Shown piece after piece: positions 1-42,070 of a stretch of DNA of 42,070 nucleotides (positions are counted from its first letter, which is position 1; each line of letters begins with the position of its first letter). Made by a program: the position numbers and the translations under genes. The notes below the pieces were generated by a model. It worked only from the letters and a program-made list of their open reading frames with translations. It was not told the DNA's origin and ran no database searches. Where the stretch lies: positions 25,783 through 67,852 of the IMG/VR virus record IMGVR_UViG_3300030380_002405, one strand, 5' to 3'. The DNA is from a virus.

Positions 1-1
1 T

Positions 2-853
2 CCTAGACTCGCCATTTATCAATCAGGCATGACTGATGCATCTAGAGTAAAAGGCCCTGTTGGTAAAGCAGTAGATAAAGTTAAGAGTACTTTTAAAAAG
101 AAGAAAAGGTTGGATCCTTTAGACAGATATCGTTTTCAATCAGGTATGACTAAAGAAGAAGTTCAGGTAGAGGCTAAGGTTGATCAGGGTCGTTCAGATT
201 ATGGTAAAGCAAGCATAAGAAACTATAGAAGATCTGGTCCTGGTCATGGTGAACCAGCAATGTTTGATCCAGAGAATAAGAGAGGTAAGTTAATTGACAA
301 ACGTAGAGAAGAGCATAAGGCAAGAAGAGGTGTTAAAGGTGCAAAGGTTCCTGCATATAAAACAGAAGAAGCACAATTAACAGAAACAGATAAGAAAGGT
401 AAGGGCAGTGGGACAAAAGATGCTTGCTATCATAAAGTAAAGTCACGTTACTCTGTATGGCCTAGTGCATATGCATCAGGTGCATTGGTTAAGTGCCGTA
501 AAGTAGGTGCTGCTAACTGGGGTAATAGTAGTAAGAAGGAAGAGTTTGAGGGTTGGACAAGTGATCCTATCCTAGAAAAAGTAGCAGCATGGCAAAGAAA
601 GGAAGGTAAGAACCCTGAAGGTGGTTTAAATCAAAAGGGTGTTGATTCTTATCGTAAAGCAAATCCTGGTTCTAAATTGAAGACTGCTGTTACAACTAAA
701 CCCTCTAAATTAAAGAAGGGTTCAAAGGCAGCAAGTAGAAGAAAGTCATTCTGTGCTCGCATGGGTGGTATGAAAAAAAGATTAACATCTGCTAAGACTG
801 CTAATGATCCAGATTCAAGAATCAACAAGGCACTTAGAAAGTGGAATTGCTAA
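2..853 (+). CDS. lysine-rich conserved marine-phage protein (5' end outside window)
   Basis: The frame is open to the left edge, so the gene is probably 5'-truncated. The first ATG is at 29, but the codons before it read YQSG, and YQSGMTDA resembles FQSGMTKE about 35 residues later, so the methionine is probably internal. The protein is very basic, with a central block rich in Cys, Tyr and Trp (KDACYHKVKSRY, then WPSAYASGALVKCRK) and a C-terminal block with FCARMGGMKKRL ending in KWNC. These blocks recur in large structural-type proteins of cyanophages and pelagiphages (DUF5872-like, from memory). A DNA- or RNA-contacting or virion role is possible, but the function is unknown. Confidence 0.7.
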   Translation, partial: PRLAIYQSGMTDASRVKGPVGKAVDKVKSTFKKKKRLDPLDRYRFQSGMTKEEVQVEAKVDQGRSDYGKASIRNYRRSGPGHGEPAMFDPENKRGKLIDKRREEHKARRGVKGAKVPAYKTEEAQLTETDKKGKGSGTKDACYHKVKSRYSVWPSAYASGALVKCRKVGAANWGNSSKKEEFEGWTSDPILEKVAAWQRKEGKNPEGGLNQKGVDSYRKANPGSKLKTAVTTKPSKLKKGSKAASRRKSFCARMGGMKKRLTSAKTANDPDSRINKALRKWNC

Positions 854-1162
854 TTGTCTCATCCTAAAGGTTATACCAAAGAGATGATCAAAGAGATCTT
901 AGGATCTTCTTGGCCTACCATGCCTGAGGGTTATGAGACTGGTAATCAGAGAAGAAGGAGAATAGGTAATGAGATGAGAGAGGGAAAGAGACCTTATCCT
1001 AAGTACCCATCAAGGGAGTCTAGGATAGCAGATACTTCAGGTATGTTTGATGAGAATGGTAAATACATTTATCCTGAGGGTTCAGGATTTAATTATGGGC
1101 AATGGTGTAAAGATCATCCTGACTCCACAGAGGCAGGATCTTATGGTAATAAAGTATCATAA
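854..1162 (+). CDS. small hypothetical protein with possible TTG start
   Basis: A 102-residue hydrophilic frame begins with TTG directly after the TAA of the preceding gene and in the same reading frame. The alternative is ATG at 884, which would cost ten residues (SHPKGYTKE); neither start has a clear Shine-Dalgarno sequence. The product is rich in Arg, Gly and Tyr with no recognisable domain. Because both frames are in phase across one stop, this could be an independent short protein, a TAA-readthrough extension of the upstream protein, or the result of a nonsense change splitting one longer gene. Confidence 0.55.
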   Translation: MSHPKGYTKEMIKEILGSSWPTMPEGYETGNQRRRRIGNEMREGKRPYPKYPSRESRIADTSGMFDENGKYIYPEGSGFNYGQWCKDHPDSTEAGSYGNKVS

Positions 1163-1190
1163 AAGAGGCAAATCTTGGGTCTCTGGTTTT

Positions 1191-1198
1191 TATAAATA
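1191..1198 (+). promoter_or_regulatory. T4-type late promoter (TATAAATA)
   Basis: An exact match to the T4 late -10-like box TATAAATA, 33 bp before the ATG of the structural gene at 1232. There is no -35 element, as expected for gp55/gp33-type late transcription. Confidence 0.75.
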
Positions 1199-1231
1199 AT
1201 TTTACGAAAAAATTTTCAGAAGGATAAAAGA

Positions 1232-2497
1232 ATGGCACTTTGGGGTATTTCAACAACACAGGAGACTTGGGCGAATAACTATGCCATCCCTAAGTTCTTG
1301 GATGATCAGGATAGGAATAACACTCCTCACAACTGTTTTGCAGATGATCGTGGATGGATATATCGTAGATATAGTACTGACACCCATTCAGGATTAGGTA
1401 CGATTTACACCGATGAAGTGCTGGTTCCAATCGCTGGACTTAACACAGTTGCTGCTGCATCTACCGTATTTGGCCCTAGTGGTATAACACCTGTAGGTAC
1501 TCAAGTTTATACAGGTCTTGCCCCTGCAACTCCAGTTGCCGTATTCTTTGAGGATCCTAATAATTCAAGTAATATAACCGTTGCTGCTGGTGGTACAACA
1601 GGTGTTGAACCAGGTGCAACAGTTAAGGTTAATGTAGTGTATAACGAACTTGTGTTCGTCAGCACAGGAGCTACAATTAATATCATAACAAGTAATGTTT
1701 CTGACACTGGTGGTGCTATTGCAGGTGGTGCGGGTATCGTTGGATATGCTGAAACAGCCGTTGGTTCAATAACAGTATTCAATAATACTAATGGAACTGC
1801 AGGTGGTGAAAACGAAGTTTACAACCTTACGGGTGAAGCAGGAACTGACTTTGCTGGTCAGATTACTAACAGAGTATCCTTTGCCTTCACTGCTCCTACA
1901 GCAAATAATCTTCTTCAAGACAATAATGTCTTTAGACAACCAAATATTAATTTCGCCTCAGCTGATGGTACTGGTGGAGTTGGTATAGCAACTACAACCT
2001 TCTTTGTTGCTGCTGCTGATATGATTGGAGTGGTCGCAGGTGTAAGTTCTGCTTCTCTCTTGAATAATCTTGGTATCGCATTTACTGAAGCACCAGTTGT
2101 TGCTACAAGTGCTACTTCCTTTACGATTGGTGGACCTACAGGATTAGCAATCACAATTCGTGATCAGCAAGGAGCAGGTATAGGTAATACAGTTCTATTC
2201 AGTAACCCAACTGCACAGACCAAACTCAGAGTTGATATAACAAGGGGTATGGTTGGAACAGTTACCTCATTCTTCCCTGATGATACTGCTGCTCTTAAGT
2301 CATTCATCAATGCTGGTGTTGCTACCTCACCTGGTGCTGCTTTACCAATTGGTATTGATAGACAGGTTGGTGGTGCTGGTACATTCATGAGTGGATCATT
2401 CGAGATAAGTGACGCAACTTTAACTGTGGATGGAACAGGAGTTGTAGGTCTTGGAACAACAACCATACAGGTAAGTCCCGCAAGCACAACCTTCTAA
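1232..2497 (+). CDS. virion structural protein (putative)
   Basis: 421 residues. The short N-terminal region (MALWGISTTQE, later PKFLDDQDRN and DRGWIYRRY) resembles a conserved N-terminus of T4-like marine phage structural proteins. The rest is rich in Gly, Ala, Thr, Val and Ser with many short beta-type repeats, typical of tail, fibre or capsid-decoration proteins. The ATG is preceded by AGAAGGATAAAAGA (good Shine-Dalgarno) and by a late promoter at 1191. Late expression and composition support a virion role, but the exact position in the particle cannot be read from sequence. Confidence 0.7.
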   Translation: MALWGISTTQETWANNYAIPKFLDDQDRNNTPHNCFADDRGWIYRRYSTDTHSGLGTIYTDEVLVPIAGLNTVAAASTVFGPSGITPVGTQVYTGLAPATPVAVFFEDPNNSSNITVAAGGTTGVEPGATVKVNVVYNELVFVSTGATINIITSNVSDTGGAIAGGAGIVGYAETAVGSITVFNNTNGTAGGENEVYNLTGEAGTDFAGQITNRVSFAFTAPTANNLLQDNNVFRQPNINFASADGTGGVGIATTTFFVAAADMIGVVAGVSSASLLNNLGIAFTEAPVVATSATSFTIGGPTGLAITIRDQQGAGIGNTVLFSNPTAQTKLRVDITRGMVGTVTSFFPDDTAALKSFINAGVATSPGAALPIGIDRQVGGAGTFMSGSFEISDATLTVDGTGVVGLGTTTIQVSPASTTF

Positions 2498-2513
2498 AAC
2501 TGCATAATATGAT

Positions 2514-2897
2514 ATGATTTTTACTGATTTGAATTCCCAAAATTTTCCATTATTTGCTATAAAAAATTATGAAAATCCACAGGCAGTAACTAGAGCAGAT
2601 TTTGATAAAGATCTTCAACACTTTAAATATATTAAAAGATTGTTGAAAAGATATAAGAACACAGGTGAGCTTAAGGCTCACCTTCTTCTTAATCACTTTA
2701 TCATTCTCTACAATATATTTGGTGAGGCAACTACTCCGATGCTGTTCTTCAAAATAGAAGAAGACTTGTGGAGTGTGATGAAAACCTTTGTAGTTTTCTT
2801 AGATAAATTACCTGAGTATCCTCATTGTTATATACATGATGTAAAAATTGATGATTATTGTCTTTCCCAATTAGAGGGGATCCAAGATGGAAAATAA
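2514..2897 (+). CDS. conserved hypothetical protein of T4-like marine phages
   Basis: 127 residues, starting MIFTDLNSQNFPLFA. It has a helical, basic middle (KYIKRLLKRYKNTGELKAHL) and aromatic-rich helices, and no transmembrane segment or signal peptide. I recognise the family as a recurrent small cyanophage/pelagiphage protein of unknown function. It sits 16 bp after the structural gene, and its end overlaps the next gene's start by 11 bp, suggesting translational coupling in a late operon. Confidence 0.7.
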   Translation: MIFTDLNSQNFPLFAIKNYENPQAVTRADFDKDLQHFKYIKRLLKRYKNTGELKAHLLLNHFIILYNIFGEATTPMLFFKIEEDLWSVMKTFVVFLDKLPEYPHCYIHDVKIDDYCLSQLEGIQDGK

Positions 2898-3099
2898 AAA
2901 ACTCAATAAGATAATTGATATTGTCAGAGAAGAAATGATGACTACTGGGAGCACTCCTGGTAAGCCTGGATTTAGTAGTAAAGCACCTGCAAAAGGCCCT
3001 ACAGCAGGATTTGATCCTGTCATGGGTAAGATGATGAAGAGAAAAAGGTATATATCAATGGGAACGGGATCTCGTAAACGTTGGATGAAAGATAAATAA
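2887..3099 (+). CDS. small basic phage protein, probably virion-associated
   Basis: 70 residues with an N-terminal helix (NKIIDIVREEM), a Gly/Pro-rich middle and a strongly basic C-terminus (MKRKRYISMG, SRKRWMKDK). Start codon ATG at 2887 follows GGGGATCCAAG. Similar short proteins with an N-terminal helix and a basic tail lie near structural genes of cyanophages. Function is not assignable. Confidence 0.6.
   Translation: MENKKLNKIIDIVREEMMTTGSTPGKPGFSSKAPAKGPTAGFDPVMGKMMKRKRYISMGTGSRKRWMKDK
3091..3098 (+). promoter_or_regulatory. possible NATAAATA late promoter
   Basis: GATAAATA overlaps the stop codon of the preceding gene and lies 23 bp before the ATG at 3122. The same spacing recurs at other NATAAATA boxes in this window (12279, 34694, 35056). 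The box also encodes the Asp-Lys-stop end of the upstream gene, so part of the match may be coding. Confidence 0.4.
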
Positions 3100-3121
3100 T
3101 AGAGGAGTAACAAATAATACA

Positions 3122-3511
3122 ATGACCACTGGTGCAGGAGTTAATGCTGCCATACTAGAAAGAGTCGAGAAGGTTGTCGAGGCTCTGCAGGATAACTCTA
3201 TCAAAATGGGAGAACTGCTTGCAGTTCATAATGAAAAACTAGACAAACAGGATAGGATTGATGCGGTACTATTCGAGAAAATTGAATCGCTTCACAAAGA
3301 TTTGGAACGTACAACAGACGAAATAAAAAAGGGATGTGAGAGAGATATTCGTTTAGTAGATAATCGTCTTCGCATGATGGAGAAGAAGATGTGGTCAATT
3401 TTTGGTGCGTTAAGTATAATAAGTTTCACTGTCAGTCCCATTGGACAAAGAATTGTGGGTGCAGCATTGACATCAAACCCACCTCCCACTATAATACAAG
3501 GAACAAAGTAG
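3122..3511 (+). CDS. coiled-coil protein with C-terminal membrane helix
   Basis: 129 residues. The first two thirds is charged heptad-type helix (AILERVEKVVEALQ, HNEKLDKQDRIDAV, EKIESLHKDLERT). A hydrophobic helix follows near the C-terminus (WSIFGALSIISFTVSPIG), then a short Pro-rich tail. This layout resembles XhlA-type hemolysin or holin-associated proteins, but the match is architectural only. A clean Shine-Dalgarno (AGAGGAG) lies 12 bp upstream of the ATG. A lysis-accessory or membrane-tether role is possible. Confidence 0.6.
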   Translation: MTTGAGVNAAILERVEKVVEALQDNSIKMGELLAVHNEKLDKQDRIDAVLFEKIESLHKDLERTTDEIKKGCERDIRLVDNRLRMMEKKMWSIFGALSIISFTVSPIGQRIVGAALTSNPPPTIIQGTK

Positions 3512-3520
3512 ACCCTTGTA

Positions 3521-4492
3521 ATGGATCTGGTTGATTCCAAATATATTGGACTAGTCTCATCACGATTACCCAAATTTAAGAGGGTCAAAGCTAATCTGTA
3601 TAACTTTCGTTGTCCTATTTGCGGTGATTCTCAGAAGCATAAGAATAAGGCAAGAGGATATCTTTATCCTATAAAAGTTAATACCAATTTCAAGTGCCAT
3701 AACTGTGGTGCTTCCATGTCCTTTAATAATTTTTTAAAGGAGATAGATCCTTCTCTTCAAAAGCAATATGCTATGGAGAAATTTAAGGAGGGACATGCTG
3801 GTGGAAGAAACTTTGTTGTGGAAGAACCTGAGTTTACCTTTACAAAACCTGAGTTCTCTGCTAAGTTGAATCTTCCTAAGTGTTCTGAGGTAGAACAGGG
3901 TAGGATTTATTTGGAGAAAAGAAAACTTGACCCCTCTAAATTTTATTATGCAGAGAGATATGTTGAGTTTGTCAACTCCCATAAACAGACGTTTGATTCC
4001 AATGTCAAAGAACATTCTCGGATCATAATACCTCTATATTATGAAAAGGAATTAATTGGAGTTCAGGGAAGATCCATACTTCCCAACTCTGTTAAATATA
4101 TCACGACTATTTTTTATAATGACGCACCAAAAATCTACGGGTTGGATAGCATCAGAAGAGATGCTCCAGTCTTCGTTACAGAAGGACCGTTCGACAGCAC
4201 GTTCTTACTCAATAGCATTGCTATGTGCGGTGCAGACGGTGATGTTGGGAAGTGGGGTATTAGCACTCCTGTTTGGGTTTATGATAACGAACCGAGGTCT
4301 AAGGAAATTACAACAAGAATCTCCGACACCATCGACAGAGGTGAGTCAGTCGTTATCTGGCCAACAAATATCCATGAAAAGGATATAAATGATATGGTTC
4401 TTGCTGGACATGATGTTCAGAGTATAGTAGAATCAAATGTATACAATGGTCTAAAAGCAAAACTTCAATTTAACACTTGGAAACGCATATGA
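3521..4492 (+). CDS. 61: DNA primase, T4 gp61-like
   Basis: Makes RNA primers for lagging-strand synthesis, acting with a gp41-type helicase. The N-terminal zinc ribbon has C31/C34 (CPICGDS) and C59/C62 (CHNCGAS). The TOPRIM core is visible as VFVTEGPFDS (catalytic Glu near residue 221), VYDNEP (metal-binding Asp near 254) and KDINDMVLAG. At 323 residues the length is normal for gp61. The ATG at 3521 is the only sensible start ahead of the zinc ribbon. Its TGA overlaps the nrdA ATG, coupling replication and deoxynucleotide supply. Confidence 0.93.
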   Translation: MDLVDSKYIGLVSSRLPKFKRVKANLYNFRCPICGDSQKHKNKARGYLYPIKVNTNFKCHNCGASMSFNNFLKEIDPSLQKQYAMEKFKEGHAGGRNFVVEEPEFTFTKPEFSAKLNLPKCSEVEQGRIYLEKRKLDPSKFYYAERYVEFVNSHKQTFDSNVKEHSRIIIPLYYEKELIGVQGRSILPNSVKYITTIFYNDAPKIYGLDSIRRDAPVFVTEGPFDSTFLLNSIAMCGADGDVGKWGISTPVWVYDNEPRSKEITTRISDTIDRGESVVIWPTNIHEKDINDMVLAGHDVQSIVESNVYNGLKAKLQFNTWKRI

Positions 4493-6789
4493 GCAACGGC
4501 ATTAAAGTCAAAAAAAGAAATGGTAGAGGCACTGAAGCTCTCAACCTAGAAAAGATGCATAAGATGGTGGATGAAGCAACACAGGGTCTTGCAGGGGTCT
4601 CTGCAAGTCAAGTAGAAATACAATCGGGGATTCAATTCTATGACGGTATCACGACTGCTGAAATACAAGAGATCCTTATCAAGTCTGCTAGTGATCTCAT
4701 TGATTTGGATCATCCTAATTATCAATTCGTTGCAGCTAGACTCTTACTATTTTCAATAAGAAAAAGTCTTTATGGAAGAAGTAGAGAACTACCTCAACTA
4801 GAGGATCATATTGTTAAATGCGTTAGTCAGGAGGTTTACGATGGTGACATTTATTCAAAATATTCCAAAGAGGATATCGAAAAAGCAAATGGATACATTG
4901 ATCATAATAGAGATTTTTTGTTTACATATGCTGGTCTTAGGCAGGTCGTAGATAAATATCTTGTACAAGATCGCAGTACTGGTCAGGTGTATGAAACACC
5001 TCAGTTTATGTACATGATGATCGCATTAACAATATTCGCAGAGTACCCTAAAGAAACGAGATTAAATTATGTCAAACGATACTACGACGCAATCAGCAAG
5101 CACAAAATCAACATCCCCACCCCCATCATGGCTGGGGTCAGAACACCCATTCGTCAATTTGCATCTTGTGTTCTGGTTGATGCTGATGACACCCTCGATA
5201 GTATCTTTAGCAGTGATATGGCTATTGGCAAATATGTCGCACAACGTGCTGGTATCGGCATTAACGCAGGTAGAATCAGGGGCATCAACAGCAAAATCCG
5301 TGGTGGAGAAGTTCAACACACAGGTGTGGTCCCCTTCCTCAAAAAATTTGAGTCAACTGTTCGATGCTGTACGCAAAACGGTATCAGAGGAGGATCAGCT
5401 ACTGTCCACTTTCCTATCTGGCATCAAGAAATCCAAGACATCCTCGTCCTCAAAAACAACAAAGGAACAGAAGACAACAGAGTCAGGAAACTCGACTACA
5501 GCATCCAGTTAAGTAAGATATTCTATGAACGTTTTATCCAAAATAAGGAAATCACGTTATTTTCCCCTCATGATTGTCCTCACTTGTATGAGAGTTTTGG
5601 GACCGATAAGTTTGATGACTTATATTGCCGTTACGAAGCAGATGAATCCATCCCTAAAACCACCATCGGAGCCCAAGAACTTATCCTCGACCTATTAAAA
5701 GAGAGAGCAGAGACTGGTAGAATCTATATTATGAATATAGATCATTGCAATAGTCACTCATCATTTAAAGACAAGATTGAGATGAGTAATCTATGTCAGG
5801 AGATCACTCTTCCTACATATCCTCTTCAGCATATTGATGATCACACAGGAGAGATTGCTCTTTGTATTTTAAGTGCAGTAAATGTAGGAAAGGTAAGATC
5901 AGATGATGAATTAGAAGATCTTTGTGATCTTGCAGTGCGTGGATTGGAGGAGTTGATTGATTATCAAGACTATCCTGTCATTGCTGCAGAGAGGGCCACA
6001 AAGGCACGTAGAAGTCTTGGAGTAGGATTCATTGGTCTTGCACATTATCTTGCTAAACTTGGGTTTAAATACGACTCACAGGAGGCATGGGATGCAGTTC
6101 ATGGTCTATCAGAGTCTTTCCAGTATTATCTCTTAAAGGCATCTAATAAACTTGCACAGGAGAAAGGATATTGTGAAAACTTTGGACGCACCAAATATTC
6201 TGATGGAATACTTCCCATTGATACATACAAGAAAGACGTAGATGAAATTTCATCTCAACCACTTACACATGACTGGGAATCTCTTAGAGCATCTATCCTT
6301 CAACACGGTTTACGGCACTCAACATTGTCTGCACAAATGCCATCGGAAAGCAGTTCCGTTGTGTCAAATGCAACCAATGGAATTGAACCACCTAGAGACT
6401 ACTTGTCCATTAAAAAATCAAAGCAAGGGCCTCTTAAACAGGTTGTTCCATCTTACAATACTTTAAAAAATAATTATACTTTATTGTGGGAAATGCCGAA
6501 CAACCAAGGGTATATAAATATTGTCTCTGTGATGCAAAAATTCTTTGATCAAGGCATCTCTGGTAACTGGTCATATAACCCAGAGCATTATCCTGATAAT
6601 GAGGTTCCTGTATCTGTTATGGCACAGGATTTATTAACCACCTATAAACTAGGATGGAAAACTTCTTATTATCAAAATACACATGATATGAAGACTGATG
6701 ATGCTCCAGATGATAAAGAAAATTTAGATAATCTTATTTCTGATTTAGAAAACGCTAACGAAGAGGAGTGTGAATCCTGTGCCATCTAA
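4489..6789 (+). CDS. nrdA: ribonucleoside-diphosphate reductase, class I alpha subunit
   Basis: Reduces ribonucleotides to deoxynucleotides together with the NrdB radical subunit. All class Ia landmarks are present: C227 (FASCVLVD), N434/C436/E438 (SNLCQE) and C459 (ALCILSAVN), plus the redox-active C-terminal pair in ECESCAI. The phosphate-binding loop PSESSSVVSNATNGIEP is also clear. Start at ATG 4489 gives an ATGA overlap with the primase; a TTG four codons upstream is less likely. At 766 residues the length is normal. The protein runs into nrdB with almost no gap. Confidence 0.97.
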   Translation: MSNGIKVKKRNGRGTEALNLEKMHKMVDEATQGLAGVSASQVEIQSGIQFYDGITTAEIQEILIKSASDLIDLDHPNYQFVAARLLLFSIRKSLYGRSRELPQLEDHIVKCVSQEVYDGDIYSKYSKEDIEKANGYIDHNRDFLFTYAGLRQVVDKYLVQDRSTGQVYETPQFMYMMIALTIFAEYPKETRLNYVKRYYDAISKHKINIPTPIMAGVRTPIRQFASCVLVDADDTLDSIFSSDMAIGKYVAQRAGIGINAGRIRGINSKIRGGEVQHTGVVPFLKKFESTVRCCTQNGIRGGSATVHFPIWHQEIQDILVLKNNKGTEDNRVRKLDYSIQLSKIFYERFIQNKEITLFSPHDCPHLYESFGTDKFDDLYCRYEADESIPKTTIGAQELILDLLKERAETGRIYIMNIDHCNSHSSFKDKIEMSNLCQEITLPTYPLQHIDDHTGEIALCILSAVNVGKVRSDDELEDLCDLAVRGLEELIDYQDYPVIAAERATKARRSLGVGFIGLAHYLAKLGFKYDSQEAWDAVHGLSESFQYYLLKASNKLAQEKGYCENFGRTKYSDGILPIDTYKKDVDEISSQPLTHDWESLRASILQHGLRHSTLSAQMPSESSSVVSNATNGIEPPRDYLSIKKSKQGPLKQVVPSYNTLKNNYTLLWEMPNNQGYINIVSVMQKFFDQGISGNWSYNPEHYPDNEVPVSVMAQDLLTTYKLGWKTSYYQNTHDMKTDDAPDDKENLDNLISDLENANEEECESCAI

Positions 6790-6799
6790 ACTAAAAGGA

Positions 6800-7933
6800 A
6801 TGACGGTATTTAATACCGAAGATGTAAACACCAAGAAACAACCAATGTTTTTTGGTAAACCCCTTGGTGTTCAAAGATATGATAATTTTAAGTATCCTCA
6901 GTTTGAGAACCTGACTAAGCAACAGTTAGGATATTTTTGGAGACCAGAGGAAGTATCGTTACAGAAAGATCGTGGAGACTATCAAAAATTACGTCCAGAA
7001 CAAAAGCATATCTATACGAGCAATCTTAAATACCAGATCATGCTTGATAGTGTACAAGGTCGTGCTCCTGGTATGGCTTTCTTACCTTACTGTTCTCTAC
7101 CTGAGTTAGAAGCATGTATGGAAGTATGGTCTTTCATGGAGATGATTCATAGTAGATCATATACCTATGTGATTAAGAATGTTTATTCAGATCCATCAGA
7201 AGTATTTGATACTATTATAAAAGATGATCGTATTTTAAGTCGTGCTGCTACCGTCACAGAATCTTATGATGATTTTATTAATGAAGCACAGCAGTGGGGT
7301 CAGAGCACTTTGTGGAAAGATTTGGATAATGTTGAAACATCTCTACCTGTTTTAGAAATGAAAGAGGTCAAACGTAAACTTTATAGAGCAGTTGCCAATG
7401 TTAATATTCTGGAGGGTATTCGTTTTTATGTTAGTTTTGCTTGTAGTTTTGCTTTTGGTGAACTTAAGCTTATGGAAGGTTCAGCTAAGATCATATCTTT
7501 AATTGCAAGAGATGAGAATCAACATCTTGCTCTTACTCAAAATATATTGAACAATTGGAGGAAAGGTGACGATCCTGATATGGTTAATATTATGAAAGAA
7601 GAAGAGGAGTGGACATATCAGATGTTTAATAAATGTGTAGATGAAGAAAAGAAATGGGCTGATTACTTGTTTAGAGATGGAACTATGATAGGATTGAATG
7701 ATAAATTACTTCAGCAGTATGTTGAGTGGATTGCAAATCGTAGACTTAGATCTATTGGTTTGAAAGCACAATACGATATTCCAATGAGAAATAATCCACT
7801 TCCTTGGACAGAGCATTGGATCTCTTCTAAGGGACTTCAAGTAGCACCACAAGAGACGGAGGTTGAAAGTTATGTCGTCGGAGGAATCAAACAAGATGTC
7901 AAAAAAGATACCTTCTCAGGATTCAAACTCTGA
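6800..7933 (+). CDS. nrdB: ribonucleoside-diphosphate reductase, class I beta subunit
   Basis: Houses the di-iron/tyrosyl radical that activates NrdA. Ligand motifs are visible: KDRGDY (first Asp), E114-x-x-H117 in EMIHSRSY with radical Tyr at 121, an EGIRFY Glu, and RDENQH (Glu and His). I chose ATG 6800 (MTVFNTED), which matches the family N-terminus, although AAAAGGA abuts it. GTG at 6779 (better spaced from AGGAG at 6764) or GTG at 6770 would add 7 or 10 residues. The gene overlaps or directly follows nrdA depending on the start. Confidence 0.95.
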   Translation: MTVFNTEDVNTKKQPMFFGKPLGVQRYDNFKYPQFENLTKQQLGYFWRPEEVSLQKDRGDYQKLRPEQKHIYTSNLKYQIMLDSVQGRAPGMAFLPYCSLPELEACMEVWSFMEMIHSRSYTYVIKNVYSDPSEVFDTIIKDDRILSRAATVTESYDDFINEAQQWGQSTLWKDLDNVETSLPVLEMKEVKRKLYRAVANVNILEGIRFYVSFACSFAFGELKLMEGSAKIISLIARDENQHLALTQNILNNWRKGDDPDMVNIMKEEEEWTYQMFNKCVDEEKKWADYLFRDGTMIGLNDKLLQQYVEWIANRRLRSIGLKAQYDIPMRNNPLPWTEHWISSKGLQVAPQETEVESYVVGGIKQDVKKDTFSGFKL

Positions 7934-8015
7934 TGAGATAGAGTGGGATTATGAGGAGATGAAGAAATCTATCATGGATTCTGCCGTGGACTATGATAAA
8001 TTAGTAGGTGGGTAA
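7896..8015 (+). CDS. 39-residue acidic hypothetical protein
   Basis: A short frame starting inside the 3' end of nrdB (MSKKIPSQDSN, then acidic DEIEWDYEEMKK, ending DKLVGG). An ATG at 7872 in the same frame would give 47 residues. GGAGGA (7880-7885) is well placed, 10 bp before the 7896 ATG. It has no membrane segment or known motif. It is probably a real small phage gene because of the good ribosome-binding site and the overlap style shared with its neighbours. Confidence 0.5.
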   Translation: MSKKIPSQDSNSDEIEWDYEEMKKSIMDSAVDYDKLVGG

Positions 8016-8049
8016 TTAAATTTTCCCCCTTACATTTGCTTTCAAATAA

Positions 8050-8214
8050 ATGAACGGTAGACTTAAGAAAATTGATATGACTGCAAGACTTGAGCAGATT
8101 AAAAGAGGTTTAGGTAATCAGTCATGGTATCCTGAATGGGATGATCGTCAAAGAGGAGCAGCTCAACGCATTCTAAATAATGCACTGGATGTCCTTGATG
8201 AGTATGACTATTGA
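8050..8214 (+). CDS. 54-residue hypothetical protein
   Basis: An amphipathic helical small protein (MNGRLKKIDMTARLEQIKRG, then WYPEWDDRQRGAAQRILN, ending DEYDY). The ATG follows a 34-bp spacer that is pyrimidine- and A-rich with no clear Shine-Dalgarno. Its end overlaps the start of the endonuclease gene by 11 bp. Function unknown. Confidence 0.55.
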   Translation: MNGRLKKIDMTARLEQIKRGLGNQSWYPEWDDRQRGAAQRILNNALDVLDEYDY

Positions 8215-8635
8215 GTATGAAAATCCCTGGTTATATAAAGGTACAAATTTCACTTCTGACGATATTGATGATTTCTTCGGTTTTGTCTACAGGATTATCA
8301 ATCTACAAAATGGTAGAGAGTACATCGGAAGAAAATACTTTTGGAAATTTAGAACTCCTAAAGGCAAAAAACGAAAAGTAAAATCTGAATCTGATTGGAA
8401 AAAGTATTATGGGTCTTGTCCAGAACTTAAAGAAGAAATTGAACAACTGGGTAGACAGAACTTTAGCAGAACTATGCTCAGCTTACATAAAACAGCTGGC
8501 AAAACAAACTTCGAGGAAACGAGACAACTCTTTGTTAACGGAGTCCTCACCGAGTCTCTTGACGACGGAACGCCGAAGTACTACAATAGTAACATCCTCT
8601 CCAGATACTTCAGAAAAGATTATTATGAAACTTGA
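8204..8635 (+). CDS. SegE-like GIY-YIG endonuclease domain protein
   Basis: 143 residues from ATG 8204; ATGs at 8198 and 8180 in the same frame are possible. The GIY-YIG signature appears as FVYRI (27-31) and EYIGRKY (39-45), followed by KKYYGSCPEL and NFEETRQLF. These features fit the 'SegE-like GIY-YIG' family common in T4-like cyanophages. A DNA-cleaving role (homing, or host/competitor DNA degradation) is inferred from family. The usual DNA-binding C-terminal repeats of Seg homing enzymes are absent, so mobility is uncertain. It sits just downstream of nrdAB. Confidence 0.75.
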   Translation: MTIEYENPWLYKGTNFTSDDIDDFFGFVYRIINLQNGREYIGRKYFWKFRTPKGKKRKVKSESDWKKYYGSCPELKEEIEQLGRQNFSRTMLSLHKTAGKTNFEETRQLFVNGVLTESLDDGTPKYYNSNILSRYFRKDYYET

Positions 8636-8819
8636 CACAACTGATCAAATCGTTGCTCATAACAGAGAATGGGCTATCGATAAAGTAGAAGCGGCAGAAT
8701 TGGTAGGTGATAAGATAGCAATCTATGCAGAGTTTGAAGATTGGATTGAATTGGATGACGTGGAAAATCTTGAAATTATTTCTATAGAAAAGGAACCTGA
8801 AAATGAAGATAGGATTTAA
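8625..8819 (+). CDS. 64-residue acidic hypothetical protein
   Basis: Starts at ATG 8625 inside the endonuclease 3' end (11-bp overlap). A small acidic protein (MKLDTTDQIVAHNREWAID ... AEFEDWIELDDVENLE). It contains a conserved-looking NREWAIDKVEAAELVGDKIA segment but no domain I can name. Its 3' end overlaps the next gene's ATG by 17 bp, so translation is likely coupled. Confidence 0.6.
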   Translation: MKLDTTDQIVAHNREWAIDKVEAAELVGDKIAIYAEFEDWIELDDVENLEIISIEKEPENEDRI

Positions 8820-9315
8820 TTGTAGTTCTTGTGATTTATTTCATGCAGGACACGTTACAATGATGAAGATGGAGAAGCAGTTGTGCGACTATCTTATAGT
8901 TGCACTTCAGGTGGATCCCACTATTGATAGACCTGGTGTGAAGAATAAACCAGTTCAATCAGTCTATGAAAGGTATGTACAACTACAAGGATGTAAGTAT
9001 GTTGATGAGATTTTAGTCTATGAGACAGAGGCTGATCTCCTTAATTTACTTCAGACCCAAAACATTGATGTTAGATTTCTGAGTGAAGAATATAAAGATA
9101 GAGACTTCACAGGAAAACAATATTGTATAGATAATGGTATAGAACTATATTTTCATCTTCGCAGACACCAGTATTCCTCTACAGAATTACGGAATAGAGT
9201 GTATGCATTAGAAAAGAAAAAGAGAGATGAGAAGATAGAAAATGATGTAGAACAATATTCCCCAGAACTTTTAGAAAAGTATTCGCTTAAAGACAATGAT
9301 CAAGGTAAGATGTAA
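8803..9315 (+). CDS. cytidylyltransferase-family nucleotidyltransferase (TagD-like)
   Basis: 170 residues with the HxGH nucleotidyltransferase motif near the N-terminus (SCDLFHAGHV, H14 and H17) and an SSTELRNRV element near residue 124, corresponding to the ISSTxLR motif of the family. It most resembles glycerol-3-phosphate cytidylyltransferase-type enzymes, which make CDP-activated alcohols or sugars. Substrate cannot be read from sequence. Such an enzyme could feed the large glycan locus at 12576-29657, but it is not adjacent. The C-terminal tail is charged and probably non-catalytic. Confidence 0.8.
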   Translation: MKIGFNCSSCDLFHAGHVTMMKMEKQLCDYLIVALQVDPTIDRPGVKNKPVQSVYERYVQLQGCKYVDEILVYETEADLLNLLQTQNIDVRFLSEEYKDRDFTGKQYCIDNGIELYFHLRRHQYSSTELRNRVYALEKKKRDEKIENDVEQYSPELLEKYSLKDNDQGKM

Positions 9316-9544
9316 AGAGTGTGGTAAGGAAGTAGTTTCAAACTCAGCAAAGAGTGTATCATGTGGTTGCCCTAACATGACCACTATAAATGGAGATAAA
9401 GTAACCGCACTTGACTTAAATAGAGTAGTAATGATAAGTTATCATCAGGAAACTAAAACTGATGGTTTTACCTCTCAGGATCTACAATGGCAGGAACAAC
9501 GACGCAAACGAAAAGTACGCAAACTCGATTTCGAGATAAGGTAA
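9296..9544 (+). CDS. small zinc-ribbon protein
   Basis: 82 residues. The N-terminal CKECGKEV and CGCPN pairs suggest a four-cysteine zinc ribbon. The rest is polar with a conserved-looking basic end (QWQEQRRKRKVRKLDFEIR). Starts at ATG 9296, overlapping the nucleotidyltransferase by 20 bp. Its stop TAA overlaps the next ATG. Recurrent in cyanophages, function unknown; nucleic-acid binding is an inference. Confidence 0.65.
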   Translation: MIKVRCKECGKEVVSNSAKSVSCGCPNMTTINGDKVTALDLNRVVMISYHQETKTDGFTSQDLQWQEQRRKRKVRKLDFEIR

Positions 9545-9879
9545 TGGATCAACATGACATTCCATTTATAGGAAACTTCTATACAAAGACTGAAGTAGAT
9601 AAGATGATTTCTGCTGCTGTTAATGAGGCTGTGGAAGAGGCACGGAAAATTGATGAAGCATCTATGGCAAAACATAACCGAGAAGCAACTATTATTAGTA
9701 TGATTCTTGGTTTCACTGCACTGGCATTATTTGTAGATGGACTTCTTAGAATACTAGGAATCATTCCACCCTTTATGCACCTTGATGTAAATATTATTGA
9801 TAGAGTTGCTGATCGAGTGGAGACAAATGTTATAGATAAGATAAGACAAGTACCAATACAAAGATTACTCAGAAGATGA
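9544..9879 (+). CDS. membrane protein with one transmembrane helix
   Basis: 111 residues from ATG 9544 (TAATG overlap with the previous stop); ATG 9487 would add 19 residues inside the upstream gene. An amphipathic N-terminal region (FYTKTEVDKMISAAVNEA) precedes a hydrophobic helix (IISMILGFTALALFVDGLL) and an amphipathic C-terminus. It is the first of a run of membrane-protein genes leading into the NDH-1/PSI cassette. Family known from cyanophages; function unknown. Confidence 0.65.
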   Translation: MDQHDIPFIGNFYTKTEVDKMISAAVNEAVEEARKIDEASMAKHNREATIISMILGFTALALFVDGLLRILGIIPPFMHLDVNIIDRVADRVETNVIDKIRQVPIQRLLRR

Positions 9880-10208
9880 ATCCATTTACCGATCTTATCT
9901 TTTCATTAACATGGATATTTCTTTTAGTATGGGCCGTTCGTTCTATTATTTCGGGAGCGAGATCTCAGTCTATAAGAGATTATAATGCTGGAACTTGGAC
10001 TACTCAGGTAACAAAGAGAGTTCATCCAGAGATGGAGGGTGTAGAACCTGGTGAACAACTGATGGGAGTAACATTTGAAAAGAAAACGGAATGTGATTTG
10101 GAAGAGTATAGAGATCTTCAAAATCGTATTGCAGAATTAAAACAAGAGTTAGAGGATCCTTGGGATGATGAGGAAGATGAAGATGGAGATGTTGTGGTAA
10201 GAAGATGA
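9876..10208 (+). CDS. DUF2973-like membrane-anchored protein
   Basis: 110 residues. An N-terminal helix ([20 protein letters not shown]) anchors an acidic cytosolic tail. The motif [21 protein letters not shown] resembles the HPE(M/L)...G(D/E)xL core of the cyanobacterial DUF2973 family, and the C-terminus is an acidic coiled segment ([14 protein letters not shown], then DDEEDEDGD). The ATGA overlaps with both the gene before and ndhI after place it in the photosynthesis cassette. Function unknown. Being a cyanobacterial-type family next to ndhI, it may have come from the host. Confidence 0.6.
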
Positions 10209-10747
10209 AAACCGTACTTAATTATCTAAAAAATGTAAAAGATACTGCTAAATATATGCTACAGGGGTTAGAAGTAACCTTTGACCATATGAGAAGGAGA
10301 CCTGTAACCATACAGTATCCTTATGAAAAACTGATACCATCTGAAAGGTATCGTGGACGTATACACTATGAGTTTGATAAGTGTATTGCTTGTGAAGTAT
10401 GTGTTAGAGTTTGTCCAATAAATTTACCAGTCGTTGACTGGGTGATGAACAAGCAAACAAAGAAAAAAGAACTTAGAAATTATTCGATAGATTTTGGAGC
10501 TTGCATATTCTGTGGTAATTGTGTAGAATACTGTCCAACCAACTGTCTATCAATGACAGAAGAATATGAACTATCTACATTTGACAGGCACTCACTTAAC
10601 TATGATAATGTCGCTCTTGGACGATTGCCCACTTCTGTTACAAGTGATCCCTCAGTTAGGGCAATGCGTGAGTTGGCTTACTTACCAAAAGGAGAGATGG
10701 ATCCACATGAAGTCCCCGATAATGAACCCCGTGTAGGTGCAAGATGA
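10205..10747 (+). CDS. ndhI: NAD(P)H-quinone oxidoreductase subunit I (NDH-1 Fe-S subunit)
   Basis: 180 residues that read as cyanobacterial NdhI almost end to end: [38 protein letters not shown], then two [4Fe-4S] motifs C60-x2-C63-x2-C66-x3-C70 ([11 protein letters not shown]) and C100-x2-C103-x2-C106-x3-C110 ([11 protein letters not shown]), then [14 protein letters not shown]. NdhI carries electrons to plastoquinone in NDH-1, which takes electrons from ferredoxin in cyclic flow around PSI. The C-terminal tail is somewhat shorter than host NdhI. The ATGA junctions with the flanking genes indicate one operon. A functional phage NdhI would replace or add to a host subunit. Confidence 0.96.
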
Positions 10748-10878
10748 TTTTAGAAACATTTCTAATAATAGCAGCATTACCATTTGTTGCACTTACCATA
10801 TTCTTTGGTACAAAAAATGGTTACTATGACAGTGATGACTATACTGGTGATGGTTGTGCTCATGATGTAAAACGATGA
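10744..10878 (+). CDS. ndhP: small NDH-1 subunit, probable NdhP
   Basis: 44 residues: one transmembrane helix ([20 protein letters not shown]), then a polar tail [18 protein letters not shown]. The size, single helix and [13 protein letters not shown] tail fit the NDH-1 subunit P, which stabilises the respiratory/cyclic NDH-1L complex. I rely on memory of the family here, so the name is provisional. Position directly after ndhI with an ATGA overlap, and before psaJ, supports an electron-transfer role. Confidence 0.6.
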
Positions 10879-11018
10879 ACTCACTATTTAAAATTTTCCG
10901 TACAAAATGGTTTAGATCTGCACCAGTTGTAGCAACTATATGGTTAACCCTTACAGCAGTCATTCTCATAGAGTTTAATTACTTCTTCCCCGACCTTTTA
11001 TTTCACCCAATGCAATGA
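10875..11018 (+). CDS. psaJ: photosystem I reaction centre subunit IX (PsaJ)
   Basis: 47 residues with the PsaJ signature throughout: a basic amphipathic start ([17 protein letters not shown]), one transmembrane helix ([17 protein letters not shown]) and the conserved end [10 protein letters not shown]. PsaJ is a peripheral PSI subunit next to PsaF that shapes the plastocyanin/cytochrome docking side. Here it is a free-standing gene: no psaF, psaA, psaB or psaC is in the window. ATGA overlaps with ndhP upstream and with the next membrane gene downstream. Confidence 0.93.
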
Positions 11019-11278
11019 TTTTTTTAATTGGTATCATGTCATTTGCAAATTTTGTATTTTATCCTCTGGTGATAGGATTCATTATCGCATTGGTGATAGA
11101 ACAAATTTTTAGAGCACAAGATAAAGCTCCAGAGATCCTTAGATCTATGGCAATAAGAAAGTATCTTTGGAGACAGTCATGGTTATTTAATATAATATGG
11201 TTTGTTGGATATATTATTCTTATGTTTACCATGAGAGGAAGTCAAACTTCGATGCCTGATATGATTTGGGAAGGATAG
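11015..11278 (+). CDS. unrecognised two-helix membrane protein ending the NDH-1/PSI cassette
   Basis: 87 residues starting at ATG 11015 (ATGA overlap with psaJ); ATG 11036 is an alternative. Two hydrophobic helices ([20 protein letters not shown] and [19 protein letters not shown]) flank a basic loop ([17 protein letters not shown]), with a short Met/Ser-rich tail. It is not PsaF, PsaK, PsaL, PsaM or NdhL as I know them. Its position makes it a candidate accessory factor for the same membrane complexes; that is inference from context only. Confidence 0.65.
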
Positions 11279-11280
11279 GG

Positions 11281-11309
11281 TTGACTTTTTACTCTTCATG
11301 CGTTATACT
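11281..11309 (+). promoter_or_regulatory. sigma70-type (early) promoter
   Basis: TTGACT (11281-11286) and TATACT (11304-11309) are separated by exactly 17 bp. They lie just after the stop of the NDH-1/PSI cassette and 22 bp before the ATG at 11332. Host RNA polymerase recognition is expected. Confidence 0.8.
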
Positions 11310-11331
11310 ACCTATGTAATCAATCAAAGCA

Positions 11332-11547
11332 ATGACGCTTACTTCAAAGTTCAGCAAAGACATAGGCATCCTTAGGGCTGCTGCAAATAGGGAAATCTTT
11401 TTGGATGTAAAGAATCCAAAACTCTACAAAAAAGTCAAACGTTATTATGTTGGTGAGGGGTTAGTAAACCTTTCAGGAGAAGATCCAGATGCTGATTATG
11501 CAACTATAATTGAGTGTATTTCTGAAGATCTAGCAGGGGTTATATAA
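11332..11547 (+). CDS. small hypothetical protein
   Basis: 71 residues, mixed charge, soluble (MTLTSKFSKDIGILRAAANRE ... DADYATIIECISEDLAG). First gene after the early promoter at 11281, with a 5' leader of about 16 nt. A conserved cyanophage small protein by appearance; no named domain. Early expression suggests a takeover or regulatory role, but this is inference. Confidence 0.65.
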   Translation: MTLTSKFSKDIGILRAAANREIFLDVKNPKLYKKVKRYYVGEGLVNLSGEDPDADYATIIECISEDLAGVI

Positions 11548-11548
11548 G

Positions 11549-11815
11549 ATGAATATTATTATGGAACGGTATCCTTACCGTTATGTTGAAGTCGGAACCT
11601 TAGAGAATGGTAAACCCGATTTTCGTATTCAAAAAGAAGACCGTTATACTAAAAGGTACAAAGATATGTACCTATGTGACAATGGAATGCAACTAACGCA
11701 AGCAATCGAAGACTTTGAATATACAAAGTGGCTTGACCCTGCTGGTGTTCCTTGCTATGTTAAGGATGAGGCAGAAGCCCCTGACACCGATGAAGGAGGT
11801 AAGTTTTTATTATGA
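11549..11815 (+). CDS. small acidic hypothetical protein
   Basis: 88 residues; ATG 11549 or ATG 11561 (MERYPYRYVEV). AGGGG precedes the first start. Tyr-rich N-terminus (YPYRYVEVGTLENGKPDFRI), then an acidic tail (DEAEAPDTDEGGK). No transmembrane segment. Its TGA overlaps the ATG of the next gene. Confidence 0.6.
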   Translation: MNIIMERYPYRYVEVGTLENGKPDFRIQKEDRYTKRYKDMYLCDNGMQLTQAIEDFEYTKWLDPAGVPCYVKDEAEAPDTDEGGKFLL

Positions 11816-11964
11816 GTGAAGAGTTTACTCGCATCGCATCAGCACTCGAAAGGATTGCTGATGCACTTGAAAAGAAATGGCATATTGATATAGATCATGG
11901 CCATATTGAAAGGATAGATAATATAGAGCATGGTGACATAGACACTCATCATCATTCATTCTAA
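11812..11964 (+). CDS. 50-residue His-rich small protein
   Basis: MSEEFTRIASALERIADALE forms a clear amphipathic helix. It is followed by a His/Asp/Ile-rich tail with a quasi-repeat (IDHGHIERIDNIEHGDID) and ends THHHSF. The regular His/Asp spacing could bind metal, but this is speculative. The ATGA overlap upstream and TAATG overlap downstream indicate operon membership with purS. Confidence 0.6.
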   Translation: MSEEFTRIASALERIADALEKKWHIDIDHGHIERIDNIEHGDIDTHHHSF

Positions 11965-12287
11965 TGAGATTCAAAGCACTTGTTCATGTAAGGTTGAGAG
12001 GTTCTGTATCAGATGCTGCTGGTAATGCAGTGATGAATAACACGAAGAGGATTGCTCCTCTTCTTGAACCTCATTTATTGAGGATTGGTAAGGCAATTGA
12101 TTTTTGGTTTGATGCAGAGAGTGAAGAGATAGCAAGAGAACAGATGGATCTTTTGTCTGATAGAATGCTTTCTAATACTGTGATAGAAGATTGGGAGTAT
12201 ACCTTAGAAGAAACTGAAGAAACTGGTATAGGAGACATATCTAATGACAATGCTGGTACATCAAAGCATCATTTGTTTGATAAATAA
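11964..12287 (+). CDS. purS: phosphoribosylformylglycinamidine synthase subunit PurS-like
   Basis: 107 residues. The N-terminal 80 match PurS: a ferredoxin-like fold start (RFKALVHVRLRGSVSDAAGNAV), IGKAIDFWFDAES in place of the usual VRVGKxxxxxxxx strand, and LLSDRMLSNTVIEDWEYTLEE as the C-terminal VIEDYE strand. PurS is the small structural subunit of the PurL/PurQ/PurS enzyme of purine synthesis. A charged tail beyond the domain is phage-specific. With purM at 35351 it points to boosting host purine synthesis. Confidence 0.82.
   Translation: MRFKALVHVRLRGSVSDAAGNAVMNNTKRIAPLLEPHLLRIGKAIDFWFDAESEEIAREQMDLLSDRMLSNTVIEDWEYTLEETEETGIGDISNDNAGTSKHHLFDK
12279..12286 (+). promoter_or_regulatory. 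possible NATAAATA late promoter
   Basis: GATAAATA overlaps the purS stop and lies 22 bp before ATG 12309, the same geometry as other late boxes in the window. As it also encodes Asp-Lys-stop, chance is possible. Confidence 0.4.
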
Positions 12288-12308
12288 ATCAGAGTTTAGT
12301 CATTAATT

Positions 12309-12509
12309 ATGGCATTCAAAGGAACAGCAGCAAAGTCCTCTAGTGGTGCATCTATGTCAAAGTATGACGTAGAAGTAGAGGCAAGGTTAAAGGCATTAGA
12401 AGCAAGAGCTCATGATGATTGCAATACTGGTGGAGATTGTGCAGCACTAGAAGCAAAATTAGATAAAGTCATTGCAGTTCTACATTCAGTTACTGATTTT
12501 GAAATCTAA
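12309..12509 (+). CDS. small conserved phage protein
   Basis: 66 residues: a Ser/Ala-rich start (AFKGTAAKSSSGASMSK), then a helical region with a conserved-looking RAHDDCNTGGDCAALEAKLDKV and two cysteines in DDCNTGGDC. Soluble, no known domain. It is followed within 10 bp by a strong intrinsic terminator, so it ends this transcription unit. Confidence 0.6.
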   Translation: MAFKGTAAKSSSGASMSKYDVEVEARLKALEARAHDDCNTGGDCAALEAKLDKVIAVLHSVTDFEI

Positions 12510-12515
12510 TCATTA

Positions 12516-12544
12516 AGAGGGGTTGCATAAACCTCTCTTTTTTT
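12516..12544 (+). terminator. intrinsic terminator
   Basis: A 9-bp stem (12516-12524 AGAGGGGTT with 12530-12538 AACCTCTCT, one G-T wobble), 5-nt loop GCATA, followed by a 7-T tract. It closes the purS/12309 unit. Its loop carries part of the next promoter's -35 box. Confidence 0.85.
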
Positions 12545-12551
12545 GTATAAT
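12523..12551 (+). promoter_or_regulatory. sigma70-type promoter of the glycan locus, fused to the terminator
   Basis: TTGCAT (12523-12528) lies in the terminator loop and shoulder. A 17-bp spacer, made largely of the downstream stem arm and T tract, leads to a perfect TATAAT (12546-12551). Predicted start is near 12558, about 18 nt before the ATG at 12576. This appears to be the only strong promoter for a roughly 17-kb run of co-directional genes. Confidence 0.75.
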
Positions 12552-12575
12552 ACATACTATAACTATTGTTTTATT

Positions 12576-13664
12576 ATGAGTGAATATAAAAAGACTGCAC
12601 TGGTGTTAGGTGCAGGTGGTTTTATAGGAAGTCACATGGTCAAGAGATTGCGTTCCGAGGGATACTGGGTACGAGGTGTAGACCTAAAGTATCCTGAGTT
12701 TTCTGCGACGGAAGCTAATGAATTTGTGCAAGGAGATTTGCGTGATGTAGATTTTGTTCGTCGAGTAATACAATATAAAGGAGAATCGGGTAACTTTTAT
12801 AACGAAATTCCTTACAGGTATATCTTACCTTTCCATGAGATCTATCAGTTTGCTGCTGATATGGGTGGTGCAGGATTTGTATTTACTGGTGAGAATGATG
12901 CTGAGATCATGCAGAACTCAGTCACCATCAATCTTAATGTACTGGAACAGCAGAGATTATTGAATGAAACATTTGATGGTGTACAGAAAGAATGGACAGA
13001 AGCAAATAGACCTAAGTTAGTTAATCCAACAAAGATATTTTATTCTGGATCAGCATGTATGTATCCAGAGCACAACCAACTTGACCCTGATAACCCTGAT
13101 TGCCGTGAAGAATCCGCTTACCCTGCTGCACCAGATTCCGAGTATGGATGGGAAAAGTTATTCAGTGAGAGATTGTACTTGGCTTACAATCGTAATCATG
13201 GTATTCCTGTTAGGGTTGCCCGTTATCACAATATCTTTGGTCCCGAAGGAACATGGGATGGAGGAAGAGAAAAGGCTCCAGCAGCAATCTGTCGCAAAGT
13301 CGCTTATGCTCCGAAGCGGGGTGGATCCATCGAGGTGTGGGGAGACGGCTTACAGACTCGTTCCTTCTTGTATATTGATGAATGCATCGAAGCAACTAGA
13401 AGATTGATGGATTCAGACTTCCTTGGACCAGTTAATATTGGTTCAGAAGAGATGGTTTCTATTAATGAGTTGGTAGATACTGCTGCAAAGGTTGCTAAGA
13501 AAGAGATTGAGAAGAATCATATTGATGGTCCTTTAGGAGTTCGTGGACGTAATTCAAACAATGATCTCATTCGTGAGAAGTTGGGTTGGGACTATTCTCA
13601 AACTCTTGAAGAAGGAATACGTAAGACTTACAAGTGGATACAAAAGCAAATTAAAAACCAATGA
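12576..13664 (+). CDS. GDP-mannose 3,5-epimerase-like SDR
   Basis: 362 residues, extended SDR fold: GAGGFIG NAD-binding motif near residue 12, QFAADMGGAGFVF, GSACMYPE, the YGWEK catalytic Tyr/Lys and RYHNIFGPEGTWDGGREKAPAA, all matching plant and bacterial GDP-mannose 3,5-epimerase (GDP-mannose to GDP-L-galactose/gulose). A roughly 20-residue insertion near EWTEANRPKL is unusual. ATG 12576 fits the promoter; the open frame extends to 12543 through the terminator T tract, which is not coding. First gene of the glycan block. Confidence 0.85.
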   Translation: MSEYKKTALVLGAGGFIGSHMVKRLRSEGYWVRGVDLKYPEFSATEANEFVQGDLRDVDFVRRVIQYKGESGNFYNEIPYRYILPFHEIYQFAADMGGAGFVFTGENDAEIMQNSVTINLNVLEQQRLLNETFDGVQKEWTEANRPKLVNPTKIFYSGSACMYPEHNQLDPDNPDCREESAYPAAPDSEYGWEKLFSERLYLAYNRNHGIPVRVARYHNIFGPEGTWDGGREKAPAAICRKVAYAPKRGGSIEVWGDGLQTRSFLYIDECIEATRRLMDSDFLGPVNIGSEEMVSINELVDTAAKVAKKEIEKNHIDGPLGVRGRNSNNDLIREKLGWDYSQTLEEGIRKTYKWIQKQIKNQ

Positions 13665-14512
13665 AAGTAACTATTTTAGGATCAGGAGGTCAGATTGGAG
13701 CATACCTTTCAGAGTATCTTACTAAGAAAGGTCATGATGTAGTAGGAATTGATGTTGTTGATGGGCCTCATAATGACCTACGTGTGACACCAAATACCTA
13801 TGTCGAATCTGCAATTGAGAGTGCTGATTTTGTATTCTTCCTTGCATTTGATGTAGGTGGTTCTAGGTATCTAAAGAAATACCAGCATACCTTTGAGTTT
13901 GTTAACAACAATACAAGGATTATGGCAAACACTTTTCGTTTGTTGAAAAAATATAACAAACAATTTGTATTTGCATCATCTCAGATGAGTAACATGAGTT
14001 ACTCTCCATACGGTGTGATGAAGAGAGTAGGTGAACTTCATACCACTGCACTCAAAGGACTTACTGTTAAGTTCTGGAATGTTTATGGTATAGAGAAGGA
14101 CATGGAGAAAGCTCATGTGATTACTGATTTTATCCGTAGAGGATTTGAAGAGACTGAGTTTGAAATGTTAACAGATGGAACAGAGCAAAGACAGTTCTTA
14201 TATGCAGAAGATTGTTGTGAAGCACTAGAGACAGTTATGAACTGTTACTCTGACTTTAAACCAACTGATCCTCTTCATATTACATCTTTTAATGCTACAT
14301 CTATTCAACAGATTGCTGCTATTATTCAGGGACAGTTTAATCTGATTGGTAAGTATGATGTAAAGATTAAACCAGGTCTTGCAAAAGATAGTGTACAGAT
14401 GGATAAAAGAAATGAAGCAGATACTTATATCACTGGATGGTGGACTCCTAAGACCACTATAGATACAGGAATTTCTAAGGTATTTGAGGAGATGAAAAAA
14501 GATTATGAGTAA
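13661..14512 (+). CDS. NAD-dependent epimerase/dehydratase (extended SDR)
   Basis: 283 residues. GSGGQIGAYL is the Rossmann Gly-rich motif; SSQMSNMSYSPYGVMKRVGE supplies the Ser and YxxxK (Y-G-V-M-K) catalytic residues; FWNVYGIE is the sugar-binding region. Substrate not readable; it could be a reductase or epimerase of a nucleotide sugar. ATGA overlap with the epimerase upstream and an 8-bp overlap with the SDR downstream. Confidence 0.8.
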   Translation: MKVTILGSGGQIGAYLSEYLTKKGHDVVGIDVVDGPHNDLRVTPNTYVESAIESADFVFFLAFDVGGSRYLKKYQHTFEFVNNNTRIMANTFRLLKKYNKQFVFASSQMSNMSYSPYGVMKRVGELHTTALKGLTVKFWNVYGIEKDMEKAHVITDFIRRGFEETEFEMLTDGTEQRQFLYAEDCCEALETVMNCYSDFKPTDPLHITSFNATSIQQIAAIIQGQFNLIGKYDVKIKPGLAKDSVQMDKRNEADTYITGWWTPKTTIDTGISKVFEEMKKDYE

Positions 14513-15497
14513 AGTATTTGTAACTGGATGTGCTGGATTACTAGGTGCTAATTATGCAAGGCATCTTTTACAAAATGGACATGAAGTAATAGGTATAGAT
14601 GATCTCTCTGGAGGGTACAAGGCTTTTGTACCCAAAGGGGAGAAATTTTCTTTTGTAAAACTAAATTTAGAGAGAAGAAAGAAACTTGTAGATCTTTTTG
14701 AGGAGCATAAACCTGACTTGCTATTCCACTTTGCTGCCTATGCTGCAGAGGGTTTATCTCCATTCATTCGTAATTATAACTACAGAAACAATCTTATTTG
14801 TTCTGCGAATTTAATCAATGAGTGCATCAAACAAAACACAAAAGTTGTTTTTACTTCAAGTATGGCTGTCTATGGGGAGCAAGAACCGCCATTCACAGAA
14901 GATAAACGTCCACAACCTATTGACCCATATGGTATTGCAAAATATGCAGTAGAATGTGATCTTAAACTGGCACATGAACAGTTTGGTTTACGTTATAATA
15001 TTGTACGTCCACATAATGTTCTGGGTATCTATCAGAATATTTGGGATCGCTATAGAAATGTGATTGGTATATTCATCCGTAAGACATTGAATGGTATTCC
15101 CATCCTTGTCTATGGCGATGGTGAGCAGACCAGAGCATTCTCTGATATTCAATACTACATGGAACCATTTGATCTACTTCATAATGAATTTGATGGAGAG
15201 ATATTTAATATTGGTGCAGATAAGTATTTTAGTTTGAATGAAGTAGCAGAGACAGTGCAGAAAGTAGGGAAGAAGTATGGATATGAGGTTCCAATTGAGC
15301 ATGGTGAACCAAGACACGAAGTAAAACATGCTTATTGTGACCATACGAAAGCAAAAACCATGCTCAAATTCCAAGATGGAACTCATCTAGAAGAACTAGT
15401 TGAAACTATTTTTGTATGGGCCATGAAACAACCTAATAGAAAGGTCAAGGACATGGAGTATGAAGTTACTAAAGACATTTACGATTATTGGAAATGA
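14505..15497 (+). CDS. UDP-glucose 4-epimerase-like SDR
   Basis: 330 residues. The Rossmann motif is GCAGLLGANYA, followed by FHFAAYAAEGLSP, TSSMAVYGEQE and the catalytic YGIAK. RPHNVLGIYQNIWDRYRNVIGIF and GDGEQTRAFSDI match UDP-hexose 4-epimerase (GalE-like) enzymes. Likely interconverts UDP-hexoses or UDP-hexosamines at C4. Its stop overlaps the next ATG by 4 bp. Confidence 0.8.
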   Translation: MSKVFVTGCAGLLGANYARHLLQNGHEVIGIDDLSGGYKAFVPKGEKFSFVKLNLERRKKLVDLFEEHKPDLLFHFAAYAAEGLSPFIRNYNYRNNLICSANLINECIKQNTKVVFTSSMAVYGEQEPPFTEDKRPQPIDPYGIAKYAVECDLKLAHEQFGLRYNIVRPHNVLGIYQNIWDRYRNVIGIFIRKTLNGIPILVYGDGEQTRAFSDIQYYMEPFDLLHNEFDGEIFNIGADKYFSLNEVAETVQKVGKKYGYEVPIEHGEPRHEVKHAYCDHTKAKTMLKFQDGTHLEELVETIFVWAMKQPNRKVKDMEYEVTKDIYDYWK

Positions 15498-16348
15498 AGA
15501 TCTTTGATTCCTTTCGATTCTTTAATGAATTAGAAATCTTAGAGATAAGATTCAATCTTTTATATGATGTGGTGGATCACTTTGTAATTACAGAGTGTCC
15601 CTATACCACAATGGGTGATGAAAAACCACTGTACTATCTGGAAAACAAAGATAGATTTTCTAAATTTAATGATAAGGTAATTCATGATGTGATGGATGAG
15701 ATTCCTACAGACTTTTCTTCCTTTGTAGAGAAACAAAAACTTCACACAGCATATGGTGACATTGATCCTAACTGTGGTCAAAGGTATATTGACATCCCAC
15801 TCAAGTATCAAAGGGATATGTATGCTCGAAACTATACTGGTTTCTCTATTGAAAAGGCTGGAGTCAAAGATGATGATATGGTAATTACCAGTGATGCAGA
15901 TGAGATAATAAACCCTTTGATACTAGAAAATACTGATTGGTTTGATCCTAATAACCTCTACACTACCATGCAGAGAGCATTTTATTATGATCTCAATACA
16001 CATTATCAAGATGAGTGGAGAGGATCTAGGGTTTGCACATGGGAGAAGATGAAGAACTTGTCGGTTGATAAACTACGTGATAGTATGTGGAATGAATCCT
16101 ATCGTCTTGAAGAGGGTGGATGGCACTGGAGTTACTTTGGTGGAGTAGAAAGATTCAAAGAGAAAATGGTTGCAGGTGCTGATGCACAACAAGCAGCTGT
16201 TGATGATGCGATAGATAGAGTGGAAGGAAAACAAGATCCTCTGGGAAGAGGTAAAGTTTATCAACCCATTCCGATTGATGAATCATTTCCTGAATATATC
16301 AGGAACAACCAAGATAAATACGCTGAATTTATTAAAGCATGGAACTAA
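15494..16348 (+). CDS. glycosyltransferase family 17 protein
   Basis: 284 residues from ATG 15494. FDSFRFFNELEILEIRFNLLYDVVDHFVITE and KPLYYLENKDRF match the GT17 family (beta-1,4 N-acetylglucosaminyltransferase-like), and VITSDADEIINP supplies the metal-binding Asp-x-Asp. GT17 proteins of this compact type occur in viruses and bacterial polysaccharide loci. Acceptor is unknown. ATGA overlap with the epimerase upstream. Confidence 0.85.
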   Translation: MKIFDSFRFFNELEILEIRFNLLYDVVDHFVITECPYTTMGDEKPLYYLENKDRFSKFNDKVIHDVMDEIPTDFSSFVEKQKLHTAYGDIDPNCGQRYIDIPLKYQRDMYARNYTGFSIEKAGVKDDDMVITSDADEIINPLILENTDWFDPNNLYTTMQRAFYYDLNTHYQDEWRGSRVCTWEKMKNLSVDKLRDSMWNESYRLEEGGWHWSYFGGVERFKEKMVAGADAQQAAVDDAIDRVEGKQDPLGRGKVYQPIPIDESFPEYIRNNQDKYAEFIKAWN

Positions 16349-17274
16349 TTGAAGGTATCGCAGTATCCGAACTGTGTGATTATTCTTTCGGAGATCAGTC
16401 AGGACAGTGGGGTAATATCTCTACTTCCTTCATGGAGGATGCTAATTTAAATAATTTAGATTTTGCCAGTAAAGTATTTGAAGTAAAGAAAGAGAGGGAC
16501 TATATGACTCTCTTCATTGATAATATAAGACTTTATAAAAGAGACATTAAAGAAGTAAAACCAGAGGACAAAGCATATGTAGATTCTCTAATGGAGAAGA
16601 GTGATCTACTTAAATTATGTGCTGCTTTCTCTGACATGAGGTTTATTATCTTCACTAACCTAGAAGATACTCCTATAGATGAATATATTTTTGATGCGAT
16701 ACCAGACAATGTTTTATGCATATCTGCCGTCAATGCAATCGCTCATGGTGGAAAAGTAGTTCCAGCTCCTTACGGAGTGCAAAGGAGAATGAATGATAGT
16801 GATGATAGAGTTGATATGTTGAAGAAGATAATGTGGGAGTCTGATTATCTGTATCCTTATTATTTGTATGTGAGTCACAATGAAGATTCGCATGAGGAGA
16901 GGAAAGGTATAAAAGAACTCTTCAGAAATAATACATGGGCCATAGTGGATGAAGATAGAGTATCTTATAAGGATTTTCTTACTAGGTTGAAGCAGTGTAA
17001 GTTTATGATATGTCCTAGAGGTAATGCCATAGACTGTCATCGTAATTGGGAGGTTCTTTATATGAAAAGAGTTCCTGTAATGAAAAAAGATCCCTATCTC
17101 CAAGAACTGTTTAAGGACTATCCTGTTCTATGGGTGGATGATTTTGCAGAGGTAACTCAAACAATGTTGATGGATAATTATCATCTCTATGAACAAGCAC
17201 AAGATCTAATACTAGGTGAACTCTCTTTACCTTTTTACTTTCATACAACTGTTCATAAGGCTCTTCATGAATAA
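16339..17274 (+). CDS. exostosin-like (GT47-type) glycosyltransferase
   Basis: 311 residues. The C-terminal half has the exostosin-like donor-binding region: FMICPRGNAIDCHRNWEVLYM, then KRVPVMKKDPYLQELFKDYPVLWVDDF. The N-terminal half is less conserved. Family assignment rests on this motif; donor and acceptor are unknown. Starts 10 bp inside the GT17 gene. Confidence 0.65.
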   Translation: MELIEGIAVSELCDYSFGDQSGQWGNISTSFMEDANLNNLDFASKVFEVKKERDYMTLFIDNIRLYKRDIKEVKPEDKAYVDSLMEKSDLLKLCAAFSDMRFIIFTNLEDTPIDEYIFDAIPDNVLCISAVNAIAHGGKVVPAPYGVQRRMNDSDDRVDMLKKIMWESDYLYPYYLYVSHNEDSHEERKGIKELFRNNTWAIVDEDRVSYKDFLTRLKQCKFMICPRGNAIDCHRNWEVLYMKRVPVMKKDPYLQELFKDYPVLWVDDFAEVTQTMLMDNYHLYEQAQDLILGELSLPFYFHTTVHKALHE

Positions 17275-17965
17275 GAAGTTAGTTGTATCAAATCATAACT
17301 CTGATCTAGAGTGGTTGAGTATGACATATGATTATGGTTTCTCTTCTGAGAATACTATAATCTATGATCGTAGTGATGAAGAAAAGAATTGGAGTCATCT
17401 AGGAGAGAGTCTTAGATCACCGAATGTAGGTGAGAACATCTATGATATGATGAGGTTTATTGTAGAACACTATGATAATCTTCCTGATGTAAGTATCTTT
17501 ATTAAGGGTAATCTATTTCAAAGATCTGAAGAGCACGGTGGTGAGAATTATTATACTACTAAGGAAAGATTTAAACGTGCATTACAAGCAGAATATTTTT
17601 TACCTATTGAAAGATTTCATGATTCTACAGCTGCTGTGGTAAATGGTGGTGGATTTATACAACCTACATGGGAGGCATCAAGCAATCCAAACATATATTC
17701 TAGGCATTTTTCAACTTTCCCACAAATGCTTAACAAATTATTTGTCAATCCTCCAAGTTTCACCTATAATAGATTTGCACCTGGTGGAAATTATGTTGTC
17801 CCTAAGGCCAACATTCTTAAGTTTAGTAAGGGACTCTATGAAAAGTTGCAATTCTATTGTTCTTATGAACCTCCTGAAGAATTTCAAAGCACTTCTGGGG
17901 AGTCTTACTTAATTGAAAGAGCACTGTATCTTATTTGGACTGAAGACCTAATAGAAAAATTATGA
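17267..17965 (+). CDS. DUF3431-family putative glycosyltransferase
   Basis: 232 residues from ATG 17267; the frame is open further upstream but only inside the previous gene. VVSNHNSDLEWL, SPNVGENIYDMMRFIVEHYDNLPDVSIFIKG and a C-terminal FAPGGNYVVPKANILKFSKGLYEKL match DUF3431, a family found with glycosyltransferases. Catalytic chemistry is not established. Overlaps rfbC by 4 bp. Confidence 0.7.
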   Translation: MNKKLVVSNHNSDLEWLSMTYDYGFSSENTIIYDRSDEEKNWSHLGESLRSPNVGENIYDMMRFIVEHYDNLPDVSIFIKGNLFQRSEEHGGENYYTTKERFKRALQAEYFLPIERFHDSTAAVVNGGGFIQPTWEASSNPNIYSRHFSTFPQMLNKLFVNPPSFTYNRFAPGGNYVVPKANILKFSKGLYEKLQFYCSYEPPEEFQSTSGESYLIERALYLIWTEDLIEKL

Positions 17966-18495
17966 AAGTAATTGAGACACCTCTTATTGATGCATCTGTC
18001 ATTATAGTAGATAAGCATGAAGATGAAAGAGGATTCTTCATGGAGTCCTTTAATGGTGAGCAGTTTGAAAAAGAACTTGGTCATTATAATTTTGTTCAGG
18101 ACAATCATTCCAAGTCCTCTAAGGGAGTCTTGAGAGGTCTTCATTATCAATTGGAGAAACCTCAAGGTAAACTTATGAGATGCACTCAGGGAGCAGTCTA
18201 TGATGTTATTGTAGATCTTAGAAAGAGTTCTTCTAGTTTTGGATTATGGTTTAACATAACTCTAGATAATCCAGAAACTATTATGTGGGTTCCACCTGGC
18301 TTTGCTCATGGGTTCTATACCCTAACCGACACTGCTGAGTTTGAATATAAATGTACAGATTATTATCATCCAAAGTCTCAACATACTTTACTATGGGATG
18401 AGTTGGATATAGTATGGCCTCTCACCAGTCCTCCTCTTTTATCTGAGAAGGATGTAAAAGGAAAAACATTTAAGGAGTGTGAAAAGTATGAGTAA
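17962..18495 (+). CDS. rfbC: dTDP-4-dehydrorhamnose 3,5-epimerase (RmlC)
   Basis: 177 residues with the full cupin signature: DERGFFMESFN, FVQDNHSKSSKGVLRGLHYQ with the catalytic His, GKLMRCTQGAVYDVIVDLRKSS, WVPPGFAHGFYTL and YKCTDYYHP. It epimerises dTDP-4-keto-6-deoxyglucose and would act after RmlB at 22790. The product fits deoxyhexose synthesis. Its 3' end overlaps the next SDR by 8 bp from its ATG. Confidence 0.93.
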   Translation: MKVIETPLIDASVIIVDKHEDERGFFMESFNGEQFEKELGHYNFVQDNHSKSSKGVLRGLHYQLEKPQGKLMRCTQGAVYDVIVDLRKSSSSFGLWFNITLDNPETIMWVPPGFAHGFYTLTDTAEFEYKCTDYYHPKSQHTLLWDELDIVWPLTSPPLLSEKDVKGKTFKECEKYE

Positions 18496-19312
18496 GTTAT
18501 CTGTCTATGGTGGTACAGGATTTGTAGGAGGTAACTTCTCTCGCATGTATTCTGATGACACTATTGTAATACCACGGGATCAAAGAGAACCTGAGAGTGA
18601 TGAGATATTGTATTTTATTTCCACTGTTGACAACTATAATGTACATACTAATATTACATTAGATGTTGAAACTAATTTGAAAGTATTATGTGAGACCTTA
18701 GATAAGTGTAGAGATAGTGATGTAACTTTTAATTTTATTAGTTCTTGGTTTGTCTATGGTGATATTCCATTACCAGCAAGAGAGGACTCTCATTGTAAAC
18801 CAACTGGATTCTATTCTATTACAAAGAGGGCTGCAGAAGATCTAGTGATGTCATTCTGTAGAACCTATGGTAAGAACTATAGGATACTCAGACTTGCTAA
18901 TGTTATGGGAGCAGGAGATGGTAAAACATCTGCGAAGAAGAATGCTCTTGCATTTATGGTTGATAAGATGAAAAAGGATGAGGAGATATTTCTTTATGAT
19001 GATGGAACTCCCACCAGAGATATGATGCATGTAAAAGATACGTGCCGTGCTATCAAATTGGTATGTGAAAAGGGTAATCTAAATGAGATATATAACATTG
19101 CTACTGGACAAGCAACCCAAATAGGTGATATAATTTACAAGGCAAAGGAATATTTAAAATCAAACTCTCCTGTTAAGTCTAGAGAAGCAGCTGAGTTTCA
19201 TAAGATTGTTCAGGCAAAAGATTGTGCTCTAGACGCAACTAAACTAAATGCACTGGGATTTAAACCAGAAATCTCTATAGATGACATCGTTGAGGAACTA
19301 TGTATCAATTAA
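18488..19312 (+). CDS. NAD-dependent sugar reductase/epimerase SDR, next to RfbH-like gene
   Basis: 274 residues from ATG 18488, with AAGGAG 10 bp upstream; a GTG at 18479 is less likely. GGTGFVGGNFSRM is the cofactor motif; SSWFVYGDI and the YSITK element carry the catalytic Ser/Tyr/Lys; RLANVMGAGDGKTSAKKNALAFM follows. Adjacent to the RfbH-type dehydratase, it could be the reductase that completes a 3,6-dideoxyhexose, as RfbJ/RfbS does in Salmonella; that role is inferred from the neighbour. Confidence 0.75.
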   Translation: MSKLSVYGGTGFVGGNFSRMYSDDTIVIPRDQREPESDEILYFISTVDNYNVHTNITLDVETNLKVLCETLDKCRDSDVTFNFISSWFVYGDIPLPAREDSHCKPTGFYSITKRAAEDLVMSFCRTYGKNYRILRLANVMGAGDGKTSAKKNALAFMVDKMKKDEEIFLYDDGTPTRDMMHVKDTCRAIKLVCEKGNLNEIYNIATGQATQIGDIIYKAKEYLKSNSPVKSREAAEFHKIVQAKDCALDATKLNALGFKPEISIDDIVEELCIN

Positions 19313-20598
19313 TTGATAAGTTTATTGAATCTGCCAAGGAGATGGATGATGACATCTTTCCGTTCATGGCAAACAAGGGGGATTTTGTAGAAGGTAAGAA
19401 TAGTGTATATTATTCTGGGCCTTATTGGGATGACTCAGAGGCAAGAGAATTAATCCACTCCATCATGAAAGGGAAGTGGTTGTCATCAGGGGAGAAGGTT
19501 AATAAGTTTGAACGTGAGTTCTCACGCATGTTTAAGTTTAAGCATTCTGTGATGGTGAACAGTGGATCATCTGCTAACCTAGTGATGATTGCTGCATTGA
19601 AGAAGTATTTCAATTGGCAAGATGGTGATGAGATAATTGTATGTACTTGTGGTTTTCCTACTACCATTGCACCAGTAGTTCAAGCAGGATTGAAACCAGT
19701 CTTTGTTGATATTAAATGGGAAGATCTGAATTGGAATCTAGATCAAGTAGCAGAAAGTATTACTGATAGGACAGTCGCAGTATTCTCTTCTCCTGTTCTG
19801 GGTAATCCTTATGACGTGGATAGAATTGTAGAGATCTGTAATACTAATAAGATAAAATTGATTGCTGACAACTGTGATAGTCTAGGTAGTAAGTGGAAAG
19901 GAGATTATCTTACAGAGAAAGCAGTAGCAGCCTCTTGTTCTTTTTATCCTGCTCATCACATCTGTACCATTGAAGGTGGTATGGTATCTTCTAATATAAA
20001 AGAGATAGTAGATCTAGCAAGGAGTTATGCATGGTGGGGTCGTGGATGTTATTGTGTGGGTCAACAGAACCTTCTTTCTAACGGAGTCTGTGGCAAGAGG
20101 TTCAGTAATTGGTTAGAGAATGACACTGTAGTGGATCATAAGTATGTCTTTGGTGTCAGAGGATATAACCTAAAACCACTGGACTTACAGGGGTCTGTAG
20201 GGTCTGTTCAGTTGCTTAAATTTGATGAGATTCATAGTCTCCGTAGAAGTAATAAGGAAAGGATTCAGAAGGCTTTAGAAAGTATTGATGGTGTGCGAGT
20301 TGTAAATGAGAGACCTGATGCAGAGACCAGTTGGTTTGGTGTTCCTACTGTATGTGAGGACAATAATCTAAAGAGATCATTGGTTGCATACTTAGAAAAG
20401 AATAAGATTCAGACTAGGAATTACTTTGCAGGTAATATTCTTTTGCATCCTGGTTATCGTGATCTTGGTAAGGCATCTGACTATCCAAATGCAAATCAGG
20501 TATTAGATAAGGTATTCTTCTTGGGATGTTCTCCTACTATCAATGAGAAGATGCTTCAGTATATTGAGAAAGTAATCGGTAATTATGTTAGCAACTGA
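19300..20598 (+). CDS. rfbH: RfbH-type CDP-4-keto-6-deoxyglucose 3-dehydratase (PLP, [2Fe-2S])
   Basis: 432 residues, DegT/DnrJ/EryC1 fold. The PLP lysine is replaced by histidine (SFYPAHHICTIEGG; H219/H220), the hallmark of the 3-dehydratases E1 and ColD. Four cysteines in E1-like places, C192 (DNCDS), C250 and C252 (GRGCYC) and C264 (GVCGKRF), predict the [2Fe-2S] cluster that separates RfbH/E1 from ColD. The reaction removes the C3 hydroxyl on the way to 3,6-dideoxyhexoses. Start ATG 19300 has GAGGAA just upstream; ATG 19342 would shorten the N-terminus. Confidence 0.88.
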   Translation: MYQLIDKFIESAKEMDDDIFPFMANKGDFVEGKNSVYYSGPYWDDSEARELIHSIMKGKWLSSGEKVNKFEREFSRMFKFKHSVMVNSGSSANLVMIAALKKYFNWQDGDEIIVCTCGFPTTIAPVVQAGLKPVFVDIKWEDLNWNLDQVAESITDRTVAVFSSPVLGNPYDVDRIVEICNTNKIKLIADNCDSLGSKWKGDYLTEKAVAASCSFYPAHHICTIEGGMVSSNIKEIVDLARSYAWWGRGCYCVGQQNLLSNGVCGKRFSNWLENDTVVDHKYVFGVRGYNLKPLDLQGSVGSVQLLKFDEIHSLRRSNKERIQKALESIDGVRVVNERPDAETSWFGVPTVCEDNNLKRSLVAYLEKNKIQTRNYFAGNILLHPGYRDLGKASDYPNANQVLDKVFFLGCSPTINEKMLQYIEKVIGNYVSN

Positions 20599-21475
20599 GT
20601 TCTTACATGGTCAGGGACTGGGTAATCAACTTTTCTGTTATGTCACTACCAGAATGTTGGCTCATCGACATGGATATGATTTTGGTATAAAAGGTTTACA
20701 GAGTGCAGGAGATTCAAGAGTAAACCATAAAGGATTTTACTTTATGGATCTGGACTATGGTAAAGAAGTTCCTGATGATCTACAAAGATATGATGAGTAT
20801 CGCCATGCATTGAAGACTGATGAGTGGATCAAAACTGATTTGCGTTTGACTGATCAAGCCCTATTACATATTCCTGATAATAAAATTATCTATGGTGTGA
20901 TGCAGTCAGAAGATTACTTCTATGATAGATTGGATCTTGTCAAGGAGTGGTTGAAGGTTAAGGAAGAGTATGATCATATGGATACCAATGGAAAGAATAT
21001 GTGTGTCATGAACTTCCGTGGTGGTGATATGATAGGAAATGCTGGAGCATATGTCCCTAGATCATATTGGGACAAAGCCATTCAGAGGATGGTTGAATAT
21101 AATCCCAAGATGGAGTTTTGTGTTGTCACTGATGATGTAAACACTGCAAAACAAATGCTCCCAGAATATCCTGCATATCATGTGGATGTTGCATGGGATT
21201 ATGTGGCAGTAAAGAATGCACGGAATGTTATATCTACTACTTCTACTTTCTCTTGCTTCCCTCTATGGACTAGTGAAACATTAGAGTATTGTATTGCTCC
21301 TAAACACTGGTTCCACCACAACCTTTCGCAGGGCTGGTGGAGTCTTGGATGTAGCATATATAGTTACCCTACTCATTATATGGATAGAGAAGGGAACCTC
21401 TTTACACCTGATGAATGTAGAGTAGAATGGGAAGAGTATAAGAAGAAATCAAACATTTATGATGGAGATCTATGA
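20585..21475 (+). CDS. GT11-like (alpha-1,2-fucosyltransferase fold) glycosyltransferase
   Basis: 296 residues. GLGNQLFCYVTTRMLAHRHGYDF is the GT11-type N-terminus. MNFRGGDM stands where GT11 enzymes have HxRRxD, so this key motif is degenerate. STTSTFSCFPLWTSE is the usual C-terminal active-site Ser/Thr region. A divergent member whose donor may not be GDP-fucose. ATGA overlap with the next gene. Confidence 0.7.
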   Translation: MLATEFLHGQGLGNQLFCYVTTRMLAHRHGYDFGIKGLQSAGDSRVNHKGFYFMDLDYGKEVPDDLQRYDEYRHALKTDEWIKTDLRLTDQALLHIPDNKIIYGVMQSEDYFYDRLDLVKEWLKVKEEYDHMDTNGKNMCVMNFRGGDMIGNAGAYVPRSYWDKAIQRMVEYNPKMEFCVVTDDVNTAKQMLPEYPAYHVDVAWDYVAVKNARNVISTTSTFSCFPLWTSETLEYCIAPKHWFHHNLSQGWWSLGCSIYSYPTHYMDREGNLFTPDECRVEWEEYKKKSNIYDGDL

Positions 21476-22146
21476 TTGAATTACCTAAAGTTACATTATT
21501 TTGCATCTCTTCAGACAATGTAGAAGGAGCCCTTTATGCTTTGAAGAAGAGCATGGAGGGTATTAATTTTGGTGCTGTTAAATTAATCACACACGAAAAA
21601 CCAGATAACTTACCAGATGACATAGAGTTTTCTCAGTGTTATGAGATCACATCTATACATGATTATAATTACTACTGCATTTATAATCTATCACAGCATA
21701 TCAATACAGAGTATTGTTTGTTAGTGCAACCTGATGGGTTTGTAATTAACCCTGACAAATGGGATGATGACTGGTATAATTATGATTATATTGGTGCTCC
21801 TTGGTATGAAGCAACTGATGCATACATTGATCCTTGGGGTAAGCAACATCGAGTGGGTAATGGAGGATTCTCTTTCCGTAGTAAGACCTTATTAGATGTA
21901 CCCAGTAGGGCTTACATTCATTTTGATGTAAACTGGGGAGACTTTTATAAACATATGAATGCCGAATCTACCTCTGAGGATGGTAATATATGTGTCCATA
22001 ATAGGCATATATATGAGGCACTTGGATGTAGGATTGCTCCTATAGAAGTTGCAGCAAGATTTGCTCACGAAAAACCAATACCTGAGACACGAGGTATAAC
22101 ACCATTTGGATTCCATTATCACCTACCTGAAGGCACACAATTATGA
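21472..22146 (+). CDS. DUF5672-family putative glycosyltransferase
   Basis: 224 residues. LLVQPDGFVINPDKWDDDWYNYDYIGAPW and RVGNGGFSFRSKTLLDVPSR match DUF5672, a GT-A-like family with a conserved QxDG and NGGFSLR motif. A later ED pair (STSEDGNICVHN) fits the C-terminal catalytic acid. Transfers an unknown sugar. Overlaps the methyltransferase by 4 bp. Confidence 0.8.
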   Translation: MIELPKVTLFCISSDNVEGALYALKKSMEGINFGAVKLITHEKPDNLPDDIEFSQCYEITSIHDYNYYCIYNLSQHINTEYCLLVQPDGFVINPDKWDDDWYNYDYIGAPWYEATDAYIDPWGKQHRVGNGGFSFRSKTLLDVPSRAYIHFDVNWGDFYKHMNAESTSEDGNICVHNRHIYEALGCRIAPIEVAARFAHEKPIPETRGITPFGFHYHLPEGTQL

Positions 22147-22793
22147 AAACAAAATTACCTACCCTAGAACAATTAAATGATGAAAGTTTTGTAAGTAAGT
22201 TAGAGTATATGAGAACTCATCTTACAGAAGCAGGTATCAATGAAGAGGCTGCCAAGCACGGTGATGGTGATGTGATATCAGATTCATGTGATAATCCTGC
22301 AGGTACAGTTCCCTATAGACTCTATGCTCATCTATCCACACTTTTTGATGATGGAGTCATTCTAGACATCGGAACACTCTATGGTAGTTCTGCTCTTGCT
22401 CTTTCATATAATACAAAGAATCACGTTAAGAGTTATGATTTAGCAGAGAAGTCAAAGATTGCACAGAAGATGACGAGAGAAAATATTGATTGGAATATTA
22501 TGGACTTCCGTACCGACGAATCGATTGAGTGGGATAAAGTAAAGATGATTGTAATTGATACTGATCATACAGGAGATCAAGAAGTAGAGTTTATGAAGTT
22601 CTTTATTGAAAAAGATTGGAAAGGTATAATGTGTTTTGATGATATACATTTGAATCGTCCAATGATAGATTTTTGGGAATGTTTTGATGAGGATATTAGA
22701 GAGGACGTAACTAAACTTGGTCATGGTGTGTTCAATGCTGAGTCACCTAACAAGACTTGTGGCACAGGATTTGTGGAGATTGATCTAGAATGA
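22143..22793 (+). CDS. SAM-dependent methyltransferase
   Basis: 216 residues. VILDIGTLYGSSALALSYN is the SAM motif I, VKSYDL the acidic motif II, KMIVIDTDHTGDQEVEFM and GIMCFDDIHLNRPM the later motifs, consistent with the Methyltransf_24 type. In this locus it may methylate a sugar or amino group on the glycan. ATGA overlaps on both sides. Confidence 0.75.
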   Translation: MKTKLPTLEQLNDESFVSKLEYMRTHLTEAGINEEAAKHGDGDVISDSCDNPAGTVPYRLYAHLSTLFDDGVILDIGTLYGSSALALSYNTKNHVKSYDLAEKSKIAQKMTRENIDWNIMDFRTDESIEWDKVKMIVIDTDHTGDQEVEFMKFFIEKDWKGIMCFDDIHLNRPMIDFWECFDEDIREDVTKLGHGVFNAESPNKTCGTGFVEIDLE

Positions 22794-23722
22794 TTTTTAT
22801 TACTGGAGCTGCTGGTTTTATTGGCAGTAATTTTGTTCATTATTTAAAGAGTCAAGGGTATGATGATATTGTTGTTCTTGATAAGTTAACTTATGCTGCC
22901 AGCACTGATAATTTAAACCCCCATACATTTCCTATTGAGATTGTTGATATAGCAGATAAGAAACCATTACAAAGGGTCTTTCAAAAGTATAGACCTAGAT
23001 TTGTTTTTCATTTTGCTGCTGAGTCTCATGTAGATAATTCTATTGAGGATGCCACTCCTTTTGTTGAAACGAATGTCACGGGGACTCTTAATCTTCTTGA
23101 GTTGTCTGTGATGTATAAAGTAGAAAAGTTTCATCACATTTCTACTGATGAAGTATATGGTGCATTAGGATATGATGATCCTCCATTTACAGAGGAGACA
23201 CCTTATAATCCTCAGAATCCTTACTCTGCATCTAAGGCTGCCAGCGATCATTTTGTAACTGCATTTGGTAATACCTATGGACTACCAATTGTAATTACAA
23301 ATTGTTCTAACAATTATGGTCCTAGACAAAATAAAGAGAAGTTAATACCTAAGACTATCACTAATATTCTTGAGGGTAAAAAGATACCCGTCTATGCACA
23401 GGGACAGAATGTAAGAGATTGGATCTATGTTGAGGATCATTGTAAGGCCATACTAGAGGTATGGTATGGTGGAGGAGTGGGTCATAAGTATAATATTGGA
23501 GGTGAGTGTGAGGTTAAGAATATAGATTTGGTCAAGACTATTATAAGATTGATGGGTGCAAGTGAAGATCTAATTGAGTTTGTTGATGACAGACCAGGAC
23601 ACGACTTGCGATACGCTATTGACAATGCTAAAATAATACAAACATTAAATTGGCATCCAAGTCACACCCTTGAAGAGGGACTCTTAAAAACTATCAATTG
23701 GTATAAAAATGCTAGGACATAA
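22790..23722 (+). CDS. rfbB: dTDP-glucose 4,6-dehydratase (RmlB)
   Basis: 310 residues. GAAGFIGSNFV cofactor motif, LDKLTYAASTDNL, FHFAAESHVDNSI, STDEVYGALG with the 4,6-dehydratase Asp-Glu pair, YSASKAASDHFV with the catalytic Tyr/Lys, and CSNNYGPRQ. Makes dTDP-4-keto-6-deoxyglucose. With RmlC (17962) it gives dTDP-4-keto-rhamnose; no RmlA homologue is present and a reductase is not certain. Overlaps the next GT11 gene by 14 bp. Confidence 0.93.
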   Translation: MIFITGAAGFIGSNFVHYLKSQGYDDIVVLDKLTYAASTDNLNPHTFPIEIVDIADKKPLQRVFQKYRPRFVFHFAAESHVDNSIEDATPFVETNVTGTLNLLELSVMYKVEKFHHISTDEVYGALGYDDPPFTEETPYNPQNPYSASKAASDHFVTAFGNTYGLPIVITNCSNNYGPRQNKEKLIPKTITNILEGKKIPVYAQGQNVRDWIYVEDHCKAILEVWYGGGVGHKYNIGGECEVKNIDLVKTIIRLMGASEDLIEFVDDRPGHDLRYAIDNAKIIQTLNWHPSHTLEEGLLKTINWYKNART

Positions 23723-24524
23723 CCACTTAGGAAAGAATGGAAGGTTTGGTAATCAAATGTTCCAGTATGCAGCCACTAGAGGTATTGCTGCAGCACGAGG
23801 ATATGATTGGTGTATTCCACCAGGCCCTAAGACAGATGATGAGTTTGAGGATGAAGAGAACCAACATAAACTCTTCATGGCATTTAAGATGTCAGGTGCA
23901 AAGGAAGTTAAGATGTTTCCTGCACCCTATAAAGAGGAAGGAACTTTTAGATACAATCAGGATCTAGTTGATGGGTGTGAGGATAATGTAAATCTATATG
24001 GTTACTTCCAGTCAGAGAAATACTTTAAGCACATTGAAGATGAGATAAGAAAAGACTTTGAGTGGAGAGATGATGTAAAGAAGTTATGTAAGGATATGAT
24101 CAATGGTCTGGGAGTGGATAAGATTATCTCTCTTCATGTTCGTAGGACAGATCATCTAATCAAACCCACCTATCATAATGTTCTTCCTTTAAGTTATTAT
24201 GAGGAGGCACTTTCTAAGTTACCTTCTGTCTATGATAGTTGCGATATACCAGTTCTTATATTCTCTGATGATCCTGCATGGTGTAAGGAGCAAGAGATGT
24301 TCTCATCAAATAGATTTATGGTTTCAGAGAGTGGAGATAATATAACTGATATGTGTTTGATGAGTATGTGTGATTACCAGATTATGGCCAATTCTACCTT
24401 CTCGTGGTGGGGAGCATGGTTGTCTGGGTCTAAACATGTCATTGGACCTAAGATGTGGTTTGGTCCTGATGGAGCAGATCCTACGGACATCTTTGTGGAT
24501 AGATGGGAGTATCTAGATGTCTGA
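23709..24524 (+). CDS. GT11 alpha-1,2-fucosyltransferase-like protein
   Basis: 271 residues. GRFGNQMFQYAATRGIAAARGYDW, then VNLYGYFQSEKYF, the donor-binding HVRRTDH, and ANSTFSWWGAWLSG followed by KMWFGPDG are canonical GT11 motifs. Expected to use GDP-fucose or a related GDP-deoxysugar. Similar to the protein at 26082, so a paralogous pair. Overlaps the GT2 gene by 8 bp. Confidence 0.88.
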   Translation: MLGHNHLGKNGRFGNQMFQYAATRGIAAARGYDWCIPPGPKTDDEFEDEENQHKLFMAFKMSGAKEVKMFPAPYKEEGTFRYNQDLVDGCEDNVNLYGYFQSEKYFKHIEDEIRKDFEWRDDVKKLCKDMINGLGVDKIISLHVRRTDHLIKPTYHNVLPLSYYEEALSKLPSVYDSCDIPVLIFSDDPAWCKEQEMFSSNRFMVSESGDNITDMCLMSMCDYQIMANSTFSWWGAWLSGSKHVIGPKMWFGPDGADPTDIFVDRWEYLDV

Positions 24525-25278
24525 GATATCAATATGCATACCCACCTATGAGTTCAAAGGTGATGGAGTAAAGTATCTTTCAGAATTATTTGATACATTA
24601 AGAGTTCAGACCCTTCAAGATTTTAATATTGTTGTATCTGATCATAGTGTTGATGATGAGATACATGATTTCTGTAAGAAGAGTAGTGAAGAGTTTGAGA
24701 TCATTTATATTAGGAATGAACATGGTAGAGGTAACCTAGGCCCTAATACTAACGTAGCACTAGAGCACGGAACAGGTAGGATACTAAAAGTTGTCTATCA
24801 AGATGATTTGTTTGTGAATAAAGAAGCACTTCAGAAATTAAAAGATGTTTATGATACAGGATGTAAGTGGGCATTTAATTCTTTCTGTCATACTAAGGAT
24901 GGTGTTACGTTCTTTAGGGATGTGGTTCCTAGATGGTGTGATAAAATGTTAGAGGGTAGAAATCTTTTAGGTAATCCCTCTGGTGTGTCACTACTTAACT
25001 CTTGTAAAATGTATATGAGTGAAGACCTAAATCTTTTGGTGGACACTGAGTTTTATCATAGAATGAGAATGAAGCACGGACTCCCTTGTATCATTGAGGA
25101 TGTTCTTACATCAACGAGAGAACATGAAAACAGAACGAGTGCCAGTAGAATAGTGTATGATCATCAGATAAATCATCCTGAGGGTGGTTGGGTTGTTAAT
25201 AAAGCTGAGTTAGATTTTTTACATTTCTTATATAAAGATTTTTTTGAAGGAGGTGAAAGGTATCCCGATGAAGCATAA
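24517..25278 (+). CDS. family 2 glycosyltransferase
   Basis: 253 residues. ISICIPTYEFKGDGVKYLSELFDTL is the GT2 N-terminal strand and helix; NIVVSDHSVDDE and VVYQDDLFVNKEAL provide the Asp-containing donor and metal sites. Cytosolic, no membrane helix. Overlaps the next gene by 11 bp from its ATG, inside which a very strong Shine-Dalgarno (AAGGAGGTG at 25247) is embedded. Confidence 0.85.
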   Translation: MSEISICIPTYEFKGDGVKYLSELFDTLRVQTLQDFNIVVSDHSVDDEIHDFCKKSSEEFEIIYIRNEHGRGNLGPNTNVALEHGTGRILKVVYQDDLFVNKEALQKLKDVYDTGCKWAFNSFCHTKDGVTFFRDVVPRWCDKMLEGRNLLGNPSGVSLLNSCKMYMSEDLNLLVDTEFYHRMRMKHGLPCIIEDVLTSTREHENRTSASRIVYDHQINHPEGGWVVNKAELDFLHFLYKDFFEGGERYPDEA

Positions 25279-26095
25279 TTTAAATCAGGCAACATTTATA
25301 ATACCTATTCGGATTGAATCTTCTGATAGATTGAGAAATGTGGTTACTTCAATCGCATTCTTACTAGAGAATTTTCATACTAATATCATAATAAAAGAAG
25401 TAGATGAGGAGTCTGTCTTTCATCGAGATGCCCTCCCTCTGTTAGAGAGTGTAATGGATCAACAGAATGTCTTTACAAACTTCAACTTTATGTTTGAGAA
25501 GAGTGATGATCCTCTCTTCCACCGTCAAAGGATTCTGAATGAGATGGTGATGGAAGCCAACACAGATATAGTTGTTAATTATGACTGTGATGTTATTCTT
25601 CCCATAGATTCATATCTTCTTGCCTATGAAATGATTACAACGGGAATATCTGATGTGGTCTATCCCTATGGTAGAGGAAATTATCAGAAGCAAGTAGATC
25701 CTAGTGATCAGGTGGTGTCTAACTTTCTAGAGACTGGTGATTATTATCATTTGGATTCTGCATCTAAGATTCACACATCGGACTTTGGATGGGCTCAGTT
25801 CTTTAAAAAATCAGTTTATATTGAAGGTGGTTTAGAAAATGAAAACTTTAAAGCATATGCACCAGAGGATAAGGAAAGACATTATAGATTCACTAAGATG
25901 GGATATCATGTGGATCGCATAGCAGATGGATGGGTATATCATTTAGAACATGTCAGAGGAGAGAACTCATGGTTTACAAATCCGCACATGCAGTCTAATA
26001 TGGATGAGTGGAATAAGATTCAGTCTATGACAAGAGAACAATTAAAAGATTACTATTCAAACCAAGATTATTTAAAGAAATATGTTGACATTTAA
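25268..26095 (+). CDS. GT-A glycosyltransferase (galactosyltransferase-like)
   Basis: 275 residues from ATG 25268; AAGGAGGTG lies 12 bp upstream. ATFIIPIRIESSDRLRNVVTSI, VNYDCDVILPIDSY with the metal-binding Asp residues, and FKAYAPEDKERHYRFTKMGYHVDRI resemble GT2/GT27-type enzymes with a C-terminal galactosyltransferase-like domain. Donor unknown. The gene ends 14 bp into the following GT11 gene. Confidence 0.75.
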   Translation: MKHNLNQATFIIPIRIESSDRLRNVVTSIAFLLENFHTNIIIKEVDEESVFHRDALPLLESVMDQQNVFTNFNFMFEKSDDPLFHRQRILNEMVMEANTDIVVNYDCDVILPIDSYLLAYEMITTGISDVVYPYGRGNYQKQVDPSDQVVSNFLETGDYYHLDSASKIHTSDFGWAQFFKKSVYIEGGLENENFKAYAPEDKERHYRFTKMGYHVDRIADGWVYHLEHVRGENSWFTNPHMQSNMDEWNKIQSMTREQLKDYYSNQDYLKKYVDI

Positions 26096-26924
26096 TGGTA
26101 TAGGAAGTCTAGGTAGACTGGGCAATCAGATGTTTGAGTACGCAGCCATTCGTGGTATTGCTGCCAAGCATGGATATGAATGGTGCATTCCTCCATCAGA
26201 TAGAAAAGGAATAGAAAACTATAGTCTTCATGAATGTTTTAAACTTTCCCCTGAAAGAAAGGAGGATGTTAAAGAGATTCAGTATCTTCCAGAACCTTAC
26301 TTTCATTTCTGTGATGAGTTATTTGAACAGTGTCCAGACAATGTAAATCTTCATGGATTCTTTCAGTCATGGAGATACTTTGATCACATTGCGGATAGTA
26401 TTAGAGAAGACTTTACATTTCATGATGAGCACTTGAAACCTTGTCAGGAGATGATACAATCCGTCAAGGAACCTATCATGCTTCATGTAAGGAGAGGTGA
26501 TCCTAATCTTACAGATGTCCGTGGATTCAAATGGTCTTACACTCAGTGTGGATCTATGCATCCTGTTCAACCTGTAGAGTATTATGAGAAGGCTCTTTCT
26601 GAGTTCCCAGAGGATCAACCAGTGATTGTATTCTCTGATTCTATTGACTGGGTAAAGGAACAAGAGTTCTTTGCTGGTGATAGATTTTTGCTCTCTGAAC
26701 CACAAGATAAATATGCCGATGGATCTTTTACACCATATGCTGACCTATGCTTGATGAGTCTGTGTTCTCATGCTATAATTGCAAATAGTTCTATGAGTTG
26801 GTGGGGTGCATGGTTACAGACCAACCCCAATAAGAAAGTCATTGCACCTAAGATGTGGTTTGGCCCTGACTATGCAAACAAAGATACCAAAGACCTTTAT
26901 TGCCCTAATTGGATTGTATTATGA
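26082..26924 (+). CDS. GT11 alpha-1,2-fucosyltransferase-like protein
   Basis: 280 residues. LGRLGNQMFEYAAIRGIAAKHGYEW, DNVNLHGFFQSWRYF, the donor-binding HVRRGDP and ANSSMSWWGAWLQT then KMWFGPDYA are canonical. Clearly paralogous to the gene at 23709, with a roughly 15-residue insert after the HVRRGD motif. Ends in an ATGA overlap with nadE. Confidence 0.88.
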   Translation: MLTFNGIGSLGRLGNQMFEYAAIRGIAAKHGYEWCIPPSDRKGIENYSLHECFKLSPERKEDVKEIQYLPEPYFHFCDELFEQCPDNVNLHGFFQSWRYFDHIADSIREDFTFHDEHLKPCQEMIQSVKEPIMLHVRRGDPNLTDVRGFKWSYTQCGSMHPVQPVEYYEKALSEFPEDQPVIVFSDSIDWVKEQEFFAGDRFLLSEPQDKYADGSFTPYADLCLMSLCSHAIIANSSMSWWGAWLQTNPNKKVIAPKMWFGPDYANKDTKDLYCPNWIVL

Positions 26925-27694
26925 ACCGAATTACTGATTATCAAGAATTAAAAGTAAGAATAGTTAATTGGATTAAAGACTATCATACTCAGAGTGGTCT
27001 TCAATCACTAGTTGTTGGTGTGTCAGGTGGTATTGATTCTGCGGTGGTGTCCACTCTATGTGCTGAGACAGGTCTTCCCACTTATGTTGTAGCACTCCCA
27101 TTGAATTCTACACATCAGAATACTAGATTATCTGATATCTATACTAAACATTTAGCAGAGAAGTATGAGAATGTGACCAGAGTTGAGGTAGAACTTTCCA
27201 GTGTATATGATTCCTTACTTCATTCTATAAACTGGTGGTCTGAGGCTCAACACTTTGATAAGAAAGAATTTACATCTGATGAACTTACTCTTGCCAATAC
27301 CAAATCACGTATTAGAATGGTAACGTTATATCAGATTGCAGGATCTAAAAAAGGTATTGTGATCGGCACAGGAAACAAAGTGGAGGATTATGGAATCGGT
27401 TTTTATACTAAGTATGGTGACGGTGGTGTTGACATTGCTCCCATTGCTGACCTCTACAAAACAGAAGTCAGAGAACTTGGAGGATACCTTGGAGTAATTC
27501 CACAGATCGTTGATGCAAAACCAACTGATGGTTTATGGGATGATGGTAGAACTGATGAAGATCAGATTGGTGCTACTTATGAAGAGTTAGAAGAGGCAAT
27601 GGAAAAGGGAGAAGGAAAGGCTATTGATATTCTATATAAATTTAACAATCAAAACAAGCACAAGATGCAACCTATCCCCACATTTAAACTATGA
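26921..27694 (+). CDS. nadE: NAD synthetase (NadE)
   Basis: 257 residues. The ATP-pyrophosphatase loop SGGIDSA (residues 35-41), GTGNKVEDYGIGFYTKYGDGGVDIAPIADL and KPTDGLWDDGRTDEDQIGATYEELE are diagnostic of NH3-dependent NAD synthetase. There is no glutaminase domain. It converts NaAD to NAD. Position between GT11 and a UDP-sugar dehydrogenase is unusual: most SDR enzymes of this locus use NAD. It may serve them, host NAD metabolism, or replenish NAD consumed by defence systems (inference). Confidence 0.9.
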   Translation: MNRITDYQELKVRIVNWIKDYHTQSGLQSLVVGVSGGIDSAVVSTLCAETGLPTYVVALPLNSTHQNTRLSDIYTKHLAEKYENVTRVEVELSSVYDSLLHSINWWSEAQHFDKKEFTSDELTLANTKSRIRMVTLYQIAGSKKGIVIGTGNKVEDYGIGFYTKYGDGGVDIAPIADLYKTEVRELGGYLGVIPQIVDAKPTDGLWDDGRTDEDQIGATYEELEEAMEKGEGKAIDILYKFNNQNKHKMQPIPTFKL

Positions 27695-28830
27695 AAATTG
27701 GAGTTATCGGTGCAGGGAGACTAGGTATTTGCTTTGCTCTCCTATGTGAACAAGCAGGATATGATGTATTAGTATCTGATGTTAGGGAGGATTATGTAAA
27801 AAATCTCCGTAATAAATTTATTAGTACTAATGAACCAGAGGTTTCTAAATTACTGTCAACATCTCCTAGACTTTCTGCCACGAGTAGTAATAATAAAGTT
27901 ATTAGAGAATGTGACATCATCTATACTCTTGTTGCAACTCCATCTAAAAGGGATGGTAGTTATGACGTAAGTGCTGTATGGGATGTGGTTCAGGATATTA
28001 AGAAAGTAAAAAAAGTACAAGGTAAAGCATTTGTAGTAGGATGCACCACAAATCCAGGTGACTGTGAACAATTTCAAAATGAATTGGATAAGTTTGGTGT
28101 AGATGTATTCTATAATCCAGAGTTTATTGCACAAGGATCAATCATTAAGGATCTTAGAAGAGCTGATATGGTTTTGATTGGTGGTAAGAGAAATGAAACT
28201 TATGATCAGTTATGTGAGATCTATAATAGGATTCAAGAGACTCCACCTAAGATCAGTATCATGTCTACAAATGCTGCTGAACTTGTAAAACTTGCTGTTA
28301 ATTGTTTTCTTACTACCAAGATCAGTTATGCAAATATGGTTGGTCAGGTTATGGCATTGTCTGGTATGGAAGAGGAGATCCCTACAGTTCTCGGTGCGAT
28401 TGGTGATGATAGTAGAGTAGGTAGAAAGTATTTGAACTTTGGATTTGGATTTGGTGGCCCTTGTTTGCCTAGAGACAATCGTGCTTTTGCCTCTTATGCA
28501 AAGAAACTTGGTCTTGATTATAATCTAGGTGACACCACTGATAATTTTAATAATGATCATGCTACTTTCCTAAAAGATTATTTTGTTTATAGGAATCCAC
28601 AAAATTTTCCTTTCTATTTTGATTATGTTTCTTATAAGAAAGGAACTGATATACTTACAGAGAGTCAACAGTATAGACTCTGTATTGATTTGTTGGATGA
28701 TGGATATACAGTTTACATCAATGATAATGATGCTATAATGGATATGATTAGTGATGATCTGTTCGATAAGTATCCAGACACTATTAAGTTTGGAGAACCT
28801 GATGATGATGTTTACCCAATTAAATTCTAA
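27691..28830 (+). CDS. UDP-glucose/GDP-mannose dehydrogenase family protein
   Basis: 379 residues. GAGRLGICFALLCEQAGYDV is the N-terminal NAD site, TNPGDCEQF and YNPEFIAQGS the middle motifs, and GFGFGGPCLPRDNRA carries the catalytic Cys near residue 258. The C-terminal UDP-binding third looks degenerate (YVSYKKGTDIL ... YDDDDVY). Expected to oxidise a UDP-sugar to a uronic acid. Overlaps nadE by 4 bp. Confidence 0.87.
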   Translation: MKIGVIGAGRLGICFALLCEQAGYDVLVSDVREDYVKNLRNKFISTNEPEVSKLLSTSPRLSATSSNNKVIRECDIIYTLVATPSKRDGSYDVSAVWDVVQDIKKVKKVQGKAFVVGCTTNPGDCEQFQNELDKFGVDVFYNPEFIAQGSIIKDLRRADMVLIGGKRNETYDQLCEIYNRIQETPPKISIMSTNAAELVKLAVNCFLTTKISYANMVGQVMALSGMEEEIPTVLGAIGDDSRVGRKYLNFGFGFGGPCLPRDNRAFASYAKKLGLDYNLGDTTDNFNNDHATFLKDYFVYRNPQNFPFYFDYVSYKKGTDILTESQQYRLCIDLLDDGYTVYINDNDAIMDMISDDLFDKYPDTIKFGEPDDDVYPIKF

Positions 28831-29657
28831 TGGATCCAGCAATATTTGATAAGAATAAATCTGTCTACAAGTTGAAGAACTTTGGGCCCATTTATTACTT
28901 AAATCTTGATGGGCAACCAGAAAGAAGACAATATATGGAAGACCAATTTAAATATTGGGAGATAACAGATTACACACGCATATCTGCTTATGATGGAAGA
29001 GAAGATGATCTAAGTGATATCCTTACGGGAACTTATCCTACTAATATGTCTGGTGGTGAGATAGGATGTACTACTTCTCATCTTAATGCAATCAAGCATT
29101 ACTTAGATAATAGTGACTCTCCTTATGCAGTCATCATGGAAGATGATTGTAATCTAGAGATGGCAAAGTTCTGGAACTTTACATGGGATGATTTCATGGC
29201 CCATGCTCCATATGATTATGATGTTATTCAGATAGCAATCATATGTACAGGAGATATACATGTTAGATTGCATAAGAGATTTGTAAATGATTTCTCCACT
29301 GCTTGTTATATTATTAGTAGACACCATGCAGAAAAGTTAGTAAGACTTCATTGTAGAGGAGGATATACAGGAGAACAAAAGTATAAACTTGACAATGGAT
29401 GTAAACCGAGACCTGTTGCAGATGATTTGATTTATAATTCTGGTAATACTTTTGCTATTCCCCTTCTCTTATACAAAACTGAATTAGGGTCTTCTATTCA
29501 TCCAGTGCATATAGATGCTTTCCATACTAAGAACTATGAGGCTCAATATAATTTCTGGTTAACTAACGGATCAAATGTTGATATCAAAGAATACATGGAT
29601 TATGATCCTTATTTGGGACGTATAACCGAACCTTCTACACCTCCACAACCTGCTTGA
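28830..29657 (+). CDS. glycosyltransferase family 25 (LPS-biosynthesis type)
   Basis: 275 residues. GPIYYLNLDGQPERRQYMEDQF, ISAYDGRED, MSGGEIGCTTSHLNAI and YAVIMEDDCNLE are the GT25 signature, the last being the metal-binding EDD. Later STACYIISRHHAEKL and a DDLIYNS element complete the fold. Last gene of the 20-gene glycan block. Its stop codon lies inside the TTGACA of the next promoter. Confidence 0.87.
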   Translation: MDPAIFDKNKSVYKLKNFGPIYYLNLDGQPERRQYMEDQFKYWEITDYTRISAYDGREDDLSDILTGTYPTNMSGGEIGCTTSHLNAIKHYLDNSDSPYAVIMEDDCNLEMAKFWNFTWDDFMAHAPYDYDVIQIAIICTGDIHVRLHKRFVNDFSTACYIISRHHAEKLVRLHCRGGYTGEQKYKLDNGCKPRPVADDLIYNSGNTFAIPLLLYKTELGSSIHPVHIDAFHTKNYEAQYNFWLTNGSNVDIKEYMDYDPYLGRITEPSTPPQPA

Positions 29658-29687
29658 CAATATCACAAACATCTGTTAATATAAATA
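29654..29687 (+). promoter_or_regulatory. T4-type late promoter TATAAATA, with possible overlapping sigma70 promoter
   Basis: TATAAATA is at 29680-29687. Independently, TTGACA (29654-29659) stands 17 bp from TAATAT (29677-29682), which keeps the key T, A and final T of a -10 box. The two could make the downstream exported-protein gene expressed in both phases. The late box is the surer of the two. Confidence 0.65.
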
Positions 29688-29699
29688 AATATTATACAA

Positions 29700-29776
29700 A
29701 GGAATCGAAAGATCGTACCCCTGTGTTAATGTACAGTATCCCATGTCGGGGATGCTATCATCCGCAGGGTTTTTTA
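29700..29776 (+). promoter_or_regulatory. structured leader RNA with terminator-like 3' arm
   Basis: Between the late promoter and the ATG at 29806. An inner stem AGTATCCC/GGGATGCT with loop ATGTCG sits inside an outer CCCTG/CAGGG pairing that is followed by six T. This could fold as a riboregulator or attenuator. No Shine-Dalgarno precedes the ATG. The start of the leader shares a 25-nt segment with 34711-34735. Confidence 0.45.
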
Positions 29777-29805
29777 ATGCCCATGCGAGACAAATAAAAA
29801 CAATC

Positions 29806-30192
29806 ATGTCAATCAAATCAACAATCGCAGCTGCATTTGCTGCACCATTTCTACTTTCTTCAGCTGCTTTTGCTGGTCCTTATGTGAATGTAGAAGCAAA
29901 CGGTTCATATCCTGATGGAGATTACACAGGTGCTACTACAGACGTTGCTGTAGGTTTCGACGGAACAACAAGCGAAGGTAAGGTAGCATACTACATACAA
30001 GGTGGTCCAGCATTCGTTCATACTGAGTCAACTGACGATACTGAGACTGAGTTCTCTGGTAAGGCAGGTGCTTCTGTAGCAATCAACGAAGATCTATCTG
30101 TATATGGTGAGATCTCTGGTATCTCTGCTGAGAAGAATAACGACGACGTTATCAACTACGGTGGTAAGATCGGTGCTAAGTTCGTATTCTGA
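29806..30192 (+). CDS. exported porin-like beta protein
   Basis: 128 residues from ATG 29806 (in-frame ATG 29743 lies in the structured leader). The signal peptide MSIKSTIAAAFAAPFLLSSAAFA ends at AFA-GPY. The mature part alternates hydrophobic and Gly residues in strands, and ends with YGGKIGAKFVF; a C-terminal aromatic (Phe) is typical of outer-membrane beta-barrel proteins. At about 105 mature residues it would make a small barrel or a fragment. A role in the outer membrane of the host, or as a virion-borne protein, is inferred only. Confidence 0.7.
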   Translation: MSIKSTIAAAFAAPFLLSSAAFAGPYVNVEANGSYPDGDYTGATTDVAVGFDGTTSEGKVAYYIQGGPAFVHTESTDDTETEFSGKAGASVAINEDLSVYGEISGISAEKNNDDVINYGGKIGAKFVF

Positions 30193-30259
30193 AAGGATAC
30201 AGTTACTGAATCAGTAACAACTGAAGAACTCTAAATAGAAATGAGTTCGAGATGGATCA

Positions 30260-30285
30260 AGACCCCTTTACAGGGGTCTTTTTTT
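30260..30285 (+). terminator. intrinsic terminator
   Basis: GACCCCT/AGGGGTC 7-bp perfect stem (30261-30267 with 30272-30278), 4-nt loop TTAC, followed by an uninterrupted T tract. Ends the porin-like gene's transcript. Confidence 0.9.
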
Positions 30286-30295
30286 ATGCTATATT
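30267..30295 (+). promoter_or_regulatory. sigma70-type promoter fused to terminator
   Basis: TTTACA (30267-30272) is the loop plus one closing pair of the terminator. TATATT (30290-30295) follows after 17 bp. Predicted start near 30302, the first base of the structured leader. Same architecture as 12516-12551. Confidence 0.65.
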
Positions 30296-30300
30296 ATTGA

Positions 30301-30375
30301 AGTCAAGGCTTCGCTACCTCTGACTGCGGTGCTCCCCTTTGGTGGTTTCAGGAGTAGCGGCTATAGGAAACCACC
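30301..30375 (+). ncRNA. structured 5' leader with two hairpins and a possible kissing interaction
   Basis: Stem 1 pairs AGTCA-AGG (30301-30308) with CCT-C-TGACT (30317-30325). Stem 2 is a perfect 9-bp GGTGGTTTC (30341-30349) with GAAACCACC (30367-30375). Loop 1 TCGCTA (30311-30316) is complementary to TAGCGG (30355-30360) in loop 2, six pairs counting one G-U. No Shine-Dalgarno precedes the following ATG at 30391. It could be a riboswitch-like leader, a protein-binding element or an sRNA; no known family identified. Confidence 0.5.
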
Positions 30376-30390
30376 ACACTAATAATTTAC

Positions 30391-30582
30391 ATGAAAAAAA
30401 CAGAGGATATACTAATGCATCCACTCTGGTGTGGTCCAGTGATGCTTATGTTTATGGTGGTAATGATACAGACTCTTCATACTCTTACTCATTGGAGAAT
30501 GGAGATAGATGCTGATGCTTATTGTAAAAACAATGCTGAGTGGGTAGAAAGTAACACAGGAGGATATGATGATGATTATTAA
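30391..30582 (+). CDS. small one-helix membrane protein
   Basis: 63 residues with a Met-rich hydrophobic helix (LWCGPVMLMFMVVMIQTL) and an acidic C-terminus ending GGYDDDY. Translated from a structured leader without a recognisable Shine-Dalgarno. Function unknown; a membrane or photosynthetic role is possible given neighbouring Hli genes, without direct evidence. Confidence 0.55.
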   Translation: MKKTEDILMHPLWCGPVMLMFMVVMIQTLHTLTHWRMEIDADAYCKNNAEWVESNTGGYDDDY

Positions 30583-30617
30583 TTTACTATATACATATAC
30601 AGTTGTTATGTCTGCAA

Positions 30618-31238
30618 ATGGAAATTAAAAATATAAGCAAGACAAAGTTGTTTGCCATCGGATTAGGTGGTCTACTTGGTCTTTCGCATCTAGGTATGAT
30701 TGGTATCATTGCTAATCGAAAACCAGAGAGTAAGTTTCCTCAACTCAACATTCCTGTGAGTGAGTATACTTCTTATAGTGTTCAAGCTAATGAAGAAGGA
30801 TATGCTATTAACTATAGAGCAAATGATCCTTTAGTTATGGCTACCACTCAAACTATACCTGGCAAAGGTGGATTGTTTAGTAAAGGTCAACCTACTCAAA
30901 TTGTAAAGCAATATACAATGGACGGGGCAGAGCATCATGACGGTCCTGTTTCTACTAGGTCTGCATGGATAGATCCATCAGGGTTGACAGGTGAAGGCGA
31001 AAAGAAGATTAGTGCCAAGACCATTGAGTGTATCAAAGCACGAGGTAGTGGAGAAGGAACAGGTAGGATGGTCGGTGGGAGCGTTGGTGCTTCTGTTGGT
31101 TCTGGTCTCTCCTCTGTTCCTTTCGTTGGTTGGGTTTTGGCTGGTGCTGCTTCGATGATCGGCATGAATGAAGGTGCAGAGATCGGTGGAGATCTAGCAG
31201 AGTCATTTAGTGATGCATGTGTGGAAGAGGTAGAATAG
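30618..31238 (+). CDS. glycine-zipper membrane-anchored protein
   Basis: 206 residues from ATG 30618 (frame open to TTG 30603). One N-terminal helix (LFAIGLGGLLGLSHLGMIGIIA), a polar middle and a C-terminal glycine-zipper region (RMVGGSVGASVGSGLSS then GWVLAGAASMIGM) that could insert in membranes. Seen in cyanophages as a conserved hypothetical. A membrane-permeabilising or assembly role is possible but not shown. Followed by a strong terminator. Confidence 0.65.
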   Translation: MEIKNISKTKLFAIGLGGLLGLSHLGMIGIIANRKPESKFPQLNIPVSEYTSYSVQANEEGYAINYRANDPLVMATTQTIPGKGGLFSKGQPTQIVKQYTMDGAEHHDGPVSTRSAWIDPSGLTGEGEKKISAKTIECIKARGSGEGTGRMVGGSVGASVGSGLSSVPFVGWVLAGAASMIGMNEGAEIGGDLAESFSDACVEEVE

Positions 31239-31285
31239 TGTAGTTAACACTACCATTTACATTAGTTTACATAAGGTATAGTAAT

Positions 31286-31308
31286 GGGGGTCATTAGACC
31301 CCCTTTTT
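31286..31308 (+). terminator. intrinsic terminator
   Basis: GGGGGTC/GACCCCC perfect 7-bp stem (31286-31292 with 31297-31303), loop ATTA, then a T run (31304-31308). Ends the 30391-31238 unit. Confidence 0.9.
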
Positions 31309-31338
31309 ATTGTTCGGGTATCACTAATGTAAAGATTC

Positions 31339-31367
31339 TTTACAAGTCTTTATCTTTACTATATAAT
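31339..31367 (+). promoter_or_regulatory. sigma70-type (early) promoter of the Hli array
   Basis: TTTACA (31339-31344), 17-bp spacer, perfect TATAAT (31362-31367). Predicted start near 31374, about 24 nt before ATG 31398; no Shine-Dalgarno is visible. Confidence 0.8.
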
Positions 31368-31397
31368 ATTGTTACGTTACTTAACAAAAGACTTCAA

Positions 31398-31613
31398 ATG
31401 ACTTCTTCAACTGCCGACAAGTATACAACTACCGAATACGGCAAGCAAAACATGTTTGGTGCAGAAGTAGCACCTTGGGTTGATCAGAACGACAACTATG
31501 AAGGTTATCCTGAAAACGCAGAGAAAACCAATGGTCGTTGGGCTATGATAGGTATCGTGGCACTACTAGGTGCGTATATCACTACTGGTCAAATCATTCC
31601 AGGTGTATTTTAA
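31398..31613 (+). CDS. hli: high-light-inducible protein
   Basis: 71 residues: an N-terminal acidic polar extension, then the Hli helix EKTNGRWAMIGIVALLGAYITTGQIIPGVF with intact E-x-x-N-G-R-x-A-M chlorophyll-binding motif. Hli proteins bind chlorophyll and carotenoid and protect photosystems during PSII repair. First gene behind the early promoter at 31339; ATG 31398 chosen because the longer open frame runs through the promoter. TAATG overlap with the next gene. Confidence 0.93.
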   Translation: MTSSTADKYTTTEYGKQNMFGAEVAPWVDQNDNYEGYPENAEKTNGRWAMIGIVALLGAYITTGQIIPGVF

Positions 31614-31744
31614 TGACTACCATTCCGACATATGATATTCCAGCATCACCAATCCTTCTTCTAGGATTTGCTGGTATTGCGGTAGCACTATTCACGCTTT
31701 ATACAGTTAATAAAGCATATTCAAATTCACCCTTCAGGAGTTGA
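31613..31744 (+). CDS. 43-residue one-helix membrane protein
   Basis: Begins MTTIPTYDIPASP, then one helix (ILLLGFAGIAVALFTLYTV) and a basic tail (NKAYSNSPFRS). Not an Hli protein: no ExxNGR motif. Size and position among Hli genes resemble small photosystem-associated helices, but I cannot name it. Starts at the TAATG overlap with the first hli gene. Confidence 0.7.
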   Translation: MTTIPTYDIPASPILLLGFAGIAVALFTLYTVNKAYSNSPFRS

Positions 31745-31745
31745 T

Positions 31746-31826
31746 ATGAAAACCATGATCCAAACCCTATTGATAGGTACAATTGCAATGGCAGTTGTTT
31801 ATTCACCAACTATTGCATACGTCTAA
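31746..31826 (+). CDS. 26-residue hydrophobic peptide
   Basis: MKTMIQTLLIGTIAMAVVYSPTIAYV, one helix with a short basic start. AGGAG precedes the ATG by 6 bp, a better ribosome site than its neighbours have, and its TAA overlaps the ATG of the next hli gene. Too short for confident homology; the context supports translation. Confidence 0.55.
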   Translation: MKTMIQTLLIGTIAMAVVYSPTIAYV

Positions 31827-31939
31827 TGAACTATTGGAAAAACGCAGAACAACTCAATGGTCGCATGGCGATGATGGGTTTCTTCGCTGCCGTAGTTAAC
31901 TACGGTTTCACAGGCTGGGTAATACCAGGCATCTTTTGA
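31826..31939 (+). CDS. hli: minimal high-light-inducible protein
   Basis: 37 residues, almost only the Hli helix: AEQLNGRMAMMGFFAAVVNYG then TGWVIPGIF. The ExxNGRxAM motif is intact. TAATG overlap with the preceding peptide. A 47-bp gap follows, holding no clear promoter. Confidence 0.88.
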   Translation: MNYWKNAEQLNGRMAMMGFFAAVVNYGFTGWVIPGIF

Positions 31940-31986
31940 CTTAACAGGTCTCTTTAAGCTCTATTCCTATTACAAATCTAAGAACA

Positions 31987-32094
31987 ATGACACCAGAAGC
32001 AGAAAAATTTAACGGTTGGATGGCGATGCTAGGCTTCGTCGCAGCACTCGGTGCTTATGCAACCACAGGACAAATCATTCCAGGTATCTTCTAA
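31987..32094 (+). CDS. hli: minimal Hli protein with Arg-to-Trp change
   Basis: 35 residues: EAEKFNGWMAMLGFVAALGA then TTGQIIPGIF. The chlorophyll-binding motif has the Glu and Asn but Trp in place of Arg, so the usual Glu-Arg ion pair between helices cannot form with its own Arg. Otherwise closely similar to the 31398 helix. TAATG overlap into the next hli gene. Confidence 0.85.
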   Translation: MTPEAEKFNGWMAMLGFVAALGAYATTGQIIPGIF

Positions 32095-32207
32095 TGAATA
32101 ACAAACAAATCTTCCTCAAAGCAAACGGACGTGCAGCAATGATTGGATTCATTGTACTCTGTGCATCATACGCAACAACTGGCAACCTTATTCCTGGTAT
32201 CATCTAA
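32094..32207 (+). CDS. hli: minimal Hli protein lacking the motif Glu
   Basis: 37 residues: MNNKQIFLKANGRAAMIGFI, then ASYATTGNLIPGII. NGRxAM is present but the Glu three residues before the Asn is replaced by Leu. It could pair with partners that keep Glu but lack Arg. TAATG overlap on both sides. Confidence 0.85.
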   Translation: MNNKQIFLKANGRAAMIGFIVLCASYATTGNLIPGII

Positions 32208-32353
32208 TGACAAAGCAAACAAAAACACAAACAGAAGACAAGGTAGATTTTTCTATCGCTGAAAAATGGAATGGCATAGCAGCCATCGTTGGATGTGGAG
32301 CACTCATCGTGTCCTACTCATTCTCAGGTCAAATCATACCAGGTTTTGTATAA
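32207..32353 (+). CDS. hli: Hli protein with Arg-to-Ile change
   Basis: 48 residues: a polar 17-residue leader, then AEKWNGIAAIVGCGALIVSY and FSGQIIPGFV. Glu and Asn retained, Arg replaced by Ile and Met by Ile. The C-terminal GQIIPG motif matches the other array members. TAATG overlap into the next gene. Confidence 0.8.
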   Translation: MTKQTKTQTEDKVDFSIAEKWNGIAAIVGCGALIVSYSFSGQIIPGFV

Positions 32354-32472
32354 TGTCTTGTAGGTTATTTACGATCAAGCGAACTGATCTAATGAAACTG
32401 TTCGTGGTAATAAACTTACCTTGGATAGCAGTTTCTGCTACAGCAGGTTCTTTGATTGGTATTATTACCTAG
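32353..32472 (+). CDS. small one-helix membrane protein
   Basis: 39 residues from ATG 32353 (MSCRLFTIKRTDLMKLFV, then one helix VINLPWIAVSATAGSLIGIIT). ATG 32392 would give only 26 residues. The start overlaps the stop of the preceding hli gene (TAATG), supporting 32353. Not an Hli protein; unknown. Confidence 0.55.
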   Translation: MSCRLFTIKRTDLMKLFVVINLPWIAVSATAGSLIGIIT

Positions 32473-32480
32473 TCTAAAAC

Positions 32481-32510
32481 TTTACATAACTAAATACTTA
32501 CTCGTACAAT
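32481..32510 (+). promoter_or_regulatory. possible sigma70-type promoter
   Basis: TTTACA (32481-32486) and TACAAT (32505-32510) with an 18-bp spacer, 19 bp before ATG 32529. Weaker than the 31339 promoter. Confidence 0.5.
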
Positions 32511-32528
32511 ATTAGCATATCAAAATAA

Positions 32529-32726
32529 ATGAGCGAATTTCAAACCGCAGTCGATACATTCCCAATCTGGAAAGCAGTTCTATGGATATTTTATCCAATG
32601 GTACTGTTAGTTGGATTAGAATTGTTTCTACGTGGTGTTGATGACGATGATGATGATGAGGGTGGTAAAGGAATCAGAATCTTTAAAGAAGAAATGACTC
32701 CAGCATACGCACCAGCAGGATCATGA
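32529..32726 (+). CDS. one-helix membrane protein with poly-Asp tail
   Basis: 65 residues: SEFQTAVDTFPIWKAVLW, a hydrophobic helix (IFYPMVLLVGLELFL), then RGVDDDDDDEGGKGIRI. The six-Asp run could coordinate cations or is just an acidic cytosolic tail. Conserved-looking cyanophage gene of unknown function, ATGA overlap with the next hli gene. Confidence 0.65.
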   Translation: MSEFQTAVDTFPIWKAVLWIFYPMVLLVGLELFLRGVDDDDDDEGGKGIRIFKEEMTPAYAPAGS

Positions 32727-32827
32727 TTGATTATTCGCATCATTATTGGAGATATGCAGAACGTTGGAATGGCCGTCTCGCAATGGTCGGAGTACTTATC
32801 TTAATTCTACAAGCATGTATCAACTAA
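32723..32827 (+). CDS. hli: minimal high-light-inducible protein
   Basis: 34 residues: MIDYSHHYWRYAERWNGRLAMVGVLILILQACIN. The ExxNGRxAM motif is intact and the sequence is closest to host-type single-helix Hli, without the GQIIPG end of the others. ATGA overlap upstream; 13-bp overlap with the next peptide. Confidence 0.9.
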   Translation: MIDYSHHYWRYAERWNGRLAMVGVLILILQACIN

Positions 32828-32889
32828 TTTTCGTTGCAGCAGTAGCAGCAACAGCGTATACAAACGGATTATCATTCGTTTTTAATTAA
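32815..32889 (+). CDS. 24-residue hydrophobic peptide
   Basis: MYQLIFVAAVAATAYTNGLSFVFN, starting inside the preceding hli gene. Could be a short membrane peptide or a chance frame. No Shine-Dalgarno is visible; the overlap style and hydrophobicity mildly support it. Confidence 0.4.
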   Translation: MYQLIFVAAVAATAYTNGLSFVFN

Positions 32890-32916
32890 CCCTATAGCTG
32901 AGGAGCACAAGCTTAA

Positions 32917-33030
32917 ATGACTCGTTTAAAATCAAAATTTTTAGAAATTCCACCGTCAGCACATGGCATTTTGGAATTCGCATTCTTTTGTGGAGTAGGT
33001 TTCACAGCAGGTTCACTAGGTTTAATATGA
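32917..33030 (+). CDS. 37-residue one-helix membrane protein
   Basis: MTRLKSKFLEIPPSAHGILE, then a hydrophobic helix (FAFFCGVGFTAGSLGLI). GAGGAG lies about 14 bp upstream of the ATG. Unrecognised. ATGA overlap with the next gene. Confidence 0.55.
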   Translation: MTRLKSKFLEIPPSAHGILEFAFFCGVGFTAGSLGLI

Positions 33031-33134
33031 TTAACTTTGCAGAAATTTATCAAATGGTATTCATGGTAGTAGTCGGGGTTGTAATGACAACTACCATGTT
33101 TATGACTATGATGGCTTACATGATGGATGATTAA
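33027..33134 (+). CDS. 35-residue Met-rich membrane protein
   Basis: MINFAEIYQMVFMVVVGVVM then TTTMFMTMMAYMMDD: ten methionines in 35 residues, one long hydrophobic helix. Unknown. The unusual Met content may reflect tight helix packing or AT-rich codon drift. Overlaps on both sides (ATGA, TAATG). Confidence 0.6.
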   Translation: MINFAEIYQMVFMVVVGVVMTTTMFMTMMAYMMDD

Positions 33135-33268
33135 TGAAAGATAAGAAAGCAGCAAAAAAATTATTAAAACTTGCCAAGAAACATCCTGATTGGTATACTG
33201 AAAAAGATATTTATTATGCTAAGATGATTAAAAAACAGATCAAAGAACAGGAGAAAAAAGGAGAATGA
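33134..33268 (+). CDS. 44-residue highly basic protein
   Basis: MKDKKAAKKLLKLAKKHPDW, then YTEKDIYYAKMIKKQIKEQE and KKGE. Two predicted amphipathic basic helices, no hydrophobic core. Nucleic-acid binding is possible by composition. Good Shine-Dalgarno for the next gene (AAAGGAG) is embedded in its 3' end. Confidence 0.6.
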   Translation: MKDKKAAKKLLKLAKKHPDWYTEKDIYYAKMIKKQIKEQEKKGE

Positions 33269-33453
33269 CTGACACACTAACAGAAGAGCAAATGACTCTT
33301 CGCCAACAAGTCTTAATGATTCTGTTCAAAGAGTTTGGTAAAGGAGAGTATTCAAATAAATCAATATATGAATGTGCCGATGAATGGATAAGTAAGGGTC
33401 ATAAGATTTCGGGAGGGGTTGTCAAATATTACGATGCGTATTATAATAAATAA
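33265..33453 (+). CDS. small soluble hypothetical protein
   Basis: 62 residues: TDTLTEEQMTLRQQVLMILF then KEFGKGEYSNKSIYECADEWIS. Helical, no membrane segment. AAAGGAG precedes the ATG. A conserved-looking cyanophage protein with no known domain; overlaps the basic protein by 4 bp. Confidence 0.6.
   Translation: MTDTLTEEQMTLRQQVLMILFKEFGKGEYSNKSIYECADEWISKGHKISGGVVKYYDAYYNK
33445..33452 (+). promoter_or_regulatory. possible NATAAATA late promoter
   Basis: AATAAATA lies 19 bp before ATG 33472, over the end of the preceding gene. Fits the late-box spacing seen elsewhere in the window. Confidence 0.4.
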
Positions 33454-33471
33454 CTTACTTACTGTAATACA

Positions 33472-33729
33472 ATGCAAAAAATTGTAAATGTCCTTGCTAT
33501 TGCGTCTGGTATTGTATCTGCTGCCGTTGTCGCTAGTGGCGTATTTGTATATGTCAACAGAGATTCGATTGTTGATAGCATCAAGTCTCAAGCTATTGAA
33601 GCAGTTACTGGGTCTTTAGGTGGTGGACTAGGAGGGGATCTTCCTATCGGTGCTCCTGATCTTGCTGCTCCTAGTGATTCTGCAAATGCACCTGTACCGT
33701 CTGGTGGTTTAGGAGTTCCTACTTTCTAA
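33472..33729 (+). CDS. membrane-anchored small protein, possibly virion-associated
   Basis: 85 residues: an N-terminal helix (VNVLAIASGIVSAAVVASGVFVYV), a short polar region, then a low-complexity Gly/Pro/Ala tail (LGGGLGGDLPIGAPDLAAPS). A recurrent cyanophage family; exact role unknown. A possible late box precedes it. Confidence 0.6.
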   Translation: MQKIVNVLAIASGIVSAAVVASGVFVYVNRDSIVDSIKSQAIEAVTGSLGGGLGGDLPIGAPDLAAPSDSANAPVPSGGLGVPTF

Positions 33730-33751
33730 ATAAGATAGTTGCTTGACTATT

Positions 33752-34231
33752 ATGGCAGATGAAGTAAAAGAAGAAGTAGTAGTAGAAGAAGAACATCATG
33801 AAGAACCAAAGAAGAAAGGTCTCTTCGGTAAAGTAAAGTCTGCCATACTACCAGATGCTGAAGAACAAGCAGCAATCATTAGTACATTTGTTCGTATTAC
33901 CGTTCTTGCCTGGTCGGGTGGAATTTTGACTTTAAATTACGTAGCTATTCCAGGTGTCCCTCAACAGAAAATAGATCCGACATTTATAGCTTCAGTTTTT
34001 ACAGGAGTTCTGGCTAGCTTTGGAATCCAGACCGCATCTAAGAAAGGTGATGGCACTATGAAAATGAATGGCAATGGTAATGGTAATGGTGGGGGAAATG
34101 GTGGTGGTATCAGTAAGAAAGATCTTGAGTTGTTAATTGAAAAGGCATCTCAGACTGGTCCTACTCAGACAATTAGAATTGAGCAAGCACCTATTAAGAT
34201 AACTACTGACGAAAAACCTTATCAACTTTAA
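33752..34231 (+). CDS. holin-like membrane protein (putative)
   Basis: 159 residues from ATG 33752. An acidic/basic N-terminus, two hydrophobic helices (STFVRITVLAWSGGILTLNYVA and DPTFIASVFTGVLASFGIQTAS), a Gly/Asn repeat linker (NGNGNGNGGGNGGG) and a polar C-terminus. The two-helix hairpin followed by a hydrophilic tail resembles class II holins, but the position in the lysis pathway is not proven. Confidence 0.55.
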   Translation: MADEVKEEVVVEEEHHEEPKKKGLFGKVKSAILPDAEEQAAIISTFVRITVLAWSGGILTLNYVAIPGVPQQKIDPTFIASVFTGVLASFGIQTASKKGDGTMKMNGNGNGNGGGNGGGISKKDLELLIEKASQTGPTQTIRIEQAPIKITTDEKPYQL

Positions 34232-34234
34232 AAA

Positions 34235-34408
34235 ATGTCTTGTAACGATCACGATAAAATGAATCCTGTGATTCATGCTTTATACCATGTAAAAGAATGG
34301 GATAAGAAAATGGCAAAGAAAATTCAGGACAAGTTTAACTTGACTGATTATCAAATGCTTTGCCTTGCATTCGGAAAAGGATTGATCATAGGAGTAATTT
34401 TACTTTAA
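34235..34408 (+). CDS. 57-residue small protein with hydrophobic end
   Basis: Starts MSCNDHDKMNPVIHALYHVK and has a basic middle (EWDKKMAKKIQDKFN), ending in a short helix (MLCLAFGKGLIIGVILL). Its TAA overlaps the NifU-like ATG. Unknown. Confidence 0.55.
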   Translation: MSCNDHDKMNPVIHALYHVKEWDKKMAKKIQDKFNLTDYQMLCLAFGKGLIIGVILL

Positions 34409-34644
34409 TGGAATTAACCGAAGAGAATGTAATTAAAGTTCTAGAAGAACTTGTTCCTTATATTGAAGCTGATGGTGGATCCCTTCAGTTTGTTGAGATA
34501 GAACATGAAACTAATTTTGTTAAAGTTAGATTGGGTGGTGCATGTGAGACATGTGCTATGAGTGTTATGACTTTGAAGCAGGGTATAGAAAGCAAATTGA
34601 TGCATGAGATACCCGATTGTTATGGAGTTGTGCAGGTTCTCTAA
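34408..34644 (+). CDS. NifU-like Fe-S scaffold domain protein
   Basis: 78 residues from ATG 34408. EELVPYIEADGGSLQFVEIE, VKVRLGGACETCAMSVMTLKQGIES and the conserved CxxC (CETC) match the NifU C-terminal domain, which assembles and passes on [4Fe-4S] or [2Fe-2S] clusters. In this phage the visible Fe-S clients are NdhI (two clusters) and the RfbH-type dehydratase; a link is inferred. TAATG overlap upstream. Confidence 0.88.
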   Translation: MELTEENVIKVLEELVPYIEADGGSLQFVEIEHETNFVKVRLGGACETCAMSVMTLKQGIESKLMHEIPDCYGVVQVL

Positions 34645-34693
34645 CAGAGTGTTGGAGTCCACACTGAACTAAGCAAAATTACTCAACCTGTGC

Positions 34694-34701
34694 TATAAAT
34701 A
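34694..34701 (+). promoter_or_regulatory. T4-type late promoter (TATAAATA)
   Basis: Exact TATAAATA, 23 bp before ATG 34725. The bases just after it (34711-34735) resemble 29701-29725 downstream of another late promoter. Confidence 0.75.
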
Positions 34702-34724
34702 TGTTAGTACGGGATTGAAAAATC

Positions 34725-34949
34725 ATGCCCCTGACGCAACAAAAGCATTACACCGTAGGTTATCACGACTTACAACATAAGCATCATGAGATATGTGAGT
34801 ATGCAGTAGACGCATATGAAGCAATACAGAAATCCAAAGAGGATGTTCCTGCATTAAAGGAGCATCCTCATTTTGTTGACTATTGCGTAACAGAAGAAGT
34901 AAAAAAGATTTCTGATATTATGGCATCAGGAATACCTATGGGACATTGA
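34725..34949 (+). CDS. small conserved late protein
   Basis: 74 residues starting MPLTQQKHYTVGYHDLQHKH, rich in His, Tyr and Glu, then EYAVDAYEAIQKSKEDVPAL. Soluble, helical. Recurrent in cyanophages behind late promoters; likely structural or assembly-related but unproven. Confidence 0.65.
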   Translation: MPLTQQKHYTVGYHDLQHKHHEICEYAVDAYEAIQKSKEDVPALKEHPHFVDYCVTEEVKKISDIMASGIPMGH

Positions 34950-34951
34950 TT

Positions 34952-35047
34952 ATGAAACATGAAATAATGTGGTGGATGAGCCGACTCACCATCATGGCAG
35001 TATCTTTAAGTTTATCAGTTAGTCTTGCAGCTCAAGCATATACTTAA
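34952..35047 (+). CDS. 31-residue one-helix peptide
   Basis: MKHEIMWWMSRLTIMAVSLS then LSVSLAAQAYT, a basic start, one hydrophobic helix and an AQA-like end that could be a signal-peptidase site. Very short; a membrane or exported peptide, or a chance frame. Confidence 0.45.
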   Translation: MKHEIMWWMSRLTIMAVSLSLSVSLAAQAYT

Positions 35048-35055
35048 TGTATAAA

Positions 35056-35063
35056 CATAAATA
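35056..35063 (+). promoter_or_regulatory. T4-type late promoter (CATAAATA)
   Basis: CATAAATA, 22 bp before ATG 35086, in a short gene-free stretch. Confidence 0.55.
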
Positions 35064-35085
35064 ATTGCAAACATATGTGAACCTT

Positions 35086-35385
35086 ATGCTTTCTACTCAA
35101 TATAGGTTGAGGTTAGAAGCAATCTGTAAAGATATTGCTTCAGGAACAGAAGTTAGTTTAGAAGATATGATTTGGGCCGAAAAATTATCTAAGGCAAATA
35201 CCGCAGCAAGAGGTATGTTAAACACTGCAAGAAGAATGAATACAGACCCTACTGATTCTTTTCTGAATGAGTTGAACATTGGAGACCCCGACTCAACTCA
35301 TCATCGTAGGGGTTTCGGAGATCCGCAAGATGTGGTAGACTGGTTTCATAATGAAAGATCTGATGACTGGAGACAACGTGACTGA
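35086..35385 (+). CDS. hypothetical soluble protein
   Basis: 99 residues from ATG 35086; GTG 35077 and TTG 35065 lie upstream in frame. A helical region (LRLEAICKDIASGTEVSLED), a Met/Arg-rich middle, then DPQDVVDWFHNERSDDWRQRD. Conserved-looking phage protein, unknown role. Its end overlaps purM by about 35 bp. Confidence 0.6.
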   Translation: MLSTQYRLRLEAICKDIASGTEVSLEDMIWAEKLSKANTAARGMLNTARRMNTDPTDSFLNELNIGDPDSTHHRRGFGDPQDVVDWFHNERSDDWRQRD

Positions 35386-36361
35386 TGATTTTGCACCTCT
35401 TGATTTTAAAAAAGAAGGTATTGTATTAGATTATAAAACTGCTGGTGTTGATATAGATGCTGGCAATAAATTTGTAGAAGAACTTAAAAGAAAAGTTCCT
35501 AAAGTTGGTGGATTTGGTGGTATGTTTAATGTTCCTGTAGGATACGAGGAACCTGTTCTGGTATCTGGAACTGATGGTGTAGGAACTAAGATTGATATCG
35601 CACAAGCTGCTGGTGACTATACAACTATTGGTATAGATCTTGTTGCTATGTGTGTCAATGATATAATCACCTGTGGTGCTAGTCCATTATACTTCTTAGA
35701 TTATATTTCTACTAAGAAGTTGGACGATAATGTTGCAGATATCATGGTGGGTATCCTTAAAGGATGTGAGATAGCAGGTATGCAACTGTTGGGTGGAGAG
35801 ACTGCTGAACATCCTCATTATCAGATGAAGATTGACCTTGCTGGATTTTGTACAGGTATAGTAGAGAAGAAAAAAATTATAGATGGAAAGAGTATCAAAC
35901 CAAGTGATAGGATTATTGGACTAGCAAGTAGTGGACTCCATAGTAATGGATATAGTATTGTTAATTATTTGGCTCGTAGACTTAAGTTAAATTATTGCAA
36001 TCATCCTGAGTTACTTACACCCACTACAATCTATGCCCCTGTTGTAAAGAAACTATTAGAAAACGTGGATGATATCTATGGTATGGCTCATATCACAGGT
36101 GGTGGTATTCCAGAGAACTTACCACGTTGTTTACCTAAAGGATTGAAAGCACATATAGATTGGAATGCATGGAGTGTACCAGAGATCTTCTTAGAGATTC
36201 AACGTCAAGGTAATATGGATGAGTTGGAGATGAGAAGAGTATTTAATCTGGGTATTGGATATTGCGTGATTGTTCCTGCTAATCGTGTTGATCTTACCAT
36301 GAATATTATTAAAGATGAAGGTATAGAGTGTTGGGAAATAGGCGAAGTTTATGCAGGGTGA
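35351..36361 (+). CDS. purM: phosphoribosylformylglycinamidine cyclo-ligase (AIR synthetase)
   Basis: 336 residues; ATG 35351 or ATG 35363. YKTAGVDIDAGNKFVEELK, VSGTDGVGTKIDIA, VNDIITCGASPLYFLDYIST, LLGGETAEHPHY, GLASSGLHSNGYS and HITGGGIPENLPR are the PurM motifs for ATP and substrate binding. It closes the imidazole ring in purine synthesis. The usual stop-start overlap leads into a small membrane gene. Confidence 0.95.
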   Translation: MKDLMTGDNVTDDFAPLDFKKEGIVLDYKTAGVDIDAGNKFVEELKRKVPKVGGFGGMFNVPVGYEEPVLVSGTDGVGTKIDIAQAAGDYTTIGIDLVAMCVNDIITCGASPLYFLDYISTKKLDDNVADIMVGILKGCEIAGMQLLGGETAEHPHYQMKIDLAGFCTGIVEKKKIIDGKSIKPSDRIIGLASSGLHSNGYSIVNYLARRLKLNYCNHPELLTPTTIYAPVVKKLLENVDDIYGMAHITGGGIPENLPRCLPKGLKAHIDWNAWSVPEIFLEIQRQGNMDELEMRRVFNLGIGYCVIVPANRVDLTMNIIKDEGIECWEIGEVYAG

Positions 36362-36530
36362 CGTTGTATGGTCAATAAATATTATGGTAGGATTGCTATT
36401 AGTTTTAGTAAGTGTTAGTATATACTGGATTTTCAAATATGATGAATGGTATCCTAACGACAATGTTCATAGTCACATCTCCCATGAATCCCAACGCATG
36501 GATTCAGGAGATGAGAAATCATCAAAGTGA
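36351..36530 (+). CDS. small one-helix membrane protein
   Basis: 59 residues. MQGDVVWSINIMVGLLLVLV then SVSIYWIFKYDEWYPND, one hydrophobic helix and a His/Ser/Glu-rich tail. Its ATG overlaps the end of purM. Unrecognised. Confidence 0.6.
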   Translation: MQGDVVWSINIMVGLLLVLVSVSIYWIFKYDEWYPNDNVHSHISHESQRMDSGDEKSSK

Positions 36531-36557
36531 GCAAACCAGAACTCCCGCACAAGAATC

Positions 36558-36565
36558 TATAAATA
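36558..36565 (+). promoter_or_regulatory. T4-type late promoter (TATAAATA)
   Basis: Exact TATAAATA in the 62-bp gap before the nuclease gene, 27 bp before ATG 36593. GGAGAT precedes that ATG. Confidence 0.65.
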
Positions 36566-36592
36566 ATGCACTAGAAGATTTGGAGATCGATT

Positions 36593-37054
36593 ATGGGAGC
36601 GATGGTTCCACCGTCAAGGAAGAGTTGTTACAATTTCCGAGTGGTGAAGATAGACAAAGTGGTGGACGGGGACACGATAGATGTGACCATCGATCTTGGA
36701 TTCGATTTATACAAGAAAGAACGGGTAAGGATTGCGGGAGTTGATACTCCAGAGAAAAGAACTAGAGATCTGGAAGAGAAAGCATTAGGACTTGATGCTA
36801 CTTATTGGATGAAGAAACAACTAGAGGATACTATTGCAGGTGATGAAGAACTCATTATTAGAACTGAACTTAAGGGTGGCACTGGGAAGTATGGTAGGCT
36901 TCTTGGTTGGCTCTATGTTGGCGATGATACTATTTCCTTAAACGAACAAATGATTACGGAGGGTTATGCGTGGGCATATGATGGTGGCACTAAACAGAAA
37001 AATTTTGAGGAGTTACGTGAAATTAGGCGTTCGTTTGGGACACTGGTTGAGTAA
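36593..37054 (+). CDS. staphylococcal-nuclease-like (thermonuclease) protein
   Basis: 153 residues. VVDGDTIDVTIDLGFD carries the Ca-binding Asp residues; ERVRIAGVDTPEKRT the Arg and the D-T-P-E motif; YGRLLGWLYVGD and EGYAWAYDGG the later SNase strands. There is no signal peptide, so it acts in the cytoplasm or virion. Nucleic-acid degradation is inferred from family. Start ATG 36593 follows GGAG; ATG 36602 is also possible. Confidence 0.87.
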   Translation: MGAMVPPSRKSCYNFRVVKIDKVVDGDTIDVTIDLGFDLYKKERVRIAGVDTPEKRTRDLEEKALGLDATYWMKKQLEDTIAGDEELIIRTELKGGTGKYGRLLGWLYVGDDTISLNEQMITEGYAWAYDGGTKQKNFEELREIRRSFGTLVE

Positions 37055-37060
37055 CGAATC

Positions 37061-37621
37061 ATGAAAGAAGAATTATTAAAACTTTTAAAAGAACATGCTT
37101 ATAGGAAAGGGGACTTTAAACTTTCCTCTGGTAAGAAAAGTGAGCACTATGTTAATTGTAAACCAGTTACGTTAAGTGCTCAAGGTATCAATTTAGTAAG
37201 CACTTTGATGTTAGAATGCATAAGTTCTGATGTCGTTGCTGTTGGTGGTCTCACTTTGGGTGCAGATCCTTTAGTAACTGGTGTCGCTATGGCATCTGAG
37301 GGGTGTTTATGGGCTCCTGATTTGAATGGTTTGATAGTTCGCAAAGAACCAAAAGGATATGGCACAGGTGCATGGATTGAAGGCCCTTTACCGTTGGAAG
37401 GATCTAAGGTAACAGTATTGGAGGATGTAATTACCACAGGAGGGTCTGCGATTAAGGCAGCAAAGAAACTAAGAGATGCTGGATATGTGGTCGATAGAGT
37501 GGTAGCAATCGTAGATCGCCAAGAGATATGTGATAAATGTAAAACAGGTGAAGCTGATACTGCTATGAAAGATGCAGGTCTAGAATTAGTAAGTCTATAT
37601 AAATTAGAAGAATTGATCTAA
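37061..37621 (+). CDS. pyrE: orotate phosphoribosyltransferase
   Basis: 186 residues. GDFKLSSGKKSEHYVNCKPV, LTLGADPLVTGVAMASE, GLIVRKEPKGYGTG and the PRPP loop VTVLEDVITTGGSAIKAA identify PyrE, which makes orotidine 5'-phosphate in pyrimidine synthesis. The TAATG overlap couples it to the next gene. With purS and purM it shows selective boosting of nucleotide synthesis. Confidence 0.95.
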   Translation: MKEELLKLLKEHAYRKGDFKLSSGKKSEHYVNCKPVTLSAQGINLVSTLMLECISSDVVAVGGLTLGADPLVTGVAMASEGCLWAPDLNGLIVRKEPKGYGTGAWIEGPLPLEGSKVTVLEDVITTGGSAIKAAKKLRDAGYVVDRVVAIVDRQEICDKCKTGEADTAMKDAGLELVSLYKLEELI

Positions 37622-37884
37622 TGGAACTTAAAGATACATTAGTTACAGGAGCAACTGTTCTTGCTGTAGGGACTAGTAGCGTCGTTGGTGGCAATCAAGT
37701 AATGGATAAGGTTAATAAAGGACCAGAGAAACGCAGAGATGCCACAGTTGAAAGAGTGATGGCAGAATTGCAACCATATATAGATTCAAGAATTCAACAA
37801 TTAATTCCTACACAAACTGGTGCTGTGGTTCCTACGACGAAAGCACCAGAGTTGGATTATAGAACTAACGTTCCTCAGAGGTAA
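37621..37884 (+). CDS. hypothetical small protein with hydrophobic N-terminus
   Basis: 87 residues: LKDTLVTGATVLAVGTSSVVGG could be a membrane helix, followed by a basic segment (KVNKGPEKRRDATVERVM) and a helical, Pro-rich tail. Starts at the pyrE stop (TAATG). Unknown. Confidence 0.55.
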   Translation: MELKDTLVTGATVLAVGTSSVVGGNQVMDKVNKGPEKRRDATVERVMAELQPYIDSRIQQLIPTQTGAVVPTTKAPELDYRTNVPQR

Positions 37885-37885
37885 C

Positions 37886-38098
37886 ATGAAAAACATTCCA
37901 ATACCAGTGCTTACATTTCTAGCAGCACAGTTAGGTGCAGCTGTATGGTGGGGTGCTCAGATAGATCATAAGGTTAAACTTGTAGAAGAAAATAGGAGAT
38001 ACATCCAAGAGGTTGTTATTCCTTCATATGAGATTAGTGATAGTTGGAACAACCCACACTACAATAACTGGTTGAAAGCAGGTGGTTGGAAAGATTAA
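37886..38098 (+). CDS. small membrane protein, possibly spanin- or tail-related
   Basis: 70 residues from ATG 37886. KNIPIPVLTFLAAQLGAAVWWGAQIDHKV holds one helix; then VEENRRYIQEVVIPSYEISD and a Trp/Asn-rich end. Resembles a recurrent cyanophage family. Its TAA is immediately followed by the ATG of the next gene. Confidence 0.55.
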   Translation: MKNIPIPVLTFLAAQLGAAVWWGAQIDHKVKLVEENRRYIQEVVIPSYEISDSWNNPHYNNWLKAGGWKD

Positions 38099-38962
38099 AT
38101 GATTCCTTATATTAATACTACAAATCCAACTATACCCAACGTAGGTATTAGAGGGGTTCGTAATATTAATGTGTATATGGCAAATGTAAGGGATTTAGAT
38201 ATTCCAGAGACTCGTGTATGGATGAATGAACCACCTCAAGCAGTTCCTGTTGATGTTCCTGTTGTAGTTAATATAGGTAAACCAATCGTTGATATGCCTG
38301 GTTGTGTTACTGTTCACAAGGAGAATGTAAAGCAGAGATCAAAAAATAAAATGCTGGTCAATGATGACCCTAAAGGTAATACCACTTTATGTGATTCTGG
38401 TATGCCGTCATTTCAACCAGTTGACTATCAATCACAAGGACTTACATGGACTACTGTTGTTCCAGAAGAACCTGAACCAGATGGTGTGAAGTCTGATGTA
38501 CCAGAACCACCTGATTTTGAAGCACCATCACCTGAGATACCTCCTACTGGTGGCGTGGAAACAGAAAAAGATTGTCCTGGTCCTAATGATCTACGAGTAG
38601 GTGATTACACCACAAGCGGAAACGAAAAGGTCTCAGGACATGAATGGAATGCTGATAAGACTATATGTATTACTTTGTATGAGGATGTAGGTTTTGTAGA
38701 GAAGTATCTACCTAGTCCTCAGATTGTGACGACGACTGCGACGATTGCTGTGGTTGCGACAAGCTCTGCCCTACTTGCAAAACCCCTAGCGGATTTGCTT
38801 CTGAAGGTGATAAAACCTCTTGTGAAGAAACTTTCTGCCAAGGTAAAGAAAGTCCTTGGAAAATCTGATCCAGTCCTTTCCGTTGCTCAACGTCAAGAGC
38901 AGCAGAGAGATCGGAATTCTGCGATTCGGACTCTGAAGAAGGCACTGAATCGTCAGAAGTAA
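38099..38962 (+). CDS. proline-rich membrane-anchored phage protein
   Basis: 287 residues. The N-terminal half is a mostly beta, Val/Pro-rich domain; the middle is Pro/Glu-rich (PEEPEPDGVKSDVPEPPDFE). A hydrophobic helix (TTTATIAVVATSSALLAKPLADLLL) is followed by a strongly basic C-terminus (KKLSAKVKKVLGKS, RTLKKALNRQK). Likely a virion or lysis-associated protein. Its last 251 bp overlap an opposite-strand gene, and both frames are clearly maintained. Confidence 0.65.
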   Translation: MIPYINTTNPTIPNVGIRGVRNINVYMANVRDLDIPETRVWMNEPPQAVPVDVPVVVNIGKPIVDMPGCVTVHKENVKQRSKNKMLVNDDPKGNTTLCDSGMPSFQPVDYQSQGLTWTTVVPEEPEPDGVKSDVPEPPDFEAPSPEIPPTGGVETEKDCPGPNDLRVGDYTTSGNEKVSGHEWNADKTICITLYEDVGFVEKYLPSPQIVTTTATIAVVATSSALLAKPLADLLLKVIKPLVKKLSAKVKKVLGKSDPVLSVAQRQEQQRDRNSAIRTLKKALNRQK

Positions 38963-39797
38963 CTTCTTGGGATGGTGATCCTAACTGGTGTGTATGATCT
39001 GGAAGTGAACCAGGTCTTGCTTGAGTTACTATAACGTCTGCACATATAGAAGCATAAGGAGAACGAGGGTGGAACATAATACCCTTTTGCTTTAAATCAC
39101 CACAGTTTTTTAGACGAGCTAATTCAAAGTCTAATCTTTTGTTAGCAACCAATTGAGTATTCATATCAATCTGTGCTTGTGCAGCTTCATGACATTGCCT
39201 TTGCAATTTTCTATTCAGTGGTATGGAGAGAGTAGCAGATAATCCTAAGTTAAAATTTTGATTTGCCTTCATGTCAGTGCGAACTGGTTTCTGCCATACT
39301 TGTTGACCAGGATTATCTGGTAGACCATCAGGACCATCTACATCAACGGTGATCTCCATAGGCACACCATCTTCCCACCATCTATCAGCAACACCATCAC
39401 CGTTTACATCATATAGTGGATCGTTAGGATCACTTCTTCTTACTGTATTATACCAAGGTTCCCACGGATAATTCTTTACTGTAGTAATTGTCTCTGTAAC
39501 CTGACCAGTCAAATCTCTCATGTCATACTGAGGTTCCAAGTAGAAATCTTCCCACGGATCCTTTCTACTATCAGCAAACTGTATGTAAGGTGTAGCATTA
39601 AACGTACTACCTTGACACTGCACTCCACCACCATAAGTGTTAGTAATGTATGGACCCTGAAGAACCTGAATAGCTTGGTTCGTTACTGAGCCAGAACTAT
39701 TAGCGATTGGATTAGCAGTGGCACTAACTCCACCAACACCTTGTGCTAGTGCGACATTAGGACATAAAAGACTACTGCAAGTTGCTATTGCGTAAAT
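38712..39797 (-). CDS. exported virion-type protein with no standard start codon
   Basis: Minus-strand reading. The recognisable product starts with a secretion signal AIATCSSLLCPNVALAQ, then GVGGVSATANPIANSSGSVTN, QAIQVLQGPYITNTYGGGV and MFHPRSPYASICADVIV, as in cyanophage exported proteins next to the 39785 gene. No ATG, GTG or TTG lies in frame between residue 1 of the long open frame (40091) and this point; ATT (39797) or ATA (39788) could initiate, overlapping the upstream gene's stop. A frameshift fusion is an alternative. The Ser/Gln-rich C-terminus overlaps the plus-strand gene. Confidence 0.6.
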   Translation of the reverse strand: MYAIATCSSLLCPNVALAQGVGGVSATANPIANSSGSVTNQAIQVLQGPYITNTYGGGVQCQGSTFNATPYIQFADSRKDPWEDFYLEPQYDMRDLTGQVTETITTVKNYPWEPWYNTVRRSDPNDPLYDVNGDGVADRWWEDGVPMEITVDVDGPDGLPDNPGQQVWQKPVRTDMKANQNFNLGLSATLSIPLNRKLQRQCHEAAQAQIDMNTQLVANKRLDFELARLKNCGDLKQKGIMFHPRSPYASICADVIVTQARPGSLPDHTHQLGSPSQEVTSDDSVPSSESESQNSDLSAALDVEQRKGLDQIFQGLSLPWQKVSSQEVLSPSEANPLGVLQVGQSLSQPQQSSQSSSQSED

Positions 39798-40249
39798 GTG
39801 CTTGTTGTATCTGTTACGCTTTCTACTATGGTTGTTCTTTGAATTATTGTTTGATTTGTCAGGCCTGGCCCAGAATAACTCTGGGTAAATTGAAATGCGT
39901 TTCCAGGCGTTGATATTGTAAATTGACTTGCGTTCGAGAGATCTAATGAGTCGAAGGAACTTGTTACTGCTCCTTGTACCTCTCCTGTTCCGTCTGCTGA
40001 CGGATTGATTGTCACTGTTGAAGTGTTCACTGTTGGGTTCAGTCTCTCTCCGTTGTTGGAGATTCCTGAGCCAGTCACTGTGTATTCCCATCCTGTCCTA
40101 TAATCAACTGAATTAATAGTCTCCGTTACATTGGAGGTGGTCTCGGTGTGGCTAGTCATCGAGCCCTGAGTAAAATTTGGCACTACGGGAACCGCTTGTG
40201 CCGCAGTACCACCACTCAGAAGTAGTAGTACTGTAAGGAGTTTGTTCAT
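39785..40249 (-). CDS. exported beta-rich protein
   Basis: 154 residues from ATG on the minus strand at 40249, with AGAGGAG about 10 bp upstream. The signal peptide MNKLLTVLLLLSGGTAAQA is followed by PVVPNFTQGSMTSHTETTSN and a Thr/Ser/Asn-rich beta-type body. A cyanophage family of exported or virion proteins. Stop TAG overlaps the start region of the 38712 gene. Confidence 0.75.
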   Translation of the reverse strand: MNKLLTVLLLLSGGTAAQAVPVVPNFTQGSMTSHTETTSNVTETINSVDYRTGWEYTVTGSGISNNGERLNPTVNTSTVTINPSADGTGEVQGAVTSSFDSLDLSNASQFTISTPGNAFQFTQSYSGPGLTNQTIIQRTTIVESVTDTTSTFTQ

Positions 40250-40263
40250 TATATATAACTCCT

Positions 40264-40794
40264 CTACCTGACGGTAATTTCTGATACAAATTGGCCAGTA
40301 GCCGATGTACCTGCACCACCTGCGGTTAAAGTCATCACACCTGCGGAGGTAATTGTACCAGCTAGGGTTCCAGCTACACCACCAGACGACGTAAAGTTTG
40401 TGCCGTATGCTGGCATGTCTGCTACGACACCACTAGCAACGTCAACACCTGTACCGATAGGATTTATGGCATCACCCTGAGTCCAACTTTCCGAGAACGA
40501 AAATGCCGAGCCAGCTGTGTTAATTTCGTATCCACCAAGATCTTGAGTTGCTGCAGCAGTTGCTGTACCAGCAGTCATCGTACCAAAGTGAGCACTATCA
40601 GAAACTTTAATGTTATTACCGCTAACAGTATAAGTTGAGCCTAATCTGGTTCCACTTGTGTAAGCTGCGTCCACAGTGAGTTGAGTCGAAGTAGTTAACC
40701 TGTGAGTTAGATCAGCGTTAGCAGATGGTGCTACCAATGCACCTGTCATCAAAAACATCGCAAGAGGTAATAGTCTTTTCATTCTTTGAGACAT
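40264..40794 (-). CDS. exported Gly/Thr-rich protein
   Basis: 176 residues from ATG 40794 (ATG 40782, MKRLLPL, is also possible). Signal peptide MKRLLPLAMFLMTGALVAPSANA, then a Ser/Thr/Gly-rich beta body. First gene of the minus-strand exported trio; 14 bp before the next gene. Likely displayed on the virion or the host surface, by composition only. Confidence 0.7.
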   Translation of the reverse strand: MSQRMKRLLPLAMFLMTGALVAPSANADLTHRLTTSTQLTVDAAYTSGTRLGSTYTVSGNNIKVSDSAHFGTMTAGTATAAATQDLGGYEINTAGSAFSFSESWTQGDAINPIGTGVDVASGVVADMPAYGTNFTSSGGVAGTLAGTITSAGVMTLTAGGAGTSATGQFVSEITVR

Positions 40795-41089
40795 CAAACC
40801 TATTTCTATATATAAGGCAATAAAACTTAATTAAATTTTAAGGTATCTTGTGCTACATATGGTGTCATGGTATAAGTTTGGGTTATAACAGTCATTAGAG
40901 ATACTTTTAATGGTACGGTGTTGACAAAATTGTAAAGTTTTGTTATACTAAATAAATCGGTGAGCATTTGCTGACCGTTCCCCTAACCGAGACCACGGGG
41001 TTAAGTCTCTCATATCCACTAGTGAAGGGATTAGTGGAAATACAAGTATCGCTCTACCCTTAGAGCCCTACAAGAATTTAATTGTCCTC
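40795..41089 (+). promoter_or_regulatory. divergent intergenic region with psbA promoter and structured leader
   Basis: Divides the minus-strand trio from psbA. Sigma70-type promoter TTGACA (40921-40926), 17 bp, TATACT (40944-40949); predicted start near 40956. The leader begins with a hairpin CGGTGAGC/GCTGACCG (40958-40965 with 40970-40977, one mismatch), then CCCC/GGGG (40980 and 40997), and a perfect 7-bp stem TCCACTA/TAGTGGA (41015 and 41032). No Shine-Dalgarno at ATG 41090. Possibly a PhotoRC-type RNA motif; unverified. No minus-strand promoter recognised. Confidence 0.7.
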
Positions 41090-42070
41090 ATGACAACTCT
41101 TCAAAAACGTGAACAAGGACTCCTATCTGGATGGTCCGAGTTCTGCGAGTGGGTTACAAGTACTAACAACCGCATCTATGTTGGTTGGTTCGGTGTCTTG
41201 ATGATCCCTTGCCTATTAGCAGCAGCAACATGTTTCATTGTTGCATTCATCGCTGCACCTCCTGTCGATATCGACGGAATCCGTGAACCAGTTGCTGGTT
41301 CATTCATGTATGGTAACAACATCATCTCTGGTGCTGTAGTTCCATCATCAAACGCAATCGGTTTACACTTCTACCCAATCTGGGAAGCTGCTAATTTAGA
41401 TGAGTGGCTTTACAACGGTGGTCCTTACCAGTTGGTAATCTTCCACTTCCTTATTGGAATCTCAGCATACATGGGAAGACAGTGGGAACTATCATACCGT
41501 TTAGGTATGCGTCCTTGGATCTGTGTTGCATACTCTGCACCAGTATCTGCTGCTTTCGCAGTATTCCTTGTATACCCATTCGGTCAGGGTTCATTCTCAG
41601 ACGGAATGCCTTTAGGTATCTCAGGAACATTCAACTTCATGTTCGTATTCCAAGCAGAACATAACATCCTTATGCACCCATTCCATATGGCAGGTGTTGC
41701 AGGTATGTTCGGTGGAGCATTGTTCTCTGCTATGCACGGTTCTCTTGTTACATCTTCACTTATCCGTGAAACCACTGGTCTAGATTCTCAGAACTATGGC
41801 TATAAATTTGGACAGGAAGAAGAAACATACAACATTGTTGCTGCTCACGGTTATTTTGGTCGCCTTATCTTCCAATATGCATCGTTCAACAACAGTCGTT
41901 CTCTTCACTTTTTCTTAGCATCTTGGCCTGTTATTTGTGTATGGTTAACCTCTATGGGTATCTGCACAATGGCATTCAACCTTAACGGTTTCAACTTCAA
42001 CCAATCTGTCGTAGACGGATCAGGTAAGGTTGTTCCTACTTGGGGTGATGTTCTTAACAGGGCAAACTTG
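41090..42070 (+). CDS. psbA: photosystem II D1 protein (incomplete at right edge)
   Basis: Starts [20 protein letters not shown] and is in frame to the last base (327 codons), so about 30 C-terminal residues lie outside the window. Full D1 features are visible: [52 protein letters not shown], the [18 protein letters not shown] region with donor-side His, and [15 protein letters not shown] near QB. Phage D1 replaces the fast-turnover host D1 during infection. Driven by the sigma70-type promoter at 40921. Confidence 0.98.

Follow-up and report, generated by a model that had tools for sequence, protein, structure and literature searches.

Organization of the hli array

The window, the whole stretch of 42,070 nucleotides that was analysed, is part of a 67,852-base virus record similar to the cyanomyovirus P-SSM2 and to single-cell marine viruses. 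Between positions 31398 and 33134 of the window lie six Hli ORFs encoding 71, 37, 35, 37, 48 and 34 amino acids (Hli A to Hli F) and seven other tiny ORFs, all on the plus strand. The whole record contains six Hli genes. The sequence-only reading had proposed six Hli proteins of 34 to 71 residues; all were found at the positions it gave, all match the phage Hli family phrog_178 (E values from 5e-26 to 5e-7), and each of them shows a single hydrophobic stretch.

The complete ExxNxR motif is present in three of the six, as AEKTNGR in Hli A (31398..31613, 71 aa, with a long N-terminus, E value 5e-26), AEQLNGR in Hli B (31826..31939, 37 aa) and AERWNGR in Hli F (32723..32827, 34 aa, E value 5e-7). 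Hli F also scored above the cut-off of the Pfam model Chloroa_b-bind; it is without the C-terminal TGQIIPG-type end common to the other five. The remaining three are Hli homologues in which the motif is incomplete. Hli C (31987..32094, 35 aa, E value 1e-19) has Trp for Arg (E..NGW), Hli D (32094..32207, 37 aa, E value 2e-15) has Leu for Glu and keeps the Arg (L..NGR, as LKANGR), and Hli E (32207..32353, 48 aa, E value 5e-14) has Ile for Arg and keeps the Glu (E..NGI). These residues had been read correctly from the sequence before.

A terminator-like hairpin (31286..31303, plus strand, GGGGGTCATTAGACCCCC followed by TTTTT) closes the preceding unit. Just 5' of Hli A is a sigma-70-type promoter, TTTACA-17-TATAAT (31339..31367, plus strand), with 11 of 12 consensus matches. 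A promoter with at least 10 of 12 matches was found upstream of A in 110 of the 126 related arrays with enough upstream sequence, as compared to 67 of 630 shuffled controls. A second promoter-like site, TTTACA-18-TACAAT with 10 of 12 matches, is located at 32481..32510 on the same strand. Four pairs of neighbouring ORFs are joined by one-base overlaps of the form TAATG, namely A and a 43-aa ORF, C and D, D and E, and E and a 39-aa ORF. Such overlaps are typical of translational coupling.

The 43-aa ORF (31613..31744, phrog_14199), which starts on the TAATG of A, had a pN/pS of 0.13 over 69 loci, and the 39-aa ORF (32353..32472, phrog_37906), which starts on that of E, 0.37 over 85 loci. Both are of the one-helix type, as is a 37-aa ORF at 32917..33030 (phrog_17067, pN/pS 0.21). 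A 26-aa hydrophobic ORF (31746..31826) gave 0.31 over 36 loci, and a 65-aa ORF whose product has a single hydrophobic stretch and ends in an acidic tail (32529..32726, phrog_7843) also gave 0.31. The values were 0.14 over 40 loci for a 24-aa hydrophobic ORF that overlaps the 3' end of F (32815..32889), and 0.16 over 36 loci for a Met-rich hydrophobic ORF of about 34-35 aa (33027..33134). All ORFs of the array are present in relatives, and because they are conserved with a pN/pS of 0.13 to 0.37, they are real genes under purifying selection. At least six tiny one-helix proteins had been claimed; at least seven further tiny ORFs exist and are conserved, while their one-helix nature was judged by eye, by which they would be one-helix membrane proteins. 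Searches of NCBIfam and Pfam gave no identity for these non-Hli ORFs. A search for a natural fusion of two Hli domains found none.

The array as such is already known. The hli clusters of P-SSM2 and P-SSM7 have the gene order of the window; orthologues of A to E occur in both and that of F in P-SSM2, so that P-SSM2 has all six hli genes and P-SSM7 five. The orthologues carry the identical NGW, L..NGR and NGI residues. In P-SSM2 the genes are hli03 (three), hli04, hli05 and hli06; the records of both phages annotate only hli03 to hli06, and the motif losses are unmentioned there. The hli genes of phages are counted in reviews (PMC2984593, PMC10452541). The literature searched, which included few subscription papers, made no mention of phage Hlis that lack the Arg or the Glu.

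Several other genes were recognized elsewhere in the window. A 180-aa protein with two 4Fe-4S sites (10205-10747) resembles the NDH subunit NdhI, and copies of about 90% identity occur in several single-cell marine viruses. A cyanophage outer-membrane beta-barrel protein (29743-30192, PF24653), a protein with a NifU-like domain (34393-34644, PF01106) and a staphylococcal-nuclease-like protein (36593-37054, PF00565) are also encoded, and phage psbA is found at 41090.

Conservation of the motif residues in the Hli families

The ExxNxR motif has been described as a probable dimerisation zipper, with at least four chlorophylls and two carotenoids bound per dimer (PMC8617258). According to a survey (PMC3020630), conservation of the motif's Glu and Arg is ubiquitous in the extended LHC superfamily. 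Hli A, Hli E, two DNA patterns designed for D and an E alignment served to gather related loci from IMG/VR, and further sequences were taken from isolate phages and Prochlorococcus genomes. Profile models with the three motif columns masked were used to assign the Hli ORFs to families A to E; the residue counts given below are therefore not built into the families.

The canonical combination of Glu, Asn and Arg was present in 137 of 142 distinct sequences of family A and in all 161 of family B. All 75 distinct cyanophage sequences of family C had Glu, Asn and Trp. In the viral D family the Arg was kept in 111 of 111 distinct sequences, while the Glu column contained Leu (49), Glu (21), Phe (14), Val (14), Gln (7), Ile (3) and Thr (3), the Glu thus being replaced in 90. 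The E family showed the opposite pattern: Glu and Asn were present in all 147 distinct sequences, and the Arg column contained Arg (84), Ile (35), Gln (14), Ala (7), Tyr (4), Trp (2) and Leu (1), with Arg replaced in 63; a few of the last of these Arg-less counts are host loci (L473-L477). The same residues were kept in the hosts, where D had Arg in 14 of 14 cases and the protein in the E slot had Glu in 39 of 39.

Two further features of these families were observed. The Asn that serves as chlorophyll ligand is often replaced by Gln, Ile or Val in family D (88 of 111 distinct sequences). The Arg-less E proteins (those with Ile, Tyr, Ala or Leu and some with Gln) mostly have Cys after the second Gly (GC), and all Arg-bearing E proteins beside D have Ile, Leu or Val.

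Hli C had been counted among the complementary losses, and for this protein the claim was not supported. C occurs in the majority of marine cyanophages, whether D is present or not, in many viruses in the absence of both D and E, and as the single Hli in the genome of the podovirus P-SSP7, where the C orthologue HliP has NGW and, unlike in the window, D and E are missing. Since C is Arg-less in these viruses too, it cannot depend on a Glu-less phage partner, and a dependence of C on D was rejected. Judged from these sequences, C is a separate phage-wide Trp variant that has no need for D, and its Trp must act either in a homodimer or together with an Hlip of the host.

Dependence of the Arg loss in E on the presence of D

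Among the arrays with a visible neighbourhood, the Arg in the E slot was lost in 142 of 175 that contain D and in none of 88 that do not. Pagel's test on a tree made without D gave a likelihood ratio of 34.7 (p 5e-7; p 2e-7 for phages alone), and a tree made only from A, B and C gave a ratio of 115, as compared to a maximum of 31 in 60 simulations under independence. These tree-based tests support a dependence of the Arg loss in E on the presence of D. D and the Arg-less E were coupled by TAATG in 190 of 192 viral loci and in 36 of 36 host loci.

The combinations found in phages were Leu in D with Ile or Gln in E; Phe, Val or Ile with Gln; Thr with Tyr; and Gln with Ala or Gln. Each of the Arg-loss states of E (Ile, Gln, Ala, Tyr and Leu) was found beside D. 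A D protein that keeps its Glu (EIGR, EVGR) stood beside a canonical E in all phage cases, and in the IGR subfamily of D every phage pair seen combined either Q-IGR with NGA or NGQ, or E-IGR with NGR. About ten distinct phage pairs, for example that of P-TIM40, have a Glu-less D (Val or Ile) beside an Arg-bearing E. In Prochlorococcus D keeps its Glu (EIGR) beside an Arg-less E (NGY or NGL), and one host genome (L479) combines EIGR with NGR.

Both half-way states therefore exist, one with Arg lost and Glu kept in the hosts and one with Glu lost and Arg kept in phages like P-TIM40. Since the host D keeps its Glu beside an Arg-less E, the two losses are not strictly coupled. Because both half-way states occur, the test that set the loss of Glu directly against the loss of Arg, based on few independent events, gave no more than a suggestive result (p 0.06 for phages, 0.10 once hosts were added). 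Phylogenetically independent pairs were all concordant but too few for significance. On a tree of the E proteins alone Arg was lost only about four times, which is too few for a sign test, and trees that include E gave about 4-7 Arg-loss events.

The D-E module of some Prochlorococcus single cells (L473-L487, L170-L202) resembles that of the phages in that D is coupled by TAATG to an Arg-less E (NGY or NGL); unlike the D of the window, the host protein keeps the Glu and has Ile for Asn. Up to seven copies of the module are present in one genome (G060). Of the 61 genomes of the family that were sampled, just 3 have D.

Discussion

The residue patterns suggest that D and E pair with each other as a dedicated Hli heterodimer that a single Glu-Arg bridge holds together, a reading to which we assign a probability of about 0.58. 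In LHCII a Glu-Arg crossing connects helices 1 and 3. In the D-E pair the crossed helices would be joined in a similar way, by the Glu of E and the Arg of D. At the second crossing the Leu of D would meet the Ile of E in the window, an uncharged contact, so that neither protein should be able to form a full homodimer with two bridges. With the Glu of D kept or lost and the Arg of E kept or lost there are four states, and D has its Arg and E its Glu in every one of them, as is expected of a heterodimer in which one bridge is essential and the other dispensable. The idea that complementary losses point to heterodimers is supported for the Glu-less D and the Arg-less E, each of which keeps one residue of the pair invariant, D its Arg and E its Glu.

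The word "obligate", which had been part of that idea, was not supported; the host D keeps its Glu beside an Arg-less E and some phages combine a Glu-less D with a canonical E. A stricter version, which we hold only tentatively, would have D and E form an obligate asymmetric heterodimer, in which the universal Glu-Arg zipper of the LHC superfamily is split over two co-translated chains with one bridge and one uncharged crossing. This state would have been reached more than once, by way of an early Arg loss in one line and an early Glu loss in another.

D and E share the array promoter and overlap by TAATG, both observed in the sequence, and are likely expressed from that promoter. The pair would be asymmetric and, since D has lost the Glu that serves as a ligand, would hold fewer chlorophylls than the four found in an ordinary dimer of Hlips. 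It may serve as a photoprotective chlorophyll holder in photosystem II maintenance, like the host Hlips, a role suggested by these and by the phage psbA at 41090.

Part of the signal could come from the joint movement of D and E, which overlap by one base. It is somewhat unlikely that they are nothing but a linked cassette whose losses are independent and whose members each pair with canonical Hlis (A, B or those of the host), the correlation being due to shared ancestry. The small number of Arg-loss events on trees including E and the Glu kept in the host D would agree with this. Linkage alone, however, does not predict which residue goes, whereas D never loses its Arg and E never loses its Glu while the other residue of each varies freely, and several different residues have replaced the Arg, each beside D. 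Another explanation, which we consider unlikely, is that the forms lacking Glu or Arg have given up chlorophyll binding and have only a structural or regulatory function, as one-helix proteins docked to subunits of the photosystems. In LIL3, pigment binding is lost when the Asn of the motif is replaced (PMC8617258), and many D proteins have lost this Asn as well. Against this, E keeps both Glu and Asn in all sequences, the D of the window keeps its Asn, and selection retains exactly one complementary Glu-Arg pair.

That D is the partner of C and not of E appears very unlikely, although C is Arg-less, lies directly 5' of D, is coupled to it by TAATG in the window and is nearly always present; in some viruses D has no adjoining E, which speaks against the D-E pair, and C still stands beside such a D. 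C is, however, equally Arg-less where D is missing, as in P-SSP7 with its sole Hli, and since it never varies it shows no sign of dependence on D.

A heterodimer of D and E would not be the first among Hlips, and the earlier contrast with "the usual homodimers" was not quite right. The Hlips of Synechocystis switch between homo- and heterodimers, the latter being HliC-HliD, HliA-HliC and HliB-HliC, and pairs of the HliC-HliD type have a role in photosystem II assembly and chlorophyll handling (PMC12142464). Like the proposed D-E pair they bring together one-helix proteins of unequal length, HliC being the shorter; for D and E, co-evolution and a coupled arrangement of the genes were observed. 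The Synechocystis proteins share the chlorophyll-binding motif, and HliC and HliD can each form homodimers, whereas D and E each have lost one motif residue and their genes overlap by one base. In plants and algae OHP1-OHP2 with HCF244 has been described as the homologue of the Ycf39-HliD/HliC complex (PMC12142464) and is eukaryotic, unlike the D-E pair of the phages. Hli heterodimers as such are already known; the D-E pair would go a step beyond them, with each chain lacking one half of the zipper.

A naturally split Glu-Arg pair, if true, would show a route from a symmetric Hlip dimer to an asymmetric heterodimer, which is the step behind helices 1 and 3 of the LHC proteins. It would also offer a testable division of labour for the phage hli genes, whose individual roles remained unclear.
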